The notes under the pieces are model-generated. The model worked only from the letters and a program-made list of their open reading frames with translations. It did not search any database and was not told the DNA's origin. DNA of 64,000 nucleotides, taken from Methanomassiliicoccales archaeon. Its GTDB lineage: Archaea > Thermoplasmatota > Thermoplasmata > Methanomassiliicoccales > UBA472. The stretch lies in NCBI GenBank assembly GCA_026394375.1, contig JAPKYJ010000004.1, forward strand, positions 1-64,000, in the 5' to 3' direction. Positions 1 to 64,000 of the stretch are shown here, piece by piece. The stretch's first letter is position 1. The number at the start of each line of letters is the position of its first letter. The position numbers and the translations under genes are program-made.

Positions 1-201
1 GCAACGGTCTGCGGGAAAGGCATTGGAACGCTCCTGATGGAGTAGGCCGCCGGAGACGCACAATGCGTTCTCCCCTGCCTTGCAAGCAGGAGTCAGCCGA
101 CCGAATGCGCTCCGTTCCCAGAAATGGGCGTCCTTCGCGGAACCGACCGCCAAACGAAAACTGGAAGTGCAAGCCCACGATATTAATCGTGGGTAGCTGA
201 C
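1..201 (+). mobile_element. Right end of a TnpB-family (IS200/IS605-type) element, cut by window start
   Basis: The segment ends in a palindrome at 174-193 (CCCACGAT/ATCGTGGG arms) followed by GTAGCTGAC. The same palindrome-plus-tail layout closes the intact tnpB element at 59996-60024. Positions 1-52 are almost identical to 7601-7652, and the hairpin region 53-104 keeps its folding although its sequence differs. No transposase codons are recognisable. Whether a tnpB gene lies to the left is outside the window. By analogy with known TnpB elements, the stretch upstream of the palindrome would be the omega-RNA scaffold and the guide would start near position 202. Confidence 0.65.
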
Positions 202-272
202 ATACGCCCAACACGCTGGAGAAAGTGATGGATAGAGGGACCGATGGGAGCCACGGCGATGGGGAGAGTGAT

Positions 273-2741
273 ATGAAGGAATATTTGACCATCGCCGGGA
301 TGAGCCAGCTAATGGATGATCAGGAGGAATCCTGGTTCACGCTCACGCTTGATTCGGAAGGGCGGGTGTTCTCCATAAGCAAGACCTTCGACCGGTTCTT
401 CCACCGTCCTTCGTCAGATCTCATCGGGAAGCTATTCAGGGAGCTGGTGGAGGAGGCAGATTGGGGAAGAGTGGAAGAAGCCTTGCGTTCCTTGGGCAGC
501 GGTCCGGAAGAGAACCGTAGGGCTCGAGCGCAGCTCCGTTTGGCAGGCGATGCTCCGGTGCCCTTCGAGCTCAGCTTCGCCCAGCTCACGGACGGCACCG
601 CCACGATAGGGGTCAACGTTCTGGCCAAGATGTCTCACCCCTTCCTGCCCCTAAGAGGGAACGAGATCTCCAAGCAGTTGACCGAGGACCTGATGTCCTC
701 AGCCCAATTGTCAGTGATAGCACTGGATACCGAAGGCAAGGTGCAGGCGGTCAGTCGGGTCACGGAGAGTGAGCTTGGCTATGAGCGAGCTGACCTCGTC
801 GGAAAGCGACTGGCGGAGCTGCTGGTGACCGACAGACTGAGCGAGGATGAGCTGGTCCGGCTCATCGCCATGACCGTGGAGGGCGGAAGGCCGACGGCCA
901 ACATACCGCTCCGGAAGAGGGACGGCACCACCGTCGAGTTCGCCTGGCGGCTCATGCCTCTGGGCGGCGAAGGCGGGAAAACGATGGGTGTGCTCTGCGT
1001 AGGGCACGATACCCTCATGCTCCGGCCCATGGAAGGCGGGGCGGAAGGCATCCAGACCCTGGAGGTCCTGGCCGAGACCTCCACCGACCTGGTGGAATCC
1101 GATGATCTGGCCGACACCATCGATCGGGACCTCGACAAGCTGATAGAGTCCCTGGGCATCGAGTACGCCGTATTCCGGCTGATGGGAGTTGAGAGCAAGC
1201 CCCGGTTGGTCTGCGCGGGGGTCGACTTCAAGGTAGCCAGGAAGCTGCTCGAGTCTCGGGTGGTCGGCTCGGGGCAGCTCTATCGAACCGTGCAGGAGGG
1301 CAAGCCTTTCATCTCCTTGGACCTGAGGAGCGACCCCCGTATCGTGATCGAGGAGCTCGACATCCGTTCATTGGCATGCTTGCCCATCAAGTTCAAGAAG
1401 GAGATCTTCGGCTGCGCGGTGTTCGCTTCCAGCCGAATCAACGGCATCACTCAGAACAAGCTTCCCATCCTCCAGGTCTTCAGCAATCAGGTAGCCATTT
1501 CCGTGCGCAAGGCTCGCCTCAAGCGCGAGCTGCACCTACGCAACAAGGAAAGAGAGATCCTATATGAAACGTCCATGGCGATATCCGGGACGCTGGAGTA
1601 TCCCAAGATCTTAAGCACGATACTGTCCAAGGCCGGGGAGCTGGTGAAGTCGGATAACGCCTACCTATTCACATTGGACAAGAAGACCCGGCGTTTGAAG
1701 TGCATAGCTCACATGTGTGAGTATCCCGAGGCAGTGGAAGGCCTGGAGCTGAAACTGGGGGAGGGCATCACCGGCCTGGTGGCACAGACTGGAAAAGGGA
1801 TTCTCGTGGAACGAGCGGACAAGGACCCGCGCTCGAAACTGGTGGAGGGCACTCCGGACGAGCCTAGTTCGCTCATATCCGTGCCGTTGAAAATGGGCGA
1901 CGATGTATTGGGAGTGGTGACCTTGGAAAGAGTACCGGGAAGCCCGTTCACCTCGGCCGACTACAGCCTAATCGAGATGTTCTCGGTGCAGGCGGCGACG
2001 GCGATCAACAACGCTGTCATGTTCAACCGCATCAATGAGCACGCCTCGGCCCAACAGATGTACACCATCCTGCTGACGCACGACGTGGCCAACTACAACG
2101 TCCCCATCCATGGCTACCTGGAGATGTTGGCCAAGGATCCGAAGCTCGACGACCGCCAGCGCAAGTTCGTGCTTTCCGCCCTGGCGCAGTCGGAGAACAT
2201 CTCCAGCCTCATTGCGGACGTGCGCAAGCTGACCTTGCTCAGATCATTGGAGTCGTCCAGGGACTTCCAGACGCTGGACTTGGTCAAGACGGTGCAAGAA
2301 TGCGTCGATTCGTTGCGCATGAACACCCTCTACGAGGAGATCGAGATACGCTTCCCGGCGCCCCAGCAGAGCGTGCTGGTGCAGGGGGACGCCTTCGTCA
2401 AGGACGTGGTGTACAACCTGCTCAGCAACGCCTGCAAGTACGGTGGTAGGGCGCCGATCGATGTCGAGGTGCGTCCGCACGAAGAGAAGGAGATGACCTT
2501 CTGGCGTCTGGACGTGAAGGACCGGGGGGAGGGGGTTTCGCCCGAGCGCAAGGCGTTCCTGTTCAAACGTTTCGACCAATTCGACGTGGAGTCAGCGGCG
2601 GAAGGGCATGGCATCGGGCTTTCGGTGGTCGCAGCTCTGTCAGAAAGGTTCGGGGGCAGGGTTTGGGTCGAGGACCGGGAATTGGTGGACCAGATAAAAG
2701 GTTCCATGTTCTCGGTCATCTTTCCACAGGTCAAGGTTTAA
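273..2741 (+). CDS. PAS/GAF sensor histidine kinase
   Basis: About 822 residues, predicted cytoplasmic, with no membrane segment seen. Order: PAS (about 20-115), PAS (about 135-250), GAF (about 265-410), GAF (about 425-585), a dimerisation/phosphoacceptor helix and a C-terminal HATPase. The ATPase boxes are clear: NLLSNACKYG (N box), DRGEGVS (G1) and GHGIGLS (G2). The likely phosphoacceptor is the His of LLTHDVANYNVPIHGYLEML, which differs from the usual HExR box. I chose ATG 273 because GGGGAGAG sits just before it; an in-frame ATG at 225 has no such site. A receiver-only response regulator follows 41 bp downstream and is the likely partner. The sensed signal is unknown. Confidence 0.88.
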   Translation: MKEYLTIAGMSQLMDDQEESWFTLTLDSEGRVFSISKTFDRFFHRPSSDLIGKLFRELVEEADWGRVEEALRSLGSGPEENRRARAQLRLAGDAPVPFELSFAQLTDGTATIGVNVLAKMSHPFLPLRGNEISKQLTEDLMSSAQLSVIALDTEGKVQAVSRVTESELGYERADLVGKRLAELLVTDRLSEDELVRLIAMTVEGGRPTANIPLRKRDGTTVEFAWRLMPLGGEGGKTMGVLCVGHDTLMLRPMEGGAEGIQTLEVLAETSTDLVESDDLADTIDRDLDKLIESLGIEYAVFRLMGVESKPRLVCAGVDFKVARKLLESRVVGSGQLYRTVQEGKPFISLDLRSDPRIVIEELDIRSLACLPIKFKKEIFGCAVFASSRINGITQNKLPILQVFSNQVAISVRKARLKRELHLRNKEREILYETSMAISGTLEYPKILSTILSKAGELVKSDNAYLFTLDKKTRRLKCIAHMCEYPEAVEGLELKLGEGITGLVAQTGKGILVERADKDPRSKLVEGTPDEPSSLISVPLKMGDDVLGVVTLERVPGSPFTSADYSLIEMFSVQAATAINNAVMFNRINEHASAQQMYTILLTHDVANYNVPIHGYLEMLAKDPKLDDRQRKFVLSALAQSENISSLIADVRKLTLLRSLESSRDFQTLDLVKTVQECVDSLRMNTLYEEIEIRFPAPQQSVLVQGDAFVKDVVYNLLSNACKYGGRAPIDVEVRPHEEKEMTFWRLDVKDRGEGVSPERKAFLFKRFDQFDVESAAEGHGIGLSVVAALSERFGGRVWVEDRELVDQIKGSMFSVIFPQVKV

Positions 2742-2782
2742 TATGGAGCTATGGCATATCAAAATGAACGGAGGCGAATTGG

Positions 2783-3169
2783 TTGGCTGAGAAGCGCTTA
2801 GTGAGAGTGCTAATGGTCGACGACAACAAGGAACATGTCAATCTATGTTCTGAGTATTTGCCTAAGGACGAGTTCGCCCTCGACCCGGCATATGACGCCA
2901 CCCAGGCTCTGGTCAAACTCAAGGCGAACCAGTATGACATTCTCATCCTGGACTACGCCCTTCCGGACATGAATGGCATAGACCTGATGAAGAAGATCAA
3001 GCCCCTGGGGTTGAAGGTGCCGATGATCTTCGTCTCCGCATACGACGACCCGGACCTGAGCTTCGAGGCCTTGCGAGCGGGCGCCTGCGACTACGTGGTG
3101 AAGACGTTCCAGTACTACGAGAGCCTCAAGGACAGGATCCTCGAGAACCTGGACACGTGCCGGACTTGA
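2783..3169 (+). CDS. Single-domain response regulator (receiver)
   Basis: 128 residues forming one CheY-like receiver and nothing else. The acidic pair is in VLMVDDNKEH, the phosphoacceptor Asp is in LILDYALPDMNG, and the switch Lys is in YVVKTF. The start is TTG at 2783 with GGAGG at 2770-2774. It directly follows the histidine kinase in the same direction, so the two probably form a phosphorelay pair. With no DNA-binding or enzymatic output domain it must act through protein contacts or pass phosphate onward; the target is not evident here. Confidence 0.87.
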   Translation: MAEKRLVRVLMVDDNKEHVNLCSEYLPKDEFALDPAYDATQALVKLKANQYDILILDYALPDMNGIDLMKKIKPLGLKVPMIFVSAYDDPDLSFEALRAGACDYVVKTFQYYESLKDRILENLDTCRT

Positions 3170-3203
3170 CCTCCGAACATTATCGGGAGAGGGGGTTGCG
3201 AGC

Positions 3204-3806
3204 ATGCTGATCGTTGGCCTGCAGGGAAGCCCACGCAAGAACGGCAATTGCGATCTGCTTGTGAACGCCGCGTTGGAAGCTGCCAGGGAGGCGGGCGCGA
3301 AGGTCCTGAAACTGCAGATATCGGACCTGGTCATCCATCTTTGCCAGGCATGCAACGAATGCCTGGAGAGCGGGGAATGCGTGCAGAAGGATGACATGGT
3401 TCGGGTGTACCGTGCCTTGGAGGAGGCGGACGGCCTCATCGTCTGCTCGCCCATATGGTTCTCTGGCCTGAGTTCTCAGACCAAGGTGCTCTTCGACCGC
3501 TGTCAGTGTCTCTGGGTCAGGGGCGAGGTCCTTCACCGGCCATTGGCGGGAGGGAGGTCGAGATTGGGTGCGTTCATCTCCGTGGGCGGGGATGAGAAGG
3601 CGGTCTTTCGCAATGCTCTCTCCGAATCGCGGGCGTTCTTCAATGCTTTGGGCTACCGTCCTATGGAGGAATTGCTGTTCGCGGGAATGGAACGGAAAGG
3701 AAGCGTACGCGAGCACCCGACCGCTCTCGGCCAGGCCCGAGAGCTGGGCCGCAAGATGGTCGGCGAGATCAGAGCCTCAAGGCCGGCAGGGGAAAGCCCG
3801 GTCTAG
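3204..3806 (+). CDS. NADPH-dependent FMN reductase / iron-sulfur flavoprotein family
   Basis: 200 residues. The flavodoxin-like FMN site is at the N-terminus (GLQGSPRKNGNCDLL). A compact cysteine motif at about residues 49-60 (CQACNECLESGEC) matches the [4Fe-4S]-binding insert of archaeal iron-sulfur flavoproteins. SPIWFSGLSSQTK is the second flavin-contact loop. Such proteins move electrons between ferredoxin and small acceptors or oxygen species. A GGGAGAGGGGG-type Shine-Dalgarno lies upstream of ATG 3204. The last 30 bp overlap the convergent PrsW-like gene. It is one of three paralogues in the window (also 9145 and 36653). Confidence 0.82.
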   Translation: MLIVGLQGSPRKNGNCDLLVNAALEAAREAGAKVLKLQISDLVIHLCQACNECLESGECVQKDDMVRVYRALEEADGLIVCSPIWFSGLSSQTKVLFDRCQCLWVRGEVLHRPLAGGRSRLGAFISVGGDEKAVFRNALSESRAFFNALGYRPMEELLFAGMERKGSVREHPTALGQARELGRKMVGEIRASRPAGESPV

Positions 3807-4556
3807 TTCCACTATCCGCCTGCGCAGGAGCGCGAAAGCGGTGGTCGCCAGAACGAAGGCCATTACCAGACCTAGAAGGGCGAGCTCGCCTTGGTACTGC
3901 GGGACTATTTCCCCCAGGATGGCGAAGAGGTTGAAGGCCCCGTGGAGCAGCATGGCCGCCAGCAGGTAGGGGAGCCAGCTCTTGTTCTGACCGTACGAAC
4001 CAAGCACCCTCGCCCGCGCAATGCCATAGCCAAGTATCCCGGTGGCACTGGCGTGGAGAATGGTGGACGTCAGTGCCCTGATCACCGCCGTCAAGACGAA
4101 CTCCTCAACGCCCCCGGAAAGCGCGTTCAGCAGGTAGAGTATGTTCTCAGAGGCGGCGAATCCCAGGCCCGCGGCCGCTCCGTAGACCAAACCGTTCTCG
4201 ATCTCCGTCAGCCGACCATGCACCGAGAACACACCCAGACCTTTGGAGATCTCCTCCACCACAGGGGCGATGATGACCGCCAGGAGGAAGACCTGCAAGG
4301 TGGGGTCGTATGGTCGGAAGTTCCAAAAGCCCCGAGCCAACGGGCTGCCAGAGGAATAGAGAAGGGCCATGATCACGCTTTCCAGAATGAAAGCGAGGGC
4401 CACGGACACGCTGGCGCCGAACAGAAAGACGCCCAGCACCGCGGAATATGGCTCCCGTTGACAGACCTCCTTGTTCCTCACCCAGATCATGTAGAGGAGC
4501 GGTGGCACCACAGCGGCCAGGAGCACAAGGACGAACCAAACGAGCGAGTCCAGCAT
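3777..4556 (-). CDS. PrsW-family intramembrane metalloprotease
   Basis: 259 residues with about seven or eight membrane segments. The family's motifs are in order: APVVEEISKG (glutamate pair), GLGFAASEN, RALTSTILHASATG and LLHGAFN (metal-ligand histidines). PrsW proteases cut membrane proteins such as anti-sigma factors in bacteria; archaeal substrates are not established. It is convergent with the flavoprotein and lies just upstream of a response-regulator gene on the same strand, but 58 bp separates the two and nothing proves an operon. The family call is firm; the role is not. Confidence 0.82.
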   Translation of the reverse strand: MLDSLVWFVLVLLAAVVPPLLYMIWVRNKEVCQREPYSAVLGVFLFGASVSVALAFILESVIMALLYSSGSPLARGFWNFRPYDPTLQVFLLAVIIAPVVEEISKGLGVFSVHGRLTEIENGLVYGAAAGLGFAASENILYLLNALSGGVEEFVLTAVIRALTSTILHASATGILGYGIARARVLGSYGQNKSWLPYLLAAMLLHGAFNLFAILGEIVPQYQGELALLGLVMAFVLATTAFALLRRRIVELDRAFPCRP

Positions 4557-4614
4557 GGCGTGGCTAGTAGTGCACCCCTGGCAATATGAAACTTCTTGAA
4601 GGGGTCCGGCGGCA

Positions 4615-6279
4615 TTAGTCGGATCGGGAACGATGAATGACGACCCGGCAGCAGTCGTCCCGGTTCGCTAGGCTTTGGCTGATCGTTACCCTAGCGTTTC
4701 CCCAGGCGCGTTGCGCGAAGGCGGCCGAGAGCGCCTTGGTGAAGGCGCACGTGCCGGGGTTCCGAAGCTCTTCGTTGTGCCACGGGCATCGGTGCCCGAT
4801 CACCATCACACCATTCCCATTGGCCTGGAACTCGAATTGGCCGCCCAGCTCGTTGAAGAAACCCGCCACCGCCTGCCCCATCTTCTCCGATGTCACCGCC
4901 TCTCCAGTGGAGAAGTATCGATCGAACAGGGCGTCCCCCAGCCTGCTCGTCAGCATGGGGATCTGGGAATCACGCTCTTCCCCGCTCACGTCTCTCCCCA
5001 ACGCCAGAGGCACCAACCTCATGATCAGTTCCTTGGCGTCGTTCTGGGCCGAGCTCACGGCCTTCTCTCGGAGATCGCTCTCTCTCCTTTTGCGGTCTGA
5101 GATGTCGCGGGACATCGAGGCTATGCCTATGATCTTGCCGCCTGGATCGCGAACGGGCGAGTACCCCACCTCCACGTCGACCAGGGTACCGTCCCGGCGG
5201 GTGCGCATCGTCTCTAGGTTCGATACTTGCTCCCCATTGGCCACCCGGACCATGATGGCCCTCATCTCCTCCAGCTGGTCGTCGGGCACGATGAGCAGGT
5301 AGCGTCCGATGGCCTCCTTCTCGCCATAGCCATAGAGCGAGGCGGCGGCCGGGTTCCAGCTCCTTACCGCTCCATCGAGAGCATAGGTCACCACCGCATC
5401 CGGAGCGTTCTCGATCAAGCCCTCTAGGTAGGCTCTCTTCTCCTCGCCCCGAAGGAAGGCCACGGAGTTGAAGATGGACGATCCGGCCTGGGCGCCCACG
5501 ATGGAGAGCAGCCGTTTGTCCTCATCGTCGAAGCGACGGCCTCCTTTGACGATGATGACCATGATGCCCACTGGTCTGTCGTTGTAGACGAGCGGCACGG
5601 AGGCCCAAGAAGAAGCGGAATGGCCGTTGCTCTCGCCCGCAGCGAAGGAAACACTGGAACGAGCTGCCTCTTTGGCGATCGGATGGTCAGCGCCCAGGAT
5701 CGAGAAGTCACTGAGGAATTTTTTCGTGACCCCGGAATGCTGCTTCAAGGCCCATTCCTCTCCATTCCTGAGGTAGATCGCTCCCGAGTCGGCATGGAAG
5801 TAGTTCATGGTGACGAACAGTAGCTGTTTGAGGATGAGGTCCACGTCCATGGTGCGGGAAACCTGGCTCGTGATATTGTTCAGGTACTTCAGCTGGTCAA
5901 GCATGCGGCGGTTCTCCACTTTCAGACGTTGATGCTCAAGCGCCCCATCGATGGATTCGAGCAGCTGGCCGAGCTTGAAAGGCTTGGGAATGTAGTCGTA
6001 GATGTGCTTCCTCAGTCCCTCGATGGCAGTGGACAAGGTGGCATGTCCCGTGACCAGGATGACCTCGGTGTCCGGGGAAATCGCGTTGATCCGCTCCAGC
6101 AATTTGGTGCCGTCGATGTCGGGTAGGCCGATGTCGAGGATGACGATGTTGTGGAAGCCTGCCACCACCGCCTTCAGACCTTCCGTTCCCGTGGCAACCG
6201 CGGAGGAGTCGAAACCGCGCTCGCGCAGCAGCTCGGTAAGAACGTTGCGGATGCCCACCTCGTCATCGATTATGAGCAC
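4615..6279 (-). CDS. Response regulator with GAF, PAS and C-terminal methanogen-type output domain
   Basis: 554 residues. Receiver at 1-120 (LIIDDE, phosphoacceptor Asp49 in ILDIGLPDIDG, Lys in IPKPFK), a coiled linker, GAF about 145-275, PAS about 285-400 (YGYGEKEAIGR), then a 150-residue C-terminal domain. That domain carries HRCPWHNEELRNPGTCAFTK and a late DDCCRVV. It resembles the domain I know as MetOD1 (methanogen output domain 1), which combines Cys/His metal-ligand candidates with a small-molecule-type fold; this assignment is from memory of the motif. The start is GTG 6279; a stop lies seven codons upstream in frame. No kinase or DNA-binding domain is present. Confidence 0.8.
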   Translation of the reverse strand: MLIIDDEVGIRNVLTELLRERGFDSSAVATGTEGLKAVVAGFHNIVILDIGLPDIDGTKLLERINAISPDTEVILVTGHATLSTAIEGLRKHIYDYIPKPFKLGQLLESIDGALEHQRLKVENRRMLDQLKYLNNITSQVSRTMDVDLILKQLLFVTMNYFHADSGAIYLRNGEEWALKQHSGVTKKFLSDFSILGADHPIAKEAARSSVSFAAGESNGHSASSWASVPLVYNDRPVGIMVIIVKGGRRFDDEDKRLLSIVGAQAGSSIFNSVAFLRGEEKRAYLEGLIENAPDAVVTYALDGAVRSWNPAAASLYGYGEKEAIGRYLLIVPDDQLEEMRAIMVRVANGEQVSNLETMRTRRDGTLVDVEVGYSPVRDPGGKIIGIASMSRDISDRKRRESDLREKAVSSAQNDAKELIMRLVPLALGRDVSGEERDSQIPMLTSRLGDALFDRYFSTGEAVTSEKMGQAVAGFFNELGGQFEFQANGNGVMVIGHRCPWHNEELRNPGTCAFTKALSAAFAQRAWGNARVTISQSLANRDDCCRVVIHRSRSD

Positions 6280-6484
6280 TTTCGGCTGCAGACTGCCTCA
6301 CCCTTCCTGCCAGCTATCGCTGTTCGCCATCGTTCGTCACCATCGAACCCCCCCCCTCGCCTCTGCTATCGGGAAGCTCGTTTGCCCCATGATGATGAGC
6401 CAATGCCCGCTAATTAAGTTCACCTCGACATTCTCAGGGATTCGCTGCGACCTCGGGCCATCGAGCAGTCCTGCCGCTCAAGGC

Positions 6485-6515
6485 AAAGAAAAATGAAGAA
6501 AAGGAAAGGGATTTG
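6485..6515 (-). terminator. T-rich terminator candidate after the UreI-like gene
   Basis: Read on the minus strand, the 40 bp after the stop of the 6529-7236 gene is a pyrimidine/T-rich run (CCCTTTCCTTTTCTTC, then TTTTTC). Archaeal intrinsic termination favours such tracts without a hairpin. The rest of the gap 6280-6528 shows no gene. Confidence 0.4.
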
Positions 6516-6528
6516 ATTTGCTGCCGGC

Positions 6529-7236
6529 TCACCAGAATATCATCTTTGCCGGACCCTTCTTGTAGCTCCAGTACATCATCACGAAGTTGGCCACGCCAAC
6601 GATGATCCACAACAGAGCCCAGGTCGGGTAGGTACCGTCCACGTTGTGTCCGAAAGCGTCCTGAGCGTTGACGACCGCCTGCAGCGGACCGTGTAGCCCG
6701 CCGTAGAAGATCATGAACCACCAGGCCACGAACAGCGACAGGATCAGGTCCACCTGCAGGATCTTCGCGGAGATCTTGCCATGGATGACCAGGCCCCAGG
6801 CCGTCGCGAGGACACCAAAGACCGCCAGCCCAAGGCAGGCGTCCCACGGGAATCCAGCATTCGCCACGAAGGGCAGCATCACGAACTGCGTGAATCCGCC
6901 AAAGATCGCGGCATCTCCAATCGGTCTCCAGTCCCATCCCTTCATCGCAACGATAGCCGTGCCCAGGAACAAGAAGCCGTACAGACCGCCCGCGATAGCG
7001 AGTATCGCGAAGCCGTCGGTCCCAGGGGTCCAGACCAAGAACCACGAGAGCCCGATGAGACCAATCGCCGCGGCCAACGAGCCCATGGCTCCGATGGCCT
7101 GCTCGGGGATTATGTCCTCAGGCTTCGTTTTCTTGCTCCACCACCCGGGGCAGGCCCTTGCACCACTGCAATACAAAATCCAGTGGCACAATCCATAGAC
7201 TAGGCCAATCATTGCGAATGCTACTGCATTCACCAT
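6529..7236 (-). CDS. Multi-spanning membrane protein, UreI/AmiS-like
   Basis: 235 residues, Trp- and Gly-rich, with about seven hydrophobic helices. The stretch FLFLGTAIVAMKGWDWRP resembles the region of UreI/AmiS urea/amide channels that has a GxDWRP motif, and the C-terminal WALLWIIVGVANF also fits. An insertion near residues 30-45 (ARACPGWWSKKTKPED) is not typical. If the assignment holds it would let a small neutral solute such as urea, an amide or a short acid through the membrane. No urease or amidase gene is nearby. SD GGGGG precedes ATG 7236. Confidence 0.5.
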   Translation of the reverse strand: MVNAVAFAMIGLVYGLCHWILYCSGARACPGWWSKKTKPEDIIPEQAIGAMGSLAAAIGLIGLSWFLVWTPGTDGFAILAIAGGLYGFLFLGTAIVAMKGWDWRPIGDAAIFGGFTQFVMLPFVANAGFPWDACLGLAVFGVLATAWGLVIHGKISAKILQVDLILSLFVAWWFMIFYGGLHGPLQAVVNAQDAFGHNVDGTYPTWALLWIIVGVANFVMMYWSYKKGPAKMIFW

Positions 7237-7299
7237 AGTCTTTCCCCCTTAGTAGTCCGTCCTTTGGACGGTCTCCTTAGAGAAGAAACTCCTGGTTGC

Positions 7300-7339
7300 G
7301 TATATATAAGTAGCGTTAAATTGCTTTAGTAGCGTTAAA
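7300..7339 (-). promoter_or_regulatory. TATA box and tandem 12-bp repeats upstream of the UreI-like gene
   Basis: On the minus strand TTATATATAC at 7300-7309 is a strong TATA box and predicts a start near 7279, about 43 nt before ATG 7236. Just upstream the 12-mer AGTAGCGTTAAA occurs at 7309-7320 and again at 7328-7339, 19 bp apart (nearly two helical turns). The position suggests a regulator site touching the TATA/BRE region. Confidence 0.55.
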
Positions 7340-7427
7340 AGCCAGTATGCTGAAGATTGCGCCTGCAAAAGACGATTCATTGGTCCAGAATCATAATACG
7401 CGCATTAGTAGATGGGTCGCCAGAAAA

Positions 7428-7771
7428 CCCACGAACTTTAGTCGTACGATGAATGACGACAATCTTAAACATCAGACGACCATGCATAGTACCAGGAAGT
7501 TTCCAGACACCTCGCAAGGGGTAAGGCACTCTCCGCCTGGGAGAGAAAGACCGCTGAAGCTCTGGGCTAAAACTTCATCGCTCCATCGGGCACGAGACTG
7601 GCAACGGTCTGCGGGAAAGGCATTGGAACGCTCCCGATGGAGTAGGCCGCCGTGGCAGATGCCACCCTGCTTTGCAAGCAGGAGTCAGCCGACCAAATGT
7701 AGCGTGCCGTGACACCTTGGATAAGGCCGAGCACAGTTACAAGCCCTCGATCTTGATCGTGGGTAGCTGAC
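7428..7771 (+). mobile_element. tnpB-less derivative (MITE/PATE-like) of a TnpB-family element
   Basis: Left-end-like hairpin at 7428-7448 (CCCACGA...TCGTACG), resembling the left end of the intact element at 58809-58829, then ATGAATGACG at 7449, like the first codons of tnpB. The right end is at 7744-7771 (palindrome, then GTAGCTGAC), as in copy 1 and the intact element. Only about 340 bp separates the ends and no RuvC-type codons remain. The internal 3' part matches copy 1 at 1-201. I read it as an internally deleted element that kept both ends and its RNA-coding 3' part. Confidence 0.55.
7581..7771 (+). ncRNA. Candidate orphan omega-RNA (TnpB guide RNA scaffold)
   Basis: Possible helices in order: CTCCATCGGG (7581-7590) with CCCGATGGAG (7633-7642), 10 bp; GTGGC/GCCAC at 7652-7665; CCTGCT/AGCAGG at 7666-7682; then the terminal palindrome 7744-7763. 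The element at position 1 has the same order, but its second hairpin is GGAGACGCA with TGCGTTCTCC, different bases with pairing kept. That supports a selected RNA rather than coding sequence. Length and position against the right end fit omega-RNAs of TnpB systems, in which the guide lies just past the end (about 7772 on). Transcription is not shown. Confidence 0.5.
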
Positions 7772-8040
7772 CATACACTAGACTTTTCCTGATCGAGTTA
7801 CGAACGACGGAGGACCCTCCAGCATCGGGATTCGTTTGTGCGTTGAGCGATCATTTCCGCTAGTAGTCCTGCTATCTGGATAACTTCGAACGATGCGGAC
7901 GGCGTATCCTCCACGAGGTGTTATCATCCGCCCGCAGGGAGGCATGAGTCGCAGGGCGAGACGACCGCCGCGAAGGATTGAGGATGGCTTAATGTTTGTA
8001 AATCAGAACGAGGAGCCGGTAGGAAAAGGTCTATTCGGAA
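7772..8040. other. Intergenic, no gene recognised
   Basis: About 270 bp between the mobile element and the end of the HisA-like gene. It holds short self-complementary bits (GGAGGACCCTCC near 7810) but no credible reading frame, tRNA or repeat. Confidence 0.5.
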
Positions 8041-9081
8041 TCAATCCGTAGCTAGGTATTTCGGCCTCTTCACGTCCGTCGGGGTGGGGGATATGAACCT
8101 CGTTTCCACAGGAGACCCCTCATCCTCGAACAGGTCCTCGATCAGCGGCGTGAACGGATCTATGAATGCGCCAGAGAAACCTTTCTTCTCGATGAGTTCT
8201 AGGTCTCTCTCCACCACACCTCCGCCCACGACCATAGCGACATCAATTCCCTCTAGCAACGCCAACAGCTCGGTGGATACTCCTGAACGAGTTCCAAGAC
8301 GTCTCATGTCTACCACAGCCAGTTCGTCGAAACCAAGACCCCGGAGCTTCTTGATCGCATCTATCAGGTCCGCCGGTCCCGCCCTCGGTCTTCCCCAGAT
8401 CACCCTTCCATCCCATTGCAGGCAGGGCACGCACTTGTCCGATAGCTCGTAGAGTTCCTGGAACAGACGCATCGAGGTGCATGTGGATGTATCGGCCAGG
8501 GCTCGGGCCACCTCCATTGAGAAAGCATCAAAAAGGTCCTGGTCGGTGCGGATGCCCAGGTCGAGCCAGACGTCATGCTTCTTCTTCACTAGCTCGCGAA
8601 TCACTCGGAAATTGGGTTTCGCTTCGTTCACTCCGGCCAGGTCCAGGAGCAGCAATTCGCTGGCGTTGTACCGTTGCCCAGCCACCGCCCGCCAATAGCG
8701 TTCGAAGCTGACGTGGTATTCGGTCCGTTTCAGGGAGCCGTTGTCCCAACGCACGCTCACCACCTCGGCCAACTTGATGATGGGGACGTCCACCCCTCCC
8801 AAGCTTAGGAGAGGTTTGGTGTCGACGGGGAGTATCGGAATGTGCCTGAACTTGGGAACGGAGCGTTCCTCGTCGGCCTTCTTCAGAAGGCTCTGACGGA
8901 AGGAGATCCAGTCATCCACGGAGGCAAACGTCAGGGGCACGGCCATCTTTCCACAGGACTGGCAGCGACAGCTGCCGTCATTATCGTCCACCCCGGCCAA
9001 AGGGCCGCCGAACATCAGCTTGGGGATCAGATCTCGCCCGCCGCAATGCGGGCAAGCATACACAACGCCGTGTCTCCTCAT
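8041..9081 (-). CDS. HisA/HisF-related TIM-barrel protein with N-terminal zinc ribbon
   Basis: 346 residues. An N-terminal zinc ribbon (CPHCGG at about 10-15 and CRCQSCGK at about 38-45) is followed by a (beta/alpha)8 domain that matches the HisA/HisF-related proteins of methanogens (ELLLLDLAGVNEAKPNF, DVWLDLGIR, FDELAVVDMRRLGTRSG, VAMVVGGGVV). True HisA isomerises ProFAR in histidine synthesis. This group lacks a demonstrated reaction and sits here without other his genes, so function is open. The neighbouring flavoprotein is on the same strand, 63 bp away. The zinc ribbon is the odd feature. Confidence 0.72.
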   Translation of the reverse strand: MRRHGVVYACPHCGGRDLIPKLMFGGPLAGVDDNDGSCRCQSCGKMAVPLTFASVDDWISFRQSLLKKADEERSVPKFRHIPILPVDTKPLLSLGGVDVPIIKLAEVVSVRWDNGSLKRTEYHVSFERYWRAVAGQRYNASELLLLDLAGVNEAKPNFRVIRELVKKKHDVWLDLGIRTDQDLFDAFSMEVARALADTSTCTSMRLFQELYELSDKCVPCLQWDGRVIWGRPRAGPADLIDAIKKLRGLGFDELAVVDMRRLGTRSGVSTELLALLEGIDVAMVVGGGVVERDLELIEKKGFSGAFIDPFTPLIEDLFEDEGSPVETRFISPTPTDVKRPKYLATD

Positions 9082-9144
9082 ATCATCTCAAAGAATGGAA
9101 GGCTTGGAAATAACCCTTTGCCAGGATTAACCCCCTTCATCGGC

Positions 9145-9723
9145 TCATCCCGAGGAGAAGAACACTTCCGTATCGCTGAGCACGTCCTTGGCCTGGGCGC
9201 TTTCCCTAAGGTCCTCCGACGGATTCGCACCGCCGACGATGAACGTGCGCACGTCATCGAACCGCAGATGCTTGATCAGGAGATCGAAGTAGCGGACCTT
9301 GATGTAATTGTAGACCTTGTCGCCGTCGGCCAAGCCGCAGGTGAAGAGCACGATCGCTTTCTTACCCTTCTCCAGCCGGCTTTCGAAATCGCCCGCCTCC
9401 TTGCCAGGGAGCATGAAGCCGTAGAGGCGGTCGATGAAGCATTTCATGATCCCCGTCTCCGCCCCCATATAGATCGGCGATCCCAGAATGAGGAGGTCCG
9501 CGTCCTTCATCTCTTCTTTGATGATGCTCATCTCGTCCTTCTGGGAGCAGGTCTCCGTCCTCTTGCACTGCATGCAGGCCTTGCAATCCTCGATGTGCAT
9601 GTCCACCAGGTCGAAGTACTTGATGTTCGCGCCCTTCTGCTGCGCCTGGTTGGTGATCTCCTTTAGCAGACGAGCAGTGTTGCCCGCCTTCCTGGGGCTT
9701 CCGTTCACCGCCACCACCTTCAT
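9145..9723 (-). CDS. Iron-sulfur flavoprotein (flavodoxin family)
   Basis: 192 residues. FMN phosphate loop VNGSPRKAGNTARLL, cysteine motif CKACMQCKRTETC at about 47-59, and SPIYMGAETGIMKCFIDR for the flavin loop. It is closest in layout to the Methanosarcina Isf type, which takes electrons from ferredoxin. ATG 9723 is the natural start for the family (MKVVAVNGSP). It lies upstream of the HisA-like gene on the same strand and is the second of three such proteins in the window. Confidence 0.83.
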   Translation of the reverse strand: MKVVAVNGSPRKAGNTARLLKEITNQAQQKGANIKYFDLVDMHIEDCKACMQCKRTETCSQKDEMSIIKEEMKDADLLILGSPIYMGAETGIMKCFIDRLYGFMLPGKEAGDFESRLEKGKKAIVLFTCGLADGDKVYNYIKVRYFDLLIKHLRFDDVRTFIVGGANPSEDLRESAQAKDVLSDTEVFFSSG

Positions 9724-9830
9724 GTCTAGACCTCTGCCAGGTGAGAAGGTTCATTGTGCATTAAGTCTGCGGAAGCATCTTCGGCAAAGGAACCCTTAGA
9801 TCATGCCGCGGCTCGGTCGCATCTTCTCGG

Positions 9831-9944
9831 TCAAGCCGCGCTGGTCTCCGTCTCATCTTCCTTGTCTGTGGCGTCCTGATCCTCGACCGGGCGCAGGAAG
9901 ACGACCGACCTCGGTTGCCATCGATACTTCGTTGGTTGTTCCAT
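9831..9944 (-). CDS. Possible 37-residue small protein
   Basis: An ATG-started frame of 37 codons (MEQPTKYRWQPRSVVF at the start, an acidic DATDKEDETETSAA tail). The basic/aromatic start and acidic end look protein-like. There is no strong Shine-Dalgarno, and the only nearby TATA-like stretch (9958-9967) is a little too close to ATG. I recognise no family. It is the only candidate gene in the gap 9724-10038. Confidence 0.25.
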   Translation of the reverse strand: MEQPTKYRWQPRSVVFLRPVEDQDATDKEDETETSAA

Positions 9945-10038
9945 CGCCAATCTGCGGCTAATAAATACCACTTCATGGCATGCTTTCGTTTCGTAGCGCT
10001 ATTGCACGAGCGTTCAACTAGGAAGGAAGGTGGTGGTT

Positions 10039-11208
10039 ATGGAGGAGAACGACCGTGACCCGAGGACGGGTGTGTTCATCTGCAGCTGCGGGGGCAGCAC
10101 TAGCCTGACGGTCAACATGCGGGACCTGTCCCGATACGCCAGGGAGCTGGAGGGCGTAGTCCACGTGGAAACCATGGATTATGCTTGCCACGTGGAACCT
10201 CGCAAGCACATATCCGCGGCGATCAAGGATAACAAGCTGGATCGAATCGTCGTGGCCGCCTGCTCCCCGCTTCTCTATCTGCGCGAGTTCCAAGAGGCGG
10301 CCATGCAGGCCGGCAAGACCGGATGCCTAGTGGAGATGGTCAACATCCGGGAGCAATGCGCCTGGATACATTCCTTGGACCCGAGGGAGGCCACCCGCAA
10401 GGCGCAGGAGCTGGTGGCCATGGGAACGGCCAAGATCGCCCTGGTCAGACCGGGCGAGGTCGGAAGCATCGCCTCGGTCAAGCACGGAGCATGCTCCGGT
10501 TGCGGGGTCTGCGAGGCGACCTGCAGGGTGTCGGCCATCAAGATGGTGCCCGATCTCTCGAGACCGGGAAAGAGGGTGGCGAGCATCCAGCCAAAGATGT
10601 GCGAAGGATGCGGGGCGTGCGTGGCCGCCTGCCCGAGCGCCGCCATGGACCAGGCGTGCTTCTCGAACTCCGAGATATCGGCGGAGATAGACGCCGCCAC
10701 CCCCCCGCGCTCGCAGGAAATGGAGAACTTCCCCAACGTCGTGGTGTTCGCCTGTCATTGGTGTTCCTACGCGGCGGGCGATCTGGCAGGGATTAAGAGG
10801 CTGCAGATTCCCGCGCACTTCCGTTCCATCCGCACGATGTGCTCCGCCCGCGTGGACCCGGAATGGGTCATGCGCGCTCTCTCCAGAGGAGCGGACGGCG
10901 TGCTCATACTGGCGGGAAAGCCAGGCCGCTGCCATTACGAGGTCGGTAGCATTCGCACCAACCGACGCATGACCCTTCTGAAGACGGTCATCACGCAGCT
11001 GGGTTTCGACGAGGGCCGCTTCAGCACATTGTTCGTCGATTCGGACGAAGCGGAGGCGTACCAGCGGAGCATAACGGAGTTCGTGGCTCACGTGAAGGAG
11101 ATCGGGCCGAACCCGCTGCGTATCTCCGAGCCGACCGAGAGAGTGACCCTGGACTATCAGTATCAGGGAGTGCCGCCGAACGCCCCGGTCGGATACCCTC
11201 GTTCCTGA
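10039..11208 (+). CDS. HdrA N-terminal/ferredoxin domains fused to MvhD, lacking the FAD domain
   Basis: 389 residues from ATG 10039 (GTG 10030 is possible). The N-terminal HdrA domain carries FICSCGGST and DYACHVEP and runs to about 135. Then two [4Fe-4S] sites (CSGCGVCEATC and CEGCGACVAAC), then an MvhD/FrhD delta domain with CHWCSYAAGD and MCSARVD. Canonical HdrA has a large FAD domain between the first two parts. It is absent here, and the junction at about GTAKIALVRPGEVGS is clean and in frame. A separate gene at 19385-20458 encodes the missing domain. The protein would relay electrons in flavin-based bifurcation or a related soluble complex. HdrB, HdrC and hydrogenase genes are not in the window. 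Confidence 0.85.
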   Translation: MEENDRDPRTGVFICSCGGSTSLTVNMRDLSRYARELEGVVHVETMDYACHVEPRKHISAAIKDNKLDRIVVAACSPLLYLREFQEAAMQAGKTGCLVEMVNIREQCAWIHSLDPREATRKAQELVAMGTAKIALVRPGEVGSIASVKHGACSGCGVCEATCRVSAIKMVPDLSRPGKRVASIQPKMCEGCGACVAACPSAAMDQACFSNSEISAEIDAATPPRSQEMENFPNVVVFACHWCSYAAGDLAGIKRLQIPAHFRSIRTMCSARVDPEWVMRALSRGADGVLILAGKPGRCHYEVGSIRTNRRMTLLKTVITQLGFDEGRFSTLFVDSDEAEAYQRSITEFVAHVKEIGPNPLRISEPTERVTLDYQYQGVPPNAPVGYPRS

Positions 11209-11220
11209 GCGCTTGATGCT

Positions 11221-11239
11221 CGTTCTTTCTGGCAGAACG
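11221..11239 (+). terminator. Hairpin after the HdrA-MvhD gene
   Basis: CGTTCT pairs with AGAACG around a seven-base loop, 12 bp after the stop. It lies between convergent genes, and the minus-strand reading of 11250-11299 is pyrimidine-rich, so the gap may end transcription from both sides. Confidence 0.35.
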
Positions 11240-11299
11240 CGCGTATTCAGCTTGAGCCTCGTAGCGAAAAGAAGGAAGAGATATTGAAGGGGTTTGCGC

Positions 11300-12808
11300 T
11301 CATGCCTCGGTTGCTCTGGCCTTCTTCTCTGAGTTCTGGGTCATCAGGGACACGCCCATGGTGACCGCGAATCCCACCGGTATGCTCACCAGGCCCGGGT
11401 TGTTCAGAGGGAACCAGGCACCCTGGGTCATGAAGGTCGGACTGATCAGGATCAGCAAGATGGAGAGGGTCAGTCCGGTGGCTATGCCCACCATGATGCC
11501 CGGCCCCGTTGTCCGTTTCCAGAACAGCAGGCAGATGAGCGCCGGGATGTTGGCCGAGGCGGCGATGGCGAAGGCCAGTCCTACCAGGTAGGCCACGTTC
11601 TGCTCCTTCATGATGATCCCGAGGACGATGGCCACCAGACCCACCGCGACGGCGGTCAGTTTGGATACTCGCAGCGTTTTTCGATCGTCCCCTTTCTTCC
11701 CCAGGATCTCGGTGTAGATGTCGTGGGCTATCGCTCCTGAGGCGGCCATGATCAGTCCGGACACCGTCCCCAGGATGGTGGCGAACGCTATGGATGAGAT
11801 CACGGCGAAGAACACCTCACCTCCGATCTTGTCCGCGAGCAGTGGCGCGGCCAGGTTCTGGTTGCCCGCGTCCAGGGTGCCTAGTAGGTTCGCGCCCAGT
11901 CCCAGGTACAGCGTAAGGATATAGAACGCCCCGATGGCGATGATCGCGACCACCGTCGACTTGCGCGCGTCCGAGGGTTTGGGCACGGTGTAGTATCGGA
12001 TCATGATGTGTGGCAACGCTGCCGTGCCCAGGATGAGACCTATTGCTAGAGAGGCGAAGTCCAGCGGGTCCTTGTACTTCAGGCCAGGCGCCATGAACTG
12101 CGCGCCGGTGTAAGTGATGGTGCCTCCGGCCTTGGTTGGCACCTCAGCGCCGTTGGTGATGAAGTGCCCGATGAAGTCCAACGGACCGAAACCGGTGTAG
12201 GCCAGGACGCCGATGGTCAGGGCGAGGGCGGCGAACAGGAGCAGGAATCCCTTGATGAACTGCACGTAGGTGGTGGAGACCATGCCCGCCGTGGCCACGA
12301 TCAGCACCACGATCAGTCCGACCAGCACCACGCCCACTTCGTAGGGCAGCCCTATGAGGGGCTGCACGATCGAACCGGCACCCACCATCTGTGGTATGAG
12401 ATAGAAGACGCTCACCACCAGCGCGGATATGGCGGCCATGAGGCGCACCCTCTTGTCCTTGAACTTGCTGGCCAGGGCGTCACCGAAGGTGTATTTCCCG
12501 ATCTTGCGCAGCGGCTCCGCTATCAGGAACAGGGCCACGATCCAGCCGGCCAGGAAGCCTATGGCGTACATGAAGCCGTCGTAGCCGAAGAATGCGATCA
12601 AGCCGGCCACGCCTAGAAAGGAAGCGGCGCTCAGGTAGTCGCCCGCGAAGGCGATGCCGTTCACGAACCATTTGATCCCGCCCCCGGCCACATAGAAGTG
12701 CCCGGCCGTGCGCACCCTTCTCGATGCATATACCGAGATGGCTAGAGTGAACAGTACTATGATGACGAAGAGTGCGAAGGCAACAGGGCGGAAGACATAG
12801 TCGGCCAT
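11300..12808 (-). CDS. actP: Acetate/cation symporter, sodium:solute symporter family
   Basis: 502 residues with about 13 membrane helices. The family features include YVAGGGIKWFVNGIAFAGDY near the N-terminus, SAASFLGVAG (sodium-site region) and FGDALASKF. Length and order fit ActP (YjcG), which imports acetate and similar small monocarboxylates with a cation. It starts 1 bp after the stop of the UspA-DUF485 gene, so the two form one transcript. Substrate beyond acetate/glycolate-like acids cannot be read from sequence. Confidence 0.87.
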   Translation of the reverse strand: MADYVFRPVAFALFVIIVLFTLAISVYASRRVRTAGHFYVAGGGIKWFVNGIAFAGDYLSAASFLGVAGLIAFFGYDGFMYAIGFLAGWIVALFLIAEPLRKIGKYTFGDALASKFKDKRVRLMAAISALVVSVFYLIPQMVGAGSIVQPLIGLPYEVGVVLVGLIVVLIVATAGMVSTTYVQFIKGFLLLFAALALTIGVLAYTGFGPLDFIGHFITNGAEVPTKAGGTITYTGAQFMAPGLKYKDPLDFASLAIGLILGTAALPHIMIRYYTVPKPSDARKSTVVAIIAIGAFYILTLYLGLGANLLGTLDAGNQNLAAPLLADKIGGEVFFAVISSIAFATILGTVSGLIMAASGAIAHDIYTEILGKKGDDRKTLRVSKLTAVAVGLVAIVLGIIMKEQNVAYLVGLAFAIAASANIPALICLLFWKRTTGPGIMVGIATGLTLSILLILISPTFMTQGAWFPLNNPGLVSIPVGFAVTMGVSLMTQNSEKKARATEA

Positions 12809-12809
12809 C

Positions 12810-13559
12810 TCAACCGCCTCCGGTCTTCTTCTCGCTCCAACCCGCGTACCAGTTGAACGTCACGGCCATGATGATGGCGACGACGATCAGAGCGACACCG
12901 GAGAAGATGCCCACGTTCGTTCCAAGAAACCCGCCGGCGAAGGTGCTGTGCGAGAACGATCCTACCACGGTGAAGATCGCATATCCTATGCCGTAGATGG
13001 CAAAGAGCGTCAGTCCGACCTTGAACTTGCGCGTCTTGGTGAACTCGGCCATTCCGTTGGTGATCGGTGGCGCCTTGTGGGCCATGGCGAATTGCAGCGC
13101 CAGCTCCACGGCTTTGTGCATCTCATCTTCCGTCAGCTTGACCACGACAACGTCGCATGGGGCTTCTTTGATCACGCCCCGGGACACGCTGCCCAAATAG
13201 AGGCCAGGAAGTCCCTTAATGGTGGAGGATCCCATGACGATGATGTCCGCCTTCGTTTCGGATGCCGCCTTCACGATCTCTCCCACGACCGCTCCTTCGC
13301 GGACGATCGTCTCGAAGGGGACGTTGTTCTTGACGGCCAATTCCTTGGCATAGGCGACGCCGTCGATGCCCGTCGTTCTCATTAGCGCCGAGTCCTCTGC
13401 GATCCGCTCCATGCCCGCGGCCAATACCCGCTCGTTCACCGTTAGGATGACGAGCTTGCCCTTGCGGTCCCTGGCCATCTCGATCGCCCGAACGGTGGCA
13501 GCGATGGCCGGATAGGAGCCGTCGGTGGGCAGCAGGATCTTGTAGCCGTTATTGGCCAT
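12810..13559 (-). CDS. UspA domain fused to DUF485 (YjcH-like) membrane domain
   Basis: 249 residues. Residues 1-142 are a universal stress protein domain (ILLPTDGSYPA at the start, GSSTIKGLPGLYLGSVSRGV with the ATP-binding Gly/Ser signature). Residues about 165-249 form a DUF485 domain with two membrane helices (FKVGLTLFAIYGIGYAIF and the GIFSGVALIVVAII helix). In bacteria a free-standing DUF485 protein (YjcH) precedes actP. Here the same position is held by a fusion that adds a nucleotide-binding cytoplasmic domain. It probably sits beside ActP and may tune transport by ATP state; this is inference. Confidence 0.85.
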   Translation of the reverse strand: MANNGYKILLPTDGSYPAIAATVRAIEMARDRKGKLVILTVNERVLAAGMERIAEDSALMRTTGIDGVAYAKELAVKNNVPFETIVREGAVVGEIVKAASETKADIIVMGSSTIKGLPGLYLGSVSRGVIKEAPCDVVVVKLTEDEMHKAVELALQFAMAHKAPPITNGMAEFTKTRKFKVGLTLFAIYGIGYAIFTVVGSFSHSTFAGGFLGTNVGIFSGVALIVVAIIMAVTFNWYAGWSEKKTGGG

Positions 13560-13790
13560 GGTCGATCCCCTCCCATGGAGTCCTCCGCCTTCTCACATGC
13601 TCCGGCGGCGGCTCGGGAAGGGACATCTGCATCCTTTCCGAGAGAACGACCGGAGGGTGTACCTCGATCCACCATTGTGCGCACTGCGCAGCATGGCGTG
13701 ACGTCGGTTCCCACAGAACTGTCCTTGCCGAGCAAGGTTGGTATCCGAGATACCTCCGCATGGGCGAGGAAACCGTGCGGGAGTAAATAA
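13560..13790 (-). promoter_or_regulatory. Long 5' leader and promoter of the usp-DUF485/actP unit
   Basis: TATA box TTATTTACTC (minus strand, 13781-13790) predicts a start near 13760, giving a leader of about 200 nt, unusual beside the leaderless genes here. The leader opens with two perfect 6-bp dyads with the same three-base loop: GGTATC-CGA-GATACC (13740-13754) and CCTTGC-CGA-GCAAGG (13723-13737), 2 bp apart. A third dyad TGCGCA-C-TGCGCA is at 13678-13690. These could be RNA hairpins or operator sites. Confidence 0.5.
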
Positions 13791-13848
13791 GTCTTTTTCA
13801 TTTCTATACGATATATGTCGTTGTAAGTGAGTTCTGGTGCGAATTTCG

Positions 13849-13864
13849 TATTCCTTAAGGAATA
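13849..13864. repeat. Perfect 16-bp palindrome in AT-rich spacer
   Basis: TATTCCTTAAGGAATA reads the same on both strands. It lies in a 160-bp AT-rich stretch (13800-13960) upstream of the usp-DUF485/actP promoter and downstream of the NifX-like gene. The size and symmetry suit a dimeric regulator site. The rest of the gap shows no gene. Confidence 0.45.
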
Positions 13865-14016
13865 TTTGTCAATAATTTAACAAATAACGATTGTTCACTA
13901 CGACATTAGTCGAATAAGAGTCAAATGATATTCTTCCATTCATGACTTGAACGATGGGTTGGAGGGCGGGACGAGGGGCATTCCAGATGAATCGTGGTCG
14001 GTTTCTCTGGGTCGGC

Positions 14017-14346
14017 CTATGCGAGCCTTTGTCCCTTCTTCTTGAACCGCTCGACCGCCTCCCGTACCGTTCCCTCCTCGTCCATGATGATGCGGATGTT
14101 GCTCGAGAGCAGTTTCCTCTGTCCATGAGGCCCGACCCAGCCAGTGATGACGACCTCCACCCCTAGCTTGACCGCCGCCTCCGCCGCGTAGATGCCCGCG
14201 CCCACCTCCACGTCATGTCCTTCATTGAGCACCGCCTCGGACTTCATGGTCTCCGGGTCCACTACCACAAAATAGGCGCAGTGGCCGAACTCCTCGTCCA
14301 GGAGATCGTCGATATCCGGGCCAGTGGATGTCACTAGGACCTTCAT
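14017..14346 (-). CDS. NifX/NifB-type dinitrogenase iron-molybdenum cofactor-binding domain protein
   Basis: 109 residues forming one domain: [16 protein letters not shown] start, [14 protein letters not shown], and [30 protein letters not shown]. Free-standing members are common in archaea without nitrogenase and are thought to bind or carry metal-sulfur clusters. Its ATG overlaps the stop of the Mrp gene by 4 bp (ATGA), so the two are translationally coupled, which points to a joint role in Fe-S cluster handling. Confidence 0.8.
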
Positions 14347-15188
14347 TTCTTCCCCTTCCTTTCCACCTGCCTCACGATGTTGTCGACCAATCCGTCGAAG
14401 GCTTTCGCGGCCGGAGAGTCCGTGTCCGCGAGCACGATCGGCATGCCGTCGTCGCTGCTCGCCACCACCTTAGGATCGAGCGGGATGCGCCCGAGGAACG
14501 GGACCTTGAGCTCCTTGGCCGCCTTCTCTCCCCCACCCTTCTTGAACAGATCTATCTCCTTTCCGCAATGGGGGCATATCAGGCCGGACATGTTCTCCAC
14601 TATGCCGATCACTGGCAGCTTGAGCTGTTTGGCGAACCCCACCGACTTGCGAGAGTTGAGCAAGGCCACGTCCTGGGGAGTGGTGACGACCACCGCGCCG
14701 TCGGCATCGGGCATCAGCTGTGCCACGGTCAGAGGCTCATCCCCCGTTCCCGGAGGAAGGTCAACGACCAAGTAATCAAGGTCGCCCCAGCGCACGTCGG
14801 CGATGAACTGCCTTATGGCGCCTATCTTCATCGGTCCGCGCCAGATGACCGGATTGTCCGCGTCCTTGATCAGGAAGGCCATGGACATGACCCGCAGATG
14901 GGGCGGGACCAGGATGGGCATCAACCCTTCTTCATCGCCGGTGAGAATGGCATCCTCGATGTGCAGCATCTTGGGTATGTTCGGACCGTGGATGTCCGCA
15001 TCCATCAGGCCCACCTCGTAGCCGCGCATGGAAAGCGCCATGGCGATGTTCACAGCCACCGTGCTTTTGCCTACGCCGCCCTTGCCGCTGGTGACCATGA
15101 TCTTGTGCTTTATGCGCATGAGGTTCTTTATGAGCTTGAGGTCCTCCTTCCGGACCGTCTTGACCTCGATCTTGTCGATGCCGTCCAT
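14343..15188 (-). CDS. Mrp/NBP35-family P-loop ATPase, Fe-S cluster carrier
   Basis: 281 residues. Deviant Walker [19 protein letters not shown], switch regions [15 protein letters not shown] and [14 protein letters not shown], and the CPHCGKE pair that bridges a [4Fe-4S] cluster at the dimer interface. The protein loads Fe-S clusters into apo-proteins in the cytoplasm and is essential in methanogens. Coupling to the NifX-like gene and closeness to Suf and Hdr genes fit that work. A 35-residue N-terminal extension precedes the P-loop region. Confidence 0.9.
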
Positions 15189-15350
15189 GTTTCATCCTTC
15201 CCTTGCCAGGAGGTGAGGATGCGAATGCCGTGCTATTAGTCTTTTTCCAGAAGCTTTGAGGTATCCGAAGATGTGCCCCTCAGAACAAGGAGAGCATGTC
15301 AGTGGTTAGGGGTCACAAGATAGATTAGCGCTACGACCAATAACCTGGTC

Positions 15351-15854
15351 ATGCCTTTGGGGGACCCGATGGGCGAGGAGACGCCCTACGTCGAAGGGGG
15401 CAGGCTGGAAAGGGTTTGGATGACCTCGGTCCCGGTACGGGACCTCGGTCGGGCGGTGGAGTTCTACACCCGCATCCTGGGACTGGAACTGCAGCTCGAT
15501 TCTCGGGACAAGAACTGGGTGGAGGTCGGTCCAGATGACCCGCAAGGCAAGATCGGCCTCTACGTCCCAGCGAGAGAGGACAACCGGCAGCCAGGAGGCG
15601 ATACGGGGGTGATCTTCTCCACGGACAGCATCTTCGAGCTGCATCGGAAGTTGGTGGATGAAGGAGTGAGGTTCGAGCTCAAGCCGGAGAAGCGCCCCTG
15701 GGGCGGTCTCATGGCCATTCTCTTGGACCCGGACGGGAACAAGTTCACGGTGGTGGAGGACCCGGACCACTATCGGCGAGGTCCAAAGCCAAAGCAGCCT
15801 GAACGCGCATCGACGAGGGAAACAGAGCGGAGCTGCCGCACGGCCCAGCGATGA
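15351..15854 (+). CDS. VOC-family (glyoxalase/bleomycin resistance) protein
   Basis: 167 residues with one VOC module of paired beta-alpha-beta-beta-beta units. Seen: SVPVRDLGRAVEFYTRILGLEL at 26-47 region, GVIFSTDSIFELHRKLVDEGV, and ILLDPDGNKFTVVE with the final metal-ligand Glu. The basic tail after residue 140 looks disordered. VOC proteins include lyases, dioxygenases and binding proteins, so a reaction cannot be given. ATG 15369 is an alternative start. Its stop abuts the convergent nuclease gene. Confidence 0.75.
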   Translation: MPLGDPMGEETPYVEGGRLERVWMTSVPVRDLGRAVEFYTRILGLELQLDSRDKNWVEVGPDDPQGKIGLYVPAREDNRQPGGDTGVIFSTDSIFELHRKLVDEGVRFELKPEKRPWGGLMAILLDPDGNKFTVVEDPDHYRRGPKPKQPERASTRETERSCRTAQR

Positions 15855-16655
15855 TCATCTGGCCAGAAGTTCATCTGCCTGCATTAGCAGCGGATCGACG
15901 ATGTTCTTAGGAAGGAGCCTGCGAGCCCGGTCCTCATGGTCGAAGATGTCCTTGACCAGCAGGAATCCGTTGGACATCAGCGAGAACAGGTCCTGGCGGC
16001 GCATTTCCAGGATCGTGACGGGGTACAGCTGATGTCTTTCGGTCAGCTGCTCGATGCCTTCTCCCTCAGGATGGCGCCATCCCAGCAGGCTCATGCCCAC
16101 GCACCGGGCGTAGCGATCGACGTCGCTCGTGAACCTGGTATTGGTGATCAGGTAGGAGCGGTCCATTCCCGTCCCGTTCCGTATGTCCAGAAAGCGGGCA
16201 TAAGTGTACAGGGCGGATTGTATCGAGCACTTCAGTCCCAGGGAATTGTGGAACTTGCACTCCACCATCGTGCTCTCTCCCCCTCGCTCCATGAGCACGT
16301 CCACTTCATGCTGCACGCATCTGCCTTGCACGAGGAGCCGGGTGCGGGTCTGATATCCCTCCGCCTCGAACAGGCGTGCCACGAAGCTCTCGAAGTTCAG
16401 GCCTTCCGGTCCCAGACGAAGGATCGCCTTCTTCAACGAGAACTTGGCCGCCTTGCGGCCCTCCAACATCTGGTGCACCCGGCGATAGATCTCCTCCGTG
16501 GTGATTCCGTCGTAGAGCTGCGGCAAGAGACGCTCCAATAGCTCCTCCGCCTCATGGTCGGGAACGCCCGCCCGCATGACCGCGGCCTTGGTCTTGGTGC
16601 GGTCGAACTGCTCCCTTTCCCCTGACCTCTTGACGACCCACGTGCTCCCACGCAC
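15855..16655 (-). CDS. ATP-cone domain fused to Mrr-like PD-(D/E)xK nuclease
   Basis: 266 residues from GTG 16655. Residues 1-90 are an ATP-cone (WVVKRSGEREQFDRTKTKAAV, ITTEEIYRRVHQML), the nucleotide-sensing module best known from ribonucleotide reductases. Residues about 95-220 are restriction-endonuclease-like: FESFVARLFEAEGYQTRT, then HEVDVL and STMVECKFH supplying the D...ExK catalytic pattern. The C-terminal 50 residues are of unknown type. It may cut DNA or RNA in a nucleotide-dependent way, perhaps in repair or defence; no methylase is nearby. Confidence 0.75.
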   Translation of the reverse strand: MRGSTWVVKRSGEREQFDRTKTKAAVMRAGVPDHEAEELLERLLPQLYDGITTEEIYRRVHQMLEGRKAAKFSLKKAILRLGPEGLNFESFVARLFEAEGYQTRTRLLVQGRCVQHEVDVLMERGGESTMVECKFHNSLGLKCSIQSALYTYARFLDIRNGTGMDRSYLITNTRFTSDVDRYARCVGMSLLGWRHPEGEGIEQLTERHQLYPVTILEMRRQDLFSLMSNGFLLVKDIFDHEDRARRLLPKNIVDPLLMQADELLAR

Positions 16656-16679
16656 CTGGAATGACTAGGGGGCGAAGCC

Positions 16680-17147
16680 CTACTTCACGGTTGCGCGCTC
16701 GAACGAACTGCGGAACGCCCTTTCCCCGTCCTCGGAATTGCCGTTGTCCGGATAGAAATCGCGTCGGAACGTTTCCTTCAGTCCGTTCTTCCAAGTGATA
16801 TTCGCTTCCACATGGGAATCGCACATGGTGAAGCTCAAGCATTTGAGGCTGGAGGTGTAGTTTGCCGCCCTGCCCCGAGAAGAGGTACGGGTCGTGCCTA
16901 CCCGTGCTACTAGACCGAGCTCGATCATCTGCTCCACCAGCTTGTAGCAGGTGGCCAGGGGCAGCTTGAGGCTGCGGGAGATGTCGTTCACGGTCATCCC
17001 TCGCCTGGCGGTTATTGATAGTATAGCTAGGACATTGGGGTCGATGACGAAATGGATGAGGTCCTTGTCCTGGCTGTTGGTCGCCGCTTGAATAGCATTG
17101 AAGATCGAGACCTCCTCATCGTACTCGACCGCGTCACCCTTGAGCAT
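16680..17147 (-). CDS. Winged-helix transcription regulator
   Basis: 155 residues. A winged helix at about 40-90 (VLAILSITARRGMTVNDISRSLKLPLATCYKLVEQMIELGLV) precedes a C-terminal domain with two cysteines (LKCLSFTMCDS) and no recognised family. It resembles the small HTH protein at 58171, which sits beside a histidine kinase. Upstream of sufB/C by gene order but separated by 112 bp. Targets unknown. Confidence 0.7.
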   Translation of the reverse strand: MLKGDAVEYDEEVSIFNAIQAATNSQDKDLIHFVIDPNVLAILSITARRGMTVNDISRSLKLPLATCYKLVEQMIELGLVARVGTTRTSSRGRAANYTSSLKCLSFTMCDSHVEANITWKNGLKETFRRDFYPDNGNSEDGERAFRSSFERATVK

Positions 17148-17259
17148 CCGTGAGACCCCCGCCCTGATTGCAGTAGTTGTAATTAAAGACCTTCCCGCAT
17201 GCGTCCGAGGTATGCCGAGACATGAGAAGGTTTGGTTCGGTCCCCGCGGCCTTCGATCC

Positions 17260-18492
17260 TCACATCGCGCGCACGTCGGTCTTCTCTATCGTGCGGTCGA
17301 TCTCCTTCTTAAGCTCGTCCGGAAGGCCGCGGATGCCCACCTCGAGGAAGCCACGCACGATGATGCCCACGGCGTCGTCCTCGCTCAGTCCCCGGGCCAT
17401 GAGGTACTCCACCTGGTCCTGGGCGATCTTGCCTACGGCCGCTTCATGGGTCATCTCCACGTCCGGCACTCGCGCTTCCAGTTCCGGGATGGCCACCTGC
17501 ACCCCGCCCTGACCGAGGATGAGCCCGCGGCATTCCAGGTGCCCTTTGATGCCCGAGGCCGCGCCGATCATCTGCCCCCGGGCGATGACCTTGCCCCCGG
17601 TGGAGATGGTGCGGGAGATCATCTCGCAGCGCGAGTTCGCGCCGGTCATGATCGCCCTCGAACCCAGGTCCAGCTCGGAATTGGGGTGGGCGATGGCCAC
17701 GGTGTTGAAGCGCGCGAACGAGTTCTTGCCTTCCAACCTAGCTGTGGGGTACATCTGAATGCTCTTCACCGGACGAAGGGCGACGTAGTTGCTGATGAAG
17801 TTTGAGCCTTCCTCCTGAAGTATGACCGTGCGCGGTCTCACCCCGATGGTCTCGCTCCAATTGTGGATCATGGTGAACGTGAGGGTGGCGTTCTTCTTGA
17901 TGTAGAACTCGGAGATGCCCAGGTGCAACGCCTTCTCCACGCCCTTGGAGGTGGAGCATCCCGTGACCACTTCCAGCTCCGCGCCCTCCTCCACGATGAT
18001 GACGTTGTGCACGGTCTGCGCCACGCTCTTGCCCTTGAGCATGAGGCAGGTCTGCACCGGCGCCTTCACCTTGGCTCCGGGCAGAGCTCTTATGAAGTAT
18101 CCGTCCGCCTCCTCCAGGAAGGTGCGGGCGGTGTACTTGTCCGCTTCCGGAGAGACGGCCTTCCAATAGTAGTCCTTCATCCAGTCATACTTCTTGATGG
18201 CCAGGGACACGGGCATGACCTCCACGCCCTGCGTCTTCATGGAGGAATGCACCACGCTGTCGTCCATGAGCACGAACGAACCGGAGCGGTTCTCCTCGGA
18301 AGGGATCACGCCCGCGTTCAGTAAGGTCCTCTGCTCCTCCTCGCTCAGCTCCATGAGGCTTTCTACCTTAGGAATGTCCCTGGATGCCTGTTCGAACTTC
18401 CCCAGGTCGATGTCCTCGCCGAAGGAGGCTTTCTTGTCCTTCGCCTCCTCCACCTTCTTCTTCAGGCCAGCGACGTTATCTTCAGCTTGCAT
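17260..18492 (-). CDS. sufB: SufB/SufD-family Fe-S scaffold protein
   Basis: About 410 residues from ATG 18492, which I chose because the protein-like sequence begins at MQAEDNVAG; the open frame extends upstream into sufC only as shadow. Beta-helix core with VHNVIIVEEGAELEVVTGCS, FTMIHNWSETIGVRPRT and CRGLILGQGGVQVAIPELEA. The GCST cysteine and the ELEA...EMTHEAAVGKI signature match SufB-type scaffolds in archaea. With SufC it assembles Fe-S clusters. The start overlaps the end of sufC by 31 bp, so the two are co-transcribed. Confidence 0.88.
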   Translation of the reverse strand: MQAEDNVAGLKKKVEEAKDKKASFGEDIDLGKFEQASRDIPKVESLMELSEEEQRTLLNAGVIPSEENRSGSFVLMDDSVVHSSMKTQGVEVMPVSLAIKKYDWMKDYYWKAVSPEADKYTARTFLEEADGYFIRALPGAKVKAPVQTCLMLKGKSVAQTVHNVIIVEEGAELEVVTGCSTSKGVEKALHLGISEFYIKKNATLTFTMIHNWSETIGVRPRTVILQEEGSNFISNYVALRPVKSIQMYPTARLEGKNSFARFNTVAIAHPNSELDLGSRAIMTGANSRCEMISRTISTGGKVIARGQMIGAASGIKGHLECRGLILGQGGVQVAIPELEARVPDVEMTHEAAVGKIAQDQVEYLMARGLSEDDAVGIIVRGFLEVGIRGLPDELKKEIDRTIEKTDVRAM

Positions 18493-19217
18493 CGTACGCA
18501 CTCCTCGTAGCCCATGTCCCTGATCTCGCCCAACAGGTCCCGCGGATTGCCCGAACAGGCGATGGTGCCCTTGCACATGACGTAGCCTCGGTCAGCCTCG
18601 ACGTAGTCCAATATCTGACCGGTGTGGGTGATGATTAGGGCCGCCTTGCCGCTCATGCTCCTTCTGCCGGCGCAGCTCATTCCTCCCGACAACAGATCCT
18701 TGACCTTCTTCCCCACCTTCTCGATGCTCACCAGGTCCACGCCGCTCTCCGGCTCGTCTAGAAGATAGAGGCAAGGGTCCTGCGCTCCCAACTGCAACAG
18801 CTCGGAGCGCTTGATCTCTCCACCGGAGAAGCCTACGTTCACATCCCGTTCCAGGAATGAGCCCATGTCCAGGTCGGTCGCGGCCTGCTTCGGGTCCACT
18901 CGTCCCTTGGAGGTGACGCGCACCATGTCCTGCAGCCTCACCCCGACCAGGTTCGGTGGTCGCTGCATCATGATCCCTATGCCCCTTTCCGCTCTCTCGT
19001 TCACAGGCAGCTTGGTGATGTCCTCGCCGTTGAAGAGGATCCTGCCCTCGGTCACCTTGTACCCGCTGAATCCCATGATGGTCATGAGCAGCGTGGATTT
19101 CCCCGATCCGTTCGGCCCGAAGAGCACGTTGGTGTAGCCCGCCATCACGCTGAGGTTAACGCTGCGGAGGATCTTCCTCCCTCCCACCTCCACGCTCAGG
19201 TTCTCGATCTCCAGCAC
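18462..19217 (-). CDS. sufC: SufC Fe-S assembly ATPase
   Basis: 251 residues. Walker A LFGPNGSGKSTLLMTIMG, Q-loop region GIMMQRPPNLVGVRL, ABC signature VGFSGGEIKRSELLQLG, Walker B CLYLLDEPESGVDLVS, and the switch His in LIITHTG. These match SufC rather than a transporter ATPase. It energises the SufB scaffold in the cytoplasm. First gene of the sufCB pair, with its promoter in the divergent gap 19218-19384 shared with the HdrA FAD-domain gene. Confidence 0.92.
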   Translation of the reverse strand: MLEIENLSVEVGGRKILRSVNLSVMAGYTNVLFGPNGSGKSTLLMTIMGFSGYKVTEGRILFNGEDITKLPVNERAERGIGIMMQRPPNLVGVRLQDMVRVTSKGRVDPKQAATDLDMGSFLERDVNVGFSGGEIKRSELLQLGAQDPCLYLLDEPESGVDLVSIEKVGKKVKDLLSGGMSCAGRRSMSGKAALIITHTGQILDYVEADRGYVMCKGTIACSGNPRDLLGEIRDMGYEECVRCKLKITSLA

Positions 19218-19384
19218 TTTCTCGACTCCGGGAATGATTCGTGCTTTCTTCTTTTAATGTTATCGCTAATGGAATCGTTCTGAGCCCGAGCGAGGCGGTC
19301 ATCCAGGATGAGCAGGAGCGGGGACATTCTGACGGTGCAACCTATTTCTAAGCGCACGGTCATCTCAATGATGAAGGATAGGGC

Positions 19385-20458
19385 ATGCGTTCTCTCCACG
19401 ACGGCAAGGTTCTGGTGATCGGCGGAGGCGTGGCCGGCATGCAGGCCGCCATCGCTCTGGCTGCTGATGATCTCCAGGTCCTGCTCCTGGAGAAGGGGAG
19501 CGAGCTTGGCGGAAGATTGCTCCGATCGCATAGGACCTATCCATCGCTCTCCCCGGCGATGGGGATCGTTGACAAGTTGAGAGAGGAGGTCAGGGCCGCC
19601 CCGAGCATCACTGCTCTAACCGGCTCCAAAGTGGTCTACCTCGAGAGAGGAGAGCGATTCTCGGCCGAGGTGGAGGAAGCGTCCGGCAAATGCCTGCAAC
19701 GACGGGTGCTGGAGGGGGATGCTATCATCTTGGCCTCAGGCTTGGAGCCGGTGGATGCAGGGCAGATCCCGGAGCTGGGCTTTGGCCGATTTCCAGATGC
19801 GATCACCTCCGAGCAGTTCCAGGGGATGATGCGCGATTCCGATGTCAAAGGCCTTCTGAGGCCGAGCGACTCCCGGCCGGTCCGCACCCTGGTCTTCATC
19901 CAATGCGTCGGATCCAGGGTGGAGAAAAGAGGAGTTCCCTATTGCAGCGCGGTCTGTTGCGGCAATGCCATCAAAGATGCGCTTCTGGTCAGGGAGATGG
20001 ACAACTCCGTTCTGGTCTATGTTCTCTACATCGACATCAGGACGCCGGCCAAGGGCTGCGAGGCCCTCTACAAGAAGGCGAGGGAGCGAGGGGTGAGATT
20101 CATCCGCGGGCAGCCTTCGATGGTGGTTCGGAAGGCAGCCTCGAACCGATTGCTGGTCTGCGGTGAGAACACCCTTCTCAAGGAGCTGTACGAGATACCG
20201 GCCGATCTGGTGGTGCTGAGCGTGGGCCTGGAGCTCGGTCAGGACACGAAGGAACTGCTTCTAGGCCTGGGCGTAAGAATGGACGCTGAAGGCCTGCCGT
20301 CCACGCAGGAGTCGGATTCCGTGTCCACTTCCGTACCGGGGGTATTCGTCGCGGGAAGCTGCGAGGCGCCCAAGGACGTGAAGGATTCCCTGGCCCAGGG
20401 ATCGCAGGCGGCGCAGGCCGCAGCCCGATATCTCAGGAAGGGTGATGGTCCAGCTTAG
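19385..20458 (+). CDS. Stand-alone HdrA FAD domain
   Basis: 357 residues corresponding only to the flavin core of HdrA. Dinucleotide fold VLVIGGGVAGMQAAIALA, HdrA features SELGGRLLRSHRTYP, FIQCVGSRVEKRGVPYCSAVCCGNAIKDA (cluster-ligand cysteines) and the closing SVPGVFVAGSCEAPKDVKDS. It has neither the N-terminal CxCG domain nor the ferredoxin part of HdrA. Those are in the gene at 10039, which lacks this domain. A two-subunit HdrA is the simplest reading. It is divergent from sufC and 29 bp upstream of a methyltransferase on the same strand. Confidence 0.85.
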   Translation: MRSLHDGKVLVIGGGVAGMQAAIALAADDLQVLLLEKGSELGGRLLRSHRTYPSLSPAMGIVDKLREEVRAAPSITALTGSKVVYLERGERFSAEVEEASGKCLQRRVLEGDAIILASGLEPVDAGQIPELGFGRFPDAITSEQFQGMMRDSDVKGLLRPSDSRPVRTLVFIQCVGSRVEKRGVPYCSAVCCGNAIKDALLVREMDNSVLVYVLYIDIRTPAKGCEALYKKARERGVRFIRGQPSMVVRKAASNRLLVCGENTLLKELYEIPADLVVLSVGLELGQDTKELLLGLGVRMDAEGLPSTQESDSVSTSVPGVFVAGSCEAPKDVKDSLAQGSQAAQAAARYLRKGDGPA

Positions 20459-20487
20459 GACCGAGGAGCAAGGACGGAGGTCAGAGC

Positions 20488-21156
20488 ATGCAGGGTGGTA
20501 AGTTGCCAGAGGACCAACAGAAGCATTGGGACAGCACGTACGCGCAGACGGACTTCTTCGGAGCGGAGCCGAGCGAACTGGGGGTCAGCGCCCTCGAGCT
20601 CTTCCGCAGGGAGCAGGTGAGGAATGTACTGGAGATCGGCTGCGGCCAGGGGCGGGACACCTGGTTCTTCGTGCGCAACGGCCTGGAGGTGATCGCCCTG
20701 GACTATTCCGAGACCGGCGTCTGCCAGATGCAGGAACGAGCCAAGGACATGAAGGTCCAGAACCAGATCACGCTGAAAGTGCACGACGCGCGCCTGGGCA
20801 TTCCCTTGGCGGACGGCTCGGTGGACGCCATCTTCAGCCACATGTTCTTCTGCATGGAGCTGAGCGAGAATCAGCTGGAGAGCATTTTCGAGGAGTGCTT
20901 GCGCGTGCTCAGGCCTGGTGGCATCAACCTCTATTCGGTGAGGAACGAGCACGACCCGCACTATCGCAAGTTCGTTTCCAAAGGAGAGGACATGTACCAG
21001 AACCCCATGGGCTTCGTGGTGCACTTCTTCGACCCGGAGAAGATCAAGCGCCTGGCGAAAGGCTACGAACTGATGTACATGAAGGAGTTCGACGACACCT
21101 CGCCTCCGTTCGTCAAGAAGCTGTACGAAGTGGCGCTGAGGAAGCCTCGGGCGTGA
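20488..21156 (+). CDS. Class I SAM-dependent methyltransferase
   Basis: 222 residues. Motif I VLEIGCGQGRDTWFF, motif II acidic residue in VIALDYSE, motif III GSVDAIFSHMFFCMEL and the post-III LRVLRPGGINLYSV. The domain resembles small-molecule methyltransferases of the TPMT/UbiE-like group. The C-terminal KKLYEVALRKPRA shows no extra domain. It follows the HdrA FAD-domain gene closely. Substrate unknown. Confidence 0.82.
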   Translation: MQGGKLPEDQQKHWDSTYAQTDFFGAEPSELGVSALELFRREQVRNVLEIGCGQGRDTWFFVRNGLEVIALDYSETGVCQMQERAKDMKVQNQITLKVHDARLGIPLADGSVDAIFSHMFFCMELSENQLESIFEECLRVLRPGGINLYSVRNEHDPHYRKFVSKGEDMYQNPMGFVVHFFDPEKIKRLAKGYELMYMKEFDDTSPPFVKKLYEVALRKPRA

Positions 21157-21165
21157 GTTCGAGGC

Positions 21166-21966
21166 CTAGTCCCTCCTCTTCAGAACCTCGAGAGCCTCCT
21201 CTACGGTCATTGGGGGCGGGAAGTCCTTTCCCTCCGAGGTCCGCCACGACATCATCAGTCTCGAGAACGACGGAAGCTCCAGCCTGGCCTCCTTCAGCGT
21301 ATCTTCCCTGAGGATGAGATCCCGGAACGAACCGTCAAAGATGATGCGCTTCTTGAGCACGATGACCCGCTCGGCAAGCTCGAAGGCCGTGCCCAGATCG
21401 TGGGTGGCGATGATGATCGTCTCCTTCCTTCCCCGCAGGATGTTGATGATATCTCTGCGCCCCTGGGGGTCGAGGTTCGATGTAGGCTCGTCCAACAGCA
21501 GGATGTCGGGGGACATGGCCAACAGCCCGGCCATTGCCACCCTCTTCTTCTCTCCCAGGCTAAGATGATGGGGCACCCTTTCCTCGAATCCGGCCAGGCC
21601 GGTGAGCTGCATGCCCTCTGCCACTCGGGCCCTGACCTCATCCTCGCTCAAGCCCTGATTGATAGGCCCGAAGGCCACGTCCTCCTCCACCGTGGGCATG
21701 AAGATCTGATCGTCCGGGTCCTGGAAGAGCAATCCGGTGTGCTGGCGCGCTCTGGCGGCGTTCTTCTTGTCCAGTCCCTCTCCCATGATCCGTCCCTCGC
21801 CTGAGGAGGGAAGATACAGGGCAGCGAGGAGGTGCAGAAGGGTGCTCTTGCCGGCGCCGTTCGGTCCGACCAATGCCACCTTCTCACCGGGAGCGATCTT
21901 GAGGCTGATGTCCTCTAGGGCGCATCGCCCGTCCTCGTAGGTGTAGCCGACATTCTTCAGAAGCAC
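21166..21966 (-). CDS. cbiO: ECF cobalt transporter ATPase CbiO (importer 1)
   Basis: 266 residues from GTG 21966, inside the last codons of cbiQ. A-loop Tyr in VGYTYEDG, Walker A VGPNGAGKSTLLHLLA, Q-loop LLFQDPDDQIFMPTVEEDVAFGP (the ECF hallmark Q-helix), signature LSLGEKKRVAMAG, Walker B ILLLDEPTSNLDP, switch IIATHDLG. A CTG at 21972 is an equally placed start with GAGGTGAT ahead. Last gene of the cbiM-PDGLE-cbiQ-cbiO set. The C-terminal 50 residues are short compared with importer 2. Confidence 0.9.
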   Translation of the reverse strand: MLLKNVGYTYEDGRCALEDISLKIAPGEKVALVGPNGAGKSTLLHLLAALYLPSSGEGRIMGEGLDKKNAARARQHTGLLFQDPDDQIFMPTVEEDVAFGPINQGLSEDEVRARVAEGMQLTGLAGFEERVPHHLSLGEKKRVAMAGLLAMSPDILLLDEPTSNLDPQGRRDIINILRGRKETIIIATHDLGTAFELAERVIVLKKRIIFDGSFRDLILREDTLKEARLELPSFSRLMMSWRTSEGKDFPPPMTVEEALEVLKRRD

Positions 21967-22697
21967 GGCGTCCAGCGTATCACCTCGGTTTGGATCAGAA
22001 CGGCGAGGGAGCCCACGCTCACGAAAGCCATCGCCAGGGCGGCGTCCCGGGGCCTGACCTTCAGCTTGCCCATGGTGCGCACTTGACCGGAGTAGCCGCG
22101 CGAGAGAAGCGCGTCGTAGATGTTGGTGGCCCGCTGGTTGGAGCGCACGAACACCATGCCGATGGTGGCGGAGATGGTGCCGAGCGCCCTCCGGTCCAGG
22201 AGGCTGCGTCCGCCTTTGAAGCCCCGGGCTCGCCGCGCCATCCGCATGCACTCCATCTCCTCCAGCAGAACGAAGATGAAGCGGTAGGTGAACATCATCA
22301 GCGTGGAGAGCACCCGGGGCATGTGAAGCGACCGCAGGGCCTCCAGCATCTTGAAGAAAGGAGTGGTCGTGACCAGCACCAGGAGGACGAGGACCGAGGC
22401 TGAGATGCGAATGAACATGACCAGCGCAGCGGTAGGCCCAGACGTAAGGAGCATCGTCAAGGAAGCGAATACGATGAACACCAACGCCAGAGCGTAATTG
22501 CCGGCCAGGTGTCGCAGGGGGATGCGGGACATCGCCACCATCACAAGCACGAAGAGCAGCACCAGGGTCAATGGGACGAGGGCGGTGAGCAACGCCAGGA
22601 CGACCACTAGCGAGACCGAGCAGACCAACTTGACACGAGGATCGAAACCGACCAAGCTGGACCGATTGGCATATTGATCGATGTCCAGATGGCTCAT
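21957..22697 (-). CDS. cbiQ: ECF cobalt transporter transmembrane protein CbiQ (importer 1)
   Basis: 246 residues with about five membrane helices. N-terminus HLDIDQYANRSSLVGFDPRVKL is typical. The two coupling-helix signatures are present: ARRARGFKGGRSLLDRRALG and DALLSRGYSGQVRT (Ala-Arg-Gly type). It links the CbiM substrate component to the CbiO ATPase. Overlaps cbiO by 10 bp and follows the PDGLE gene by 32 bp. Confidence 0.9.
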   Translation of the reverse strand: MSHLDIDQYANRSSLVGFDPRVKLVCSVSLVVVLALLTALVPLTLVLLFVLVMVAMSRIPLRHLAGNYALALVFIVFASLTMLLTSGPTAALVMFIRISASVLVLLVLVTTTPFFKMLEALRSLHMPRVLSTLMMFTYRFIFVLLEEMECMRMARRARGFKGGRSLLDRRALGTISATIGMVFVRSNQRATNIYDALLSRGYSGQVRTMGKLKVRPRDAALAMAFVSVGSLAVLIQTEVIRWTPCF

Positions 22698-22729
22698 GCT
22701 TCAGGTCCCCCTACCAACCATGATCGGGC

Positions 22730-23020
22730 TCATTTCTTCGCGTTCTGCGTGCCTCTGCTGCGGACGATTCTCAGATAGCCGAACGTCACCACCAGCACCA
22801 GGGCGAACCCAAGGATGCCCGCAGCCAGCGCCGACAGATAGTCGGAGCCATAGTCCAGCGGTGCGTGGTACACCGGCTCCCCTTCCTCCACCCCGTGGTC
22901 GCCCATGATCCTCTCCAGGCCATCGGGCGAGCCTTCCGAGACCAAGAAGAATCCCACCAACCCGACCGCGAAGGCCAGAAGTATGGCGATCATGCCGACC
23001 AGGTACTTAGGTCGCTTCAC
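22730..23020 (-). CDS. PDGLE-domain membrane protein (CbiN-like component)
   Basis: 96 residues with two membrane helices, one at each end (MIAILLAFAVGLVGFFLV and AALAAGILGFALVLVVTF-like). The loop carries SPDGLERIMGDHG, the motif that names the family; such proteins take the CbiN/NikN place in Co/Ni ECF importers. ATG overlaps the cbiM stop by 4 bp. It probably supports metal loading of CbiM in the membrane. Confidence 0.85.
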   Translation of the reverse strand: MKRPKYLVGMIAILLAFAVGLVGFFLVSEGSPDGLERIMGDHGVEEGEPVYHAPLDYGSDYLSALAAGILGFALVLVVTFGYLRIVRSRGTQNAKK

Positions 23021-23724
23021 GAGGGCACCTCCTTCTGTTCCTCGCTGCCTGCGTCCGAAGCCTCTGTCGCCGTCCTATCCTTTCTTTCCAAGTTCAGTCT
23101 GAGGATCCCCGGGGCTACCTTTGCCAGATAGATCACCACCCCGCTGGTGATGACGGCCTCACCGACGCCGATGACGGCATGAGTGGTCAGCATCGCCGGG
23201 ATGGCCACCCAGGCGGTGATGCCATACTGGCCCGGATGCAGGGCATAGGACAATGAGAGCTCGAGCGCGCAGGCGGAGGCGGCGCAGAACACCGAGATCC
23301 AGGCCGCCAACGGGATCGCCAAAGTCCGTCTCTTGGCGGGAACCAGCTTCAACGTCACCCAGGCGGTGAAGGTGGCGACCACGGCCATATTGAGCAGGTT
23401 GAGGCCGAGGGCGGTCAGACCACCGTCGCCGAACACCAGTCCTTGTATGAGGAGGACCACCGTCATGACCACTATTGCCGAGGGTAGTCCGAGGAGCACG
23501 ACCGCCAGGGCCGCTCCGATCAGGTGGCCAGTGGTGCCGCCACCGATGGGGAAGTTGAGCATCTGGGCCACGAAGATGCCTGCGGCCAGGATGGCCATGA
23601 GAGGCATGGCGCGCTCATCCATTGTCCGGTCGACCTTGATGACCGCCCAAGCGATGAACGGCAGGACCAGGACCAGTCCAATTCCCCAGACCTCGGGGGA
23701 CATGAGCCCGTCAGGAATGTGCAT
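23017..23724 (-). CDS. cbiM: Cobalt/nickel ECF substrate component CbiM (importer 1)
   Basis: 235 residues, seven helices. The mature-like N-terminus MHIPDGLMSPEVW supplies the amino-terminal and His2 metal ligands, and FPIGGGTTGHLIGA carries the inner His region. GDGGLTALGLNLLNMA is also conserved. SD AAGGAGGAGG precedes ATG. The C-terminal tail after the last helix is charged. Together with the PDGLE protein, CbiQ and CbiO it forms a complete importer for Co2+ (or Ni2+). Confidence 0.9.
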   Translation of the reverse strand: MHIPDGLMSPEVWGIGLVLVLPFIAWAVIKVDRTMDERAMPLMAILAAGIFVAQMLNFPIGGGTTGHLIGAALAVVLLGLPSAIVVMTVVLLIQGLVFGDGGLTALGLNLLNMAVVATFTAWVTLKLVPAKRRTLAIPLAAWISVFCAASACALELSLSYALHPGQYGITAWVAIPAMLTTHAVIGVGEAVITSGVVIYLAKVAPGILRLNLERKDRTATEASDAGSEEQKEVPS

Positions 23725-23777
23725 TCGGCCTCCTCCTTAACACGAATGTTTCGGTCGTGCTACCAAAGGGCTCAGCG

Positions 23778-23787
23778 TATTTATTTC
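23778..23787 (-). promoter_or_regulatory. TATA box for the cbiM operon
   Basis: AAATAAATAC on the minus strand predicts transcription from about 23757, leaving a 33-nt leader with the strong AAGGAGGAGG site before cbiM. Importer 1 can therefore be transcribed apart from the cobQ genes upstream. Confidence 0.5.
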
Positions 23788-23854
23788 TTGTCGTAACACC
23801 CTCCTAGGACGCGTGCTACGCGACCTCCTGGAAAATAGCACAAGTTGCTCGATC

Positions 23855-24700
23855 TTACGAGAAAGCTATGCCTCGCAGCATGTCTAGATCGAGATGTTCT
23901 TGACCGGCCACGAGGAGCGCATCGAGGTCCCGTTTCCACACTTCCCGCGCATCGCCATCGGCAGAAGCGATCCTGGACATATCGATGGTGAGCGCGTCCT
24001 CCGACGGCAGATGCAGGTCCACCATCGGCATCACTCCCAGACACGGGACGCCGGTCAGCTCGCTCAGTCTGGATATGCCCGGTCCAAGGATGCTCCCGTC
24101 CCCTCGGAATCGATTGATGATGTATCCTTTGATCCTCGCCCTCTCCTTCTCTGACAGAAGCTGATGAGTGCCATAGATGCCGGCGAAGACACCTCCCCGG
24201 TCGATGTCCCCGACAAGGACGACCGGCGAATCAAGCATCTCGGCCGTGCGCATGTTCGCTATGTCCCTTCCTCTCAGGTTAAGCTCGGCCGGCGATCCCG
24301 CGCCTTCGATCACGATGAGGTCGAAGTGGGTTGCCAGCACATCGAACGACCGGGACACGACCTCCAGCAGCATCTCCCGGTCCAGTTCCTCCCCCGACCT
24401 CAGGTTCGAGACCGGGCGCCCCTCGAGCACGACCTGGATGCCCTGTTCCCCGCCAGGCTTGAGAAGGATGGGGTTCATGGCGCCCTCCGGTTCGATGCCG
24501 GCGGCCCAGGCCTGGAATGCCTGGGAGATCCCTATCTCCTTGCCTTCCGAGGTCACGAAGCTGTTGAGCGACAGGTTCTGCGCTTTGAACGGGGCGACCT
24601 TGAGACCCAGCGATCGAAAATGACGACAGAGCAAAGCGACCAACGTGCTTTTGCCGCAGCCGGAGGAGGTCCCCTGCAACATGATGCGATTCGTCCTCAT
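23855..24700 (-). CDS. Cobyric acid synthase-like protein lacking the glutamine amidotransferase domain
   Basis: 281 residues covering only the ATP-binding (dethiobiotin-synthetase-like) half of CobQ/CbiP: GTSSGCGKSTLVALLCRHF, VAPFKAQNLSLNSFVTSEG, AMNPILLKPGGEQGIQVV, LIVIEGAGSPAELNLRGRDI, VLVGDIDRGGVFA. It ends after VAGQEHLDLDMLRG where the amidotransferase half of a normal CobQ (about 480-500 residues) would begin. Its ATG overlaps the stop of the full-length cobQ by 4 bp. It might borrow ammonia from that neighbour's glutaminase, or catalyse a different ligation. Confidence 0.82.
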   Translation of the reverse strand: MRTNRIMLQGTSSGCGKSTLVALLCRHFRSLGLKVAPFKAQNLSLNSFVTSEGKEIGISQAFQAWAAGIEPEGAMNPILLKPGGEQGIQVVLEGRPVSNLRSGEELDREMLLEVVSRSFDVLATHFDLIVIEGAGSPAELNLRGRDIANMRTAEMLDSPVVLVGDIDRGGVFAGIYGTHQLLSEKERARIKGYIINRFRGDGSILGPGISRLSELTGVPCLGVMPMVDLHLPSEDALTIDMSRIASADGDAREVWKRDLDALLVAGQEHLDLDMLRGIAFS

Positions 24701-26502
24701 ATTCCCCCCCTCCGTTCGCTGATGACAGAGCTGAGGTCGATCGCTTTCTCCACCGTCCGCGCCAGCTTCTGCAGGCTCTCCTCCACCTCATCCTGGTAGA
24801 CTAGCTCGGTATCCAGAGAGCGCGGCGATGCTCTGGCCTTCTCCACCAGCAGCCGTCGAAAAGGCGGCAGATCGAAAGCTCCGTGGAGGTAGGTGCCCAT
24901 GACCATGCCGTCGGCGGACTGAGCCCCCTCCTCATACTCATTCTTTCCATCGCTCACCCGCAGAAGTGGCTTCTCCGACGACTCGGTGCGGCCCATGTGG
25001 ATCTCGTATCCCCTTATCCTTTCCCCGGTGGCCAATAGCACGCCTTCCACCTGCACGGTGCGCTTGTCGTAGGCGTCGAAATATGTGACCGAGCTCAGCA
25101 GCCCCAGGCCTTCCACTTCCTGCGGGGTGCCCCCTTCCACGCCGGTCGCGTCGATGATCTTCGTCCCAAGCATCTGGAAGCCGCCGCATATGCCGATGAT
25201 GGGCGTCCTTCCGCCGCGCTGCTTGATGGCCTGGATCAGCCCTCTTTCACGGAGCCAGGCCAGGTCCTCGATGGTGTTCTTCGTCCCTGGCAAGATGATG
25301 GCCTCGACCAGCTCGAGCTGTCTCGGCTCCGTCACATATATGATGGAGACCCCTGGCTCGATCGCCAGAGCTTCGAAATCGGTGAAGTTGGAGATGCGCG
25401 GCAAACGGACGACGCCCACCCGTATCCGCTCCTCATCGCTGCATTGGGAGGCGATGGTCATCGAGTCCTCCATGGGTATGGTGAGGTCGATGTGCGGCAC
25501 CACGCCCAGAACGGGGATGCCCAGTCTACGCTCGAGCTCCTCTATGCCCGGTCGTAAGCACTGCGCATCGCCGTGCATGTTGTTGAGGATGATGCCTTTG
25601 AAGCGGCGCCTGCGCTCCTCCGGCAAGAGCTTGAGCGTGCCATAGGCGTAGGCGAAGGCCCCGCCCCATTCCATGTTGACGACCAGGATGCAGTCCGCGT
25701 TCGCGATCTCGGCCGTGCGCATGTTCGCTATGTCCCGCTCCCCGAGGTTGATCTCCGCTGGCGAACCAGCGCCTTCGATGACCACGAAATCGTTGGTCCT
25801 CGCCAGTTCCTCGTACGCGGCGCGAATGACCTCCAGCCCTTTTCCTAGGACGAATTCTCCGTAGTAGAGTTGCACGTCCATGTCCTGATAGGGCCGACCG
25901 TTCACTATGACCTGCGAGACGGCGTTGCCTTTCGGCTTGAGGAGGATGGGGTTCATGGCGGCGATGGGCTCAGCCCTTGCGGCCCTGGCTTGCAGCTCTT
26001 GGATGCGCGCTATCTCCTCGCCTCCCTTGGTCACGCAGGAATTGAGGGACATGTTCTGCGATTTGAACGGCGCCACTCGATATCCGCCGTCGGAGAGGAT
26101 GCGGCACAGAGCGGCGGCGATGAGCGATTTCCCCGCCCCGGAGGTTGCTCCGAGCACCATGATCGCCTGGGCGCGCTTGGCATGCGTGCTCTCCAGATCG
26201 GCCTTGAGCTTCCTGACCGTCGGATCGTCCGGAGGCACATTTCTTTCGAGAACGAGGGCTGCCATCAGGTCCTTGGCCACATCATTCCTGTGAACGTAGT
26301 AGCAGCCCTGGCAGCTCCAGACCTCCTTTCCCTTGCGACTGATAACCATCTTTCCCAGGTCCGGGTCGAGGCAAGGATAGAGCGGACAATAGCAGAAACT
26401 GCAGTCCTGGCCCTGGAAATGGCAAGGGTAGTGCTCGCATTTCTCGTCGGGGCCGATGACGCCCTTCTCCACCTCCTCTCTCACTTTGTTCGCATGATCC
26501 AT
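24697..26502 (-). CDS. cobQ: Cobyric acid synthase with N-terminal Cys-rich small domain
   Basis: 601 residues. The first 70 form a Cys-rich small domain (CEHYPCHFQGQDCSFCYCPLY, then VWSCQGCYYVH) known near corrinoid genes. Residues about 110-345 are the ATP-binding half (VLGATSGAGKSLIAAALCR, APFKSQNMSLNSCV, DFVVIEGAGSPAEINLGERD). Residues about 360-560 are the class I amidotransferase (IILPGTKNTIEDL, IIGICGGFQMLG with the catalytic Cys, TYLHGAF with the His). It amidates adenosylcobyrinic acid diamide to cobyric acid in cobamide synthesis. Last 30 residues are helical. Confidence 0.9.
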   Translation of the reverse strand: MDHANKVREEVEKGVIGPDEKCEHYPCHFQGQDCSFCYCPLYPCLDPDLGKMVISRKGKEVWSCQGCYYVHRNDVAKDLMAALVLERNVPPDDPTVRKLKADLESTHAKRAQAIMVLGATSGAGKSLIAAALCRILSDGGYRVAPFKSQNMSLNSCVTKGGEEIARIQELQARAARAEPIAAMNPILLKPKGNAVSQVIVNGRPYQDMDVQLYYGEFVLGKGLEVIRAAYEELARTNDFVVIEGAGSPAEINLGERDIANMRTAEIANADCILVVNMEWGGAFAYAYGTLKLLPEERRRRFKGIILNNMHGDAQCLRPGIEELERRLGIPVLGVVPHIDLTIPMEDSMTIASQCSDEERIRVGVVRLPRISNFTDFEALAIEPGVSIIYVTEPRQLELVEAIILPGTKNTIEDLAWLRERGLIQAIKQRGGRTPIIGICGGFQMLGTKIIDATGVEGGTPQEVEGLGLLSSVTYFDAYDKRTVQVEGVLLATGERIRGYEIHMGRTESSEKPLLRVSDGKNEYEEGAQSADGMVMGTYLHGAFDLPPFRRLLVEKARASPRSLDTELVYQDEVEESLQKLARTVEKAIDLSSVISERRGGI

Positions 26503-26610
26503 CGTCGGACACCGAGTTGGATGTTACCTCCAACCGTAAGGACCTTGGTGATTATCGTCTTATCGCTGCCGGTCGATGATCTCGTTCGAGCCGCGCCTTG
26601 GGAAGATTCA

Positions 26611-26628
26611 TTATCATGTAAATGATAA
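26611..26628. promoter_or_regulatory. Perfect palindrome TTATCATGTAAATGATAA, Fur-type operator candidate
   Basis: Two 7-bp arms (TTATCAT/ATGATAA) around GTAA, similar in arm sequence to classic Fur boxes. It overlaps ATG 26622 of the fur-like gene and lies 109 bp from the cobQ start on the other strand, so it could control both arms of the locus. Confidence 0.65.
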
Positions 26629-27026
26629 CCATTACTGATATGCCCGGCAACTCCTCAAGGTGGACGAGGCAGCTGAAGGTCATCATCGATATCGTGTATT
26701 CAAGCGATGAGCCAATCGCTGCGGACGAGGTGTACTTCCAGGCAAGGACGCGCCTTCCGAACATCTCCCTGGGGACGGTCTACAGGAACCTGAACAAGCT
26801 GGTCAAGGAAGGTCTGATCTCTGAGACGCAGCAAGGTTCGACGCAGGTCTTCATCAAGCACCCCTTCGCCAACGCCACCTTCGAATGCGAGGTTTGCAAG
26901 CGACTGTTCTGCGTGCCCTATGAGATCCGCCACTCGGAGCTGCAGAAGCAGACCGGTCTGCAGGTGAAGCGGTGGTCGCTCCGTCTGTCCGGGGTGTGCA
27001 AGGAGTGTGAGGGCAAGTGCACATAA
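26622..27026 (+). CDS. Fur-family metalloregulator
   Basis: 134 residues. A winged helix ([35 protein letters not shown]) is followed by a metal-binding dimerisation half ([26 protein letters not shown]), with two CxxC pairs for structural zinc. ATG 26622 lies in the palindrome, ATG 26640 (MPGNSSRW) is an alternative and would suit a leaderless message. Position between cobQ and the cbiMN importer suggests it senses Co, Ni or Fe and regulates corrinoid metal supply and itself. Confidence 0.85.
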
Positions 27027-27964
27027 TGGAGGGCTTCCTGCCTCCGCTCTGGGCGCTGTTCTGGCTCCTAATCTCAATCCCCTTCGTGGTCTACGGCGCG
27101 CTCAAGATCAAGCGGATCTTCGAAGAGCGGCCGGAGCAGAAGCTGACGGTGGCGGTCTCGGGGGCGTTCGTGTTCGTGCTCTCCGCCCTCAAGCTGCCCT
27201 CCGTGGCCGGCTCCTCCTCCCACCCCACCGGCACCGGGCTTTCCACGGTGCTCTACGGACCAGGGGTGACGTCGCTCCTTTGCACCATCGTCCTGATATT
27301 CCAGGCGTTGCTGCTGGCACACGGCGGCATCACCACCCTGGGCGCGAACATCTTCTCCATGGGCATCGCCGGGCCGGCGCTCGCGTTCCTTGTGTATCGC
27401 ACCCTACAGAAAGCGCGCGCATCCATGTCGGTCTCGGTCTTCGCCGCGGCCTTTACGGCCGATCTGATGACCTATGTCGTCACGTCGTTCCAGCTTGCCC
27501 TGGCCTACCCGACCAACGGCAACTTCCTGCCCTCCTTCCAGACGTTCTTCCTGGTCTTTGCCATCACGCAGATACCTTTGGCCATCCTCGAGGGCGTGTT
27601 GCTGGTCCTCTTCTTCAACTTCCTGGCGGAGAGCAAGCCGGAGGTGATCGAAGGTGTGGTCAGGGAGAAGAGGCCAAGCCTGGATCGGAGCAAGAACCGA
27701 CTGATCGCCGCCATACTGGTAGCGATATTGGGGGTGGCATTGGTGGCCAATGCCGCCGTCGGCCTATTGGGAACGGACAATCAGGGCGTCGAGATCATCC
27801 AGCAGATCGACCCTGGCTATATGCCCTGGTTCGAGAACTTCTTCGTTCCCGATAAGAGCGTGGAGATGCTGCTTTTCGCCCTCCAGGCCATCATAGGCAT
27901 CGTCGTCATCCTCTATTTCTTCCGCTACCTGAGGAAAACGAAGCTGGCGGCACGGGAGGCATGA
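27017..27964 (+). CDS. cbiMN: CbiM-CbiN fusion, ECF cobalt importer 2 substrate component
   Basis: 315 residues from GTG 27017, overlapping the fur stop. Residues 1-205 are CbiM ([16 protein letters not shown] with His2, [36 protein letters not shown]). Residues about 225-315 are CbiN-like: two helices flanking [20 protein letters not shown]. In most genomes cbiN is separate. CbiN activates metal uptake by CbiM, so the fusion is a complete substrate unit. Followed by cbiQ and cbiO in the same direction. Confidence 0.9.
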
Positions 27965-28003
27965 GGTCTGTTCGCCATCGATGAGCTGGCATATTCATCC
28001 CCC

Positions 28004-28759
28004 ATGCGCTTCTGGCCGCCGCTGGGCAAGTTCCTTCTAGCGGTGGCGTTGCTCATCGTCTCGCTGGTCGCCACCTCGCCCATCGTACCGCTAGCCGTTT
28101 TCGTCGTCGGCATGGCGCTGCTCTTCCGCTCCACCCGCTTCCGCTTCCCCAAGGTCATCAGGATGGCCTTGTTGGATGCCCTGATCATCTTCCTCTTCGG
28201 GACGCTGATCATCGCCTTGGTCACCGCCGAGGGCTCCACGATCTGGAGCGCGACCTTCGCAGGGATATCCCTTAGGATCACTGACGCAGGCTTGAACCTG
28301 GCCATGATGGTTTTCCTGCGCGCCCTGGCCGGCGTGAGCGTCATGCTCTTCTTCGCCACCTCCACCCCCATACCTCATTTCGCTTGCGCCCTGAGGCAGA
28401 TGCGCATCCCCCGCTACATCATCGAGCTCGTGATCCTCGTCTACCGCTACTCCTTCCTCCTCTTCGAGCAGCTGGAGGTGATGTACGTCGCGGCCAATTG
28501 CCGTCTCGGGTTCAGGGGGACCAGGAACAAGCTCCGTACCACCGGAAAGCTGGCCGTGGGGCTTTTCATCCGTTCTCTGGAGGTGGCGGACCGGTCCCAG
28601 ATAGCGCTCTATTGCCGCAACTTCAAGGGCGATTTCCCCTCCTTCCGCCCCCCCGCCAGGATGACCGCCTTCTGGACGCTCTTGCCTTTGGTCGCTTTCC
28701 TCTCGCTCTATCTTCTGAACCATGTCGTGGTCAACTGGCCTTTGAACGGATGGTGGTGA
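28004..28759 (+). CDS. cbiQ: ECF cobalt transporter CbiQ (importer 2)
   Basis: 251 residues counted from ATG 28004, five or so helices, coupling signatures AANCRLGFRGTRNKLRTTG and ALYCRNFKGDFPSF, the latter degenerate (the usual Ala-Arg-Gly is changed). The frame is open and CbiQ-like upstream of ATG: FAIDELAYSSP resembles the normal DIDQYANRS start of importer 1. The real start is therefore probably CTG 27968, four bases after the cbiMN stop; no ATG, GTG or TTG exists in between. Confidence 0.87.
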   Translation: MRFWPPLGKFLLAVALLIVSLVATSPIVPLAVFVVGMALLFRSTRFRFPKVIRMALLDALIIFLFGTLIIALVTAEGSTIWSATFAGISLRITDAGLNLAMMVFLRALAGVSVMLFFATSTPIPHFACALRQMRIPRYIIELVILVYRYSFLLFEQLEVMYVAANCRLGFRGTRNKLRTTGKLAVGLFIRSLEVADRSQIALYCRNFKGDFPSFRPPARMTAFWTLLPLVAFLSLYLLNHVVVNWPLNGWW

Positions 28760-28775
28760 GCTGGTCGAGCCGATC

Positions 28776-29906
28776 CTGGAAACGAGGGGCCTGACATACG
28801 CCTATCCGAACGGGACGGTGGCACTGCGAGAGATCAGCTTGAGCATCCCCGCCGGCAAGAAGACCGTCGTCCTGGGTTCGAACGGTTCAGGGAAATCGAC
28901 CCTCTTCCTTCATTTCAACGGCGTCCTGAAGCCGAAGCAGGGCGAGGTGTACTACTCGGGCAGTAAGGTCGACTACGGCAAGCGCTCCCTGGTCGAGCTC
29001 CGAGAGCAGGTGGCGGTGGTGCTGCAGAACCCCGACGACCAGATATTCTCCACCACGGTGGAGGAGGACGTGGCCTTCGGCCCTCTGAATCTGAACCTCT
29101 CCAAAGAGGAAGTGGAGCGCAGAGTGGATGAAGCTCTCTTCCTGGTCGACCTGGAGGATGTGCGGGGGAGACCTACGCAGCAACTGTCCTTCGGACAAAG
29201 GAAGCGCATCGCCCTCGCCGGCGCCTTGGCCATGAAGCCCAAGGTGCTGATGATGGACGAGCCGACGGCCGGCCTCGATTCGCGCATGGTGCACGAACTG
29301 CTGGAATTGGCGGACGAGCTGAACCAGAAAGGGCTAACCGTGATCATGTCCACGCACGACGTCGAAACCGCTTACGAATGGGCGGACGAGGTCCAGATCC
29401 TGCACCAGGGTCGGCTGGAGTTCTCCGGTCTGCCAGAGGATTTCTTTCTGGACGAGAGGAAGGTGCACTCCCTCGGATTGGTCCGACCGACGCTCTACGA
29501 CATGAACCTCCGGCTGAAAGGCAGGATCCCGGTTGCGGGAGGGGCAACGCCGCGCGACCTGGAGGAGGTGCTTCAGAAGCTCGCACCCTCTAAAGTGGTC
29601 GTCGGAGGGATCACCTTGGTGGAGGTGGACGGCAGCGAGCCGAAGGCGAGGGCGGCGGCAGAGGCGCTGCGCAACTGGCGCTCCGGCCGTTCGGGAGTGT
29701 ATGGGACTAGAGCTCGAAGGTTGGCGCACGATTCCTCGCTGCCCGTCGACTACCACTTCAACGCCTTGGAGAACTGCGTGCGCGCGGCGAGCGAGGGCGT
29801 GGACTCCCTTCTGCTGGTGGACGTGGATCTGAAGCAGCTGGTGAGAAGAAGGCTCCAGCACTTGGATGAGGGCTTCGGGCTGCGCATACCTTTGCACAAG
29901 ACATGA
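28776..29906 (+). CDS. cbiO: ECF cobalt transporter ATPase CbiO with C-terminal extension (importer 2)
   Basis: About 376 residues. Walker A LGSNGSGKSTLFLHFNG, Q-helix VVLQNPDDQIFSTTVEEDVAFG, signature LSFGQRKRIALAG, Walker B VLMMDEPTAGLDS, switch STHDVE. Residues past about 245 form a 130-residue extension (VYGTRARRLAHDSSL, CVRAASEGVDSLLLVDVDL) seen in some CbiO proteins. The first ATG/GTG/TTG is GTG 28818, but that would remove the A-loop (GLTYAYPNG) needed for adenine stacking, so I place the start at CTG 28776. Confidence 0.86.
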   Translation: METRGLTYAYPNGTVALREISLSIPAGKKTVVLGSNGSGKSTLFLHFNGVLKPKQGEVYYSGSKVDYGKRSLVELREQVAVVLQNPDDQIFSTTVEEDVAFGPLNLNLSKEEVERRVDEALFLVDLEDVRGRPTQQLSFGQRKRIALAGALAMKPKVLMMDEPTAGLDSRMVHELLELADELNQKGLTVIMSTHDVETAYEWADEVQILHQGRLEFSGLPEDFFLDERKVHSLGLVRPTLYDMNLRLKGRIPVAGGATPRDLEEVLQKLAPSKVVVGGITLVEVDGSEPKARAAAEALRNWRSGRSGVYGTRARRLAHDSSLPVDYHFNALENCVRAASEGVDSLLLVDVDLKQLVRRRLQHLDEGFGLRIPLHKT

Positions 29907-29979
29907 AGCTTTGACTCAAGGACGGAACCAAGGGCGCTCTGCCCCTAAGAGCCATGAGGTCGTTGATCTGCAAGGCGGA

Positions 29980-30117
29980 CATCAGGTCCTCGGCGCAGTT
30001 GGGGATGAGGTCGCGGGGGGAGCGGGACTCGACGATGAAGCCGCAGCAGTCGGCGAGCCTCACCGCCTCCACGTCCCAATGGCTCGTCAAGCCGCAGATC
30101 TTGACCTTGACCGCCAC
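29980..30117 (-). pseudogene. 5' fragment of a second trpF
   Basis: GTG 30117 with GGGAGGGG upstream opens a frame whose first 46 codons match the start of phosphoribosylanthranilate isomerase (VKVKICGLTSHWDVEAVRLA, then CGFIVESRSPRDL). The match stops near 29980. The frame then runs on as unrelated sequence antisense to the cbiO end. An intact trpF lies at 32143. It looks like a truncated duplicate left beside the operon's 3' end; it could still make a short peptide. Confidence 0.6.
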
Positions 30118-30182
30118 GGAGCTACCCCTCCCACCTTACCGACACTGGAGACTGCAGACTGCTATTAGAGGCGTTCGCATCG

Positions 30183-30959
30183 TCAACGAGTCCCGCTCTT
30201 CAACTCCCTTACGAATGTCCTCGTCTCATCCGGTGTCGCTCCCTCGAGCAGCTTCGCCAGGAGGGCGCTGCCCACGATCGCTCCGTCCGCTCCGCATTCG
30301 ATGACCTGATGTACCTGCTCCGGGCGGGAAATGCCGAAGCCCACAGCGACGGGGAGGCGGTCCGCCGCCCGCTTGGCCGTCCTCACCAGGTCGTGCAGGC
30401 CGATCGGCAGGGAGTCCCTCGCGCCGGTGGTGCCCAGCGAGCTGACCAAGTAGAGGAAGCCGGACGATCGGTCGGCGATGGAGCGCATCCTCACCTCGCT
30501 GGTGGTCGGCCCGGCGATCTGCACCAGGTCCAATCCCTCTTCCCGACAGGCATGGCCCAAGCTCTCGCTCTCCTGCATCGGCAGGTCGGCCACTATCAGG
30601 CCGTCCGCCTTCGCGCTCTTCGCCTGGGAAACGAAGTCCTTCTCGCCCATGACAAAGATGGGATTGTAGTATCCCATGAGCACGATCGGGACATCCAGAT
30701 CTCCCATCTGGCGCACGAGCTCGAAGACCTTGGCCGGCCGGACGCCGGAGGCAAGAGCTCGAGCCGACGCCATCTGGATGACCGCCCCGTCGGCCACCGG
30801 GTCGGAGAAGGGAACGCCCACCTCGAGCACATCCGCGCCCCCCTCCACCGCGGACCGGCAGTGCGCCAGGAACCCCTCCTCGTCCGGGAGACCGGCGGTG
30901 AGGTAGCAGATCAAAGCGCCTTCCCCCCTCGCCTTCGTTCGGTCGAAGGACGCCTTCAA
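30183..30959 (-). CDS. trpA: Tryptophan synthase alpha chain
   Basis: 258 residues, TIM barrel. Catalytic Glu in VLEVGVPFSDPVADG, catalytic Asp in LIVADLPMQESE, FLYLVSSLGTTGARDS for the phosphate loop, and VAVGFGISRPEQV/GADGAIVGSAL. Cleaves indole-3-glycerol phosphate to indole, which is channelled to TrpB. Last gene of the trpEGDCFBA operon, 5 bp after trpB. Confidence 0.94.
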   Translation of the reverse strand: MKASFDRTKARGEGALICYLTAGLPDEEGFLAHCRSAVEGGADVLEVGVPFSDPVADGAVIQMASARALASGVRPAKVFELVRQMGDLDVPIVLMGYYNPIFVMGEKDFVSQAKSAKADGLIVADLPMQESESLGHACREEGLDLVQIAGPTTSEVRMRSIADRSSGFLYLVSSLGTTGARDSLPIGLHDLVRTAKRAADRLPVAVGFGISRPEQVHQVIECGADGAIVGSALLAKLLEGATPDETRTFVRELKSGTR

Positions 30960-30964
30960 CCGGC

Positions 30965-32146
30965 TCAGGAGGATCCCCCCTCGCCGAGCAGGACCGTTCC
31001 CAGGTCCTTGTCGCCCCTGCCGGAGACCGTGATCACGACCATCTCGTCCTCGCCCATCGAGGCGGCCCTTCGCGCGCCTGCATGGATGGCGTGCGCGCTC
31101 TCCAGCGCCGGGATGATGCCTTCGGTGCGGGAAAGCATGCGGAAGGCGTCAAGGGCCTCCTCATCCGTCACGCCCACGTACTCCGCCCGACCCGTGTCCT
31201 TCAGCCAGGAATGTTCCGGTCCGACGCCGGGGTAGTCGAGCCCGGCGGCGATGCTGTGCGTCTCGTTGATCATGCCGTCCCGGTCCTGCAGCAGATAGGT
31301 CTTGGCCCCATGGAGCACGCCCACCTTCCCTGCGCTCAAGCTGGCCGAATGCCTGCCGCTGCTCAGGCCGCAGCCCGCCGCCTCCGCACCGAGGAAGCGC
31401 ACGCCCTGGTCCGAGATGAAGGGATAGAAGGTGCCGATGGCGTTGCTGCCTCCACCCACGCAAGCGACCAGCAGGTCCGGGAGCTTGCCCTCTTGTTCCA
31501 GAGCCTGCGTCCTCACCTCTGCCCCGATCACGCTCTGGAAATCGCGCACCATGGTCGGATAGGGATGCGGTCCGGCGGCCGTCCCGAACAGGTAGTAGGT
31601 GTCGACGACCGACGCCGCCCAGTCCCTCATCGCCTCGTTGATGGCGTCCTTCAGGGTCCTGGAGCCGCTCCTCACCGGCTTCACCTCCGCCCCCAGGAGC
31701 TTCATCCGCTCCACGTTCATCCTCTGCCGCCTGGTGTCCTCCTCGCCCATGTAGATCACCGCCTCCAGTCCGAGCACGGCGGCGATCATGGCGGTCGCTA
31801 CCCCGTGCTGCCCCGCCCCCGTCTCGGCGATCACCCGCTTCTTGCCCATGCGCTTGCACAGCAGCCCCTGGCCGATGACGTTGTTGAACTTGTGGGCGCC
31901 ACCATGGCATAGGTCCTCCCGCTTCAGGTACACCCTCGCCCCTCCCAGCTTCCTGGTCAGGTTGTGGGCGAAGTAGAGGGGCGTCGGTCGCCCGCCGTAG
32001 TGGCGGTTGTACCAGGCAAGCTCGCTCGCGAACCCGGGATCGCTCCGGCATTCACGGTAGCTCCGCTCCAGCTCCTCCAGAGCGGTCATGAGCACCTCCG
32101 GAACGTATTGGCCGCCGAACTCGCCGAACCGGGCATTCTGGCTCAT
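30965..32146 (-). CDS. trpB: Tryptophan synthase beta chain
   Basis: 393 residues, PLP enzyme of the TrpB1 class. PLP Lys in [15 protein letters not shown], catalytic Glu in AETGAGQHG, glycine loop VGGGSNAIG and [13 protein letters not shown]-like [28 protein letters not shown] at the start is characteristic. Converts indole plus serine to tryptophan as partner of TrpA. ATG overlaps the trpF stop by 4 bp. Confidence 0.95.
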
Positions 32147-32769
32147 GGCACCGCCCCCTGCGCCTTGGAGATGAAATCACGGATGCGCTCGGGGTCCTTC
32201 CTGCCTCCGCTCTCGACCCCGCTGGACACGTCCACGACGTACGGCCGCACCCTTGAGATGCCCTCCTCCACGTTAGAGGGCGAAAGACCGCCGGCCAGCA
32301 CCACGGGACAGGGGTGGCAGGCGTCCCTCACCGTACGGCTGAGGCTCCAATCGTGAGGCACCCCGTTCCCGCCCGGCGATCCCGCAGCGGTGTCCAGGAC
32401 CAGGGCGGAAGCGGCGGGGAGCAGGGAGCGCGCCCGGGCCATCTCCGATCCTGTGCCCATGGGCACGAGGGCCCACACGGCCACCGGCACGGCCTCGGCC
32501 AGAGCGCTCAGTTCCTTGGGCGAGAAGGGATAGTGCGCCTGGACCACGTCCGGCCTCAGATACAAGGCGAGTCTGGCCAGAAGGGCGAGGTCGCTGGTCG
32601 ATGAGACGAGCACCGTCCTACCGCGGGCGGACGCCATCAGCTCCCTCGCCCTCTCCGCCATGAGGCTCCTGCGCGAGCCGGAGGCGACCACGAGGCCCTG
32701 GAAGTCCGCCCCCTGGCTCGCGTCAACGTCCTCCTCGCGCATCAAACCGCATATCTTGACCAGGGTCAT
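32143..32769 (-). CDS. trpF: Phosphoribosylanthranilate isomerase
   Basis: 208 residues. N-terminal [13 protein letters not shown] with the catalytic Cys, [12 protein letters not shown], and a C-terminal phosphate site [17 protein letters not shown] and [10 protein letters not shown] with the catalytic Asp. The usual GADxxGFVF stretch is altered to [17 protein letters not shown], typical of divergent archaeal forms. Isomerises PRA to CdRP. Coupled to trpC and trpB by overlapping stops and starts. Confidence 0.92.
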
Positions 32770-33545
32770 CGCGACACCTCCAACGCCCGAAGCGCCAGCT
32801 CAGGGTCGCTCGAGGAAGCAAGATGCGTGCCGACCAGGGCCCCGTCCGCTCCGAGATCCCGCAGGTGGACGAGCTGATCCTTCGAAGCGATCCCGCTCAT
32901 GACGATCATGGGCTTGGCGCAGCTCGGTCTGAAGCGTTTCAGCAGGTCCGACGCCAGCTCGCCGTCGAGCCGCATCGTGCTCAGGTCCCTCTGATTGATG
33001 CCGATGACGTCCGCGTCGCGCTCCATGGCCACGAGTAGCTCCGCCTCCGTAGAGGCCTCGAGCACCACCTCCATTCCCTCGCGATGTGCCAGGTCGATGA
33101 GGACGTCCGCCCGGGCGCGCGCCAGGGGATGCGACAGCGCACCCTCGATGAGCAGCACCGCCGATGCCCCTCGACTGGCTCCGGCCAGCACTTGCTCTGG
33201 AGAAACCACAACATCCTTCATCAGGACCGGTGTGCGGCCGTCCGCGGCGAATCTGAGCGCGTCAAGGCTCCCTCCGAAGAAGATAGGTTCCGTCAGCACC
33301 GAGAGCGCTGCCGCGCTTCCCCGGTGGTAGCAGGCGATGAGGTCCAGTGGCTTGTGCTCGGAGACGCGCCCTCTGATCGGGGCCGAGGTCTTCACCTCGG
33401 CGATGATCGGGAAGGCGACGCTCCGGGAGAGCGCCCCCACCAGGGAAGGCATGCCTTTGCCTGGCCTGCGTGGAAAGGCAGAGTAGTAGCAGCAGTCTAC
33501 CAGGTCGAGGGCGTTCTCCACCAGCTGGGTCAAGGTGTCGGTCAT
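32766..33545 (-). CDS. trpC: Indole-3-glycerol phosphate synthase
   Basis: 259 residues, TIM barrel. PIIAEVKTSAPIRG supplies the first catalytic Lys, TPVLMKDVVVS the second, EVVLEASTEAELL the Glu, VIGINQRDLSTMRLD the Asn/Asp region, and IVMSGIASKDQL and ADGALVGTHL the phosphate loops. Closes CdRP to indole-3-glycerol phosphate. Starts 4 bp inside trpD. Confidence 0.94.
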   Translation of the reverse strand: MTDTLTQLVENALDLVDCCYYSAFPRRPGKGMPSLVGALSRSVAFPIIAEVKTSAPIRGRVSEHKPLDLIACYHRGSAAALSVLTEPIFFGGSLDALRFAADGRTPVLMKDVVVSPEQVLAGASRGASAVLLIEGALSHPLARARADVLIDLAHREGMEVVLEASTEAELLVAMERDADVIGINQRDLSTMRLDGELASDLLKRFRPSCAKPMIVMSGIASKDQLVHLRDLGADGALVGTHLASSSDPELALRALEVSR

Positions 33546-34561
33546 GCTCCGTCCTCCCTGCTCCGTGTCACGAAGGCATCCAGCTTGCGCAGCGCCTGAC
33601 GCGAATCGAGCGCGTGCTCGGTCACACGGAAAGCGTGAGCGAGGTCGTTGCAGCGGCCGAACGCCACCAGACCGAAGGCGGCGTTGAGCAGCACCGCGTC
33701 CCTCGGTGCGCCGTTCTCCTCGCCTTCGAGGACGCGACGGATGAGGAGCGCCGACTCCTTCGCCGGCCGGTCGGCGATGTCCTCGGGCGAGGCAGTTCTC
33801 AACCCAAGCGTGCCGGGATCGAAGTCAAAGCGTTCCAGCGATCCGTTCTGGACCAGCGCCACCCGCGTCGGACCGAGTACTGAGACCTCGTCCATGCCCG
33901 GATCGCCGTGGACCAGCAGGCATCGCTCGATGTTCAGGGGTGCCAGGACCGGAGGGAGGAGGTCCAGCAATTCCGGATCGTAGACACCGATCAGCTGCCG
34001 CTTCCGCCCCTGGACGGGATTGAGCAAGGGACCGAGGACGTTGAAGATGGTCTTGCCCCGCATCGCCTTCCGGGCGGAGGCCGCGTTCCGCATTGCTGGG
34101 TTGAAAGCCCGGGCGAAGAAGAAGGAGACGCCGAGATCGTCGAGGATCGCCCCGGCGGTGCGGGGGGTGAGGGGCAGGACCGCGCCCAAAGCCTCCATGA
34201 CGTCCGCGCTGCCCGAACGGCCGGCGTTGGAGCGGTTGCCGTGTTTCGCCACTGGCACGTCCGCGCCCGCGACCACGAACGAGGCGGCGGTGGAGATGTT
34301 GAACGTCCTCGCGCTCCCTCCTCCGGTGCCGCAGAGGTCGGCAACGGCGGGGTGACGTGCGTACACTGGGACGGTGGCTTCGCGGAACACCATGGCCAGG
34401 TCCAGCACGTCTCTCGCTCCGTATCCGGACCGGTCCAGGGAGCGGAGTACCTCGACCACCTGATCGTGCGATGCGCTCCCCTTCACGACCTCCTGGGCGA
34501 AGCGTCTCATGCTTCGGCGTTCGGTCGTGCCCGAAGGTGAGCGGATGGCCGAAGCGCTCAT
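33542..34561 (-). CDS. trpD: Anthranilate phosphoribosyltransferase
   Basis: 339 residues. DLCGTGGGSARTFNISTAASF binds PRPP, VAKHGNRSNAGRSGSADVMEALG anthranilate, and NVLGPLLNPVQGRKRQLIGVYDPEL the hinge. DEVSVLGPT is also conserved. Joins anthranilate to PRPP. No glutaminase fusion. Overlaps trpG and trpC by 4 bp each. Confidence 0.94.
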   Translation of the reverse strand: MSASAIRSPSGTTERRSMRRFAQEVVKGSASHDQVVEVLRSLDRSGYGARDVLDLAMVFREATVPVYARHPAVADLCGTGGGSARTFNISTAASFVVAGADVPVAKHGNRSNAGRSGSADVMEALGAVLPLTPRTAGAILDDLGVSFFFARAFNPAMRNAASARKAMRGKTIFNVLGPLLNPVQGRKRQLIGVYDPELLDLLPPVLAPLNIERCLLVHGDPGMDEVSVLGPTRVALVQNGSLERFDFDPGTLGLRTASPEDIADRPAKESALLIRRVLEGEENGAPRDAVLLNAAFGLVAFGRCNDLAHAFRVTEHALDSRQALRKLDAFVTRSREDGA

Positions 34562-35136
34562 CTTCTCGCCTCCGCGAGGAAGTTGCTAAGCAGCACGCCT
34601 CCCTTGGGCGTGAGGATCGATTCCGGATGAAACTGCACGCCTTCGATAGGATAGCGCGAATGGCGGATGCCCATGATCTCGCCTTCGTCGCTCTTCGCCG
34701 AGACCGTGATCTCCGGTGGGACTTCGGTGACTATCAGCGAGTGGTACCGCCCGGCCACGAAAGGGTTCTCGATTCCCTGGTAGATGCCGAGCGAGTCGTG
34801 GTGGATGAGCGAGGTCTTGCCGTGCACGATGCGTCTGGCGTGTGCGACCTTTCCGCCGTAGGCGAGGGCGAAGCCCTGGTGGCCCAGGCAGACGGCCAGC
34901 GTCGGGGTGTGCTGGGACAGCGTGGTGAGGATCTCCCGGCAGACGCCGAAATCGCCGGGATTGGCGGGATGGCCCGGTCCGGGCGATATGACGATGGCGT
35001 CCGGCCGCTGGCGCTCCAGGTCCTCCACCGATATGGCGTCGTTGCGGGCCACCGTCACCTCGGTCCCCAGCTCGCCCAGCGCTTGGTACAGGTTGTACGC
35101 GAAGGAGTCGTAGTTGTCGATGAGAACGACCTTCAT
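34558..35136 (-). CDS. trpG: Anthranilate synthase glutamine amidotransferase
   Basis: 192 residues, class I glutaminase. VISPGPGHPANPGDFG oxyanion strand, LAVCLGHQGFALAYGG with the nucleophile Cys, and GVQFHPESILTPKG with the His/Glu pair. VAGRYHSLIV is the PabA/TrpG signature. Supplies ammonia to TrpE. ATG overlaps trpE by 4 bp. Confidence 0.94.
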   Translation of the reverse strand: MKVVLIDNYDSFAYNLYQALGELGTEVTVARNDAISVEDLERQRPDAIVISPGPGHPANPGDFGVCREILTTLSQHTPTLAVCLGHQGFALAYGGKVAHARRIVHGKTSLIHHDSLGIYQGIENPFVAGRYHSLIVTEVPPEITVSAKSDEGEIMGIRHSRYPIEGVQFHPESILTPKGGVLLSNFLAEARR

Positions 35137-36515
35137 GCCGCCACCTCCTCCTTCTGCGTCGAGGCGCGCAGCCGTTGAAGAGCCGCCTGGAGCGCGCCGA
35201 GCTTGTGCTCCGTCTCCACGAACTCCTTCGCCGGGTCGGAGTCCGAGACGATGCCCGCGCCGGCCTGGAACGTGATGATGTCACGGTTTACGAACGCGGA
35301 GCGGATGGTGATCGCGGAATCCAGGTCGCCGGTGAATGAGAGGTAGCCCACGCCGCCGGCATAGGCGCCGCGCGGCCGGCCTTCAAGCTCGGAGATGATC
35401 CGCATCGCCCTCGGCTTCGGAGCGCCCGAGACCGTCCCGGCGGGGAAGACCGCTGCCAGGGCGGCGATTGAATCCATCTTCGGGGCGAGGGTCGAGCTCA
35501 CCTTCGACACAAGGTGCTGCACGTGGCTGTAGCTCGCCACGGACATGTACTCTGGCACGTGGACGGAGCCGAACTCGGACACCTTGCCCAGATCGTTGCG
35601 TGCGAGATCGACCAGCATGCAGTGTTCCGCACGCTCCTTCTCGTCCGTGAGCATCTCTTCTCGCAGTCTCCGGTGCTCCTTCGGTCCGTTTCCGACCGAA
35701 CGCGTCCCGGCGATGGGGAAGGTGGTCGCCTCCCTTCCCCTGACGGTGAGAAGCGTCTCGGGGCTGGAGCCGAGTACCTTGCGCTCGCCGAAGTCCAAGT
35801 AGAACATGTAGGGGGAGGGGTTCGAGGTCCTCAGCTGCTCGTAGAGACGTAGCGGGTCCCCGTCGAAACGTGCGCTGAGGGACCGGGAGAGTACGACCTG
35901 GAACACCTCGCCGTCGCGGATGCGCAGCTTGGCGTCCCGGACCGAAGCCTCGAACCCTTCCTGTTCAGTGGAGGGTCGCATCGGGCCCACGTGAAGGTCC
36001 CTTTCCGAACGGGAGGGAGGGTTGAGGAGCATTTCGAACAATTCGCCCTTCCCTTCCATGTGGAAATAGTAGCAGCGGAAGCTCGAGTGGTCGTAGATCA
36101 CGCCCTCCTTGTAGAGCCCCAGCTCGAAATCGGGGAACGAGGAGCGAGCGTACGAAGGGAAGGAGGGCTCGGCCTGGGAAGCGAACTCGTATGAGAAGTA
36201 TCCGACCAGCCCTCCAGCGAAGGGGAAGGGCGAGGAGGCGACCGAATTCCTCCTGATGGTCTCCCGGAGGAACTCCAATGGAATGGCACGGAGATGGTCG
36301 TCCGACTCGCCTCCCCGAACCTCACCATCGCGACACGCCAGTACGCTCTCCGGGCCGAAGCCGAGGAAGGAGTAGGCGACCGTGCGCTGGTCGCCGACCG
36401 CGCTCTCCAGCATGAAAGAGCAGTCGAACTCAGGTGCCAATCGTCGATAAAGGTGGAGCGGGGGGAGGGCGGCGCCGATCTCTTCGAAATTGACCATTCG
36501 TCGATTGAGTGACAT
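35133..36515 (-). CDS. trpE: Anthranilate synthase component I
   Basis: 460 residues from ATG 36515. Chorismate-binding domain with VFQVVLSRSLSARFDGD, IAGTRSVGNGP, DEKERAEHCMLVDLARNDLG, FPAGTVSGAPKPRAM and YAGGVGYLSFTGDLDSAI. The feedback element near the N-terminus (LLES-type) is modified to FMLESAVGD. I put the start at 36515 because a TATA box sits 28 bp upstream, so the message would be leaderless; ATG 36497 is an alternative and upstream codons are not trpE-like. First gene of the operon. Confidence 0.93.
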   Translation of the reverse strand: MSLNRRMVNFEEIGAALPPLHLYRRLAPEFDCSFMLESAVGDQRTVAYSFLGFGPESVLACRDGEVRGGESDDHLRAIPLEFLRETIRRNSVASSPFPFAGGLVGYFSYEFASQAEPSFPSYARSSFPDFELGLYKEGVIYDHSSFRCYYFHMEGKGELFEMLLNPPSRSERDLHVGPMRPSTEQEGFEASVRDAKLRIRDGEVFQVVLSRSLSARFDGDPLRLYEQLRTSNPSPYMFYLDFGERKVLGSSPETLLTVRGREATTFPIAGTRSVGNGPKEHRRLREEMLTDEKERAEHCMLVDLARNDLGKVSEFGSVHVPEYMSVASYSHVQHLVSKVSSTLAPKMDSIAALAAVFPAGTVSGAPKPRAMRIISELEGRPRGAYAGGVGYLSFTGDLDSAITIRSAFVNRDIITFQAGAGIVSDSDPAKEFVETEHKLGALQAALQRLRASTQKEEVAA

Positions 36516-36584
36516 GTACTTTCCCGGTATATGATGAACATATATAATCATTATTGAACAACATTGTGCAGAGAGAGCAATAAT
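36516..36584 (-). promoter_or_regulatory. Promoter of the trp operon with an inverted repeat upstream
   Basis: ATTATATAT on the minus strand (36540-36548) is a TATA box whose expected start falls at about 36517, so trpE is probably leaderless. Upstream, ATTATTG (36550-36556) and CAATAAT (36578-36584) form a 7-bp inverted repeat with a 21-bp spacer, placed where a repressor could affect both trpE and the divergent flavoprotein gene. Confidence 0.55.
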
Positions 36585-36652
36585 TGAGCTAAGCGGCTCC
36601 ACGCCTTTTATTAGAGCTCAGAGAGAATCCCATTCTCCAAGGAGACAACTGG

Positions 36653-37225
36653 ATGAAGGTCATCGCGTTCAACGGCAGTCCGCGGGCGAACGGCAACACG
36701 CACCGCGCGCTGGAGATCGTGCTGGAGGAGATCGAGAAGAAGGGCATCGAGGTCGAACTGGTGCAGATGGGCGGCGAAGATATCTCACCCTGCAAAGCCT
36801 GCGGAACGTGCGGCAAGAAAAAGAACGAAAGGTGCATCATCAAGGACGACCCGGTGAACGAATACATCCAGATGATCAAAGGGGCCGAGGCCGTCATCAT
36901 CGGCTCGCCCACCTACTTCGGAGGGCTGAGCGCCCAGACCAAGGCCTTCATCGATCGCGTGGGGTATGTGACCCGAGCGAACGGCGGCCTTTTCAGGCAC
37001 AAAGTGGGAGCGGCGGTGGCCGTGCATCGAAGGGCCGGCTCGTTGAACACCTTCGACGAGATCAACCACTTCTTCCTCATCGGGGAATGGATAATCCCCG
37101 GTGCAAGCTACTGGAACGTGGTCACGGCCCAGAAACCCGGCGACATCGAGCAGGACATCGAGGGAGTGAAGACCATGCGCAATCTCGGGCAGAACATCGC
37201 CTGGCTGGTCAAGAAATTGCAGTGA
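36653..37225 (+). CDS. Iron-sulfur flavoprotein (flavodoxin family)
   Basis: 190 residues. FNGSPRANGNTHRALEIVLEE, cysteine motif CKACGTCGKKKNERC at about 47-61, SPTYFGGLSAQTKAFIDR. Insertion in the last Cys spacing compared with the copies at 3204 and 9145. The tail (IEQDIEGVKTMRNLGQNIAWL) is family-typical. TATA CTTTTATTAG near 36606 and AGGAG before ATG. Divergent from trpE; convergent with the HTH-10 gene. Confidence 0.83.
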   Translation: MKVIAFNGSPRANGNTHRALEIVLEEIEKKGIEVELVQMGGEDISPCKACGTCGKKKNERCIIKDDPVNEYIQMIKGAEAVIIGSPTYFGGLSAQTKAFIDRVGYVTRANGGLFRHKVGAAVAVHRRAGSLNTFDEINHFFLIGEWIIPGASYWNVVTAQKPGDIEQDIEGVKTMRNLGQNIAWLVKKLQ

Positions 37226-37232
37226 GGAATGC

Positions 37233-37925
37233 TCACCCGCGGCAGGCGTCGCTGTTCGCCGCCATTTGGATCAGGGGACAGAGGTTGTCGAGCAGCTTTC
37301 CTTCCGCCTTGCGCAGATGCTCTGCGTATGTAGATCGTGAGAGCCCCGAGCGCCGCGCGAGCTCGTCCAGCCCCACCTTGGCCGGCCGGTCGAAATATCC
37401 AAGGGCGCTCGCCAATGCGAGCACCTCTATTTGCTTGTCCGTGAGCCCGGCGAACATCGTGGAGGTAGTCAGTATCATGTCCTTCGCCACCCCGCGAAGT
37501 CGAAGCGGCCTAAGCGATTGCAGGTTCACCGTTCCTCCCTCGCGTTCGATCCGCTTGACCATGCGTCCGAACGCTTCTCGCTCATGTCCTAGGACGTGGT
37601 AGTTCTCCCAACCTCCTCGGTACACCACCGGTTCCTCGTGCCACAGCCCCTCCTCTTCGATGATGCTCCCCACGCCTGGCTTGCAGTCGCAGTCCTTGGT
37701 GATCATGCTCAGGAGGCTGCCTTCTCGGACCGTAACCTGCTTGGTCCCAAGGTTGCCTAGCTCCCTCTCCACCAGCTTCAGCACCTCTTCGGAGGGGGCG
37801 CTCAGCTCGAACACGTGCGAGTGCATGTTGCACCACATGGCGATGGTGGCCTCCGGGTACTTCCGGGTCAGGATGCTGTAGGGGCAGTCGTGGACCACTT
37901 GGATCCTCGCGTCATACAGAGGCAT
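37233..37925 (-). CDS. HTH-10 (bacterio-opsin activator type) transcription regulator
   Basis: 230 residues. The C-terminal 60 are an HTH-10 domain (LTDKQIEVLALASALGYFDRPAKVGLDELARRSGLSRST). The N-terminal 150 residues include HDCPY, MWCNMHSHVFEL and KDCDCKPGVG, giving several Cys/His that could bind a metal or heme-like ligand. No PAS domain. ATG 37925 lies 2 bp from the predicted start set by TATA CTAATAATAT (37948-37957), so it is probably leaderless. Confidence 0.82.
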   Translation of the reverse strand: MPLYDARIQVVHDCPYSILTRKYPEATIAMWCNMHSHVFELSAPSEEVLKLVERELGNLGTKQVTVREGSLLSMITKDCDCKPGVGSIIEEEGLWHEEPVVYRGGWENYHVLGHEREAFGRMVKRIEREGGTVNLQSLRPLRLRGVAKDMILTTSTMFAGLTDKQIEVLALASALGYFDRPAKVGLDELARRSGLSRSTYAEHLRKAEGKLLDNLCPLIQMAANSDACRG

Positions 37926-37947
37926 GCGAATGTGATGGCGCGGAGGG

Positions 37948-37976
37948 ATATTATTAGTTGTCCCGCCCTACGGCGG
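37948..37976 (-). promoter_or_regulatory. TATA box with an adjoining CCGCC-CTAC-GGCGG inverted repeat
   Basis: The TATA element at 37948-37957 serves the HTH-10 gene. The inverted repeat at 37963-37976 directly abuts its upstream side, over the BRE. A related palindrome is at 38030-38043. Confidence 0.5.
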
Positions 37977-38029
37977 CTGCATTTCAATGCCAGGCTCAAT
38001 GTCATAATTTGAAAAATGGTGTTTGCGAA

Positions 38030-38043
38030 CCGCCCTAGGGCGG
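38030..38043. repeat. Perfect 14-bp palindrome CCGCCCTAGGGCGG
   Basis: It shares the CCGCCCTA left half with the inverted repeat at 37963-37976, 67 bp away. GC-rich palindromes in an otherwise AT-rich spacer suggest paired regulator sites. Confidence 0.5.
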
Positions 38044-38530
38044 CAGAAACGACACGTCTCACCTCGGCCCTCTAGAAGTCGATGAACATGATATCGCACG
38101 CATTGCTGCAGGTAAGGATGATGGATGAGAGCTCACGGAACTCGGAGTTCGCCAGGTGGGAGTTGAGGACCAATGATACAAGCGGATCTAGGGAGAAGGA
38201 TGAGGTTGGAAGGACCGGATCGTCGCGCGCTCTTGAGCGGCGGAATACGTTCATGTTAGCTGGGAGAGCGCATCGCTGTCGGCGCGAAGGGACCGAGCGA
38301 TGCCCACGGGATGACTGGACCACCGGAGTCTAGGAGTCTCATCCCCTGAACCCTGCATGGAGAGGTTCTTGAGCTCGCCCCTCGCAACAATTCTTCAATT
38401 CCGGCGGCAAGAGGTCGTTGGACGTTCGGCGTACTGTGCGTGCTGCGCAAGAGGAAGCCGCGAACCCTTTTCCATTTCCCTCATCCTTCTTTCTTGCTTT
38501 CCTCTTCCCAGCCACGCCACTCTTCAGAAG
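38044..38530. other. Intergenic, no gene recognised
   Basis: About 490 bp between the palindrome and the end of the glycosyltransferase gene. Frames up to 83 codons exist on both strands but none looks like a protein or has a convincing ribosome site. It may hold eroded sequence at the border of the polysaccharide cluster. Confidence 0.45.
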
Positions 38531-39448
38531 CTACCGGACAGGTCTCCCTTCCACCTTCGCCACAAGATTCGAGGCTTTGCCTAATGCCCCCACGCCGAAA
38601 AGGCTTGCCAGCCTAAGGAAGAATGGGGAGGCGCTCCAGGGATAGGCGCGGAACGCCTTCTTCACGAATGCCTTTCCTTTTCGTCCTTCGCCCATTTTCA
38701 GACGGACCCTTCCTATCTCCAAGTAGAAGCCCATGAGCGCTCTCCTGTTCCTAGCATAGAGCGCCTTATGCTTCTCCAGGAACTTCGCCAGACTATCTAT
38801 CCAACGATCGCGGTTGGCGTTCACGCTATCCCGAAGCTCGGTCGAAACGCAGAGCACTCGATCGATGAACTCGAAATCGCAGACCTCCGAAAGCCGAAGG
38901 AAGAGGTCCCAATCCTCGATGCTCTTCAGGGAAGTATCGAAACCGCCCACCTTTCTTAGGAGTTCGCTCTTCACCATGGCCACCGGGGTCCCCACCAGGT
39001 TGCCTTCGAGGAGAGAATCCAGCACCCGCCCGCTCTTCTTGGCGTTCTCGCGGGGCAGTCGTTCCTCAGAATCGCCTAACTTGCGCAGGATGGTGCCATA
39101 GACCACTCCCATCTGGTCAGAGGCTTTTCGCATGGTCTCGATCTGGATGGCTAGTTTCTCCGGGACCCATTCATCGTCGGAGTCCTGGAAGGCGATGTAC
39201 CGTCCTAGGGAGGCTTCGATCCCTGAGTTCCTCGCTGCCGCAGGTCCACGGTTCCCTTCGTAGGCTCTGAGGAACCTCACTCTGGGGTCGGCGTAGGACC
39301 GCACGATCCTCTCCGTGCCATCGGTCGAGCCATCATCGACCACGATCAGCTCGAAATCTTCGAATGTCTGGCAAAGCACGCTGTCAATGGCATTGCCTAC
39401 CGTCTTCTCCCGGTTGTAGGTGGGGATGATCACGCTTACGAGGACCAT
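38531..39448 (-). CDS. Family 2 glycosyltransferase
   Basis: 305 residues. GT-A start VSVIIPTYNREKTVGNAIDSV, nucleotide-binding IVVDDGSTDGTE, DxD-type metal site in IAFQDSDDEWVPEK, and acceptor-side IEDWDLFLRLSE. The C-terminal 80 residues are basic and helical with no clear membrane span. Likely adds a sugar to a surface glycan on the cytoplasmic side. First of two GT2 genes on the same strand, 70 bp apart. Confidence 0.85.
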   Translation of the reverse strand: MVLVSVIIPTYNREKTVGNAIDSVLCQTFEDFELIVVDDGSTDGTERIVRSYADPRVRFLRAYEGNRGPAAARNSGIEASLGRYIAFQDSDDEWVPEKLAIQIETMRKASDQMGVVYGTILRKLGDSEERLPRENAKKSGRVLDSLLEGNLVGTPVAMVKSELLRKVGGFDTSLKSIEDWDLFLRLSEVCDFEFIDRVLCVSTELRDSVNANRDRWIDSLAKFLEKHKALYARNRRALMGFYLEIGRVRLKMGEGRKGKAFVKKAFRAYPWSASPFFLRLASLFGVGALGKASNLVAKVEGRPVR

Positions 39449-39518
39449 AGCGTTTCGTTCCTGGGGCAGCGGACTGGAACAGTGGTTCTCCGCTCTTATA
39501 CTCTGCTCTCACGCTGTT

Positions 39519-40475
39519 CTATGAGGTCCTCGAATAGATCCTTTCCACGAGCATCGATTTAATGGCATACAGCCCACCAGAGAGCGAAAAGTACTCCGGC
39601 CTCACGTTGCAGGCCACCCGGAACATAGCACCGTATCTCTTTTCGGTCAAGACCTCTCTCCTCCAGGTCTCGAATGCACGGATCGTTTGATCCTTCGAGA
39701 TCTTCGAAAGGATCTCCCGACGGACCGCCGCATCCTTGGTGCCCATCTCCACAAGCATCCTATCACGGGCTCGAAGGCTGTCCTCCGGGTAGGTGACTGA
39801 GTCCTGTCCTGCATGAACCCGATACTCCATCAGCGGACGATTCAGAAAACCCACAGGGCCGAGCTCGGCCAGCTCGCAGATGAACGGACAATCCGCGACC
39901 TTGCCGAATTCCTCTTTGAATCGGACTCTCTGCGGGAAGCCGTTCCGGTACACGTAGGAAGGGAATGGCGGATTCGAGGACTTCGTGTATTGTAGCGCCA
40001 TCTGGGCGCCTGACCGGAAAAGCTGCTCCGCCTCGCTACCATTCTTGAGCATGGTCCCTTTCCTTTCGCCTCGCTCGTCGATGAGCAGAGCATTGCAGCC
40101 CACCGCCACCGCTTCCGGGTGTCGCTCCAGGAAATCGCACTGCTCCCGGATGAAAGTGGGACAGATGCGGTCATCGTCATGCAGAATAGCCAGGTACTTG
40201 CCTTTGGCGAGGGCGAAGGCTCGGTAAATGTTCCAGAAAGGGGAATGGGTGGTCTCGGCCCCTTCCCATCGTACCGGGCGTTCCAGAAGGTCGTGGACCT
40301 TCTCCTTGACCATTGGCTGGCTGCCGTTGTCCAGGACGACCACCTCTGAGGGTCCACGGTCCTGTCTCAGAACGGCCAGCAGGGCCTCTCGCAAGTACTC
40401 CGCTCTGTTATAGGAGAGGATGAATACCGAGATGTCGAGGGGCGACCTCTCACCGGTGGCCATTATCCAGTGCAA
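39519..40475 (-). CDS. Family 2 glycosyltransferase
   Basis: 318 residues. VFILSYNRAEYLREALLAVL, VVVLDNGSQPMV, and ILHDDDRICPTF with the metal-binding acidic triplet. The remainder (YRVHAGQDSVTYPEDSLRAR) matches GT2 proteins of cell-surface clusters. The last residues before the stop carry SLSGGLYAIKSMLVERIY, a possible membrane-peripheral helix. Start at ATG 40475; ATG 40463 also possible. Confidence 0.83.
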   Translation of the reverse strand: MHWIMATGERSPLDISVFILSYNRAEYLREALLAVLRQDRGPSEVVVLDNGSQPMVKEKVHDLLERPVRWEGAETTHSPFWNIYRAFALAKGKYLAILHDDDRICPTFIREQCDFLERHPEAVAVGCNALLIDERGERKGTMLKNGSEAEQLFRSGAQMALQYTKSSNPPFPSYVYRNGFPQRVRFKEEFGKVADCPFICELAELGPVGFLNRPLMEYRVHAGQDSVTYPEDSLRARDRMLVEMGTKDAAVRREILSKISKDQTIRAFETWRREVLTEKRYGAMFRVACNVRPEYFSLSGGLYAIKSMLVERIYSRTS

Positions 40476-40699
40476 TCGGCTGGGTTATGCATAAGCGTTT
40501 CTGCATGCACCCTCGCCCTTTCTTGGGTAGCTGGCTGGCGCCCTCAAGGGAACTGCTCGTCCAGTTTGCTCCCGAACGCCAGCCTCGGCTCATCGCCGTC
40601 GTAGACCAGGCTAATCCAGTCCATGACTACATCGGTCGAAAGCAGGTCGCAGTCCTGCGCCTTAAGTTTTCGACTTCTGGAACGAATGCCACGATAATG

Positions 40700-41620
40700 C
40701 TATGTTCCCTGTGCGAACCGAACAAGCTCATCCACATCGGCGATGTGCAAAACCTTTCTCAGGTACGCCTGGTCACCTATCTGGCTGACGAACCGGTCGG
40801 GGATACCCTTCCTCATGAATCGCGTTCTTTGTCCATGCTCTGCGATCACTTCCGCCACGGCCGATCCCAGTCCTCCGATGATATTATGTTCCTCAAGAGT
40901 CACGATCGGCGTCCCCTTCTCCACAATGCTAGTTATTGCCTTAGCGTCTAAGGGTTTGATGGTCGGCATCGAGATGACACCGGTCGCGACGCCCTTCTTC
41001 GCGAGGGCTTGAGAGAGCTCCACCGCCCAAGCCAGGGTGTTGCTGGTCGTTATCAAGCATAGATCTTTTCCATCTCGAACTTCAATGGCCTCGCCGATCC
41101 TGATCTTCGTCCCCTCAGGATGAACGGTCTTCTCGCCACTCTTGCCCAAGCGGAAATAAATCGGCCCTTCAAGATCGAAGCTATGATTGATCAGCTCCCT
41201 GACCTCGATGGGATCGCCTGGGCAACACACTGTCATGTTGGGAAGGGCACGCATGATGGCAATGTCCTCGATGGAATGATGGGTCGGACCAGAAGGGCCA
41301 TAGGTCAGGCCGGCCCCGACACCCACCAGCCTCACGTTCAGGTTCATGTACGCTACATCCAGTCGTATGTGCTCGTAGCACCTCATGGTCAGGAACGGGA
41401 TGATGCTGTAAACATAGACTACTTTTCCAGTCAATGCGAGACCGGCCGCAATGCCGATAGCGTTTTGCTCCGCGACCCCGACGTTCAGGAAGCGGTCAGG
41501 GAACTCATCTCTGAACTTCTCAAGGACAGAGAATCCCATATCGGGCGTAATGAGGAAGATCCGCTCGTCCTTGCGAGCGCGCTCGATGAGGCAGTTCACG
41601 AAGGTGGCCCTCATTTTCAA
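40700..41620 (-). CDS. Transketolase-like C-terminal subunit
   Basis: 306 residues covering the pyrimidine-binding and C-terminal domains of a transketolase. ThDP-activating Glu in FLNVGVAEQNAIGIAAGLAL, then IEDIAIMRALPNMTVCCPGDPIE and LEEHNIIGGLGSAVAEVI. The start is TTG 41620 overlapping the stop of the N-terminal subunit gene (TTGA), or ATG 41614. With its partner it moves two-carbon units. It sits downstream of CDP-sugar genes, which suggests a special sugar reaction rather than the pentose pathway. Confidence 0.85.
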   Translation of the reverse strand: MKMRATFVNCLIERARKDERIFLITPDMGFSVLEKFRDEFPDRFLNVGVAEQNAIGIAAGLALTGKVVYVYSIIPFLTMRCYEHIRLDVAYMNLNVRLVGVGAGLTYGPSGPTHHSIEDIAIMRALPNMTVCCPGDPIEVRELINHSFDLEGPIYFRLGKSGEKTVHPEGTKIRIGEAIEVRDGKDLCLITTSNTLAWAVELSQALAKKGVATGVISMPTIKPLDAKAITSIVEKGTPIVTLEEHNIIGGLGSAVAEVIAEHGQRTRFMRKGIPDRFVSQIGDQAYLRKVLHIADVDELVRFAQGT

Positions 41621-42474
41621 CGCCCCCTCGAATCGATCTCTTCCACGGCTCTCCGCAGCTCATCGTCATTTGGCGATTTATAGTGCCATTCCAAGCGGTC
41701 CTCCATGAAGGAGACCCCCTTTCCCTTCACGGTATGGGCGATGACCATCTTCGGACGGTCACGGGAGCGAGAGAGCGCCGATTCTAACTGGGCTACATCA
41801 TGGCCATCGCATTCGCTCACATCCCAACCAAACACCCTCCAGCGCTCAGCTAGGTTTCGCATGTCCACGATCTCATTCGTTCTTCCAAACGCCTGAAGCT
41901 TGTTGAAATCCACAACTGCGGTGAGATTGTCCATTTTTAATGTGGAAGCCAGCATGGCAGCTTCCCAGGTCGAGCCTTCCTCGCATTCGCCGTCGCTCAT
42001 GATCACGAAGATCCTGGATGGAGAATTGAATGATTTCAGTCCGATGCACATGCCTAGTCCTATTGGAAGACCATGTCCGAGCGAGCCGCCAGACGTTTCT
42101 ACTCCGGGGACGATCTGACGGATGGTGTGACAAGGGAGCGCCCCGTCATTCTGGCAAAACTTGTCTAGCAATCTACGGTCAAAGAACCCCCGGGCAGCTA
42201 AGGTCGCATACAACGCTGCGCTGGCATGGGCTTTGCTCAAGATCAGTCGATCGTTTCCGAAGGCATCTGGCTTGGTCGGATCGGTCTTCATGACTCGGAA
42301 GTAAAGGGTATATAGGATCTCGACCGAAGACAAGCACGAGCCGATATGGGAGCTTTTCGAGGCGTGTACCATGCGCAAGATGTCCTTTCTGATCATATCA
42401 GTGGTGCCCACAGCTTCAGTCCTCCGCCTTTCCAGTCTTTCTGGCTGAGACCCAAGATGTCGGTCGCGCTTCAT
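41617..42474 (-). CDS. Transketolase-like N-terminal subunit
   Basis: 285 residues. SSHIGSCLSSVEILYTLYF, DRLILSKAHASAALYATLA, GGSLGHGLPIGLGMCIGL and the ThDP/Mg site IMSDGECEEGSTWEAAML...NLTAVVDFNK. HTVKGKGVSFMED closes the domain. Split transketolases are usual in archaea, but most genomes keep one pair near central carbon genes; this pair is inside a polysaccharide cluster. Forms a heterodimer with the next gene's product. Confidence 0.88.
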   Translation of the reverse strand: MKRDRHLGSQPERLERRRTEAVGTTDMIRKDILRMVHASKSSHIGSCLSSVEILYTLYFRVMKTDPTKPDAFGNDRLILSKAHASAALYATLAARGFFDRRLLDKFCQNDGALPCHTIRQIVPGVETSGGSLGHGLPIGLGMCIGLKSFNSPSRIFVIMSDGECEEGSTWEAAMLASTLKMDNLTAVVDFNKLQAFGRTNEIVDMRNLAERWRVFGWDVSECDGHDVAQLESALSRSRDRPKMVIAHTVKGKGVSFMEDRLEWHYKSPNDDELRRAVEEIDSRGR

Positions 42475-42569
42475 ATTTGTTGTTCTGCGTGATTAACTGA
42501 GACTAACGAAAAGGTGTGAATGATCTCTCATGAAGCCTTGTGGATGCGTTCAATGATGTCTGTCACTCT

Positions 42570-42746
42570 CTACCTGAAGCAGTTCCTCAGGTTTCCTAGA
42601 TATCGTCTGGTGAACCTTCTCGTTCTAGAGAAGAAGTCTTCTAAGGTGAGAATCTCTGGGCGGGTATGCTCGATCTGGCCAAAGAGGGAGTTGAGCCCAG
42701 GTTTCTCGCCAATCTTACTGCTCCAATCTTCATCAAGTACCTCCAT
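42570..42746 (-). CDS. Possible 58-residue hypothetical protein
   Basis: From ATG 42746, preceded by GGTGAG, this frame gives MEVLDEDWSSKIGEKPGLNS and ends in a basic tail (SRTRRFTRRYLGNLRNCFR). It lies just beyond the epimerase stop in the same direction. I do not recognise it. Local composition is more AT-rich than the trp region. It is the only candidate in 42475-42763. Confidence 0.3.
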   Translation of the reverse strand: MEVLDEDWSSKIGEKPGLNSLFGQIEHTRPEILTLEDFFSRTRRFTRRYLGNLRNCFR

Positions 42747-42763
42747 TCGCTTCTCACCGCTAA

Positions 42764-43882
42764 TCAGTGACACAGCCCTGCATACCCTGTCCCCTGGCAA
42801 TGAGCTACGGTCCTCTCGACGGCTTCTCTGACCCCTATCTTGGGTTCGTAAATATCTCTCAGTCTGCTGATATCGGGAACGTATCGGTTTGGAGGCTCCT
42901 TGGTGGCACGAGCGGGCTTAGCGCCCAAAACTTCTACCTTCGTGTTTCCGACCACGTCCGCCACCAATTTGGCCAGCTCTTCAATGGTGATCGTGGGGCT
43001 GTCCATGCCCACATTGTACACCACGTGCGCTCTCTTTCCAAGCAACAGCTTCCAGAGGGTGATGCAGAGTTCTGAGGAGTAGCAATAGCTCCGGACCGAC
43101 GTGCCATCTCCGCGCACGACGATTCTGCGTTTTGTCAAAGCCTGATTGATGAAATCAGGAGCCGCGAAACTTGAGTTCGGGTCTTGATAGGGTCCAATGA
43201 AGCTGAACAGCCTGGCGATTGCTGTCTCTACGCCAGAGGTCGAGCATAGCATCTCGCTGAACCTTTTTGCTTCCCCATAACATGAGCTTGGGGACGTGGG
43301 ATCAGGCGCCCCCGGATAGTCTTCTGGTATGCGGTCAAGACCCGTTGGCACTTTTCCGTAGACCGCTCCGCTGCTGACATATAACAATCTTCTCGAATCT
43401 GCTGAAACGGCGTAGTCCACGATAGATTGGGTTAGGTCAACAATCTGCTCAATCGTCTTTTTCGGATCCTTTAGATACTCCCGCGGGTCCGAGGGCGATG
43501 CGGCATGAATGATGTAATCGCAACGTTCCTCTTGAGCCAAGCTACTCCCCACTTCATGCCATTGGACCAAGACGATATCTCCAGCTTCAAGGCGCTCGCC
43601 GAACATGCATCGTGCTTTCCTTGGATCGCGTACTGGAAGAAGAATATGACATCTATTCCGACTCTTCGAACTGAATTCCAGCACCGATTCCACAAGATAC
43701 CTGCCAACGAACCCAGTGCCGCCGGTGATCATAAGGCGTTTACCTTTCAGTTGGTTCAGTTCGCTTCTGCAGGAGCTGCAGATGAATTGAATGTCCTCGT
43801 CCACTATCCTATCTCGCGTGGCTGGTGATCTTCCTCTCGATGTCTGACTCTTGGATTTGCCATCGGTTTCTGTTGAAGACAT
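42764..43882 (-). CDS. NAD-dependent sugar epimerase/reductase (extended SDR)
   Basis: 372 residues. GxxGxxG in LMITGGTGFVGRYLVESVL, DYIIHAASPSDPR, catalytic Ser/Tyr/Lys in YVSSGAVYG and CYGEAKRFSEML. The N-terminal 50 residues (MSSTETDGKSKSQTSRG start, ICSSCRSEL) are not SDR-like and the true start may be internal. Placed after rfbFGH, it probably reduces or epimerises the CDP-4-keto-deoxyhexose, as CDP-paratose/abequose synthases do; product unknown. Confidence 0.82.
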   Translation of the reverse strand: MSSTETDGKSKSQTSRGRSPATRDRIVDEDIQFICSSCRSELNQLKGKRLMITGGTGFVGRYLVESVLEFSSKSRNRCHILLPVRDPRKARCMFGERLEAGDIVLVQWHEVGSSLAQEERCDYIIHAASPSDPREYLKDPKKTIEQIVDLTQSIVDYAVSADSRRLLYVSSGAVYGKVPTGLDRIPEDYPGAPDPTSPSSCYGEAKRFSEMLCSTSGVETAIARLFSFIGPYQDPNSSFAAPDFINQALTKRRIVVRGDGTSVRSYCYSSELCITLWKLLLGKRAHVVYNVGMDSPTITIEELAKLVADVVGNTKVEVLGAKPARATKEPPNRYVPDISRLRDIYEPKIGVREAVERTVAHCQGTGYAGLCH

Positions 43883-43886
43883 CTAT

Positions 43887-45266
43887 TCACCTCAGCGGAG
43901 CGCTAAAAAATCTCGTCATAGTCTCAATAAAGTAATCTATCATTTCCGGACTCAATCCAGGATAGACGCCAGTCCAAAAGGTATCGTTCATGATGCGGTC
44001 TGTATTTTCCGAAGATCCGCTCACCCGGAACTTCTGTCCGGCCATACAAGGTTGGCAGACGAGGTTGCCACCGAAGAGCAGTCTAGCACCGATTCTGTGT
44101 TGTTCCAGATACCTCAATAGATCTAGACGAGCATGCTTGCGACCGTCCCTCATGGTCATAGGGAACCCAAACCAACATGGGTTGCTGCCCTTAGTCGCCT
44201 CTGGTAGGATGAGGAATTCCTCAAGTGGCTGGATTCTCTTCTTAATGGTCTCGAACCGTTCCCTCCTAGCCTTTATGAAATAGGGAAGATGTTGGAGCTG
44301 CGCCAATCCCACCGCCGCCTGCATATCCGTTATCTTCAGATTGTACCCGATGTGGGAATATACGTATTTGTGATCGTAGCCGAACGGCAGGTCACCATGC
44401 TGCATCGCGAACCTCTTGCCGCAGGTGTCATCCTTCCCTGGATCGCAGTAGCAGTCCCGACCCCAATCGCGGAAGGAACGTACGATATGAGCGAGATCTT
44501 TGTCGTTCGTAGCGACGGCGCCCCCCTCCCCCATGGTGATGTGGTGGGCAGGGTAAAAGCTGAAGGTGGCGATCTGACCAAAGGTCCCTGCTTTTACACC
44601 GCGATACTCCGAGCCGAGCGCGTCGCAACAATCCTCGATTAGCCACAGGTCATTTTCCTTTGCGATCCTACGCACTTCGTCAACATCGAAAGGGTTTCCT
44701 AAGGTATGAGCAAGGAATATCGCTTTCGACCGATTGGTCACGGCTTTTTCGAGAGCCTCAACGTTCGCATTGTATGTGGGAAGACTGACGTCCACGAAGA
44801 CCGGCACCAGGGAGTTCTGGATTATCGGTGCTATCGTGGTGGGGAATCCCGCAGCCACCGTGATTATCTCATCGCCTGGCTTGAGTCTCTTCTCATCCAG
44901 CTGCGGGGAGGTCAGCGCGGAGATTGCGAGTAAATTTGCTGAGGACCCGGAATTGGTCGTAACAACATGTCTGGTGCCCAGGAATTTCGAGAACTCCGCT
45001 TCGAATAATTCATTGAATCTCCCCGACGTCAGCCAGAAATCCAAGGAAGAAGCGACCAAGGCTTGGAGATCGCTCTGGTCGAAGACCCTTCCCGCCACGG
45101 GCACATAGTCGACGCCGGGCCGGAAGGGCTTGTTCTGATGGACGGCCTGATAGTACCTTGCCACGGAATCGAGTATCGATCCTCTCAGCTCCACCGCCTC
45201 ATCGGTCTGGTCGAGCCCAGGATTGGCGAGGTTCGTGTCCTTTTTCCTTGTCGTCATCTCAGCCAC
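43887..45266 (-). CDS. rfbH: CDP-6-deoxy-4-keto-glucose 3-dehydrase
   Basis: 459 residues, aminotransferase fold. The [2Fe-2S] cysteine region [15 protein letters not shown] is diagnostic of RfbH/E1. The PLP lysine is replaced by His in [16 protein letters not shown], as in true dehydrases. [16 protein letters not shown] binds PLP. It removes the 3-hydroxyl in 3,6-dideoxyhexose synthesis and needs a reductase (E3), which I do not see in the window. A 40-residue N-terminal extension precedes the domain. Confidence 0.9.
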
Positions 45267-45272
45267 CCATTT

Positions 45273-46376
45273 CTAGCGAAAGATCGACCCCTTGCTCTTC
45301 GAATACTCCTTGATCTGGTCGCCCGAAAGCCTAGCCATGTCCGTTTCTTGTTCCAAGTGCTCCTTATACCAGGACACCGTCATCTTGATGGCTCGGTCGA
45401 TAGGCAAGACCGGTCTCCAATCAAGCTCATCGCGGGCCTTGGTGCAGTCCAATCTGAGCGCGTGGCTCTCGGGAGGCGAGGCTGATGGCCTTCTCACCCT
45501 CCAGCTCCCTTCCCCCCATTCCTCGATGATCATCTTCACCAGCTCCTCAACAGAGAGGTTCTGTCCCTTCGCGGGCCCGAAGTTCCATGCTCCGTTGTAG
45601 CGAGCGGGATCCTTTCCCGCCTTGAGGGCGAGGATGAGGTATCCGGACAGAGGTTCGAGAACGTGCTGCCATGGCCTTGTCGCTCCTGGATCCCTGAGAA
45701 CCACCGCCTTCTTCCGAGAAAGGGCGCGAATGCAATCGGGCACGATGCGGTCCGCCGCCCAATCCCCTCCGCCTATGACGTTCCCCGCCCGGGCGGAGAC
45801 CAGCGCCGTCCTCCGTTCCTTGCTCCGTTCGTAAAACGATCGTCGGTATGAGGCGATGGCGATCTCCGCCGCTCCCTTGCTGGCGCTATAGGGGTCCTTC
45901 CCTCCCAACCTATCCGTCTCGCGATAGGCGCCCGCCCGTTCGTCGTTCTCATAGCATTTGTCGCTGGTGATGCATACGAGGGCCTGGAGTGACCTGCTTT
46001 CCCGGGCCGCTTCCATCACGTTCACTGTTCCCATGACGTTCACATCGAACGTCTCCACCGGTCTATCGTAGGATCTCCTGACCAATGGCTGCGCCGCCAG
46101 GTGGAATATGTAGTCCGGTCGGGATTCACGAACGACCTCTGAGACCTTATCGAGGTCGCGCACGTCTCCCATGATGCTATCCACTCTTTCTTTGAGCCCG
46201 ACCGCCTCATAGAAGGAAGGCTTCGTAGGGATCTCGTTGGAGAATCCGGTCACTTCACTTCCCAGCTTCGCCAGCCAGAACGATAGCCAACCGCCCTTGA
46301 AACCAGTATGTCCGGTCACTAGCACTCTCTTGTTCCGATACTTGCTCTTCAGATCGATCTTCGGAGAAGTGCTCAT
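45273..46376 (-). CDS. rfbG: CDP-glucose 4,6-dehydratase
   Basis: 367 residues from ATG 46376, which overlaps the rfbF stop (ATGA); a longer frame exists upstream but is not protein-like. VLVTGHTGFKGGWLSFWL at the NAD site, FHLAAQPLVRRSYDRPVETF, catalytic YSASKGAAEIAIASY and ARAGNVIGGGDWAADRIVPD, all as in RfbG. Converts CDP-glucose to CDP-4-keto-6-deoxyglucose for RfbH, which follows 6 bp later. Confidence 0.92.
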   Translation of the reverse strand: MSTSPKIDLKSKYRNKRVLVTGHTGFKGGWLSFWLAKLGSEVTGFSNEIPTKPSFYEAVGLKERVDSIMGDVRDLDKVSEVVRESRPDYIFHLAAQPLVRRSYDRPVETFDVNVMGTVNVMEAARESRSLQALVCITSDKCYENDERAGAYRETDRLGGKDPYSASKGAAEIAIASYRRSFYERSKERRTALVSARAGNVIGGGDWAADRIVPDCIRALSRKKAVVLRDPGATRPWQHVLEPLSGYLILALKAGKDPARYNGAWNFGPAKGQNLSVEELVKMIIEEWGEGSWRVRRPSASPPESHALRLDCTKARDELDWRPVLPIDRAIKMTVSWYKEHLEQETDMARLSGDQIKEYSKSKGSIFR

Positions 46377-47146
46377 TTCCAAACTCTCCACGGTGCTTTC
46401 CCGCCACTCCAAAGGCTCTCCAAGTGGTTCTTGTCCCTCAGGGTGTCCATGGCGTACCAGAAATCATCGTGCTTATAGGCTCGGAGCTGGTCTTTCGAAG
46501 CAAGGTGCTCCAATGGTTCGCGTTCCCAGATCGTTTCGTCACCTTGGATAAGGTCGAGAACCTGAGGTTCCAGGACGAAGAAACCCCCGTTGACGTAGCC
46601 TCCCTCTCCTCTTGGCTTCTCAAGGAAGGTCTTGATCTCCACCTCGTTCTCGATCCCTAATGCACCGAACCTGCCAGGGGGCTTCACGGCGGTCAGGGTT
46701 GCCAGCTTGCCATGATTCTTGTGGAACCTGACCAGCTTCTTAAGGTCGATGTTCGCCACCCCGTCGCCGTAGGTGAGCATGAACCTCTCACCCTCCACGA
46801 AACGTCGCACCCTCTTGATCCGCCCTCCGGTCATGGTGTTCTCGCCCGTGTCGATGAGGGTCACTTTCCACGGTTCGGAGTAGTTGTTGTGTATCTCCAT
46901 CCGATCGTTCTTGATGTCGATGGTGACGTCGGACATGTGCAGAAGGTAGTTGGCAAAGAACTCTTTGATCATGTATCCTTTGTAGCCCAGGCACACCACG
47001 AAGTCGTTGTGTCCATAGTGGGAATAGATCTTCATGACGTGCCAGAGGAGTGGCATGCCCCCAATCTCGATCATCGGTTTTGGCCTGGCGACGCTCTCCT
47101 CGCTGATGCGTGTGCCGAATCCTCCGGCGAGAATGACTGTCTTCAT
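46373..47146 (-). CDS. rfbF: Glucose-1-phosphate cytidylyltransferase
   Basis: 257 residues. KTVILAGGFGTRISEESVARPKPM nucleotide site, GGMPLLWHVMKIYSHYGHNDFVVCLGYKG, YGDGVANIDLKKLV metal Asp, and EFW-type DDFWYAMDTLRDKNHLE. Makes CDP-glucose, the first step of the branch. First gene of the CDP-sugar run; promoter at 47211-47220. Confidence 0.94.
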   Translation of the reverse strand: MKTVILAGGFGTRISEESVARPKPMIEIGGMPLLWHVMKIYSHYGHNDFVVCLGYKGYMIKEFFANYLLHMSDVTIDIKNDRMEIHNNYSEPWKVTLIDTGENTMTGGRIKRVRRFVEGERFMLTYGDGVANIDLKKLVRFHKNHGKLATLTAVKPPGRFGALGIENEVEIKTFLEKPRGEGGYVNGGFFVLEPQVLDLIQGDETIWEREPLEHLASKDQLRAYKHDDFWYAMDTLRDKNHLESLWSGGKAPWRVWK

Positions 47147-47210
47147 ATTGATCCCCTCTGGATGCGCCCCGAACGCACGAACATCCCTTGACGGTCGTTT
47201 CCCTGGCGCT

Positions 47211-47220
47211 TGTATATATC
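47211..47220 (-). promoter_or_regulatory. TATA box for rfbF
   Basis: GATATATACA on the minus strand predicts a start near 47190 and a leader of about 44 nt before ATG 47146. Confidence 0.5.
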
Positions 47221-47288
47221 AGCGTAAAAGAGGACTCCTGTTCCATCAACCTTTCTGTCAGGGTCAGCTCCGCCTGTTTCTGGGGCTT

Positions 47289-48275
47289 TCATCTCGAGCC
47301 AAGCAGCCCCATCAACCCGCGTCGTCTCTTCTTGGGCTTCTCTGGAGCCAAAGTGATCGTGGTCGGATTCCCGGTCACCTCTCTCTTCGAGATGATGTCA
47401 GCGATCAGGGGGAAGAGATTGTGCTTGTCCAGCACTAGGTCTTTGGCGGTTCTCAATGCCTCTTGGGATTGGTCGTACCGGTCCTCCGCGATCAGCTGAC
47501 GGATGAGCTTGACAGAGCCTTCCCTGTCCCGGATGTCTATCTTGGCGAACGATCGCTCAGGGAAGTAATTGGCCAGGTTAGTACAGCCGTAGTAGATGGG
47601 GAAGCTCGAAGCCAGGTAGGTGTCGGAGAGCTTCTCCGTGAAATAGTCCGGGCAGGAGGTGTTCTCGATGGCGATGTGATACTTGTAAGGAGCGATAGCA
47701 TCCCATTTGTCCTCAGGCCCGTTGATGCTGTAGATGAAGACATCGATCTCGGAGCCGAGCTCCTTCTCCAGCCATCGGACGAACTCCAGTCTCCGGACGT
47801 GACCTGGAATCACGGCCTTCTCCGAAGTGAGGATGGATACCAGTTTGTGCTTGGGGGGCGGTTCCATCGACTTGAGTTTGTCATAGTCCAAGGTATACCC
47901 TTCTTTGAACTTATGCCGCCCGTCTGGTGTTTTGATGAGCTTCATGCCCACCCACCAGGGCAGCCCGGTCTGGGAGTGGATGACGTTGTCATGACGCATC
48001 CCGCTCTGGGGCGTCACCACAGTGGCGAACTGGGAGACGAAATCCTGGTCATACGATTTGAAGGTCTCCGGCTCACCGGTGATAAAAATTGTGTTACTCT
48101 GGGGACAGGTGGCGGTCTCCTCCTTCAGCAATCCCTCGTAGACCACCCAGTAATCGCACTCTTTCCGATTCGGGTCGTCGAAGAACTGGCATTGCCCCCA
48201 TGCACCCCTGGAGCCAGGCGTCTGTCTTGACCACGGCCATTCCGGAACCGACAATGACAATTTGACCTTAATCAT
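47289..48275 (-). CDS. Family 10 glycosyltransferase (fucosyltransferase-like)
   Basis: 328 residues, soluble. The GT10 signature is in the C-terminal half: YKYHIAIENTSCPDYFTEKLSDTY, followed by ASSFPIYYGCTNLANYFPERSF. The N-terminal lobe has SNTIFITGEPETFKSYDQDF. Family members add fucose or related sugars from GDP-fucose. No GDP-fucose pathway is visible here, so another deoxysugar donor from the neighbouring CDP or dTDP pathways is possible. It starts 3 bp after the FkbM gene stop. Confidence 0.8.
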   Translation of the reverse strand: MIKVKLSLSVPEWPWSRQTPGSRGAWGQCQFFDDPNRKECDYWVVYEGLLKEETATCPQSNTIFITGEPETFKSYDQDFVSQFATVVTPQSGMRHDNVIHSQTGLPWWVGMKLIKTPDGRHKFKEGYTLDYDKLKSMEPPPKHKLVSILTSEKAVIPGHVRRLEFVRWLEKELGSEIDVFIYSINGPEDKWDAIAPYKYHIAIENTSCPDYFTEKLSDTYLASSFPIYYGCTNLANYFPERSFAKIDIRDREGSVKLIRQLIAEDRYDQSQEALRTAKDLVLDKHNLFPLIADIISKREVTGNPTTITLAPEKPKKRRRGLMGLLGSR

Positions 48276-48278
48276 ATA

Positions 48279-49049
48279 TTATCGCCTCTTCTTTGAAAAA
48301 TAGGCATCCATTTGCGCCGTGTATGTCCTCTCTTCCTTCTCGTAGCGAGCCACATCGTAGAGATTGATGAGCATGAACCCCAGTTTATGGAGGTCATAGC
48401 ATATGTCGAGCCAGTATTCGGATTCCCGGTTCCTCCGCAACAGAGAGAGCTCAACCAAGACGTTGTCCACCTGGTTCTTCAGGGTCTCCCGCCCCCCTTC
48501 AATGACCTCTCTTTCCACGCCTTCCACGTCGATCTTGACCACGTCGATCTTCCCTATTGCGTGTTCGGTCACGAAGGAGTCCATGGTCCTGACCTCAATC
48601 TCCTCTTTCCCAATCTCCTTGATGTCAAGTTCGCGGTGTTCCTCCAAGTGATCCCTGCTCTGTTCTATGATGGAGCTGGTCCCATGAAAGGAACTCAAGT
48701 TGATCTCGACCTTCTGGTTAGCATTGAAGAAGCCGATGTTGAACGGAAGGACTCTGTCCATGCGCCCCTGAAGGTTCTCGCACAGAGTAGCATATGTGGA
48801 CTTGACGGGCTCGAAGGCGTAGATCTTGGCATGGGGAAAGTTGTCGTATGCAGACTTTGTGACATCCCCGATATTCGCTCCGACATCGAAGATCACTTCA
48901 ATGTTGCGATCGATGCCCGTACGGGAAAAGGGCCAGGAGAGGTTGGGTCCCTCGCGCCTCATTCTATCCCATGCCTTGAACAGCACGGGGGGAATCACTG
49001 GGTACAACGCCTTCCTCATCTTCGGACTGTCTCCGGCAAGCAGCAACAA
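48279..49049 (-). CDS. FkbM-family methyltransferase
   Basis: 256 residues. SAM-binding VIFDVGANIGDVTKSAYDNF, KIYAFEPVKSTYATL, and IGKIDVVKIDVEGVEREVIEGG with the acidic pair. C-terminal Y/W-rich end. FkbM enzymes methylate sugar hydroxyls in glycans. It precedes the GT10 gene in one unit and is divergent from the UDP-glucose dehydrogenase gene. Confidence 0.84.
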   Translation of the reverse strand: MLLLAGDSPKMRKALYPVIPPVLFKAWDRMRREGPNLSWPFSRTGIDRNIEVIFDVGANIGDVTKSAYDNFPHAKIYAFEPVKSTYATLCENLQGRMDRVLPFNIGFFNANQKVEINLSSFHGTSSIIEQSRDHLEEHRELDIKEIGKEEIEVRTMDSFVTEHAIGKIDVVKIDVEGVEREVIEGGRETLKNQVDNVLVELSLLRRNRESEYWLDICYDLHKLGFMLINLYDVARYEKEERTYTAQMDAYFSKKRR

Positions 49050-49149
49050 CCTCGAATGAGATAAAACTGGCTGTTATGTTCCAGTCTCAAGAAAAGACAA
49101 ATCTCATATAAGAGCCTAGGTCATGCTGGAGTGTTCGGTGACGGGGAAA

Positions 49150-50412
49150 ATGAGAATATCCATCATCGGTGCTGGTTACGTCGGCCTGGTCACAGGTCTC
49201 TGTTTCTGCGAGCTGGGACACGAGGTCATCTGCATCGATGTCGTCGGAGAGAAGGTCAAGGCCATCCAAGCGGGTCGTGCCCCTCTCTATGAAGAGGGTC
49301 TCCAGGAGCTACTGGACAAGCATCTGTCCAATGGTAGATTCCATGCCTCCTTGGATTACGATGAGGTGCTGAGAACCGACATCACCTTCCTCTGCGTTGG
49401 CACTCCTTCGAGAGCGGACGGCTCCATGGACCTGAGCTATCTGGAGACCGCCACCCGTTCCTTGGCCGAGGTCCTTGCGCGCAAGAAGGGATACCATGTG
49501 GTCGTGGTCAAGAGCACGGTGATGCCCTCCATCACCGATAAGTTCGTGGCACCTCTGCTAGCCAGCTGCTCCGGCAAGAAGCTGCCGAAGGAGATCGGGG
49601 TGGCCACCAACCCGGAGTTCCTGAGAGAAGGTTCGGCGGTCAGCGATTTCATGCACCCCGATCGCATAGTCATCGGTGCTTCGGACGCCCGGGCGGGGAA
49701 CGTGGTCAAGATGCTCTATCAGAGCTTCAAATGCCCGATACTGGAAGTCTCTCCTACCACCGCGGAAATGATCAAGATGGCGAGCAACGTGGCCTTGGCG
49801 ACGCGGATATCAATGATCAACGAGATCGGGAACGTGTGCAAGGAGCTGGACATCGACGTCCGTCAGGTGGCGGAAGGCATCGGCCTGGACGAGCGCATCG
49901 GCAAGGCCTTCTTGAACGCAGGAGCGGGATTCGGAGGGTCGTGCTTCCCCAAGGATGTGAAGGGGTTGCTCTCTCTGGCGGATCAAATGGGCATCAAACC
50001 CCTCCTGATGAAAGCGGTGCTGGACGTGAACGAGATCCAGCCTCTGCGCATGATCGACCTGTTGGAGGAGCACCTCGGCCTGGATGGAAAGACCATCGCC
50101 GTGCTCGGTCTGACATTTAAGCCGGACACGGACGATGTGCGGGAGTCCCGTTCCATTCCTGTTGTGCGGTCCCTTCTAAATAAAGGGGCGAAGGTGAGGG
50201 CGCACGACCCCCAGGGAATGGAGAACTTCTCCAAGCTCTTCCCCAATATCGAATACACCAAGAGCGCCAAGGAGTGCGTGAAGAATGCGAACGCGGTGCT
50301 CATCATGACCGCCTGGCCCGAGTACTCGGAGGAGAAGCTCTACGGGGCCAAGCTGGTCATCGATGGAAGGGGCGTAGTCAAGACCAAGAACTACGAGGGC
50401 ATCTGCTGGTGA
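49150..50412 (+). CDS. UDP-glucose 6-dehydrogenase family
   Basis: 420 residues from ATG 49150 (MRISIIGAGYVG), with GGTGACGGGG upstream; ATG 49123 is not supported. NAD site ISIIGAGYVGLVTGLCFCELGH, catalytic Cys in GAGFGGSCFPKDVKGL, and C-terminal LGLTFKPDTDDVRESRS. Oxidises UDP-glucose to UDP-glucuronate. TATA-like CTCATATAAG near 49105. Next gene is galU, whose product is its substrate, 4 bp away. Confidence 0.92.
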   Translation: MRISIIGAGYVGLVTGLCFCELGHEVICIDVVGEKVKAIQAGRAPLYEEGLQELLDKHLSNGRFHASLDYDEVLRTDITFLCVGTPSRADGSMDLSYLETATRSLAEVLARKKGYHVVVVKSTVMPSITDKFVAPLLASCSGKKLPKEIGVATNPEFLREGSAVSDFMHPDRIVIGASDARAGNVVKMLYQSFKCPILEVSPTTAEMIKMASNVALATRISMINEIGNVCKELDIDVRQVAEGIGLDERIGKAFLNAGAGFGGSCFPKDVKGLLSLADQMGIKPLLMKAVLDVNEIQPLRMIDLLEEHLGLDGKTIAVLGLTFKPDTDDVRESRSIPVVRSLLNKGAKVRAHDPQGMENFSKLFPNIEYTKSAKECVKNANAVLIMTAWPEYSEEKLYGAKLVIDGRGVVKTKNYEGICW

Positions 50413-50416
50413 GGAC

Positions 50417-51328
50417 ATGAAAGCGGTCATTCCTGCTGCTGGCCATGGGACCAGGTTCCTGCCATTGACCAAAGGACAACCGAAGGAGATGCTGCCGGTG
50501 GTCGACAAACCGACCATCCAGTACGTGGTGGAGGAAGCCATCGCCGCTGGCGTCGACGACATCATCATAATCACCGGACGAGACAAGCGGGCGATAGAGG
50601 ACCATTTCGACAGATCATCCGAGCTGGAGCATTTCCTCAAGGAACATGGCAAGGAGAGAGAGCTGAAGCAGGTGCAGGAGATCTCCAGCCTGGCAGAGAT
50701 CCATTACGTCCGGCAGAAGACGCCCCGAGGGCTGGGCGATGCCATCTACTGCGCGCGAAAGCACGTGGGCGATGAGCCTTTCGCCGTCATGCTGGGCGAT
50801 ACCATCCACGTGAGCGAGGTGCCAGTGGTCAAGCAACTCATGAACGTGCAGCACCAGGTGGGCGGATCGGTCATCGCCGTAGAGCAGGTGCTCAGGGAGA
50901 AGATCAAGGACTACGGCATCATCGCCGGCAACCGTGTCCGGGACCGCCTGTACAAGGTCATGGACCTAGTGGAGAAGCCTCAGCCCGACGCCGCACCATC
51001 GAACATCGCCATCGCTGGAACCTACGTTCTATCACCGGGAATCTTCGAGTGCATCGAGCGCACCAAGCCCGGGTACAACAACGAGATACAGTTGACCGAT
51101 GCTCTCCGCCTCCTGATGCAGAAGGAGGACATCCATGCTTGGCAGTTCCACGGCAAGCGGTACGACGTTGGGGACATGCTCGGCTGGATGAGGACGAACT
51201 TCGAGCTCACGCTGAAGAGCGATGCCTACGGAAAACAGCTGAAAGAGTTCTTGACACCGTTGCTGAACGATTCCGAAGGGACCTGTTCGTTCGAGCTTCC
51301 CTCGGAGAAGCCATCGATAGAGAAGTAG
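50417..51328 (+). CDS. galU: UTP-glucose-1-phosphate uridylyltransferase
   Basis: 303 residues. KAVIPAAGHGTRFLPLTKGQPKEMLPVVDKPTIQYVVEEA, then PFAVMLGDTIH, and EVQLTDAL-type EIQLTDALRLLMQ. These separate it from the dTDP-type enzyme at 51891. Makes UDP-glucose for the dehydrogenase upstream. GGTGAGGAC before ATG. Confidence 0.92.
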   Translation: MKAVIPAAGHGTRFLPLTKGQPKEMLPVVDKPTIQYVVEEAIAAGVDDIIIITGRDKRAIEDHFDRSSELEHFLKEHGKERELKQVQEISSLAEIHYVRQKTPRGLGDAIYCARKHVGDEPFAVMLGDTIHVSEVPVVKQLMNVQHQVGGSVIAVEQVLREKIKDYGIIAGNRVRDRLYKVMDLVEKPQPDAAPSNIAIAGTYVLSPGIFECIERTKPGYNNEIQLTDALRLLMQKEDIHAWQFHGKRYDVGDMLGWMRTNFELTLKSDAYGKQLKEFLTPLLNDSEGTCSFELPSEKPSIEK

Positions 51329-51450
51329 TCTGCCAGAATCGAAATCCCGAGCTCGTTCTCAGCCCTATCGACGATATTCCGCTGCCAATATCTGATTTGG
51401 GAATAGATTGGAATACCAGTGCGTGCCTAATATCAGGCGAGGACGAGAGA

Positions 51451-51654
51451 ATGGTGGAGCGCAAGAAGGACGAGAAGACGGTGGAGTGCTCTCTATGCGC
51501 ACCTTTCGAACAGACTGGCACCTGGCGCTGCGCGGACTGCGGGGCGATGAACATCAACAAGTGGAAAGAGTGCTGGAAATGCGAATCGCCGCGCGTCCTG
51601 GAGGATTTGGGCACTAGCGTCACCCCAGAATCGCCCGGGGAAGGACCAGGATGA
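51451..51654 (+). CDS. Small RanBP2-type zinc-finger protein
   Basis: 67 residues from ATG 51451. WRCADCGAMNINKWKECWKC matches the RanBP2 zinc-ribbon pattern (W-x-C-x2-C-x3-N-x6-C-x2-C), with another CSLC pair upstream. Highly charged N-terminus, Pro/Gly tail. Such fingers bind RNA or protein. Separated from galU by 122 bp and on the same strand. I am fairly sure it is a gene, unsure of the job. Confidence 0.6.
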   Translation: MVERKKDEKTVECSLCAPFEQTGTWRCADCGAMNINKWKECWKCESPRVLEDLGTSVTPESPGEGPG

Positions 51655-51771
51655 AAGGCGGTCTTTCTCACGGTGGATGCTTGGCGATAGGGCCGCTCAG
51701 GATCGTGGTCCTTGTAGGGATGGGCTTTTGTTGATGGAAGCGAATGACGTCGGCGAACCGGAGGAGATCTC

Positions 51772-51894
51772 TTGAAGCCCCTTGCCCGCCTGGGAATAAG
51801 CAAAGGTCAGCCTAAGAAGATACCTTATGGACGACACACCTACGGTCCGGAGCCGCAGATCGTGGGGCTGGAATGTCTGAGAGGGAAGCCCTAG
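51772..51894 (+). CDS. Possible 40-residue protein, perhaps a remnant of a hexapeptide acyltransferase
   Basis: TTG 51772 follows GGAGGAG at ideal spacing. The peptide contains IPYGRHTYGPEPQIVG, like the start of CatB/LbH-type O-acetyltransferases, but stops after 40 codons with no hexapeptide repeats. It overlaps the tail of the convergent nucleotidyltransferase by 4 bp. It may be a truncated gene or a chance likeness. Confidence 0.35.
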   Translation: MKPLARLGISKGQPKKIPYGRHTYGPEPQIVGLECLRGKP

Positions 51895-52964
51895 ATCGAC
51901 AGCTGCGAGTTCTCTCCTAGGACGAGGCGGCTTCCTTTGGGCAGCTTTCCATCATCTGAAACGATGCGACATCCCGCCCCGATGAGCGAGTCCACGATCT
52001 TGCGGTGGCACTCGACGTACGTCTGTCCGATCAGAATGGAGGCCTCGATCTCTCCCCCGATGATCGTGCATCCGTCGCCTATGGCGGAGTACGGTCCCAC
52101 GTAGGTACCGGGCCCGATGATGCAATCCTTTCCGATGATGGCCGGGCCTCTGACCATCGAGCCCTTCTTGATCACCGTGCCTTTTCCTATCCTCACTTTG
52201 CCGATGATCTCCGCTCCCTCCTCCACCAGGCCTTCGTTTCCACCTTTCAGTTCACCCAGCACCAGGTGGTTGGCCAAAAGAATGTCCTCCGGCTTGCCGG
52301 TGTCCTTCCACCAACCTCGCACTTGTCTGGCCTTGACCTTGCCGGTCTTCTTGCGCAGCGTGTCGATGGCGTCGGTTATCTCCAGCTCGTTCCGCCAGGA
52401 AGGCTTCAGCTGCTTGATGATGGGAAAGACGCTCTTTCTCAGGAAGTAGATGCCGATGAGGGCCAGGTTGCTCTTCGGTTGCTTGGGCTTCTCCACCAAG
52501 GAAATGATGTTGCCCTGCGCATCCAGCTCCGCGATGCCGAAGGCCGATGGGTTGGGAACGGGGCACAAGGCCACCATGCCCTCGCAGTCGGAACGCTCGA
52601 ACTCCTCCGCCATGTACTTTATGCCGCCAGTGAGGATGTTGTCGCCAAGATAGACAACGAACGGCTCATCGCCCATGAAGCCCTCGGCGCATCCCACCGC
52701 GTGCGCGATGCCTTTTGGCTCGCCCTGTACGATGTAAGTGATCTTGACGCCGAAAGCGCTCCCATCGCCCAGAAGCTCTCTCACCTTCTCAGGCATGTTG
52801 TTGCCCAGTATCACACCGATCTCCTTCACGCCAGCGTCCCTCAGGTCCTCCAGGCAGTAGAGGATGTTCGGTTTGTTCGCTATCGGTATGAGCTGTTTCG
52901 GCCCGGTGTGCGTGAGCGGCCTCAGGCGGGTGCCGCTCCCTCCGGCCAGTATCAGACCTTTCAT
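51891..52964 (-). CDS. rfbA: Glucose-1-phosphate thymidylyltransferase, long LbH form
   Basis: 357 residues from ATG 52964 with GGAGGG ahead; the frame upstream is antisense shadow. KGLILAGGSGTRLRPLTHTGPKQLIPIANKP, VVYLGDNILTGGI, RGWWKDTGKPEDILLANHLVL, then a left-handed beta-helix tail (VRIGKGTVIKKGSMVRGPAIIG). Makes dTDP-glucose. Overlaps rfbD by 4 bp. Confidence 0.9.
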   Translation of the reverse strand: MKGLILAGGSGTRLRPLTHTGPKQLIPIANKPNILYCLEDLRDAGVKEIGVILGNNMPEKVRELLGDGSAFGVKITYIVQGEPKGIAHAVGCAEGFMGDEPFVVYLGDNILTGGIKYMAEEFERSDCEGMVALCPVPNPSAFGIAELDAQGNIISLVEKPKQPKSNLALIGIYFLRKSVFPIIKQLKPSWRNELEITDAIDTLRKKTGKVKARQVRGWWKDTGKPEDILLANHLVLGELKGGNEGLVEEGAEIIGKVRIGKGTVIKKGSMVRGPAIIGKDCIIGPGTYVGPYSAIGDGCTIIGGEIEASILIGQTYVECHRKIVDSLIGAGCRIVSDDGKLPKGSRLVLGENSQLSI

Positions 52965-53857
52965 GTCGTTCCCTCCGTTCTCCTCATATCCAGTAAACCC
53001 TCTCTCAAAGTAAGCATGTTGCGTCCGATGGCCTTCTGCACCTTGTCCACGTCCAAGCAGGAACGGTCCGGGCGCTTGGCGTCGAAGCGCATCTCCTCCC
53101 TTCGTCCTATCTTGATCAGGGAGCGGTCCAGATCGAAGACCTCGGCTACCTGCATTCCTATCTCGTAGCGCGAGAGGCACTCCGGGCCGGTGGTGTGGTA
53201 GACGCCCTCGCGTCCCTGGGACATGAGATCCACCATGACACCGGCAGCATGAGGCGCGTAGGTGGGCGAGACCCACTGGTCCTTGAGCAGCTTGATCTCC
53301 TTGCCCGAGCGCAGGGAATCGATGATCCAGGTAACGAAGTTGCTCTTATTGGCCGCGCGGTTCCAGCCGTAGAGGACGCACACCCGGCAGACCAGATTGT
53401 CCGAGGATGCTTCCAGCGTCGCCCTCTCCCCCTCCAGCTTGCTGCGCGAGTAGGCGGAGATCGGCTCCGGTTTGTCTGTTTCTCTGTAAGGCGTCTGGCT
53501 CAGCCCGTTGAAGATGTAGTCCGTGGAGACATAGAGGAGCTTTGCCTTAGTTTCAGCACAAGCCTGGGCGACGTTCCTCGTTCCTTCGGCATTGATCCTC
53601 ATGGCCAAGGATGGCTCTCGCTCGCATTGGTCCACGTTGGTCATGGCCGCAGGCAGGTAGACCTCTTCCGGCCGGAGGGAGCGCAAGAGGGCGAGAGTGG
53701 CCCGGGCATCGGTGAGATCCAGCTTCACCCTCTGTCCTTCGACCTTCGGCATCGATTCGCGATAAGTGGAAATGACCTCCCGGCCGGACCGAACCGCCTC
53801 CAGGACCAGATAATGGCCTAGGAGCGAGGCACCTCCGATCACCAGCGCACGGGTCAT
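52961..53857 (-). CDS. rfbD: dTDP-4-dehydrorhamnose reductase
   Basis: 298 residues. LVIGGASLLGHYLVLEA, VYLPAAMTNVDQCEREP, LLYVSTDYIFNG, catalytic AYSRSKLEGERA. Last step to dTDP-rhamnose. Predicted leaderless: TATA CATTTATTAC at 53881-53890, 28 bp before ATG. Confidence 0.9.
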   Translation of the reverse strand: MTRALVIGGASLLGHYLVLEAVRSGREVISTYRESMPKVEGQRVKLDLTDARATLALLRSLRPEEVYLPAAMTNVDQCEREPSLAMRINAEGTRNVAQACAETKAKLLYVSTDYIFNGLSQTPYRETDKPEPISAYSRSKLEGERATLEASSDNLVCRVCVLYGWNRAANKSNFVTWIIDSLRSGKEIKLLKDQWVSPTYAPHAAGVMVDLMSQGREGVYHTTGPECLSRYEIGMQVAEVFDLDRSLIKIGRREEMRFDAKRPDRSCLDVDKVQKAIGRNMLTLREGLLDMRRTEGTT

Positions 53858-53880
53858 GCAGAACGAAATCCCGCCTCCAG

Positions 53881-53945
53881 GTAATAAATGGTGAGCCTCG
53901 GTTCGCCTGGGACGAAGGGTCGATCGAATGTCAACATTATTTATT
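53881..53945. promoter_or_regulatory. Two divergent leaderless promoters of the rml genes
   Basis: Minus-strand TATA (53881-53890) sets a start about at ATG 53857 of rfbD. Plus-strand TATA TTATTTATT (53938-53945) sets a start about 8 nt before ATG 53974 of rfbC. The two boxes lie about 50 bp apart, so the whole dTDP-rhamnose set shares one short control region. Confidence 0.55.
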
Positions 53946-53973
53946 CGCTCCTCGTTATCCTCTTTGGGATAGC

Positions 53974-54441
53974 ATGGCCAAGAAGACGATCGAGGGTGTC
54001 AAGACCAGGGAGCTGAAGCCGATCACCGACGAGCGAGGATGGCTGATGGAGATCTTACGCAGCGACTGGGAGGAGTTCGAGAAGTTCGGACAGGTCTACA
54101 TGACCACCTGCTATCCAGGCATGATCAAGGCCTGGCACTATCACAAGTCGCAGACGGACCATTTCATCTGCATCAGGGGCATGGCCAAGGTGGTGCTCTT
54201 TGATTCGCGAGATGGCTCTTCCACGAAAGGAGTGGTCAACGAGTTCTTCATGGGAGAGAAGAACCGCATGCTGCTCAAGATCCCGGCCCTGGTGTACCAC
54301 GGCTTCAAGGGCATGGGCACCGAGGAATGCTGGATATTGAACGTGCCCACCAAGACCTACAATCATGAGAACCCGGACGAATACCGCCTGCCCTTTGATT
54401 CCAAGAACGTGCCCTACGACTGGGACGCCAAGATGGGATGA
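53974..54441 (+). CDS. rfbC: dTDP-4-dehydrorhamnose 3,5-epimerase
   Basis: 155 residues, cupin type. TDERGWLMEILRSDW, CYPGMIKAWHYHKSQTDHF with the catalytic His, and KIPALVYHGFKGMG. Shorter than bacterial RmlC and lacking its last strands, as in archaeal forms. Overlaps rfbB by 4 bp. Confidence 0.88.
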   Translation: MAKKTIEGVKTRELKPITDERGWLMEILRSDWEEFEKFGQVYMTTCYPGMIKAWHYHKSQTDHFICIRGMAKVVLFDSRDGSSTKGVVNEFFMGEKNRMLLKIPALVYHGFKGMGTEECWILNVPTKTYNHENPDEYRLPFDSKNVPYDWDAKMG

Positions 54442-55439
54442 GCATGAAGCTCCTGGTCACAGGAGGAATGGGCTTCATCGGGTCCAACTTCGTGCGCCAC
54501 ATGCTGCGCCAGCACCAGGACCTGGAGATCGTCAACCTGGACAAGCTCACCTACGCCGGCAACCAGAAGAACCTGGAGGACGTGCGCGAGCGGCATCGGT
54601 TCGTGCACGGGGATGTGTGCGATCCTTCTCTGGTCGATAGCATCATGCAAGGTTGCGATGCCGTGGTGCATTTCGCCGCTGAGACCCACGTCGACCGGAG
54701 CATTTCCTATGCCGGGGAATTCGTCAGAACGGACGTCCAAGGGACGTTCGTCATGCTGGAGGCGGCCCGAAGGCACGGAATCAAACGCTTCATCCACATC
54801 TCCACCGACGAGGTGTACGGCGAGGCGGTGGAACGTCCTTGCCTGGAGAACGACCCGCTCATGCCCAAGAGCCCCTACGCCGCCAGCAAGGCCGGCGCGG
54901 ACCGCCTGGCCTTCTCGTACTTCGCTACCTACGGGCTGCCGGTCATCATCACTCGCTGCTCCAACAACTATGGTCCGTACCAGTACCCGGAGAAGCTCAT
55001 CCCTCTCTTCGTGACGAACGCCATGGAGGGGAAGCCGCTCCCCGTCTACGGCACTGGCAAGAACACCAGGGACTGGATCTACGTCGATGATCATTGCTCT
55101 GCAATCGAAGCGCTGCTGGACTCCCGAGGAATGGACGGTGAGGTGTTCAACGTCTCCGCGGGAGAGGAGCACTCGGTGCTGGACATCGCCGACACCATCC
55201 TGAGCAAGATGAAGTTGTCCAAGGACGCCCTGCAGTTCGTGAGCGACCGGCCGGGGCATGTGCTGCGCCATGCCGTCGACTCCACCAAGCTAAGGAAGGT
55301 TGGATGGAAGCCCAAGCACTCCTTCGCTGCATCGATGTCCCGCACCATCGATTGGTACGTCGACCACCCAGACTGGTGGAAGCCCATCAAATCCGGCGAG
55401 TTCCGGAAGTACTACGAGGAGCAGTACGGCAAGCGTTGA
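54438..55439 (+). CDS. rfbB: dTDP-glucose 4,6-dehydratase
   Basis: 333 residues. KLLVTGGMGFIGSNFVRHML, VHFAAETHVDRSI, HISTDEVYGE, catalytic YAASKAGADRLAFSYFATY, TRCSNNYGPYQYPEKLIPLF and RDWIYVDDHCSAI. Textbook RmlB. With rfbA, rfbC and rfbD it completes dTDP-rhamnose synthesis. Start ATG 54438 or 54444. Confidence 0.94.
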   Translation: MSMKLLVTGGMGFIGSNFVRHMLRQHQDLEIVNLDKLTYAGNQKNLEDVRERHRFVHGDVCDPSLVDSIMQGCDAVVHFAAETHVDRSISYAGEFVRTDVQGTFVMLEAARRHGIKRFIHISTDEVYGEAVERPCLENDPLMPKSPYAASKAGADRLAFSYFATYGLPVIITRCSNNYGPYQYPEKLIPLFVTNAMEGKPLPVYGTGKNTRDWIYVDDHCSAIEALLDSRGMDGEVFNVSAGEEHSVLDIADTILSKMKLSKDALQFVSDRPGHVLRHAVDSTKLRKVGWKPKHSFAASMSRTIDWYVDHPDWWKPIKSGEFRKYYEEQYGKR

Positions 55440-55447
55440 TCCCGTTC

Positions 55448-55729
55448 TCAGGCCATGTAGTCCCTGAGGGACTTGAGGTCCACCGAGAGGGTGATCATGT
55501 CCCCCACGGCCGCCACCGCCTCTTTTCTCAGAGCTAGCGTCCGAGGCTTCATGAACGGCTTCTTGATGCCGAGGGTCACCCCGACCTCCTTGCCCAACGA
55601 CACCTTGATCTTGGTGACCGACCAACCAGCAGTATCCACGCTCACTCCTACGATGGTGCCTAGTCGCTTTCCGTCCTTGGTGATGATGGCCTTGCCGTTG
55701 CTGCAGTTGAAGTCCAAGCTCATGTGCAT
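55448..55729 (-). CDS. PRC-barrel domain protein
   Basis: About 93 residues from ATG 55729 (or ATG 55723). Small beta-barrel with GKAIITKDGKRLGTIVGVSVDTAGWSVTKIKV and SLGIKKPF-type VTLGIKKPFMKPRTLALR. PRC-barrels bind RNA or serve as protein adaptors in archaea. Followed upstream by a small membrane protein gene. Function unknown. Confidence 0.7.
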   Translation of the reverse strand: MHMSLDFNCSNGKAIITKDGKRLGTIVGVSVDTAGWSVTKIKVSLGKEVGVTLGIKKPFMKPRTLALRKEAVAAVGDMITLSVDLKSLRDYMA

Positions 55730-55816
55730 CCCTGCGAGGACATGTCGCTGGTCGGTTATCAATAATTCGCACTCGCTCTGTCCGATACCAAAGGGCGTTC
55801 GGCGAGCAGCTAGCAT

Positions 55817-56032
55817 CTATCGTTTCAGCAGGATTGACAGCATGGCCACGACCAGGAACGCCACCCCTCCCCAGAAGATGCTCCCGGACAAGAACCAGAC
55901 CACTATAGCTACGACGGCGGCGGGGAAGAAGTAGATCAGGGCGCCAACGATGAAAGCCAACAGGACGATGCCTACGACGATGAAGAACAAGGCCAATAGC
56001 AGCCCCACCAGTCCGACGACCTCGAAGACCAC
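55817..56032 (-). CDS. Small membrane protein
   Basis: 71 residues, almost entirely hydrophobic with two or three spans (VVGLVGLLLALFFIVVGIVL, then IYFFPAAVVAIVVWFLSG). Ends in LLKR. No family recognised. Good hydrophobic regularity makes it a likely gene. Confidence 0.6.
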   Translation of the reverse strand: MVFEVVGLVGLLLALFFIVVGIVLLAFIVGALIYFFPAAVVAIVVWFLSGSIFWGGVAFLVVAMLSILLKR

Positions 56033-56162
56033 CAGTCATTCCCCCGGTTACACTCTAGTTCTATTGCAGCCCTCGGTATATGGGCGTTTCGGCTTGATGG
56101 CTCCCTCTTACCTGAACGAGATAGGGAGATGATCTGGTAGGATCGTCACCGAGGCTGTTCGG

Positions 56163-58103
56163 TCATACCAGGGGCAGCTCGACCACGAACTTCGCTCCTT
56201 GGCTGTGGTCTCCCTTGACGCGGTCGTCCGCCCAGACCTTCCCATGATAGCGCTCTGCAAGGGCCCTCACAATGGAAAGCCCGAGCCCGGTGGATTTGCT
56301 TGCCTTGCCTGAGCTCTCGGAAAAGTGGCGCTCGAAGACTTTCCATTTCTTGTCGTCCGGTATGCCAGGCCCCTCGTCCTCCACCTCCACTCGGGCGAGG
56401 TGACGCTTCTGGTCCATGGAGACCCGCACCCTCACGGGCTTGGGGGAGGAGAACTTCACCGCGTTGGTGATGAGATTGCTGAATATCTCCGGCAAGGCCT
56501 CATCGGCTAGGACGTGGAGTGGTCCTTTGGCGTCCACCTCGTTCTCTTGGAACGTGATTTTCGCGTTGCTGTAACGGGCCTGAGCGGTCGAGATCGCACT
56601 CCGCACGGAGACCGAAAGGGATGTGGCGATCAGGGCTCTCTCGGCTCCCTCTGCCGCTCTGGCTAGTACTCCGACGTCATGAATGAAATTCTCGAGCCGG
56701 GCATTGGCCCCGGTCATCTTCATTAGATAGGCGGACCGCTTCTCAATGGACAGGTTCTTGCGGGAAAGGCACTCCAAATAAGAGTGTATCGGCGTCATGT
56801 AGTTGAGGATGTCGTGTAGAAGGATGTCATTGAAAAGCTCCTGCAGATCCTTCGAGCGTCGGACGGCCTCACTGAGCAACGCGTTCTCGAAGGCGAAACC
56901 GAAGAGCGAACCGGCGTAGACGAGCGCGCTGGTCTCTTCCTGATCTATGAAAGGTTGGTCTGAGCATAGGCACATGACCCCCACCACCTGCGACCGCCCC
57001 TTCAAGGGGATGATCACCCCGTACTTCTTGGCACCCAGAGCGTCCTCATACTCCGTGCCTGCGACGTCTTCCGGCAGGAATAGAGGTTCCTGCGCTGCCA
57101 TGGCCATCTGGGCCAGTCTCTTGCTGATCAAGTCCTCGCCCTCCAGGGCGGGCTCACCGATGCTCGCCACCAGCCTGGTCTCTCCTTTGGGTAGCACTTG
57201 CAAGGCCATGCCTCGCTTGAAGGCGAAGTGTGAGGACAGAAGGGCCAGTCCTTTCTCCATTAGAAGCTTCGGCTCCGGACCGGAGGAGGTGAGATAGCCG
57301 ATATCGGTCTGCACTGCCAGAAGGCGGTTTTGGGCCAAGAGCAGCTCAGACAGCTCCTCCTTGGCCGTGATGTCGTGCCCGATGCCGATCACGCCGGTCA
57401 TCCGACCTTCGTTGTCCGATACTGTGCTGGTGGACCAGACAATCCTCAGCTTCTTACCCGTCTTGGTCACTGCCGTCGAATCGGAACTGCGGATCATGGG
57501 GGCCATTTTCTCATAGTCCACGTTCTTCATGCTGGCCATGTTCATGGCATCTACTAGATTCGTCTCCAGCATGCTGCTACCTAGCATTTCTTCCTTAGAG
57601 TAGCCCAGGGTCTTCTGAGCACCGCTGTTGAAGGTAGTGATCCGGTAGTGGTTGTCGACACCGATGATGATGCTCGGGGACCTCTCGATGAAATCGCTGA
57701 ATCGTTCCATCTCCGCCCTCACCTTCGCCTGCAGCTCTTCTTCCTCGGTCACATCGCGGATGATGGCTTGCACGCACTGGAACTGTCCGTTTTCGAGCAG
57801 GGCAGATGTTCTAGCATCGATCCTCCTCTTCTCGCCGGTCTTGGTGATGGCGGTGAGGCGGTATTGCTTGGGTGCGTCCCTTCCCTCCATCCTGTCCTTC
57901 AGATACCCAAGGACCTCTTTGAGCGACTCCGGTGCCACCAGCTCCGAGAGGCTCATCCCCACGATCTCTGAGGGTTCATAGCCGAGGATGGACTTGCAGG
58001 CCGGGTTCGAATACTGCACCTTGGCCGATGGGTCGATCTGGACGATGAGCTCCTGCGCGTTCTCCACTATGCTCTGAAAATCGAGTTTCTGCAGCGATAC
58101 CAA
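56163..58103 (-). CDS. PAS/GAF sensor histidine kinase
   Basis: 646 residues: PAS about 10-125 (QYSNPACKSILGYEPSEIVG), PAS about 130-250 (STVSDNEGRMTGVIG), GAF about 265-405, dimerisation helix with LLHDILNYMTPIHSYLECL, HATPase with NLITNAVKFSS (N), DEGPGIPDDKK (G1) and GLGLSIVRAL (G2). The H-box matches that of the kinase at 273 (HD, then Asn-Tyr, then PIH). TTG 58103 is the annotated start; GGAG lies directly before it, so an internal start is possible. An HTH gene 67 bp upstream is on the same strand. Confidence 0.87.
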   Translation of the reverse strand: MVSLQKLDFQSIVENAQELIVQIDPSAKVQYSNPACKSILGYEPSEIVGMSLSELVAPESLKEVLGYLKDRMEGRDAPKQYRLTAITKTGEKRRIDARTSALLENGQFQCVQAIIRDVTEEEELQAKVRAEMERFSDFIERSPSIIIGVDNHYRITTFNSGAQKTLGYSKEEMLGSSMLETNLVDAMNMASMKNVDYEKMAPMIRSSDSTAVTKTGKKLRIVWSTSTVSDNEGRMTGVIGIGHDITAKEELSELLLAQNRLLAVQTDIGYLTSSGPEPKLLMEKGLALLSSHFAFKRGMALQVLPKGETRLVASIGEPALEGEDLISKRLAQMAMAAQEPLFLPEDVAGTEYEDALGAKKYGVIIPLKGRSQVVGVMCLCSDQPFIDQEETSALVYAGSLFGFAFENALLSEAVRRSKDLQELFNDILLHDILNYMTPIHSYLECLSRKNLSIEKRSAYLMKMTGANARLENFIHDVGVLARAAEGAERALIATSLSVSVRSAISTAQARYSNAKITFQENEVDAKGPLHVLADEALPEIFSNLITNAVKFSSPKPVRVRVSMDQKRHLARVEVEDEGPGIPDDKKWKVFERHFSESSGKASKSTGLGLSIVRALAERYHGKVWADDRVKGDHSQGAKFVVELPLV

Positions 58104-58170
58104 CTCCTAGGCGGTGTTCGGACTAAGCAAGGAAGCCGAAAGTCAGTCTCATCGATCCGCGACCTCGGGC

Positions 58171-58542
58171 TCATGCCCCGATGGCATTGGTGCGGACGGA
58201 ATCCATCACGAAATTCGATTCCACGTCGTAGTTGTAGTCTTCCACCGTGCCGTCGATCATCTGCAGCCTGGCCTTGACCTTGTTCTTCTCGAAGATGATC
58301 TGCGCGTTGAGCACTCTGGAGCGGTACACAGACATGCGCTTTCCCGCACGGGTCAACTTGCGCTCGTCGCAGATCAGAAGCCCAGCGTCCTCCAGAACGC
58401 GGATCTTGCGGTAACAGGCGGCGATAGGGATGTTGAGCTTCTCACTGAGGTCGAAAGCGCTCTTGGGCTTGCCCATGGTCGCCAGGAGTATCTTGGCGGT
58501 GTATTCTTCCGTCAACAGCCTTGAGGTTTCGAGGGCGTGCAT
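58171..58542 (-). CDS. Winged-helix transcription regulator
   Basis: 123 residues from ATG 58542, preceded by AAGGTGG at good spacing; a TATA at 58581-58590 gives a 16-nt leader. MHALETSRLLTEEYTAKILLA, then a winged helix SAFDLSEKLNIPIAACYRKIRVLEDAGLL. The C-terminal half (VEDYNYDVESNFV) is like the regulator at 16680. Lies before the histidine kinase gene; might respond to it. Confidence 0.75.
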   Translation of the reverse strand: MHALETSRLLTEEYTAKILLATMGKPKSAFDLSEKLNIPIAACYRKIRVLEDAGLLICDERKLTRAGKRMSVYRSRVLNAQIIFEKNKVKARLQMIDGTVEDYNYDVESNFVMDSVRTNAIGA

Positions 58543-58805
58543 CTGTTCCACCTTGTGAAGGCATCTAGCCCGGTGGTATCTATTTAAATAATCAGAGATG
58601 AGAATCACTTTTGATTCGAGTGAAATAGGTCAAGCCAGACGTCACGGAAATAGAAGAGGTTTGAGGTGACTAGAACAGCCCGGATATCAAAAGGGAGAAC
58701 CAGGTCTTTGAACGACACGGTTGCCATACCGGAGGTAAGAAGCGGTCCAAACGATCCGTGTTGAAAGTGATTCTGACCGGCTTTGCTCACCTTGTGTCGC
58801 CAAGG

Positions 58806-60024
58806 AAGCCCACAGGCTTTAGCCGTGGGAGGAATTGGCGGCCTTAAGTTATAAGTATATTGAAGCCCACAGGCTATATCCTCATGAATCTGACGCTCAA
58901 AGTCAAGCTCTGTACGACTCCTGAGCAATACTCCGCGCTCGTCAGAACGATGGAGCACTTCAATCTTGCTTGCGACTACATCGCTGGCGTGGCCTTTGAG
59001 TTGAAGCTCGCCAGCAAGCTCAAGATTCAGCCCACCGTCTATCGGGCCGTGCGCGAGAAGTTCGGGCTGTCCTCCCAGATGGCCGTTCGCGCCATCTCCA
59101 AAGCCATCGAAGCCTACAAGCTCGACAGGACCATCCGGCCGCACTTCAAATCGCATGGCGCGATGGTCTACGACCAGCGAATACTCAGTTGGAAGGCGCT
59201 GGACAGAGTTTCCATCCTGACCCTCGATGGACGTACCCTCGTCCATGTAGCCATCTATGACTATTTCAAAGCCAAGCTGGACAACCGCATTCGAGGTCAG
59301 GCCGACCTCGTTCTTATCGATGATGTGTTCTATCTCTGCGCCGTAGTCGACGTTCCAGATGCCGAGCCTATCGAGGTCAAGGGCGTTCTCGGCGTGGACC
59401 TGGGCATCGTGAACATCGCCGTCGATTCCGATGGAGAGACGCATTCCGGCACGGGTGTTGAAAAAGTGCGCGGCAAGACCGCAAAGCTCCGCACCGAACT
59501 CCAGTCCTGCGGCACGAAGCCCGCAAAGCGGCATCTCAAGCGCCTTTCTGGATACGAGCAGCGTTTCAGGCGCGATACCAACCATTGCATCTCCAAGAAA
59601 TTGGTGGCTAAGGCCAAGGACACCGCGAGCGCGATTGCCCTCGAAGATTTGAACGGCATCCGCAAGCGGACAACGGTTCGCAGGGCTCAGCGCAGCCGCC
59701 AATCCTCTTGGGCGTTCGACCAGCTCAGGCAGTTCATCGCCTACAAAGCGCAACTCTCCGGTGTGCCTGTCGTTCTGGTGGACCCGAGAAACACTTCCAG
59801 AACTTGCCCTTCTTGCGGCCATATCGACAAGGCCAATCGGCCAACGAGGGGTGAGTTCAAGTGCGTTCGGTGCGGCAACGCTGGCCCCGCCGACCGCATT
59901 GCAGCGGTCAACATCGCTGCAAGGGCGCGAGTCAACGCGCCCATCGTCTCGGACGGGGTTTTTAGTGGACATTTCGTTCAACCTCCAGGGACAAGCCCAC
60001 ACTCTTTAGAGGTGGGTAGTTGAC
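58806..60024 (+). mobile_element. tnpB-only IS200/IS605-family element (IS1341 type)
   Basis: Left end palindrome 58809-58829 (CCCAC...GTGGG), a second copy of AAGCCCACAGGCT at 58863-58875, the tnpB gene, and a right end palindrome 59996-60016 followed by TAGTTGAC ending at 60024. No tnpA (Y1 transposase) is present, so it would depend on one elsewhere. The tnpB stop is inside the right palindrome. Confidence 0.75.
58884..60023 (+). CDS. tnpB: TnpB RNA-guided nuclease
   Basis: 379 residues from ATG 58884 (MNLTLKVKLCTTPEQ is the family start). RuvC residues all kept: D172 in GVLGVDLGIVNIAVDSDG, E254 in IALEDLNGI and D337 in GPADRIAAVNIA. Zinc finger CPSCG (308-312) and CVRCG (327-331). The usual DxNAAxNIA is DRIAAVNIA (Asn to Ile). 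The last codons run through the right-end palindrome. Known TnpB cuts DNA next to a transposon-adjacent motif using an omega-RNA from its own 3' end. A 465-codon antisense frame is shadow. Confidence 0.9.
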   Translation: MNLTLKVKLCTTPEQYSALVRTMEHFNLACDYIAGVAFELKLASKLKIQPTVYRAVREKFGLSSQMAVRAISKAIEAYKLDRTIRPHFKSHGAMVYDQRILSWKALDRVSILTLDGRTLVHVAIYDYFKAKLDNRIRGQADLVLIDDVFYLCAVVDVPDAEPIEVKGVLGVDLGIVNIAVDSDGETHSGTGVEKVRGKTAKLRTELQSCGTKPAKRHLKRLSGYEQRFRRDTNHCISKKLVAKAKDTASAIALEDLNGIRKRTTVRRAQRSRQSSWAFDQLRQFIAYKAQLSGVPVVLVDPRNTSRTCPSCGHIDKANRPTRGEFKCVRCGNAGPADRIAAVNIAARARVNAPIVSDGVFSGHFVQPPGTSPHSLEVGS

Positions 60025-60091
60025 AATGTTGAAATACCCAACGCATCAATCAATTCTAGTTGGGAACGAATTTTCCCAGAGGAGGGATTCA

Positions 60092-60160
60092 ATGTCCTGT
60101 GGCAAGTGCGGAAAGGGAGCAGCGAAGGTGAAGAAGAAGGAAGTAAAGAAGAAGAAGTGA
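60092..60160 (+). CDS. 22-residue Cys/Lys micro-ORF
   Basis: ATG 60092 gives MSCGKCGKGAAKVKKKEVKK and ends after two more Lys: a CxxC pair followed by a lysine-rich tail. GAGGAGGG (60079-60086) is one of the best ribosome sites in the window. A 6-bp hairpin TGGGAA/TTCCCA (60061-60078) lies just before it and a terminator-like hairpin overlaps its end. I know no family. It may be a metal- or nucleic-acid-binding peptide. Confidence 0.55.
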   Translation: MSCGKCGKGAAKVKKKEVKKKK

Positions 60161-60178
60161 GCCCGGCCTCATCTTCTT
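60152..60178 (+). terminator. Hairpin overlapping the end of the micro-ORF
   Basis: AAGAAGTGAG pairs with CTCATCTTCTT (one bulged base). The 3' arm is pyrimidine-rich, as in a termination site. It also covers the stop codon. Confidence 0.4.
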
Positions 60179-60303
60179 GACCTTAGCTAAAACGGCTTTC
60201 CAGGCGAGCGCGGGTCTCGCCGAATCTGTTTCATTGCGTTACTTCGAGATATATTCTTGAGCAAGCCCCGCAACACCCAGCATCCGGCTTTCTAGGTTCA
60301 AGG

Positions 60304-61191
60304 CTACGGCCGGTTCGATCTCATCAATGACACCAGGGAGTTCAGGGTCAGTCCAGCTATCATCAGATTAATGCCGATGATGACCAACAAGGCGGCCGAC
60401 ATGGACTGAAAGAGCCACCCCCATATGAACACCTGTTCGACCGCCAGAAGGCCTATGATCGTGCCAGCCACGAACATGGCGAACCCCGGCACACCGAAGA
60501 ACAGCAGTGGGCGGCGATAGCCGACGAACCCTATCACTCCGTCCAAGACGCCCACTCCATGGCTCACCGGATGTGTCTTGTGCCTGGTCAGCACCTTGTA
60601 GTTCGCGGATATGGGTACCTCCCGTATCCTCATCCCCCGCTCAGCCAGATGGTTGATCATGTCCGATTCGAGCTTATAGCCGTCGGAATCGAAGTCCATT
60701 AGTTGCACCGCTTGTCGGCTGAAGGCGCGGAACCCCGACTGAGAATCGGTCACATGCGCCTTCGAACCGAACTCCGTCGCCTTGTTGAGAACGGTCTGCC
60801 CCGCTCTGCGGTGTCTCGGCGTCTTGCCGCCGTTCTCCAGGAAGCGGGAACCTATGACCAGGTCCGCGCTGCCGTCGAGCACCGGGCCGATCAGCAGGGG
60901 AATGTCATCCGGATCATTCTGTCCGTCACCGTCCAGCATCACCACCACATCGTAGTCGGCGCTCTGGATCTGTGAGAACGCGGTTAGCACCGCTTTCGCT
61001 TTTCCAAGGTTGCTGGTCATGTGGAGCACCTTGGCCCCAGCCTGTTCTGCCACTCGGGCGGTATCGTCAGAGGAGCCGTCATCCACCACGTACACTTCGT
61101 CCACATGGTCTTTGGACTTGAGAACGATCGTGCCGATGGCTAGTTCCTCATTGTAGGCGGGGATGATGGCGGCGATACTTCGGTCTTTCAT
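60304..61191 (-). CDS. Polyprenol-phosphate glycosyltransferase (GT2, DPM1-like)
   Basis: 295 residues. AIIPAYNEELAIGTIVL, VYVVDDGSSDDT, VMLDGDGQNDPDDIP metal site, LVIGSRF, and DSQSGFRAFSRQA. Two C-terminal membrane helices (FGVPGFAMFVAGTIIGLLAV region and ALLVIIGINLMIAGLTL). Typical for enzymes charging dolichyl phosphate with a sugar at the membrane, used by archaeal N-glycosylation. Confidence 0.86.
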   Translation of the reverse strand: MKDRSIAAIIPAYNEELAIGTIVLKSKDHVDEVYVVDDGSSDDTARVAEQAGAKVLHMTSNLGKAKAVLTAFSQIQSADYDVVVMLDGDGQNDPDDIPLLIGPVLDGSADLVIGSRFLENGGKTPRHRRAGQTVLNKATEFGSKAHVTDSQSGFRAFSRQAVQLMDFDSDGYKLESDMINHLAERGMRIREVPISANYKVLTRHKTHPVSHGVGVLDGVIGFVGYRRPLLFFGVPGFAMFVAGTIIGLLAVEQVFIWGWLFQSMSAALLVIIGINLMIAGLTLNSLVSLMRSNRP

Positions 61192-61295
61192 TTCACTCTT
61201 CCGTTTTTCAATATATTGCTCCGTTCTTTCAACCTTTCGGCGAAGGCTTCATCTCTTGGAATGCAACGTGGTGATTGTCTACCAGCGGACCTCGA

Positions 61296-62192
61296 TCATT
61301 CCCTCTTCTTCTCCCCGACGGTGACCAAGTAGATGGCCGTGAACACCAGCGTGGCACCGAGGACGATGAAAACATCCATGGGCTCGTTCAGGATGAGGAT
61401 GCTGAGCAATACGGCGAAGGCGCTCTCGGAGAGTATGATCGTGCTAGACGTGACGATGCTGATGGATCGCAGGGCACTTACCCACATCAAGGTGGGCAGC
61501 GAAGTGCATAGCACTCCTACATAAACGAGGATGAGGGTGCTCTCCCCGCTGATAGGCGAGGAGTGCCCGAAGAGAAGATACAGGGCGAAGAGCGGCAAAG
61601 GGGTGAAGAGGTGGAGGGTGAGCACGAACTGGTCGAATTTCATGCGCTTGAGCGCGTACTTGGAAAGGACGTAGGTGAGGGCGATGCAGATGGTGGTGCC
61701 CAGGAGCATCAGGTCGCCGATGAGCTGGCCGCCTATCATTCCCTCCATGTTCAGCTTGGTGGTGAGGACGACCAGCCCTCCCAGGCCAATCGCTAGACCT
61801 AGAAGTCTCACCTTGCCCAGGCGCTCCCGGAAGAGCAGGGCGGAGAGCGGCGCGACCAGGATCACGTTCGCGCCGATGATCAGAGCACCGGTCGAGGCAT
61901 TGGTCATGCTCAGCCCTTGATACTGCAGCGCCAGGAGCACGACGGTGATCAGCGGCGCCGCCCAGGCCTCCCACATGCCGAAGATGCGCCAGGTGAACGT
62001 GCCTCGGGCCAAGGTGAAAATCAGTGCGACAAGAGCGCCGATGGTGAATACGAAGGTGGAGAAGAGGAAAGGGTCCAGATCCCCCAGGCCCGATTTGATC
62101 GCTACGTACGAGGATCCGAGGAGGAGCGAGGAGATGAGCGTCAGTCCCACCGCCGCCCGCTTGCTAATCTCCTTCTCTGGCATTTCTAGCAC
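61296..62192 (-). CDS. EamA/DMT-family transporter
   Basis: 298 residues, ten helices in two five-helix repeats. First repeat GSSYVAIKSGLGDLDPFLF and the second TYVLSKYALKRMKFDQFVL. ILNEPMDVFIVLGATLVF closes the second repeat. Exports or imports small metabolites; substrate unknown. ATG 62192 with no strong SD. Confidence 0.82.
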   Translation of the reverse strand: MLEMPEKEISKRAAVGLTLISSLLLGSSYVAIKSGLGDLDPFLFSTFVFTIGALVALIFTLARGTFTWRIFGMWEAWAAPLITVVLLALQYQGLSMTNASTGALIIGANVILVAPLSALLFRERLGKVRLLGLAIGLGGLVVLTTKLNMEGMIGGQLIGDLMLLGTTICIALTYVLSKYALKRMKFDQFVLTLHLFTPLPLFALYLLFGHSSPISGESTLILVYVGVLCTSLPTLMWVSALRSISIVTSSTIILSESAFAVLLSILILNEPMDVFIVLGATLVFTAIYLVTVGEKKRE

Positions 62193-62272
62193 CTCGTCTT
62201 GACCGGAATGGCGGGAACGCCTACCCTAGCTAAAGCCATTGGCATTAACATCAACTCGGCCGCTCCGCCGTT

Positions 62273-62923
62273 CTAGGCCTCGGATTCGTGTCCCTTGTTC
62301 AAGAGTTTATCCCTGAGGCCTCTGAAATAGGTCCGCATCGGTCCGACATCCAGCTTGGAGGCGTAGTAGCCGATGATGATGCCCCCCGCTCCTCCGGCGA
62401 TGATGTCCAGAGGATAGTGCACTCCGGTGTAGACGCGGGAGAAGGCTACCGCTGCCGCCATGAGGACGAGGGGAAGGAGATAGCGTCTCTCTCTCATGCC
62501 GAGCACCACGCTTATGGCGAACGCCCCGGCCGCATGAGCGGACGGGAACGACTGCCCGAACTGGGAGTCGAGATATTGAACCCCAGATAAGACCTCATAG
62601 GGGCGGGGACGGTCCACGAGCGTCTTGGTTACCATGACGTAGAGGAGCTCGATGGTCACTGCCACCACGACGTAGCTGGCCAGATCCCTCCTCCTGGCGA
62701 GGAAGAGCACCACCACCCAGATCGCTCCCATTTCCAACGAGCCGAGGTAGGTCAGGGCGCCCACGATCTCCACCAGGTCCTTCTGGTAGTAGTGGTTGAC
62801 GAAGAGGAAGGCATCCTGGTCCGCTCGGACGACCTGCGGAACAAGGAGCAGGGAGGCCATGGCCACTGTGACCAAAAGCAGGACGATGCTCATGCGGCCG
62901 AGGGTCGAGGAGACCTTTCTCAT
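62273..62923 (-). CDS. PAP2-family membrane phosphatase
   Basis: 216 residues, five or six helices. The three phosphatase motifs are intact: KTLVDRPRP, PSAHAAGA with the catalytic His, and SRVYTGVHYPLDIIAG with the nucleophile His. Dephosphorylates lipid pyrophosphates or phosphatidates; near the polyprenol-type glycosyltransferase it may recycle the lipid carrier. ATG 62923 follows an inner-membrane-type signal anchor. Confidence 0.86.
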   Translation of the reverse strand: MRKVSSTLGRMSIVLLLVTVAMASLLLVPQVVRADQDAFLFVNHYYQKDLVEIVGALTYLGSLEMGAIWVVVLFLARRRDLASYVVVAVTIELLYVMVTKTLVDRPRPYEVLSGVQYLDSQFGQSFPSAHAAGAFAISVVLGMRERRYLLPLVLMAAAVAFSRVYTGVHYPLDIIAGGAGGIIIGYYASKLDVGPMRTYFRGLRDKLLNKGHESEA

Positions 62924-63044
62924 CCTCCCCCAATCATGGGTCGAGGTAAGAATGCTTTTGGTGCGTGCATCGTGCTAGCGCGTAATCTGGCCCCCCGACA
63001 GTTTTTTATGTGGCGCACTTCCTCGTTATCCCAGGGGGTCTTGG

Positions 63045-64000
63045 ATGTCGTTCAAGAACGAGCTCACTTACATGCGTCTGGTCGAGGCCAAAGAGGAAGA
63101 GAAGTATCACGAGACCTACGAGAGCGCGGTCAGGTTGGTCAAGGAGGGCTTCTCCAAGGAGCAGGTGCTGCCGAACATCATCAACGGCAAGGACGTCAGC
63201 TCCGGCAGCAAGTTCGAGAAGCGCAGCCCCGCGGACGTCAGCTTCCTCATGGCTCGGCTGTGCAAGGGAAATAAGGAGGACGTGAGCAAGGCGGTGAAAG
63301 CGGCCAATGAGGCGTTCAAGAGCTGGTCCCGGACGGATTTCCTGCAGCGGGTGGAGATCTTCGAGAAGGCGGCCATGATGGCCAGCGACCACAAGTACGA
63401 GCTGGCGGCCATGCTCACCTTCGACAACGGCAAGAACCGCCACGAGGCTCTGGCGGATATAGACGAAGCAATAGATTTCATGAACTTCTACGCCTCGGAG
63501 ATGCGCCGGAACGACGGCTATGCCACTCCCTTGCCCCCGGCCTTCAAGAACGAGAAAGCCATGTCCTTCCTTCGTCCCTTCGGCGTGTGGGCGGTCATCT
63601 GCCCGTTCAACTTTCCAGTGGCGATATCAATTGGCATGGCCTCGGCCGCCATGATCACCGGCAACACCGTGGTGGTCAAGCCCTCCACCCTGGCGCCTTA
63701 CACTTTGCACAAGATGTTCCGCATCCTGGAGGAGGCGGGACTTCCGCCAGGCGTGGCGAACTACGTGGCCGGCAGCGGGAAGGAGGTGGGCGAACCTCTC
63801 GTCTCTCATCCAGACGTCGAGGGAATCGTATTCACGGGCTCCAAGGCGGTGGGGTTCGACATCATCCGCAACTCCGTCCGGGAGCACCCCGTTCCGGTCA
63901 TAGCGGAGATGGGCTCGAAGAATCCGGTCATCGTCACTCTGGACGCGGACCTGGAGAAGGCTGCGAACGGGGTAATAGCATCCGCCTTCGGCTTCGGAGG
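63045..64000 (+). CDS. NAD(P)-dependent aldehyde dehydrogenase, P5C dehydrogenase-like, cut by window end
   Basis: 318 codons are present and no stop is met. VWAVICPFNFPVAISIGMA binds the cofactor, KPSTLAPYTLH and FTGSKAVG are the NAD loops, and EMGSKNPVIVTLDADL holds the catalytic Glu. The N-terminal extension and the PFNFP motif resemble 1-pyrroline-5-carboxylate dehydrogenase, which oxidises glutamate semialdehyde. The catalytic Cys would be beyond position 64000. Start ATG 63045 with GGGGG upstream. Confidence 0.85.
   Translation, partial: MSFKNELTYMRLVEAKEEEKYHETYESAVRLVKEGFSKEQVLPNIINGKDVSSGSKFEKRSPADVSFLMARLCKGNKEDVSKAVKAANEAFKSWSRTDFLQRVEIFEKAAMMASDHKYELAAMLTFDNGKNRHEALADIDEAIDFMNFYASEMRRNDGYATPLPPAFKNEKAMSFLRPFGVWAVICPFNFPVAISIGMASAAMITGNTVVVKPSTLAPYTLHKMFRILEEAGLPPGVANYVAGSGKEVGEPLVSHPDVEGIVFTGSKAVGFDIIRNSVREHPVPVIAEMGSKNPVIVTLDADLEKAANGVIASAFGFG

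Follow-up and report, generated by a model that had tools for sequence, protein, structure and literature searches.

We propose that the gene-less element at positions 7409-7771 of the window (the whole 64-kb stretch of DNA analysed, which opens contig C4 in a 1.73 Mb Methanomassiliicoccales genome of 31 contigs) belongs to an IS200/IS605-type lineage whose RNA strand is probably an orphan omega-RNA, used in trans by a TnpB. As far as sequence comparison goes, the target site, the end hairpins, and a complete omega-RNA scaffold are common to the element and an intact TnpB element of the same genome, and the lineage has kept the scaffold while losing the tnpB reading frame. That the window copy itself may be functional now is a weaker claim. 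An earlier note on this DNA had read this copy as a possible orphan guide RNA; scaffold topology, compensatory changes, and a compatible intact TnpB support that reading, while near-neutral stem variants and a damaged left-end hairpin speak against a strong form of it.

The element is a non-autonomous one of the PATE/MITE kind, 363 bp long, on the + strand, and sits between two minus-strand genes (6529-7236 and 8041-9081). Its boundaries were set where the match between copies, aligned with their flanks, ends on either side; this match runs from directly after a TTAT motif to ...TAGCTGAC (7771). The earlier note had described both ends of a TnpB-family element without a nuclease gene between them, spanning 7428-7771. 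Both ends are indeed present with no nuclease gene between them; the true left end lies slightly further out, at 7409. TTAT precedes all other copies with a left end as well as both related tnpB elements. A BLAST search of the genome with 7428-7775 gave 31 matches at 16 places, comprising 6 complete copies, 5 with the left part only, and 5 with the right part only; because the partial copies sit at or near contig ends, the true copy number is 11-16. A fixed short target and shared ends at different sites, by which a PATE or MITE is recognised, are thus found at 16 places. The left-end hairpin is degraded in the window copy, its counterpart strands in other copies being TCGTGGG and TGGCGAC. Read as protein-coding, the element offers no more than a 121-aa ORF (7347-7712), which is due to chance and has its start upstream of the element.

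Coordinates of the features discussed (window positions; the presumed guide is flanking host DNA)
Position	Strand	Feature	Basis
1-201	+	Second copy, right part, truncated by the contig start; type B stems 2-3	BLAST, copy alignment, omega model match 87-201
7405-7408	+	Target-site/TAM position, TTAG in the window copy	Copies compared
7409-7771	+	Whole non-autonomous IS200/IS605-type element, no protein gene	Copy comparison
7416-7460	+	Left-end subterminal hairpin, GTCGCCA..CCCACGA / TCGTACG..TGACGAC	Sequence comparison
7496-7576	+	Extra 5' RNA domain (P0/P1)	Cross-genome comparison, covariation, folds
7581-7642	+	P3: 10-bp helix 7581-7590/7633-7642 around GNRA-capped hairpin P3a (7595-7610)	Sequence, covariation
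7645-7649 with 7690-7694	+	Stem 1, GGCCG/CGACC, one C-A mismatch	Alignment, covariation
7652-7682	+	H4 (7652-7665) and H5 (7666-7682), hairpins inserted in the stem-1 loop	Alignment to tnpB 3' ends
7684-7689	+	Pseudoknot strand GTCAGC in the stem-1 loop	Alignment, covariation
7698-7741	+	Stem 2, TGTAGC.GTGC / GCAC.A.GTTACA, enclosing stem 3 (7715-7726)	RNAalifold, alignment
7743-7764	+	Right-end hairpin (stem 4), one T-T mismatch in the window copy	RNAalifold, alignment
7766-7771	+	Tail GCTGAC, pairs with GTCAGC 7684-7689; final bases of the element	RNAalifold, alignment
7772-7791	+	Presumed guide position (flanking host DNA)	Genome search
58884-60022	+	Distant tnpB, 36% identical to the C10 TnpB, ORF intact	Sequence comparison
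59922-60024	+	Omega-RNA-type right end of the distant window tnpB	Covariance model

The assembly breaks inside element copies (window 1-201 and the ends of contigs C1, C6, C8, C15, C23, C24, C26, C27, and C29), so that halves at contig ends may belong together. The TTTAT target on the left side of copies (7405-7408, for instance) is similar to an archaeal TATA box, and insertions may therefore land in promoters and borrow them; no promoter was identified for the element.

The last ~129 nt of the element (7643-7771) fold like the right-end RNA of the intact 381-aa TnpB elsewhere in this genome (G000), with a stem 1 carrying a pseudoknot strand in its loop, a stem 2, a right-end hairpin, and a tail paired back. 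Counted from the element end, stem 1 lies at -108..-104/-94..-90, the pseudoknot strand at -100..-95, and the tail at -6..-1 in the TnpB ends and in short elements of a second genome, G043; the spacing between the tail and GTCAGC is about 95-100 nt in the TnpB ends versus 83-88 nt in the window copy. Copies C24a and C27b have GGTCG as the 5' strand of stem 1. Relative to the tnpB sequence, the gene-less copies of this genome carry H4 and H5 as an insertion whose exact place is between GGYCGCC and AGTCAGCC. As the earlier note had pointed out, the H4 hairpins GTGGC/GCCAC of the element and GGAGACGCA/TGCGTTCTCC of the copy at position 1 (window 52-73) are both real and both pair; a third version, GGAGA/TCTCC, is found in copy C24a, and it pairs as well.

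The scaffold ends exactly where a guide should start, and the copies diverge exactly after GAC, at the right end of the element. A guide starting at about 7772 had been suggested, with a search for its genomic matches as a check; that search, allowing 3 mismatches, found nothing beyond 7772-7791 itself. Such uniqueness is expected of a flank, and is equally expected if the guide targets only the empty site.

Compensatory change was assessed in an alignment of four TnpB ends, three tnpB relics, and two gene-less elements, with one single-base gap. The named structure pairs in 96% of the alignment cells, against 23-38% when it is slid along the alignment, and two-sided changes affect 11 pairs where shuffled alignments average 6.4 (none of 500 shuffles reached 11). 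Stem 1, for example, occurs as GGTCG/CGACC, GGCTC/GAGCC, and GGCTG/CAGCC. Run on a set to which the elements of this genome belong, RNAalifold arrives unprompted at most of these helices, the long-range tail pairing among them. A covariance model of the right end, as the earlier note had recommended, was built from the TnpB ends, the relics, and the gene-less elements of G043, with no gene-less copy from the genome under study. In the 64-kb window it recovered 7679-7771 (E=1e-12), 87-201 (6e-9), and the right end of the window tnpB at 59922-60024 (7e-6), these being the three places below E=0.01, and the next match was at E 0.5. The model also matches loci of TnpBs just 38-44% identical, in other genera, adjoining the tnpB 3' ends where both are listed, and on this ground we consider it a valid omega-RNA model for the clade.

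Which TnpB might use such an RNA? Omega-RNAs are usually, though not obligatorily, encoded in cis with tnpB. Here this is not the case, and a compatible TnpB is found elsewhere in the genome, in an intact gene on contig C10 (G000:C10:24735-25877). Its product has OrfB_IS605 and TNB domains (Pfam) and matches solved TnpB and Cas12f chains; the left end of its element follows TTTAT and has a hairpin of the same kind as that of the gene-less element, and its stop codon overlaps the right end, as is usual for tnpB. A second gene, on contig C19, is 87% identical but has two stop codons. Among the 147 genomes of the order, TnpBs more than 70% identical to that of C10 occur only in G000 and G043, that is, in two of the three genomes that carry the conserved core described below. 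The omega model by itself has matches in 14 genomes, with 13 in G000 against two related tnpB genes (one of them with stop codons) and 20 in G043 against two intact ones; orphan guides would consequently dominate the guide pool of the enzyme.

Upstream of the scaffold, the element holds a further RNA domain. The earlier note placed the RNA in the 3' part, flanked by a long 10-bp helix; the 3' part stands and the helix (in P3) pairs perfectly, but the conserved RNA begins further upstream, with a separate domain at 7496-7576 that had been missed. Its helices are P0 (GAAGTTT/AA(A)ACTTC), P1a (CCAGA/TCTGG), P1b (CCTC-GCAA-GGGG, with a GNRA loop), and P1c (CTCTCC/GGGAGAG). Homology to the 3' coding end of tnpB starts at ACATCG, just before P3, and P0/P1 precedes this point; none of the four TnpB-bearing right ends examined contains the domain. 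The P0-P3 core occurs in three of the 147 genomes of the order, G000, G043, and G047, which form two families (E 0.01, strict filters), G047 having one fossil-like copy in a genome 79% complete. An exact-pattern scan for the 5' domain across 84,980 species genomes returned Methanomassiliicoccus sp. UBA386 (the same locus as in G047) and one chance match in a coding region, and no match was found in viral contigs. When the families are compared, two-sided changes are seen in P1a, P3, and P3a. In one between-family comparison of P0/P1 the helix arms were picked by eye. P0 is CGGGACC/GGTCCCG in G043 and CAGGGCC/GG(C)TCCTG in G047, with its pairing register shifting across families, and one P0 pair runs through a T-A, T-G, C-G series within the genome under study. 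Folded singly, 11 of 11 sequences form an outer P0-type stem, with variable inner helices. Neither P0/P1 nor P3 has a match in Rfam, and on these comparisons the 5' domain is new.

The copies come in two length forms, a long one of ~360 bp and a short one without the P0/P1 region (C22, C26, C29, and C15). At two places in the element, 7519-7528 (P1) and 7613-7622 (P3), a GNRA hairpin precedes GGNAAGGCA. The similarity to the element at position 1 on which the earlier note had remarked is borne out, with one base different between window 1-52 and 7602-7653. The last part of the copies exists in two versions, type A (the window copy), which is similar to tnpB right ends, and type B (window 1-201), in which stems 2 and 3 are swapped for unrelated sequence and stem 2 still pairs (TGCGCTCC/GGA.AGTGCA). 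A search of the order outside the genome under study gave no source for the type B right end (window 86-200), only short weak matches. The free combination of modules among copies shows that copies recombine. In G043, loci L074, L077, and L080 are direct internal deletions of tnpB, with its start joined to its end; they lack the P0/P1 domain and form another kind of gene-less element, independent of the first.

If the element yields such an RNA, how might it be maintained? The + strand would be transcribed into an RNA whose last part is a guide taken from the right flank (7772 onwards); the C10 TnpB would bind this RNA in trans, and the complex would cut empty sites flanked by TTAT. Recombinational repair of these cuts could then keep the element without any need for it to code. 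P0/P1, standing in place of the tnpB reading frame, would most likely be a 5' cap with a fold of its own, which lends stability to an RNA no longer released from tnpB mRNA, or fixes the 5' end of that RNA. A fuller version holds that a composite guide RNA (the new P0/P1 plus the enlarged omega-RNA, without tnpB) uses the resident TnpB in trans, and that cutting maintains the element, and perhaps spreads it, in the absence of a transposase; this we put forward only tentatively.

The main alternative, which we regard as unlikely, is an ordinary PATE or MITE, that is, an internally deleted IS605-type element that persists solely because its ends serve as transposase substrates and whose omega-like part is a passenger derived from tnpB, any conservation stemming from the DNA hairpins. 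Movement of PATEs in trans is well established (PMC7290912), and the direct tnpB deletion relics of G043 and the near-neutral stem variants within the genome under study (see below) point the same way. Two further points count against an orphan omega-RNA: stem 4 and the tail are needed as DNA by a TnpA as well, and H4 and H5, beside the pseudoknot strand in the stem-1 loop, could hinder binding of TnpB. Against an ordinary PATE or MITE, stem 1, the pseudoknot, and stem 2 have been kept although they are not part of the end hairpins, and they show two-sided changes, one of which (pseudoknot pair 15-106, in L067) is present in a gene-less element only. Type B right ends have had the sequence of stems 2-3 replaced, and nevertheless stem 2 pairs and the covariance model matches. 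P0/P1, for its part, is not derived from tnpB, and is still conserved with compensatory changes. Finally, G000, G043, and G047 have tnpB genes and many gene-less elements, yet a search of these three carrier genomes for a Y1 HUH transposase (PF01797) gave no match, with positive controls and in assemblies that break at repeats.

Another option, which we judge quite improbable, is that the internal RNA (P0/P1 and P3, each with a GNRA hairpin and then GGNAAGGCA) is the functional product and acts alone, for instance by titrating TnpB or regulating neighbours, the omega part being secondary. These two domains do hold most of the covariation of the upstream part and belong to no Rfam family, and each short form examined lacks one of the two GNRA-GGNAAGGCA modules, never both. 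Against this, the short forms without P0/P1 have also multiplied, which makes P0/P1 dispensable for spread, and no right end examined is without the omega part. A group I intron or IStron is dismissed, Rfam giving no match up to E=10 in 7300-7900, and so are other known RNA families, with two weak Rfam matches that are far below gathering scores and outside the elements.

Pairs with two-sided changes are more numerous than by chance (10, against 5.3 in shuffles), while the plain single-sequence fold of the window copy is unexceptional (z=-1.5). Within the genome under study, distinct stem variants divide evenly, 16 retaining a standard pair and 16 disrupting one, where random changes would be expected to retain 35% (p=0.055). 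The earlier note had set compensatory change against drift: the former is seen across families, the latter, near neutrality, among the copies of this genome. These counts fit long-term selection on the lineage together with decay of individual copies. The stem-1 C-A mismatch recurs in most copies of this genome, and most copies have a damaged right-end hairpin; both kinds of damage are found in the window copy, with one mismatch in stem 1 (C-A) and one in stem 4 (T-T), besides mismatches in its left-end hairpin. With near-neutral stems and a damaged left-end hairpin, the window copy may already be decaying, a relic of a lineage whose RNA was selected.

Among known systems, PATEs and other MITEs derived from IS200/IS605, such as the PATE-like sequence of Halanaerobium hydrogeniformans, are likewise short and gene-less, with IS605-type end hairpins and a fixed short left target (PMC7290912). 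Unlike them, the present elements conserve a complete omega-RNA scaffold with compensatory changes, carry an added RNA domain, and reside in genomes where no Y1 transposase was found; by its sequence, the element is thus a PATE-like one in which the omega-RNA is conserved and enlarged and a further RNA domain is present. The PATEs of Haloquadratum are reportedly another example of the kind. Standalone omega-RNAs of IscB and tnpB-less IStrons are guide RNA loci apart from the nuclease gene, thought to be used in trans; they differ in having other nucleases or an added group I intron, of which Rfam found none in the window. The omega-RNA of ISDra2 TnpB has the same parts, namely a stem 1 (-116..-111/-91..-86) with the pseudoknot strand in its loop, a tail pairing beside the guide (-5..-3 with -105..-103), a stem 2, and a right-end hairpin, and its guide starts at the element end, the position presumed here (PMC10097598); it differs in being encoded with tnpB and in lacking H4/H5 in the stem-1 loop and P3 and P0/P1 upstream. 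In the archaeon Sulfolobus islandicus, TTTAT is the left-end motif of solo tnpB elements and the proposed TAM of their TnpBs, and two inverted repeats lie near the right end, as here; there, however, the omega-RNA is linked to tnpB, and no gene-less family is described (PMC10640517).

If our proposal is correct, TnpB guide RNAs can parasitise a nuclease as MITEs parasitise a transposase, and an added RNA domain may take over from the tnpB message in supplying the RNA. With their enlarged or replaced stems, the copies also amount to a natural collection of scaffolds from which the tolerance of TnpB could be learned. As for the tnpB genes themselves, the right end of the window tnpB (58884-60024) has a GTCAAC/GTTGAC pairing, and the intact C10 element lies near a sequence resembling the end of a 16S rRNA gene (L064 2200-2491).
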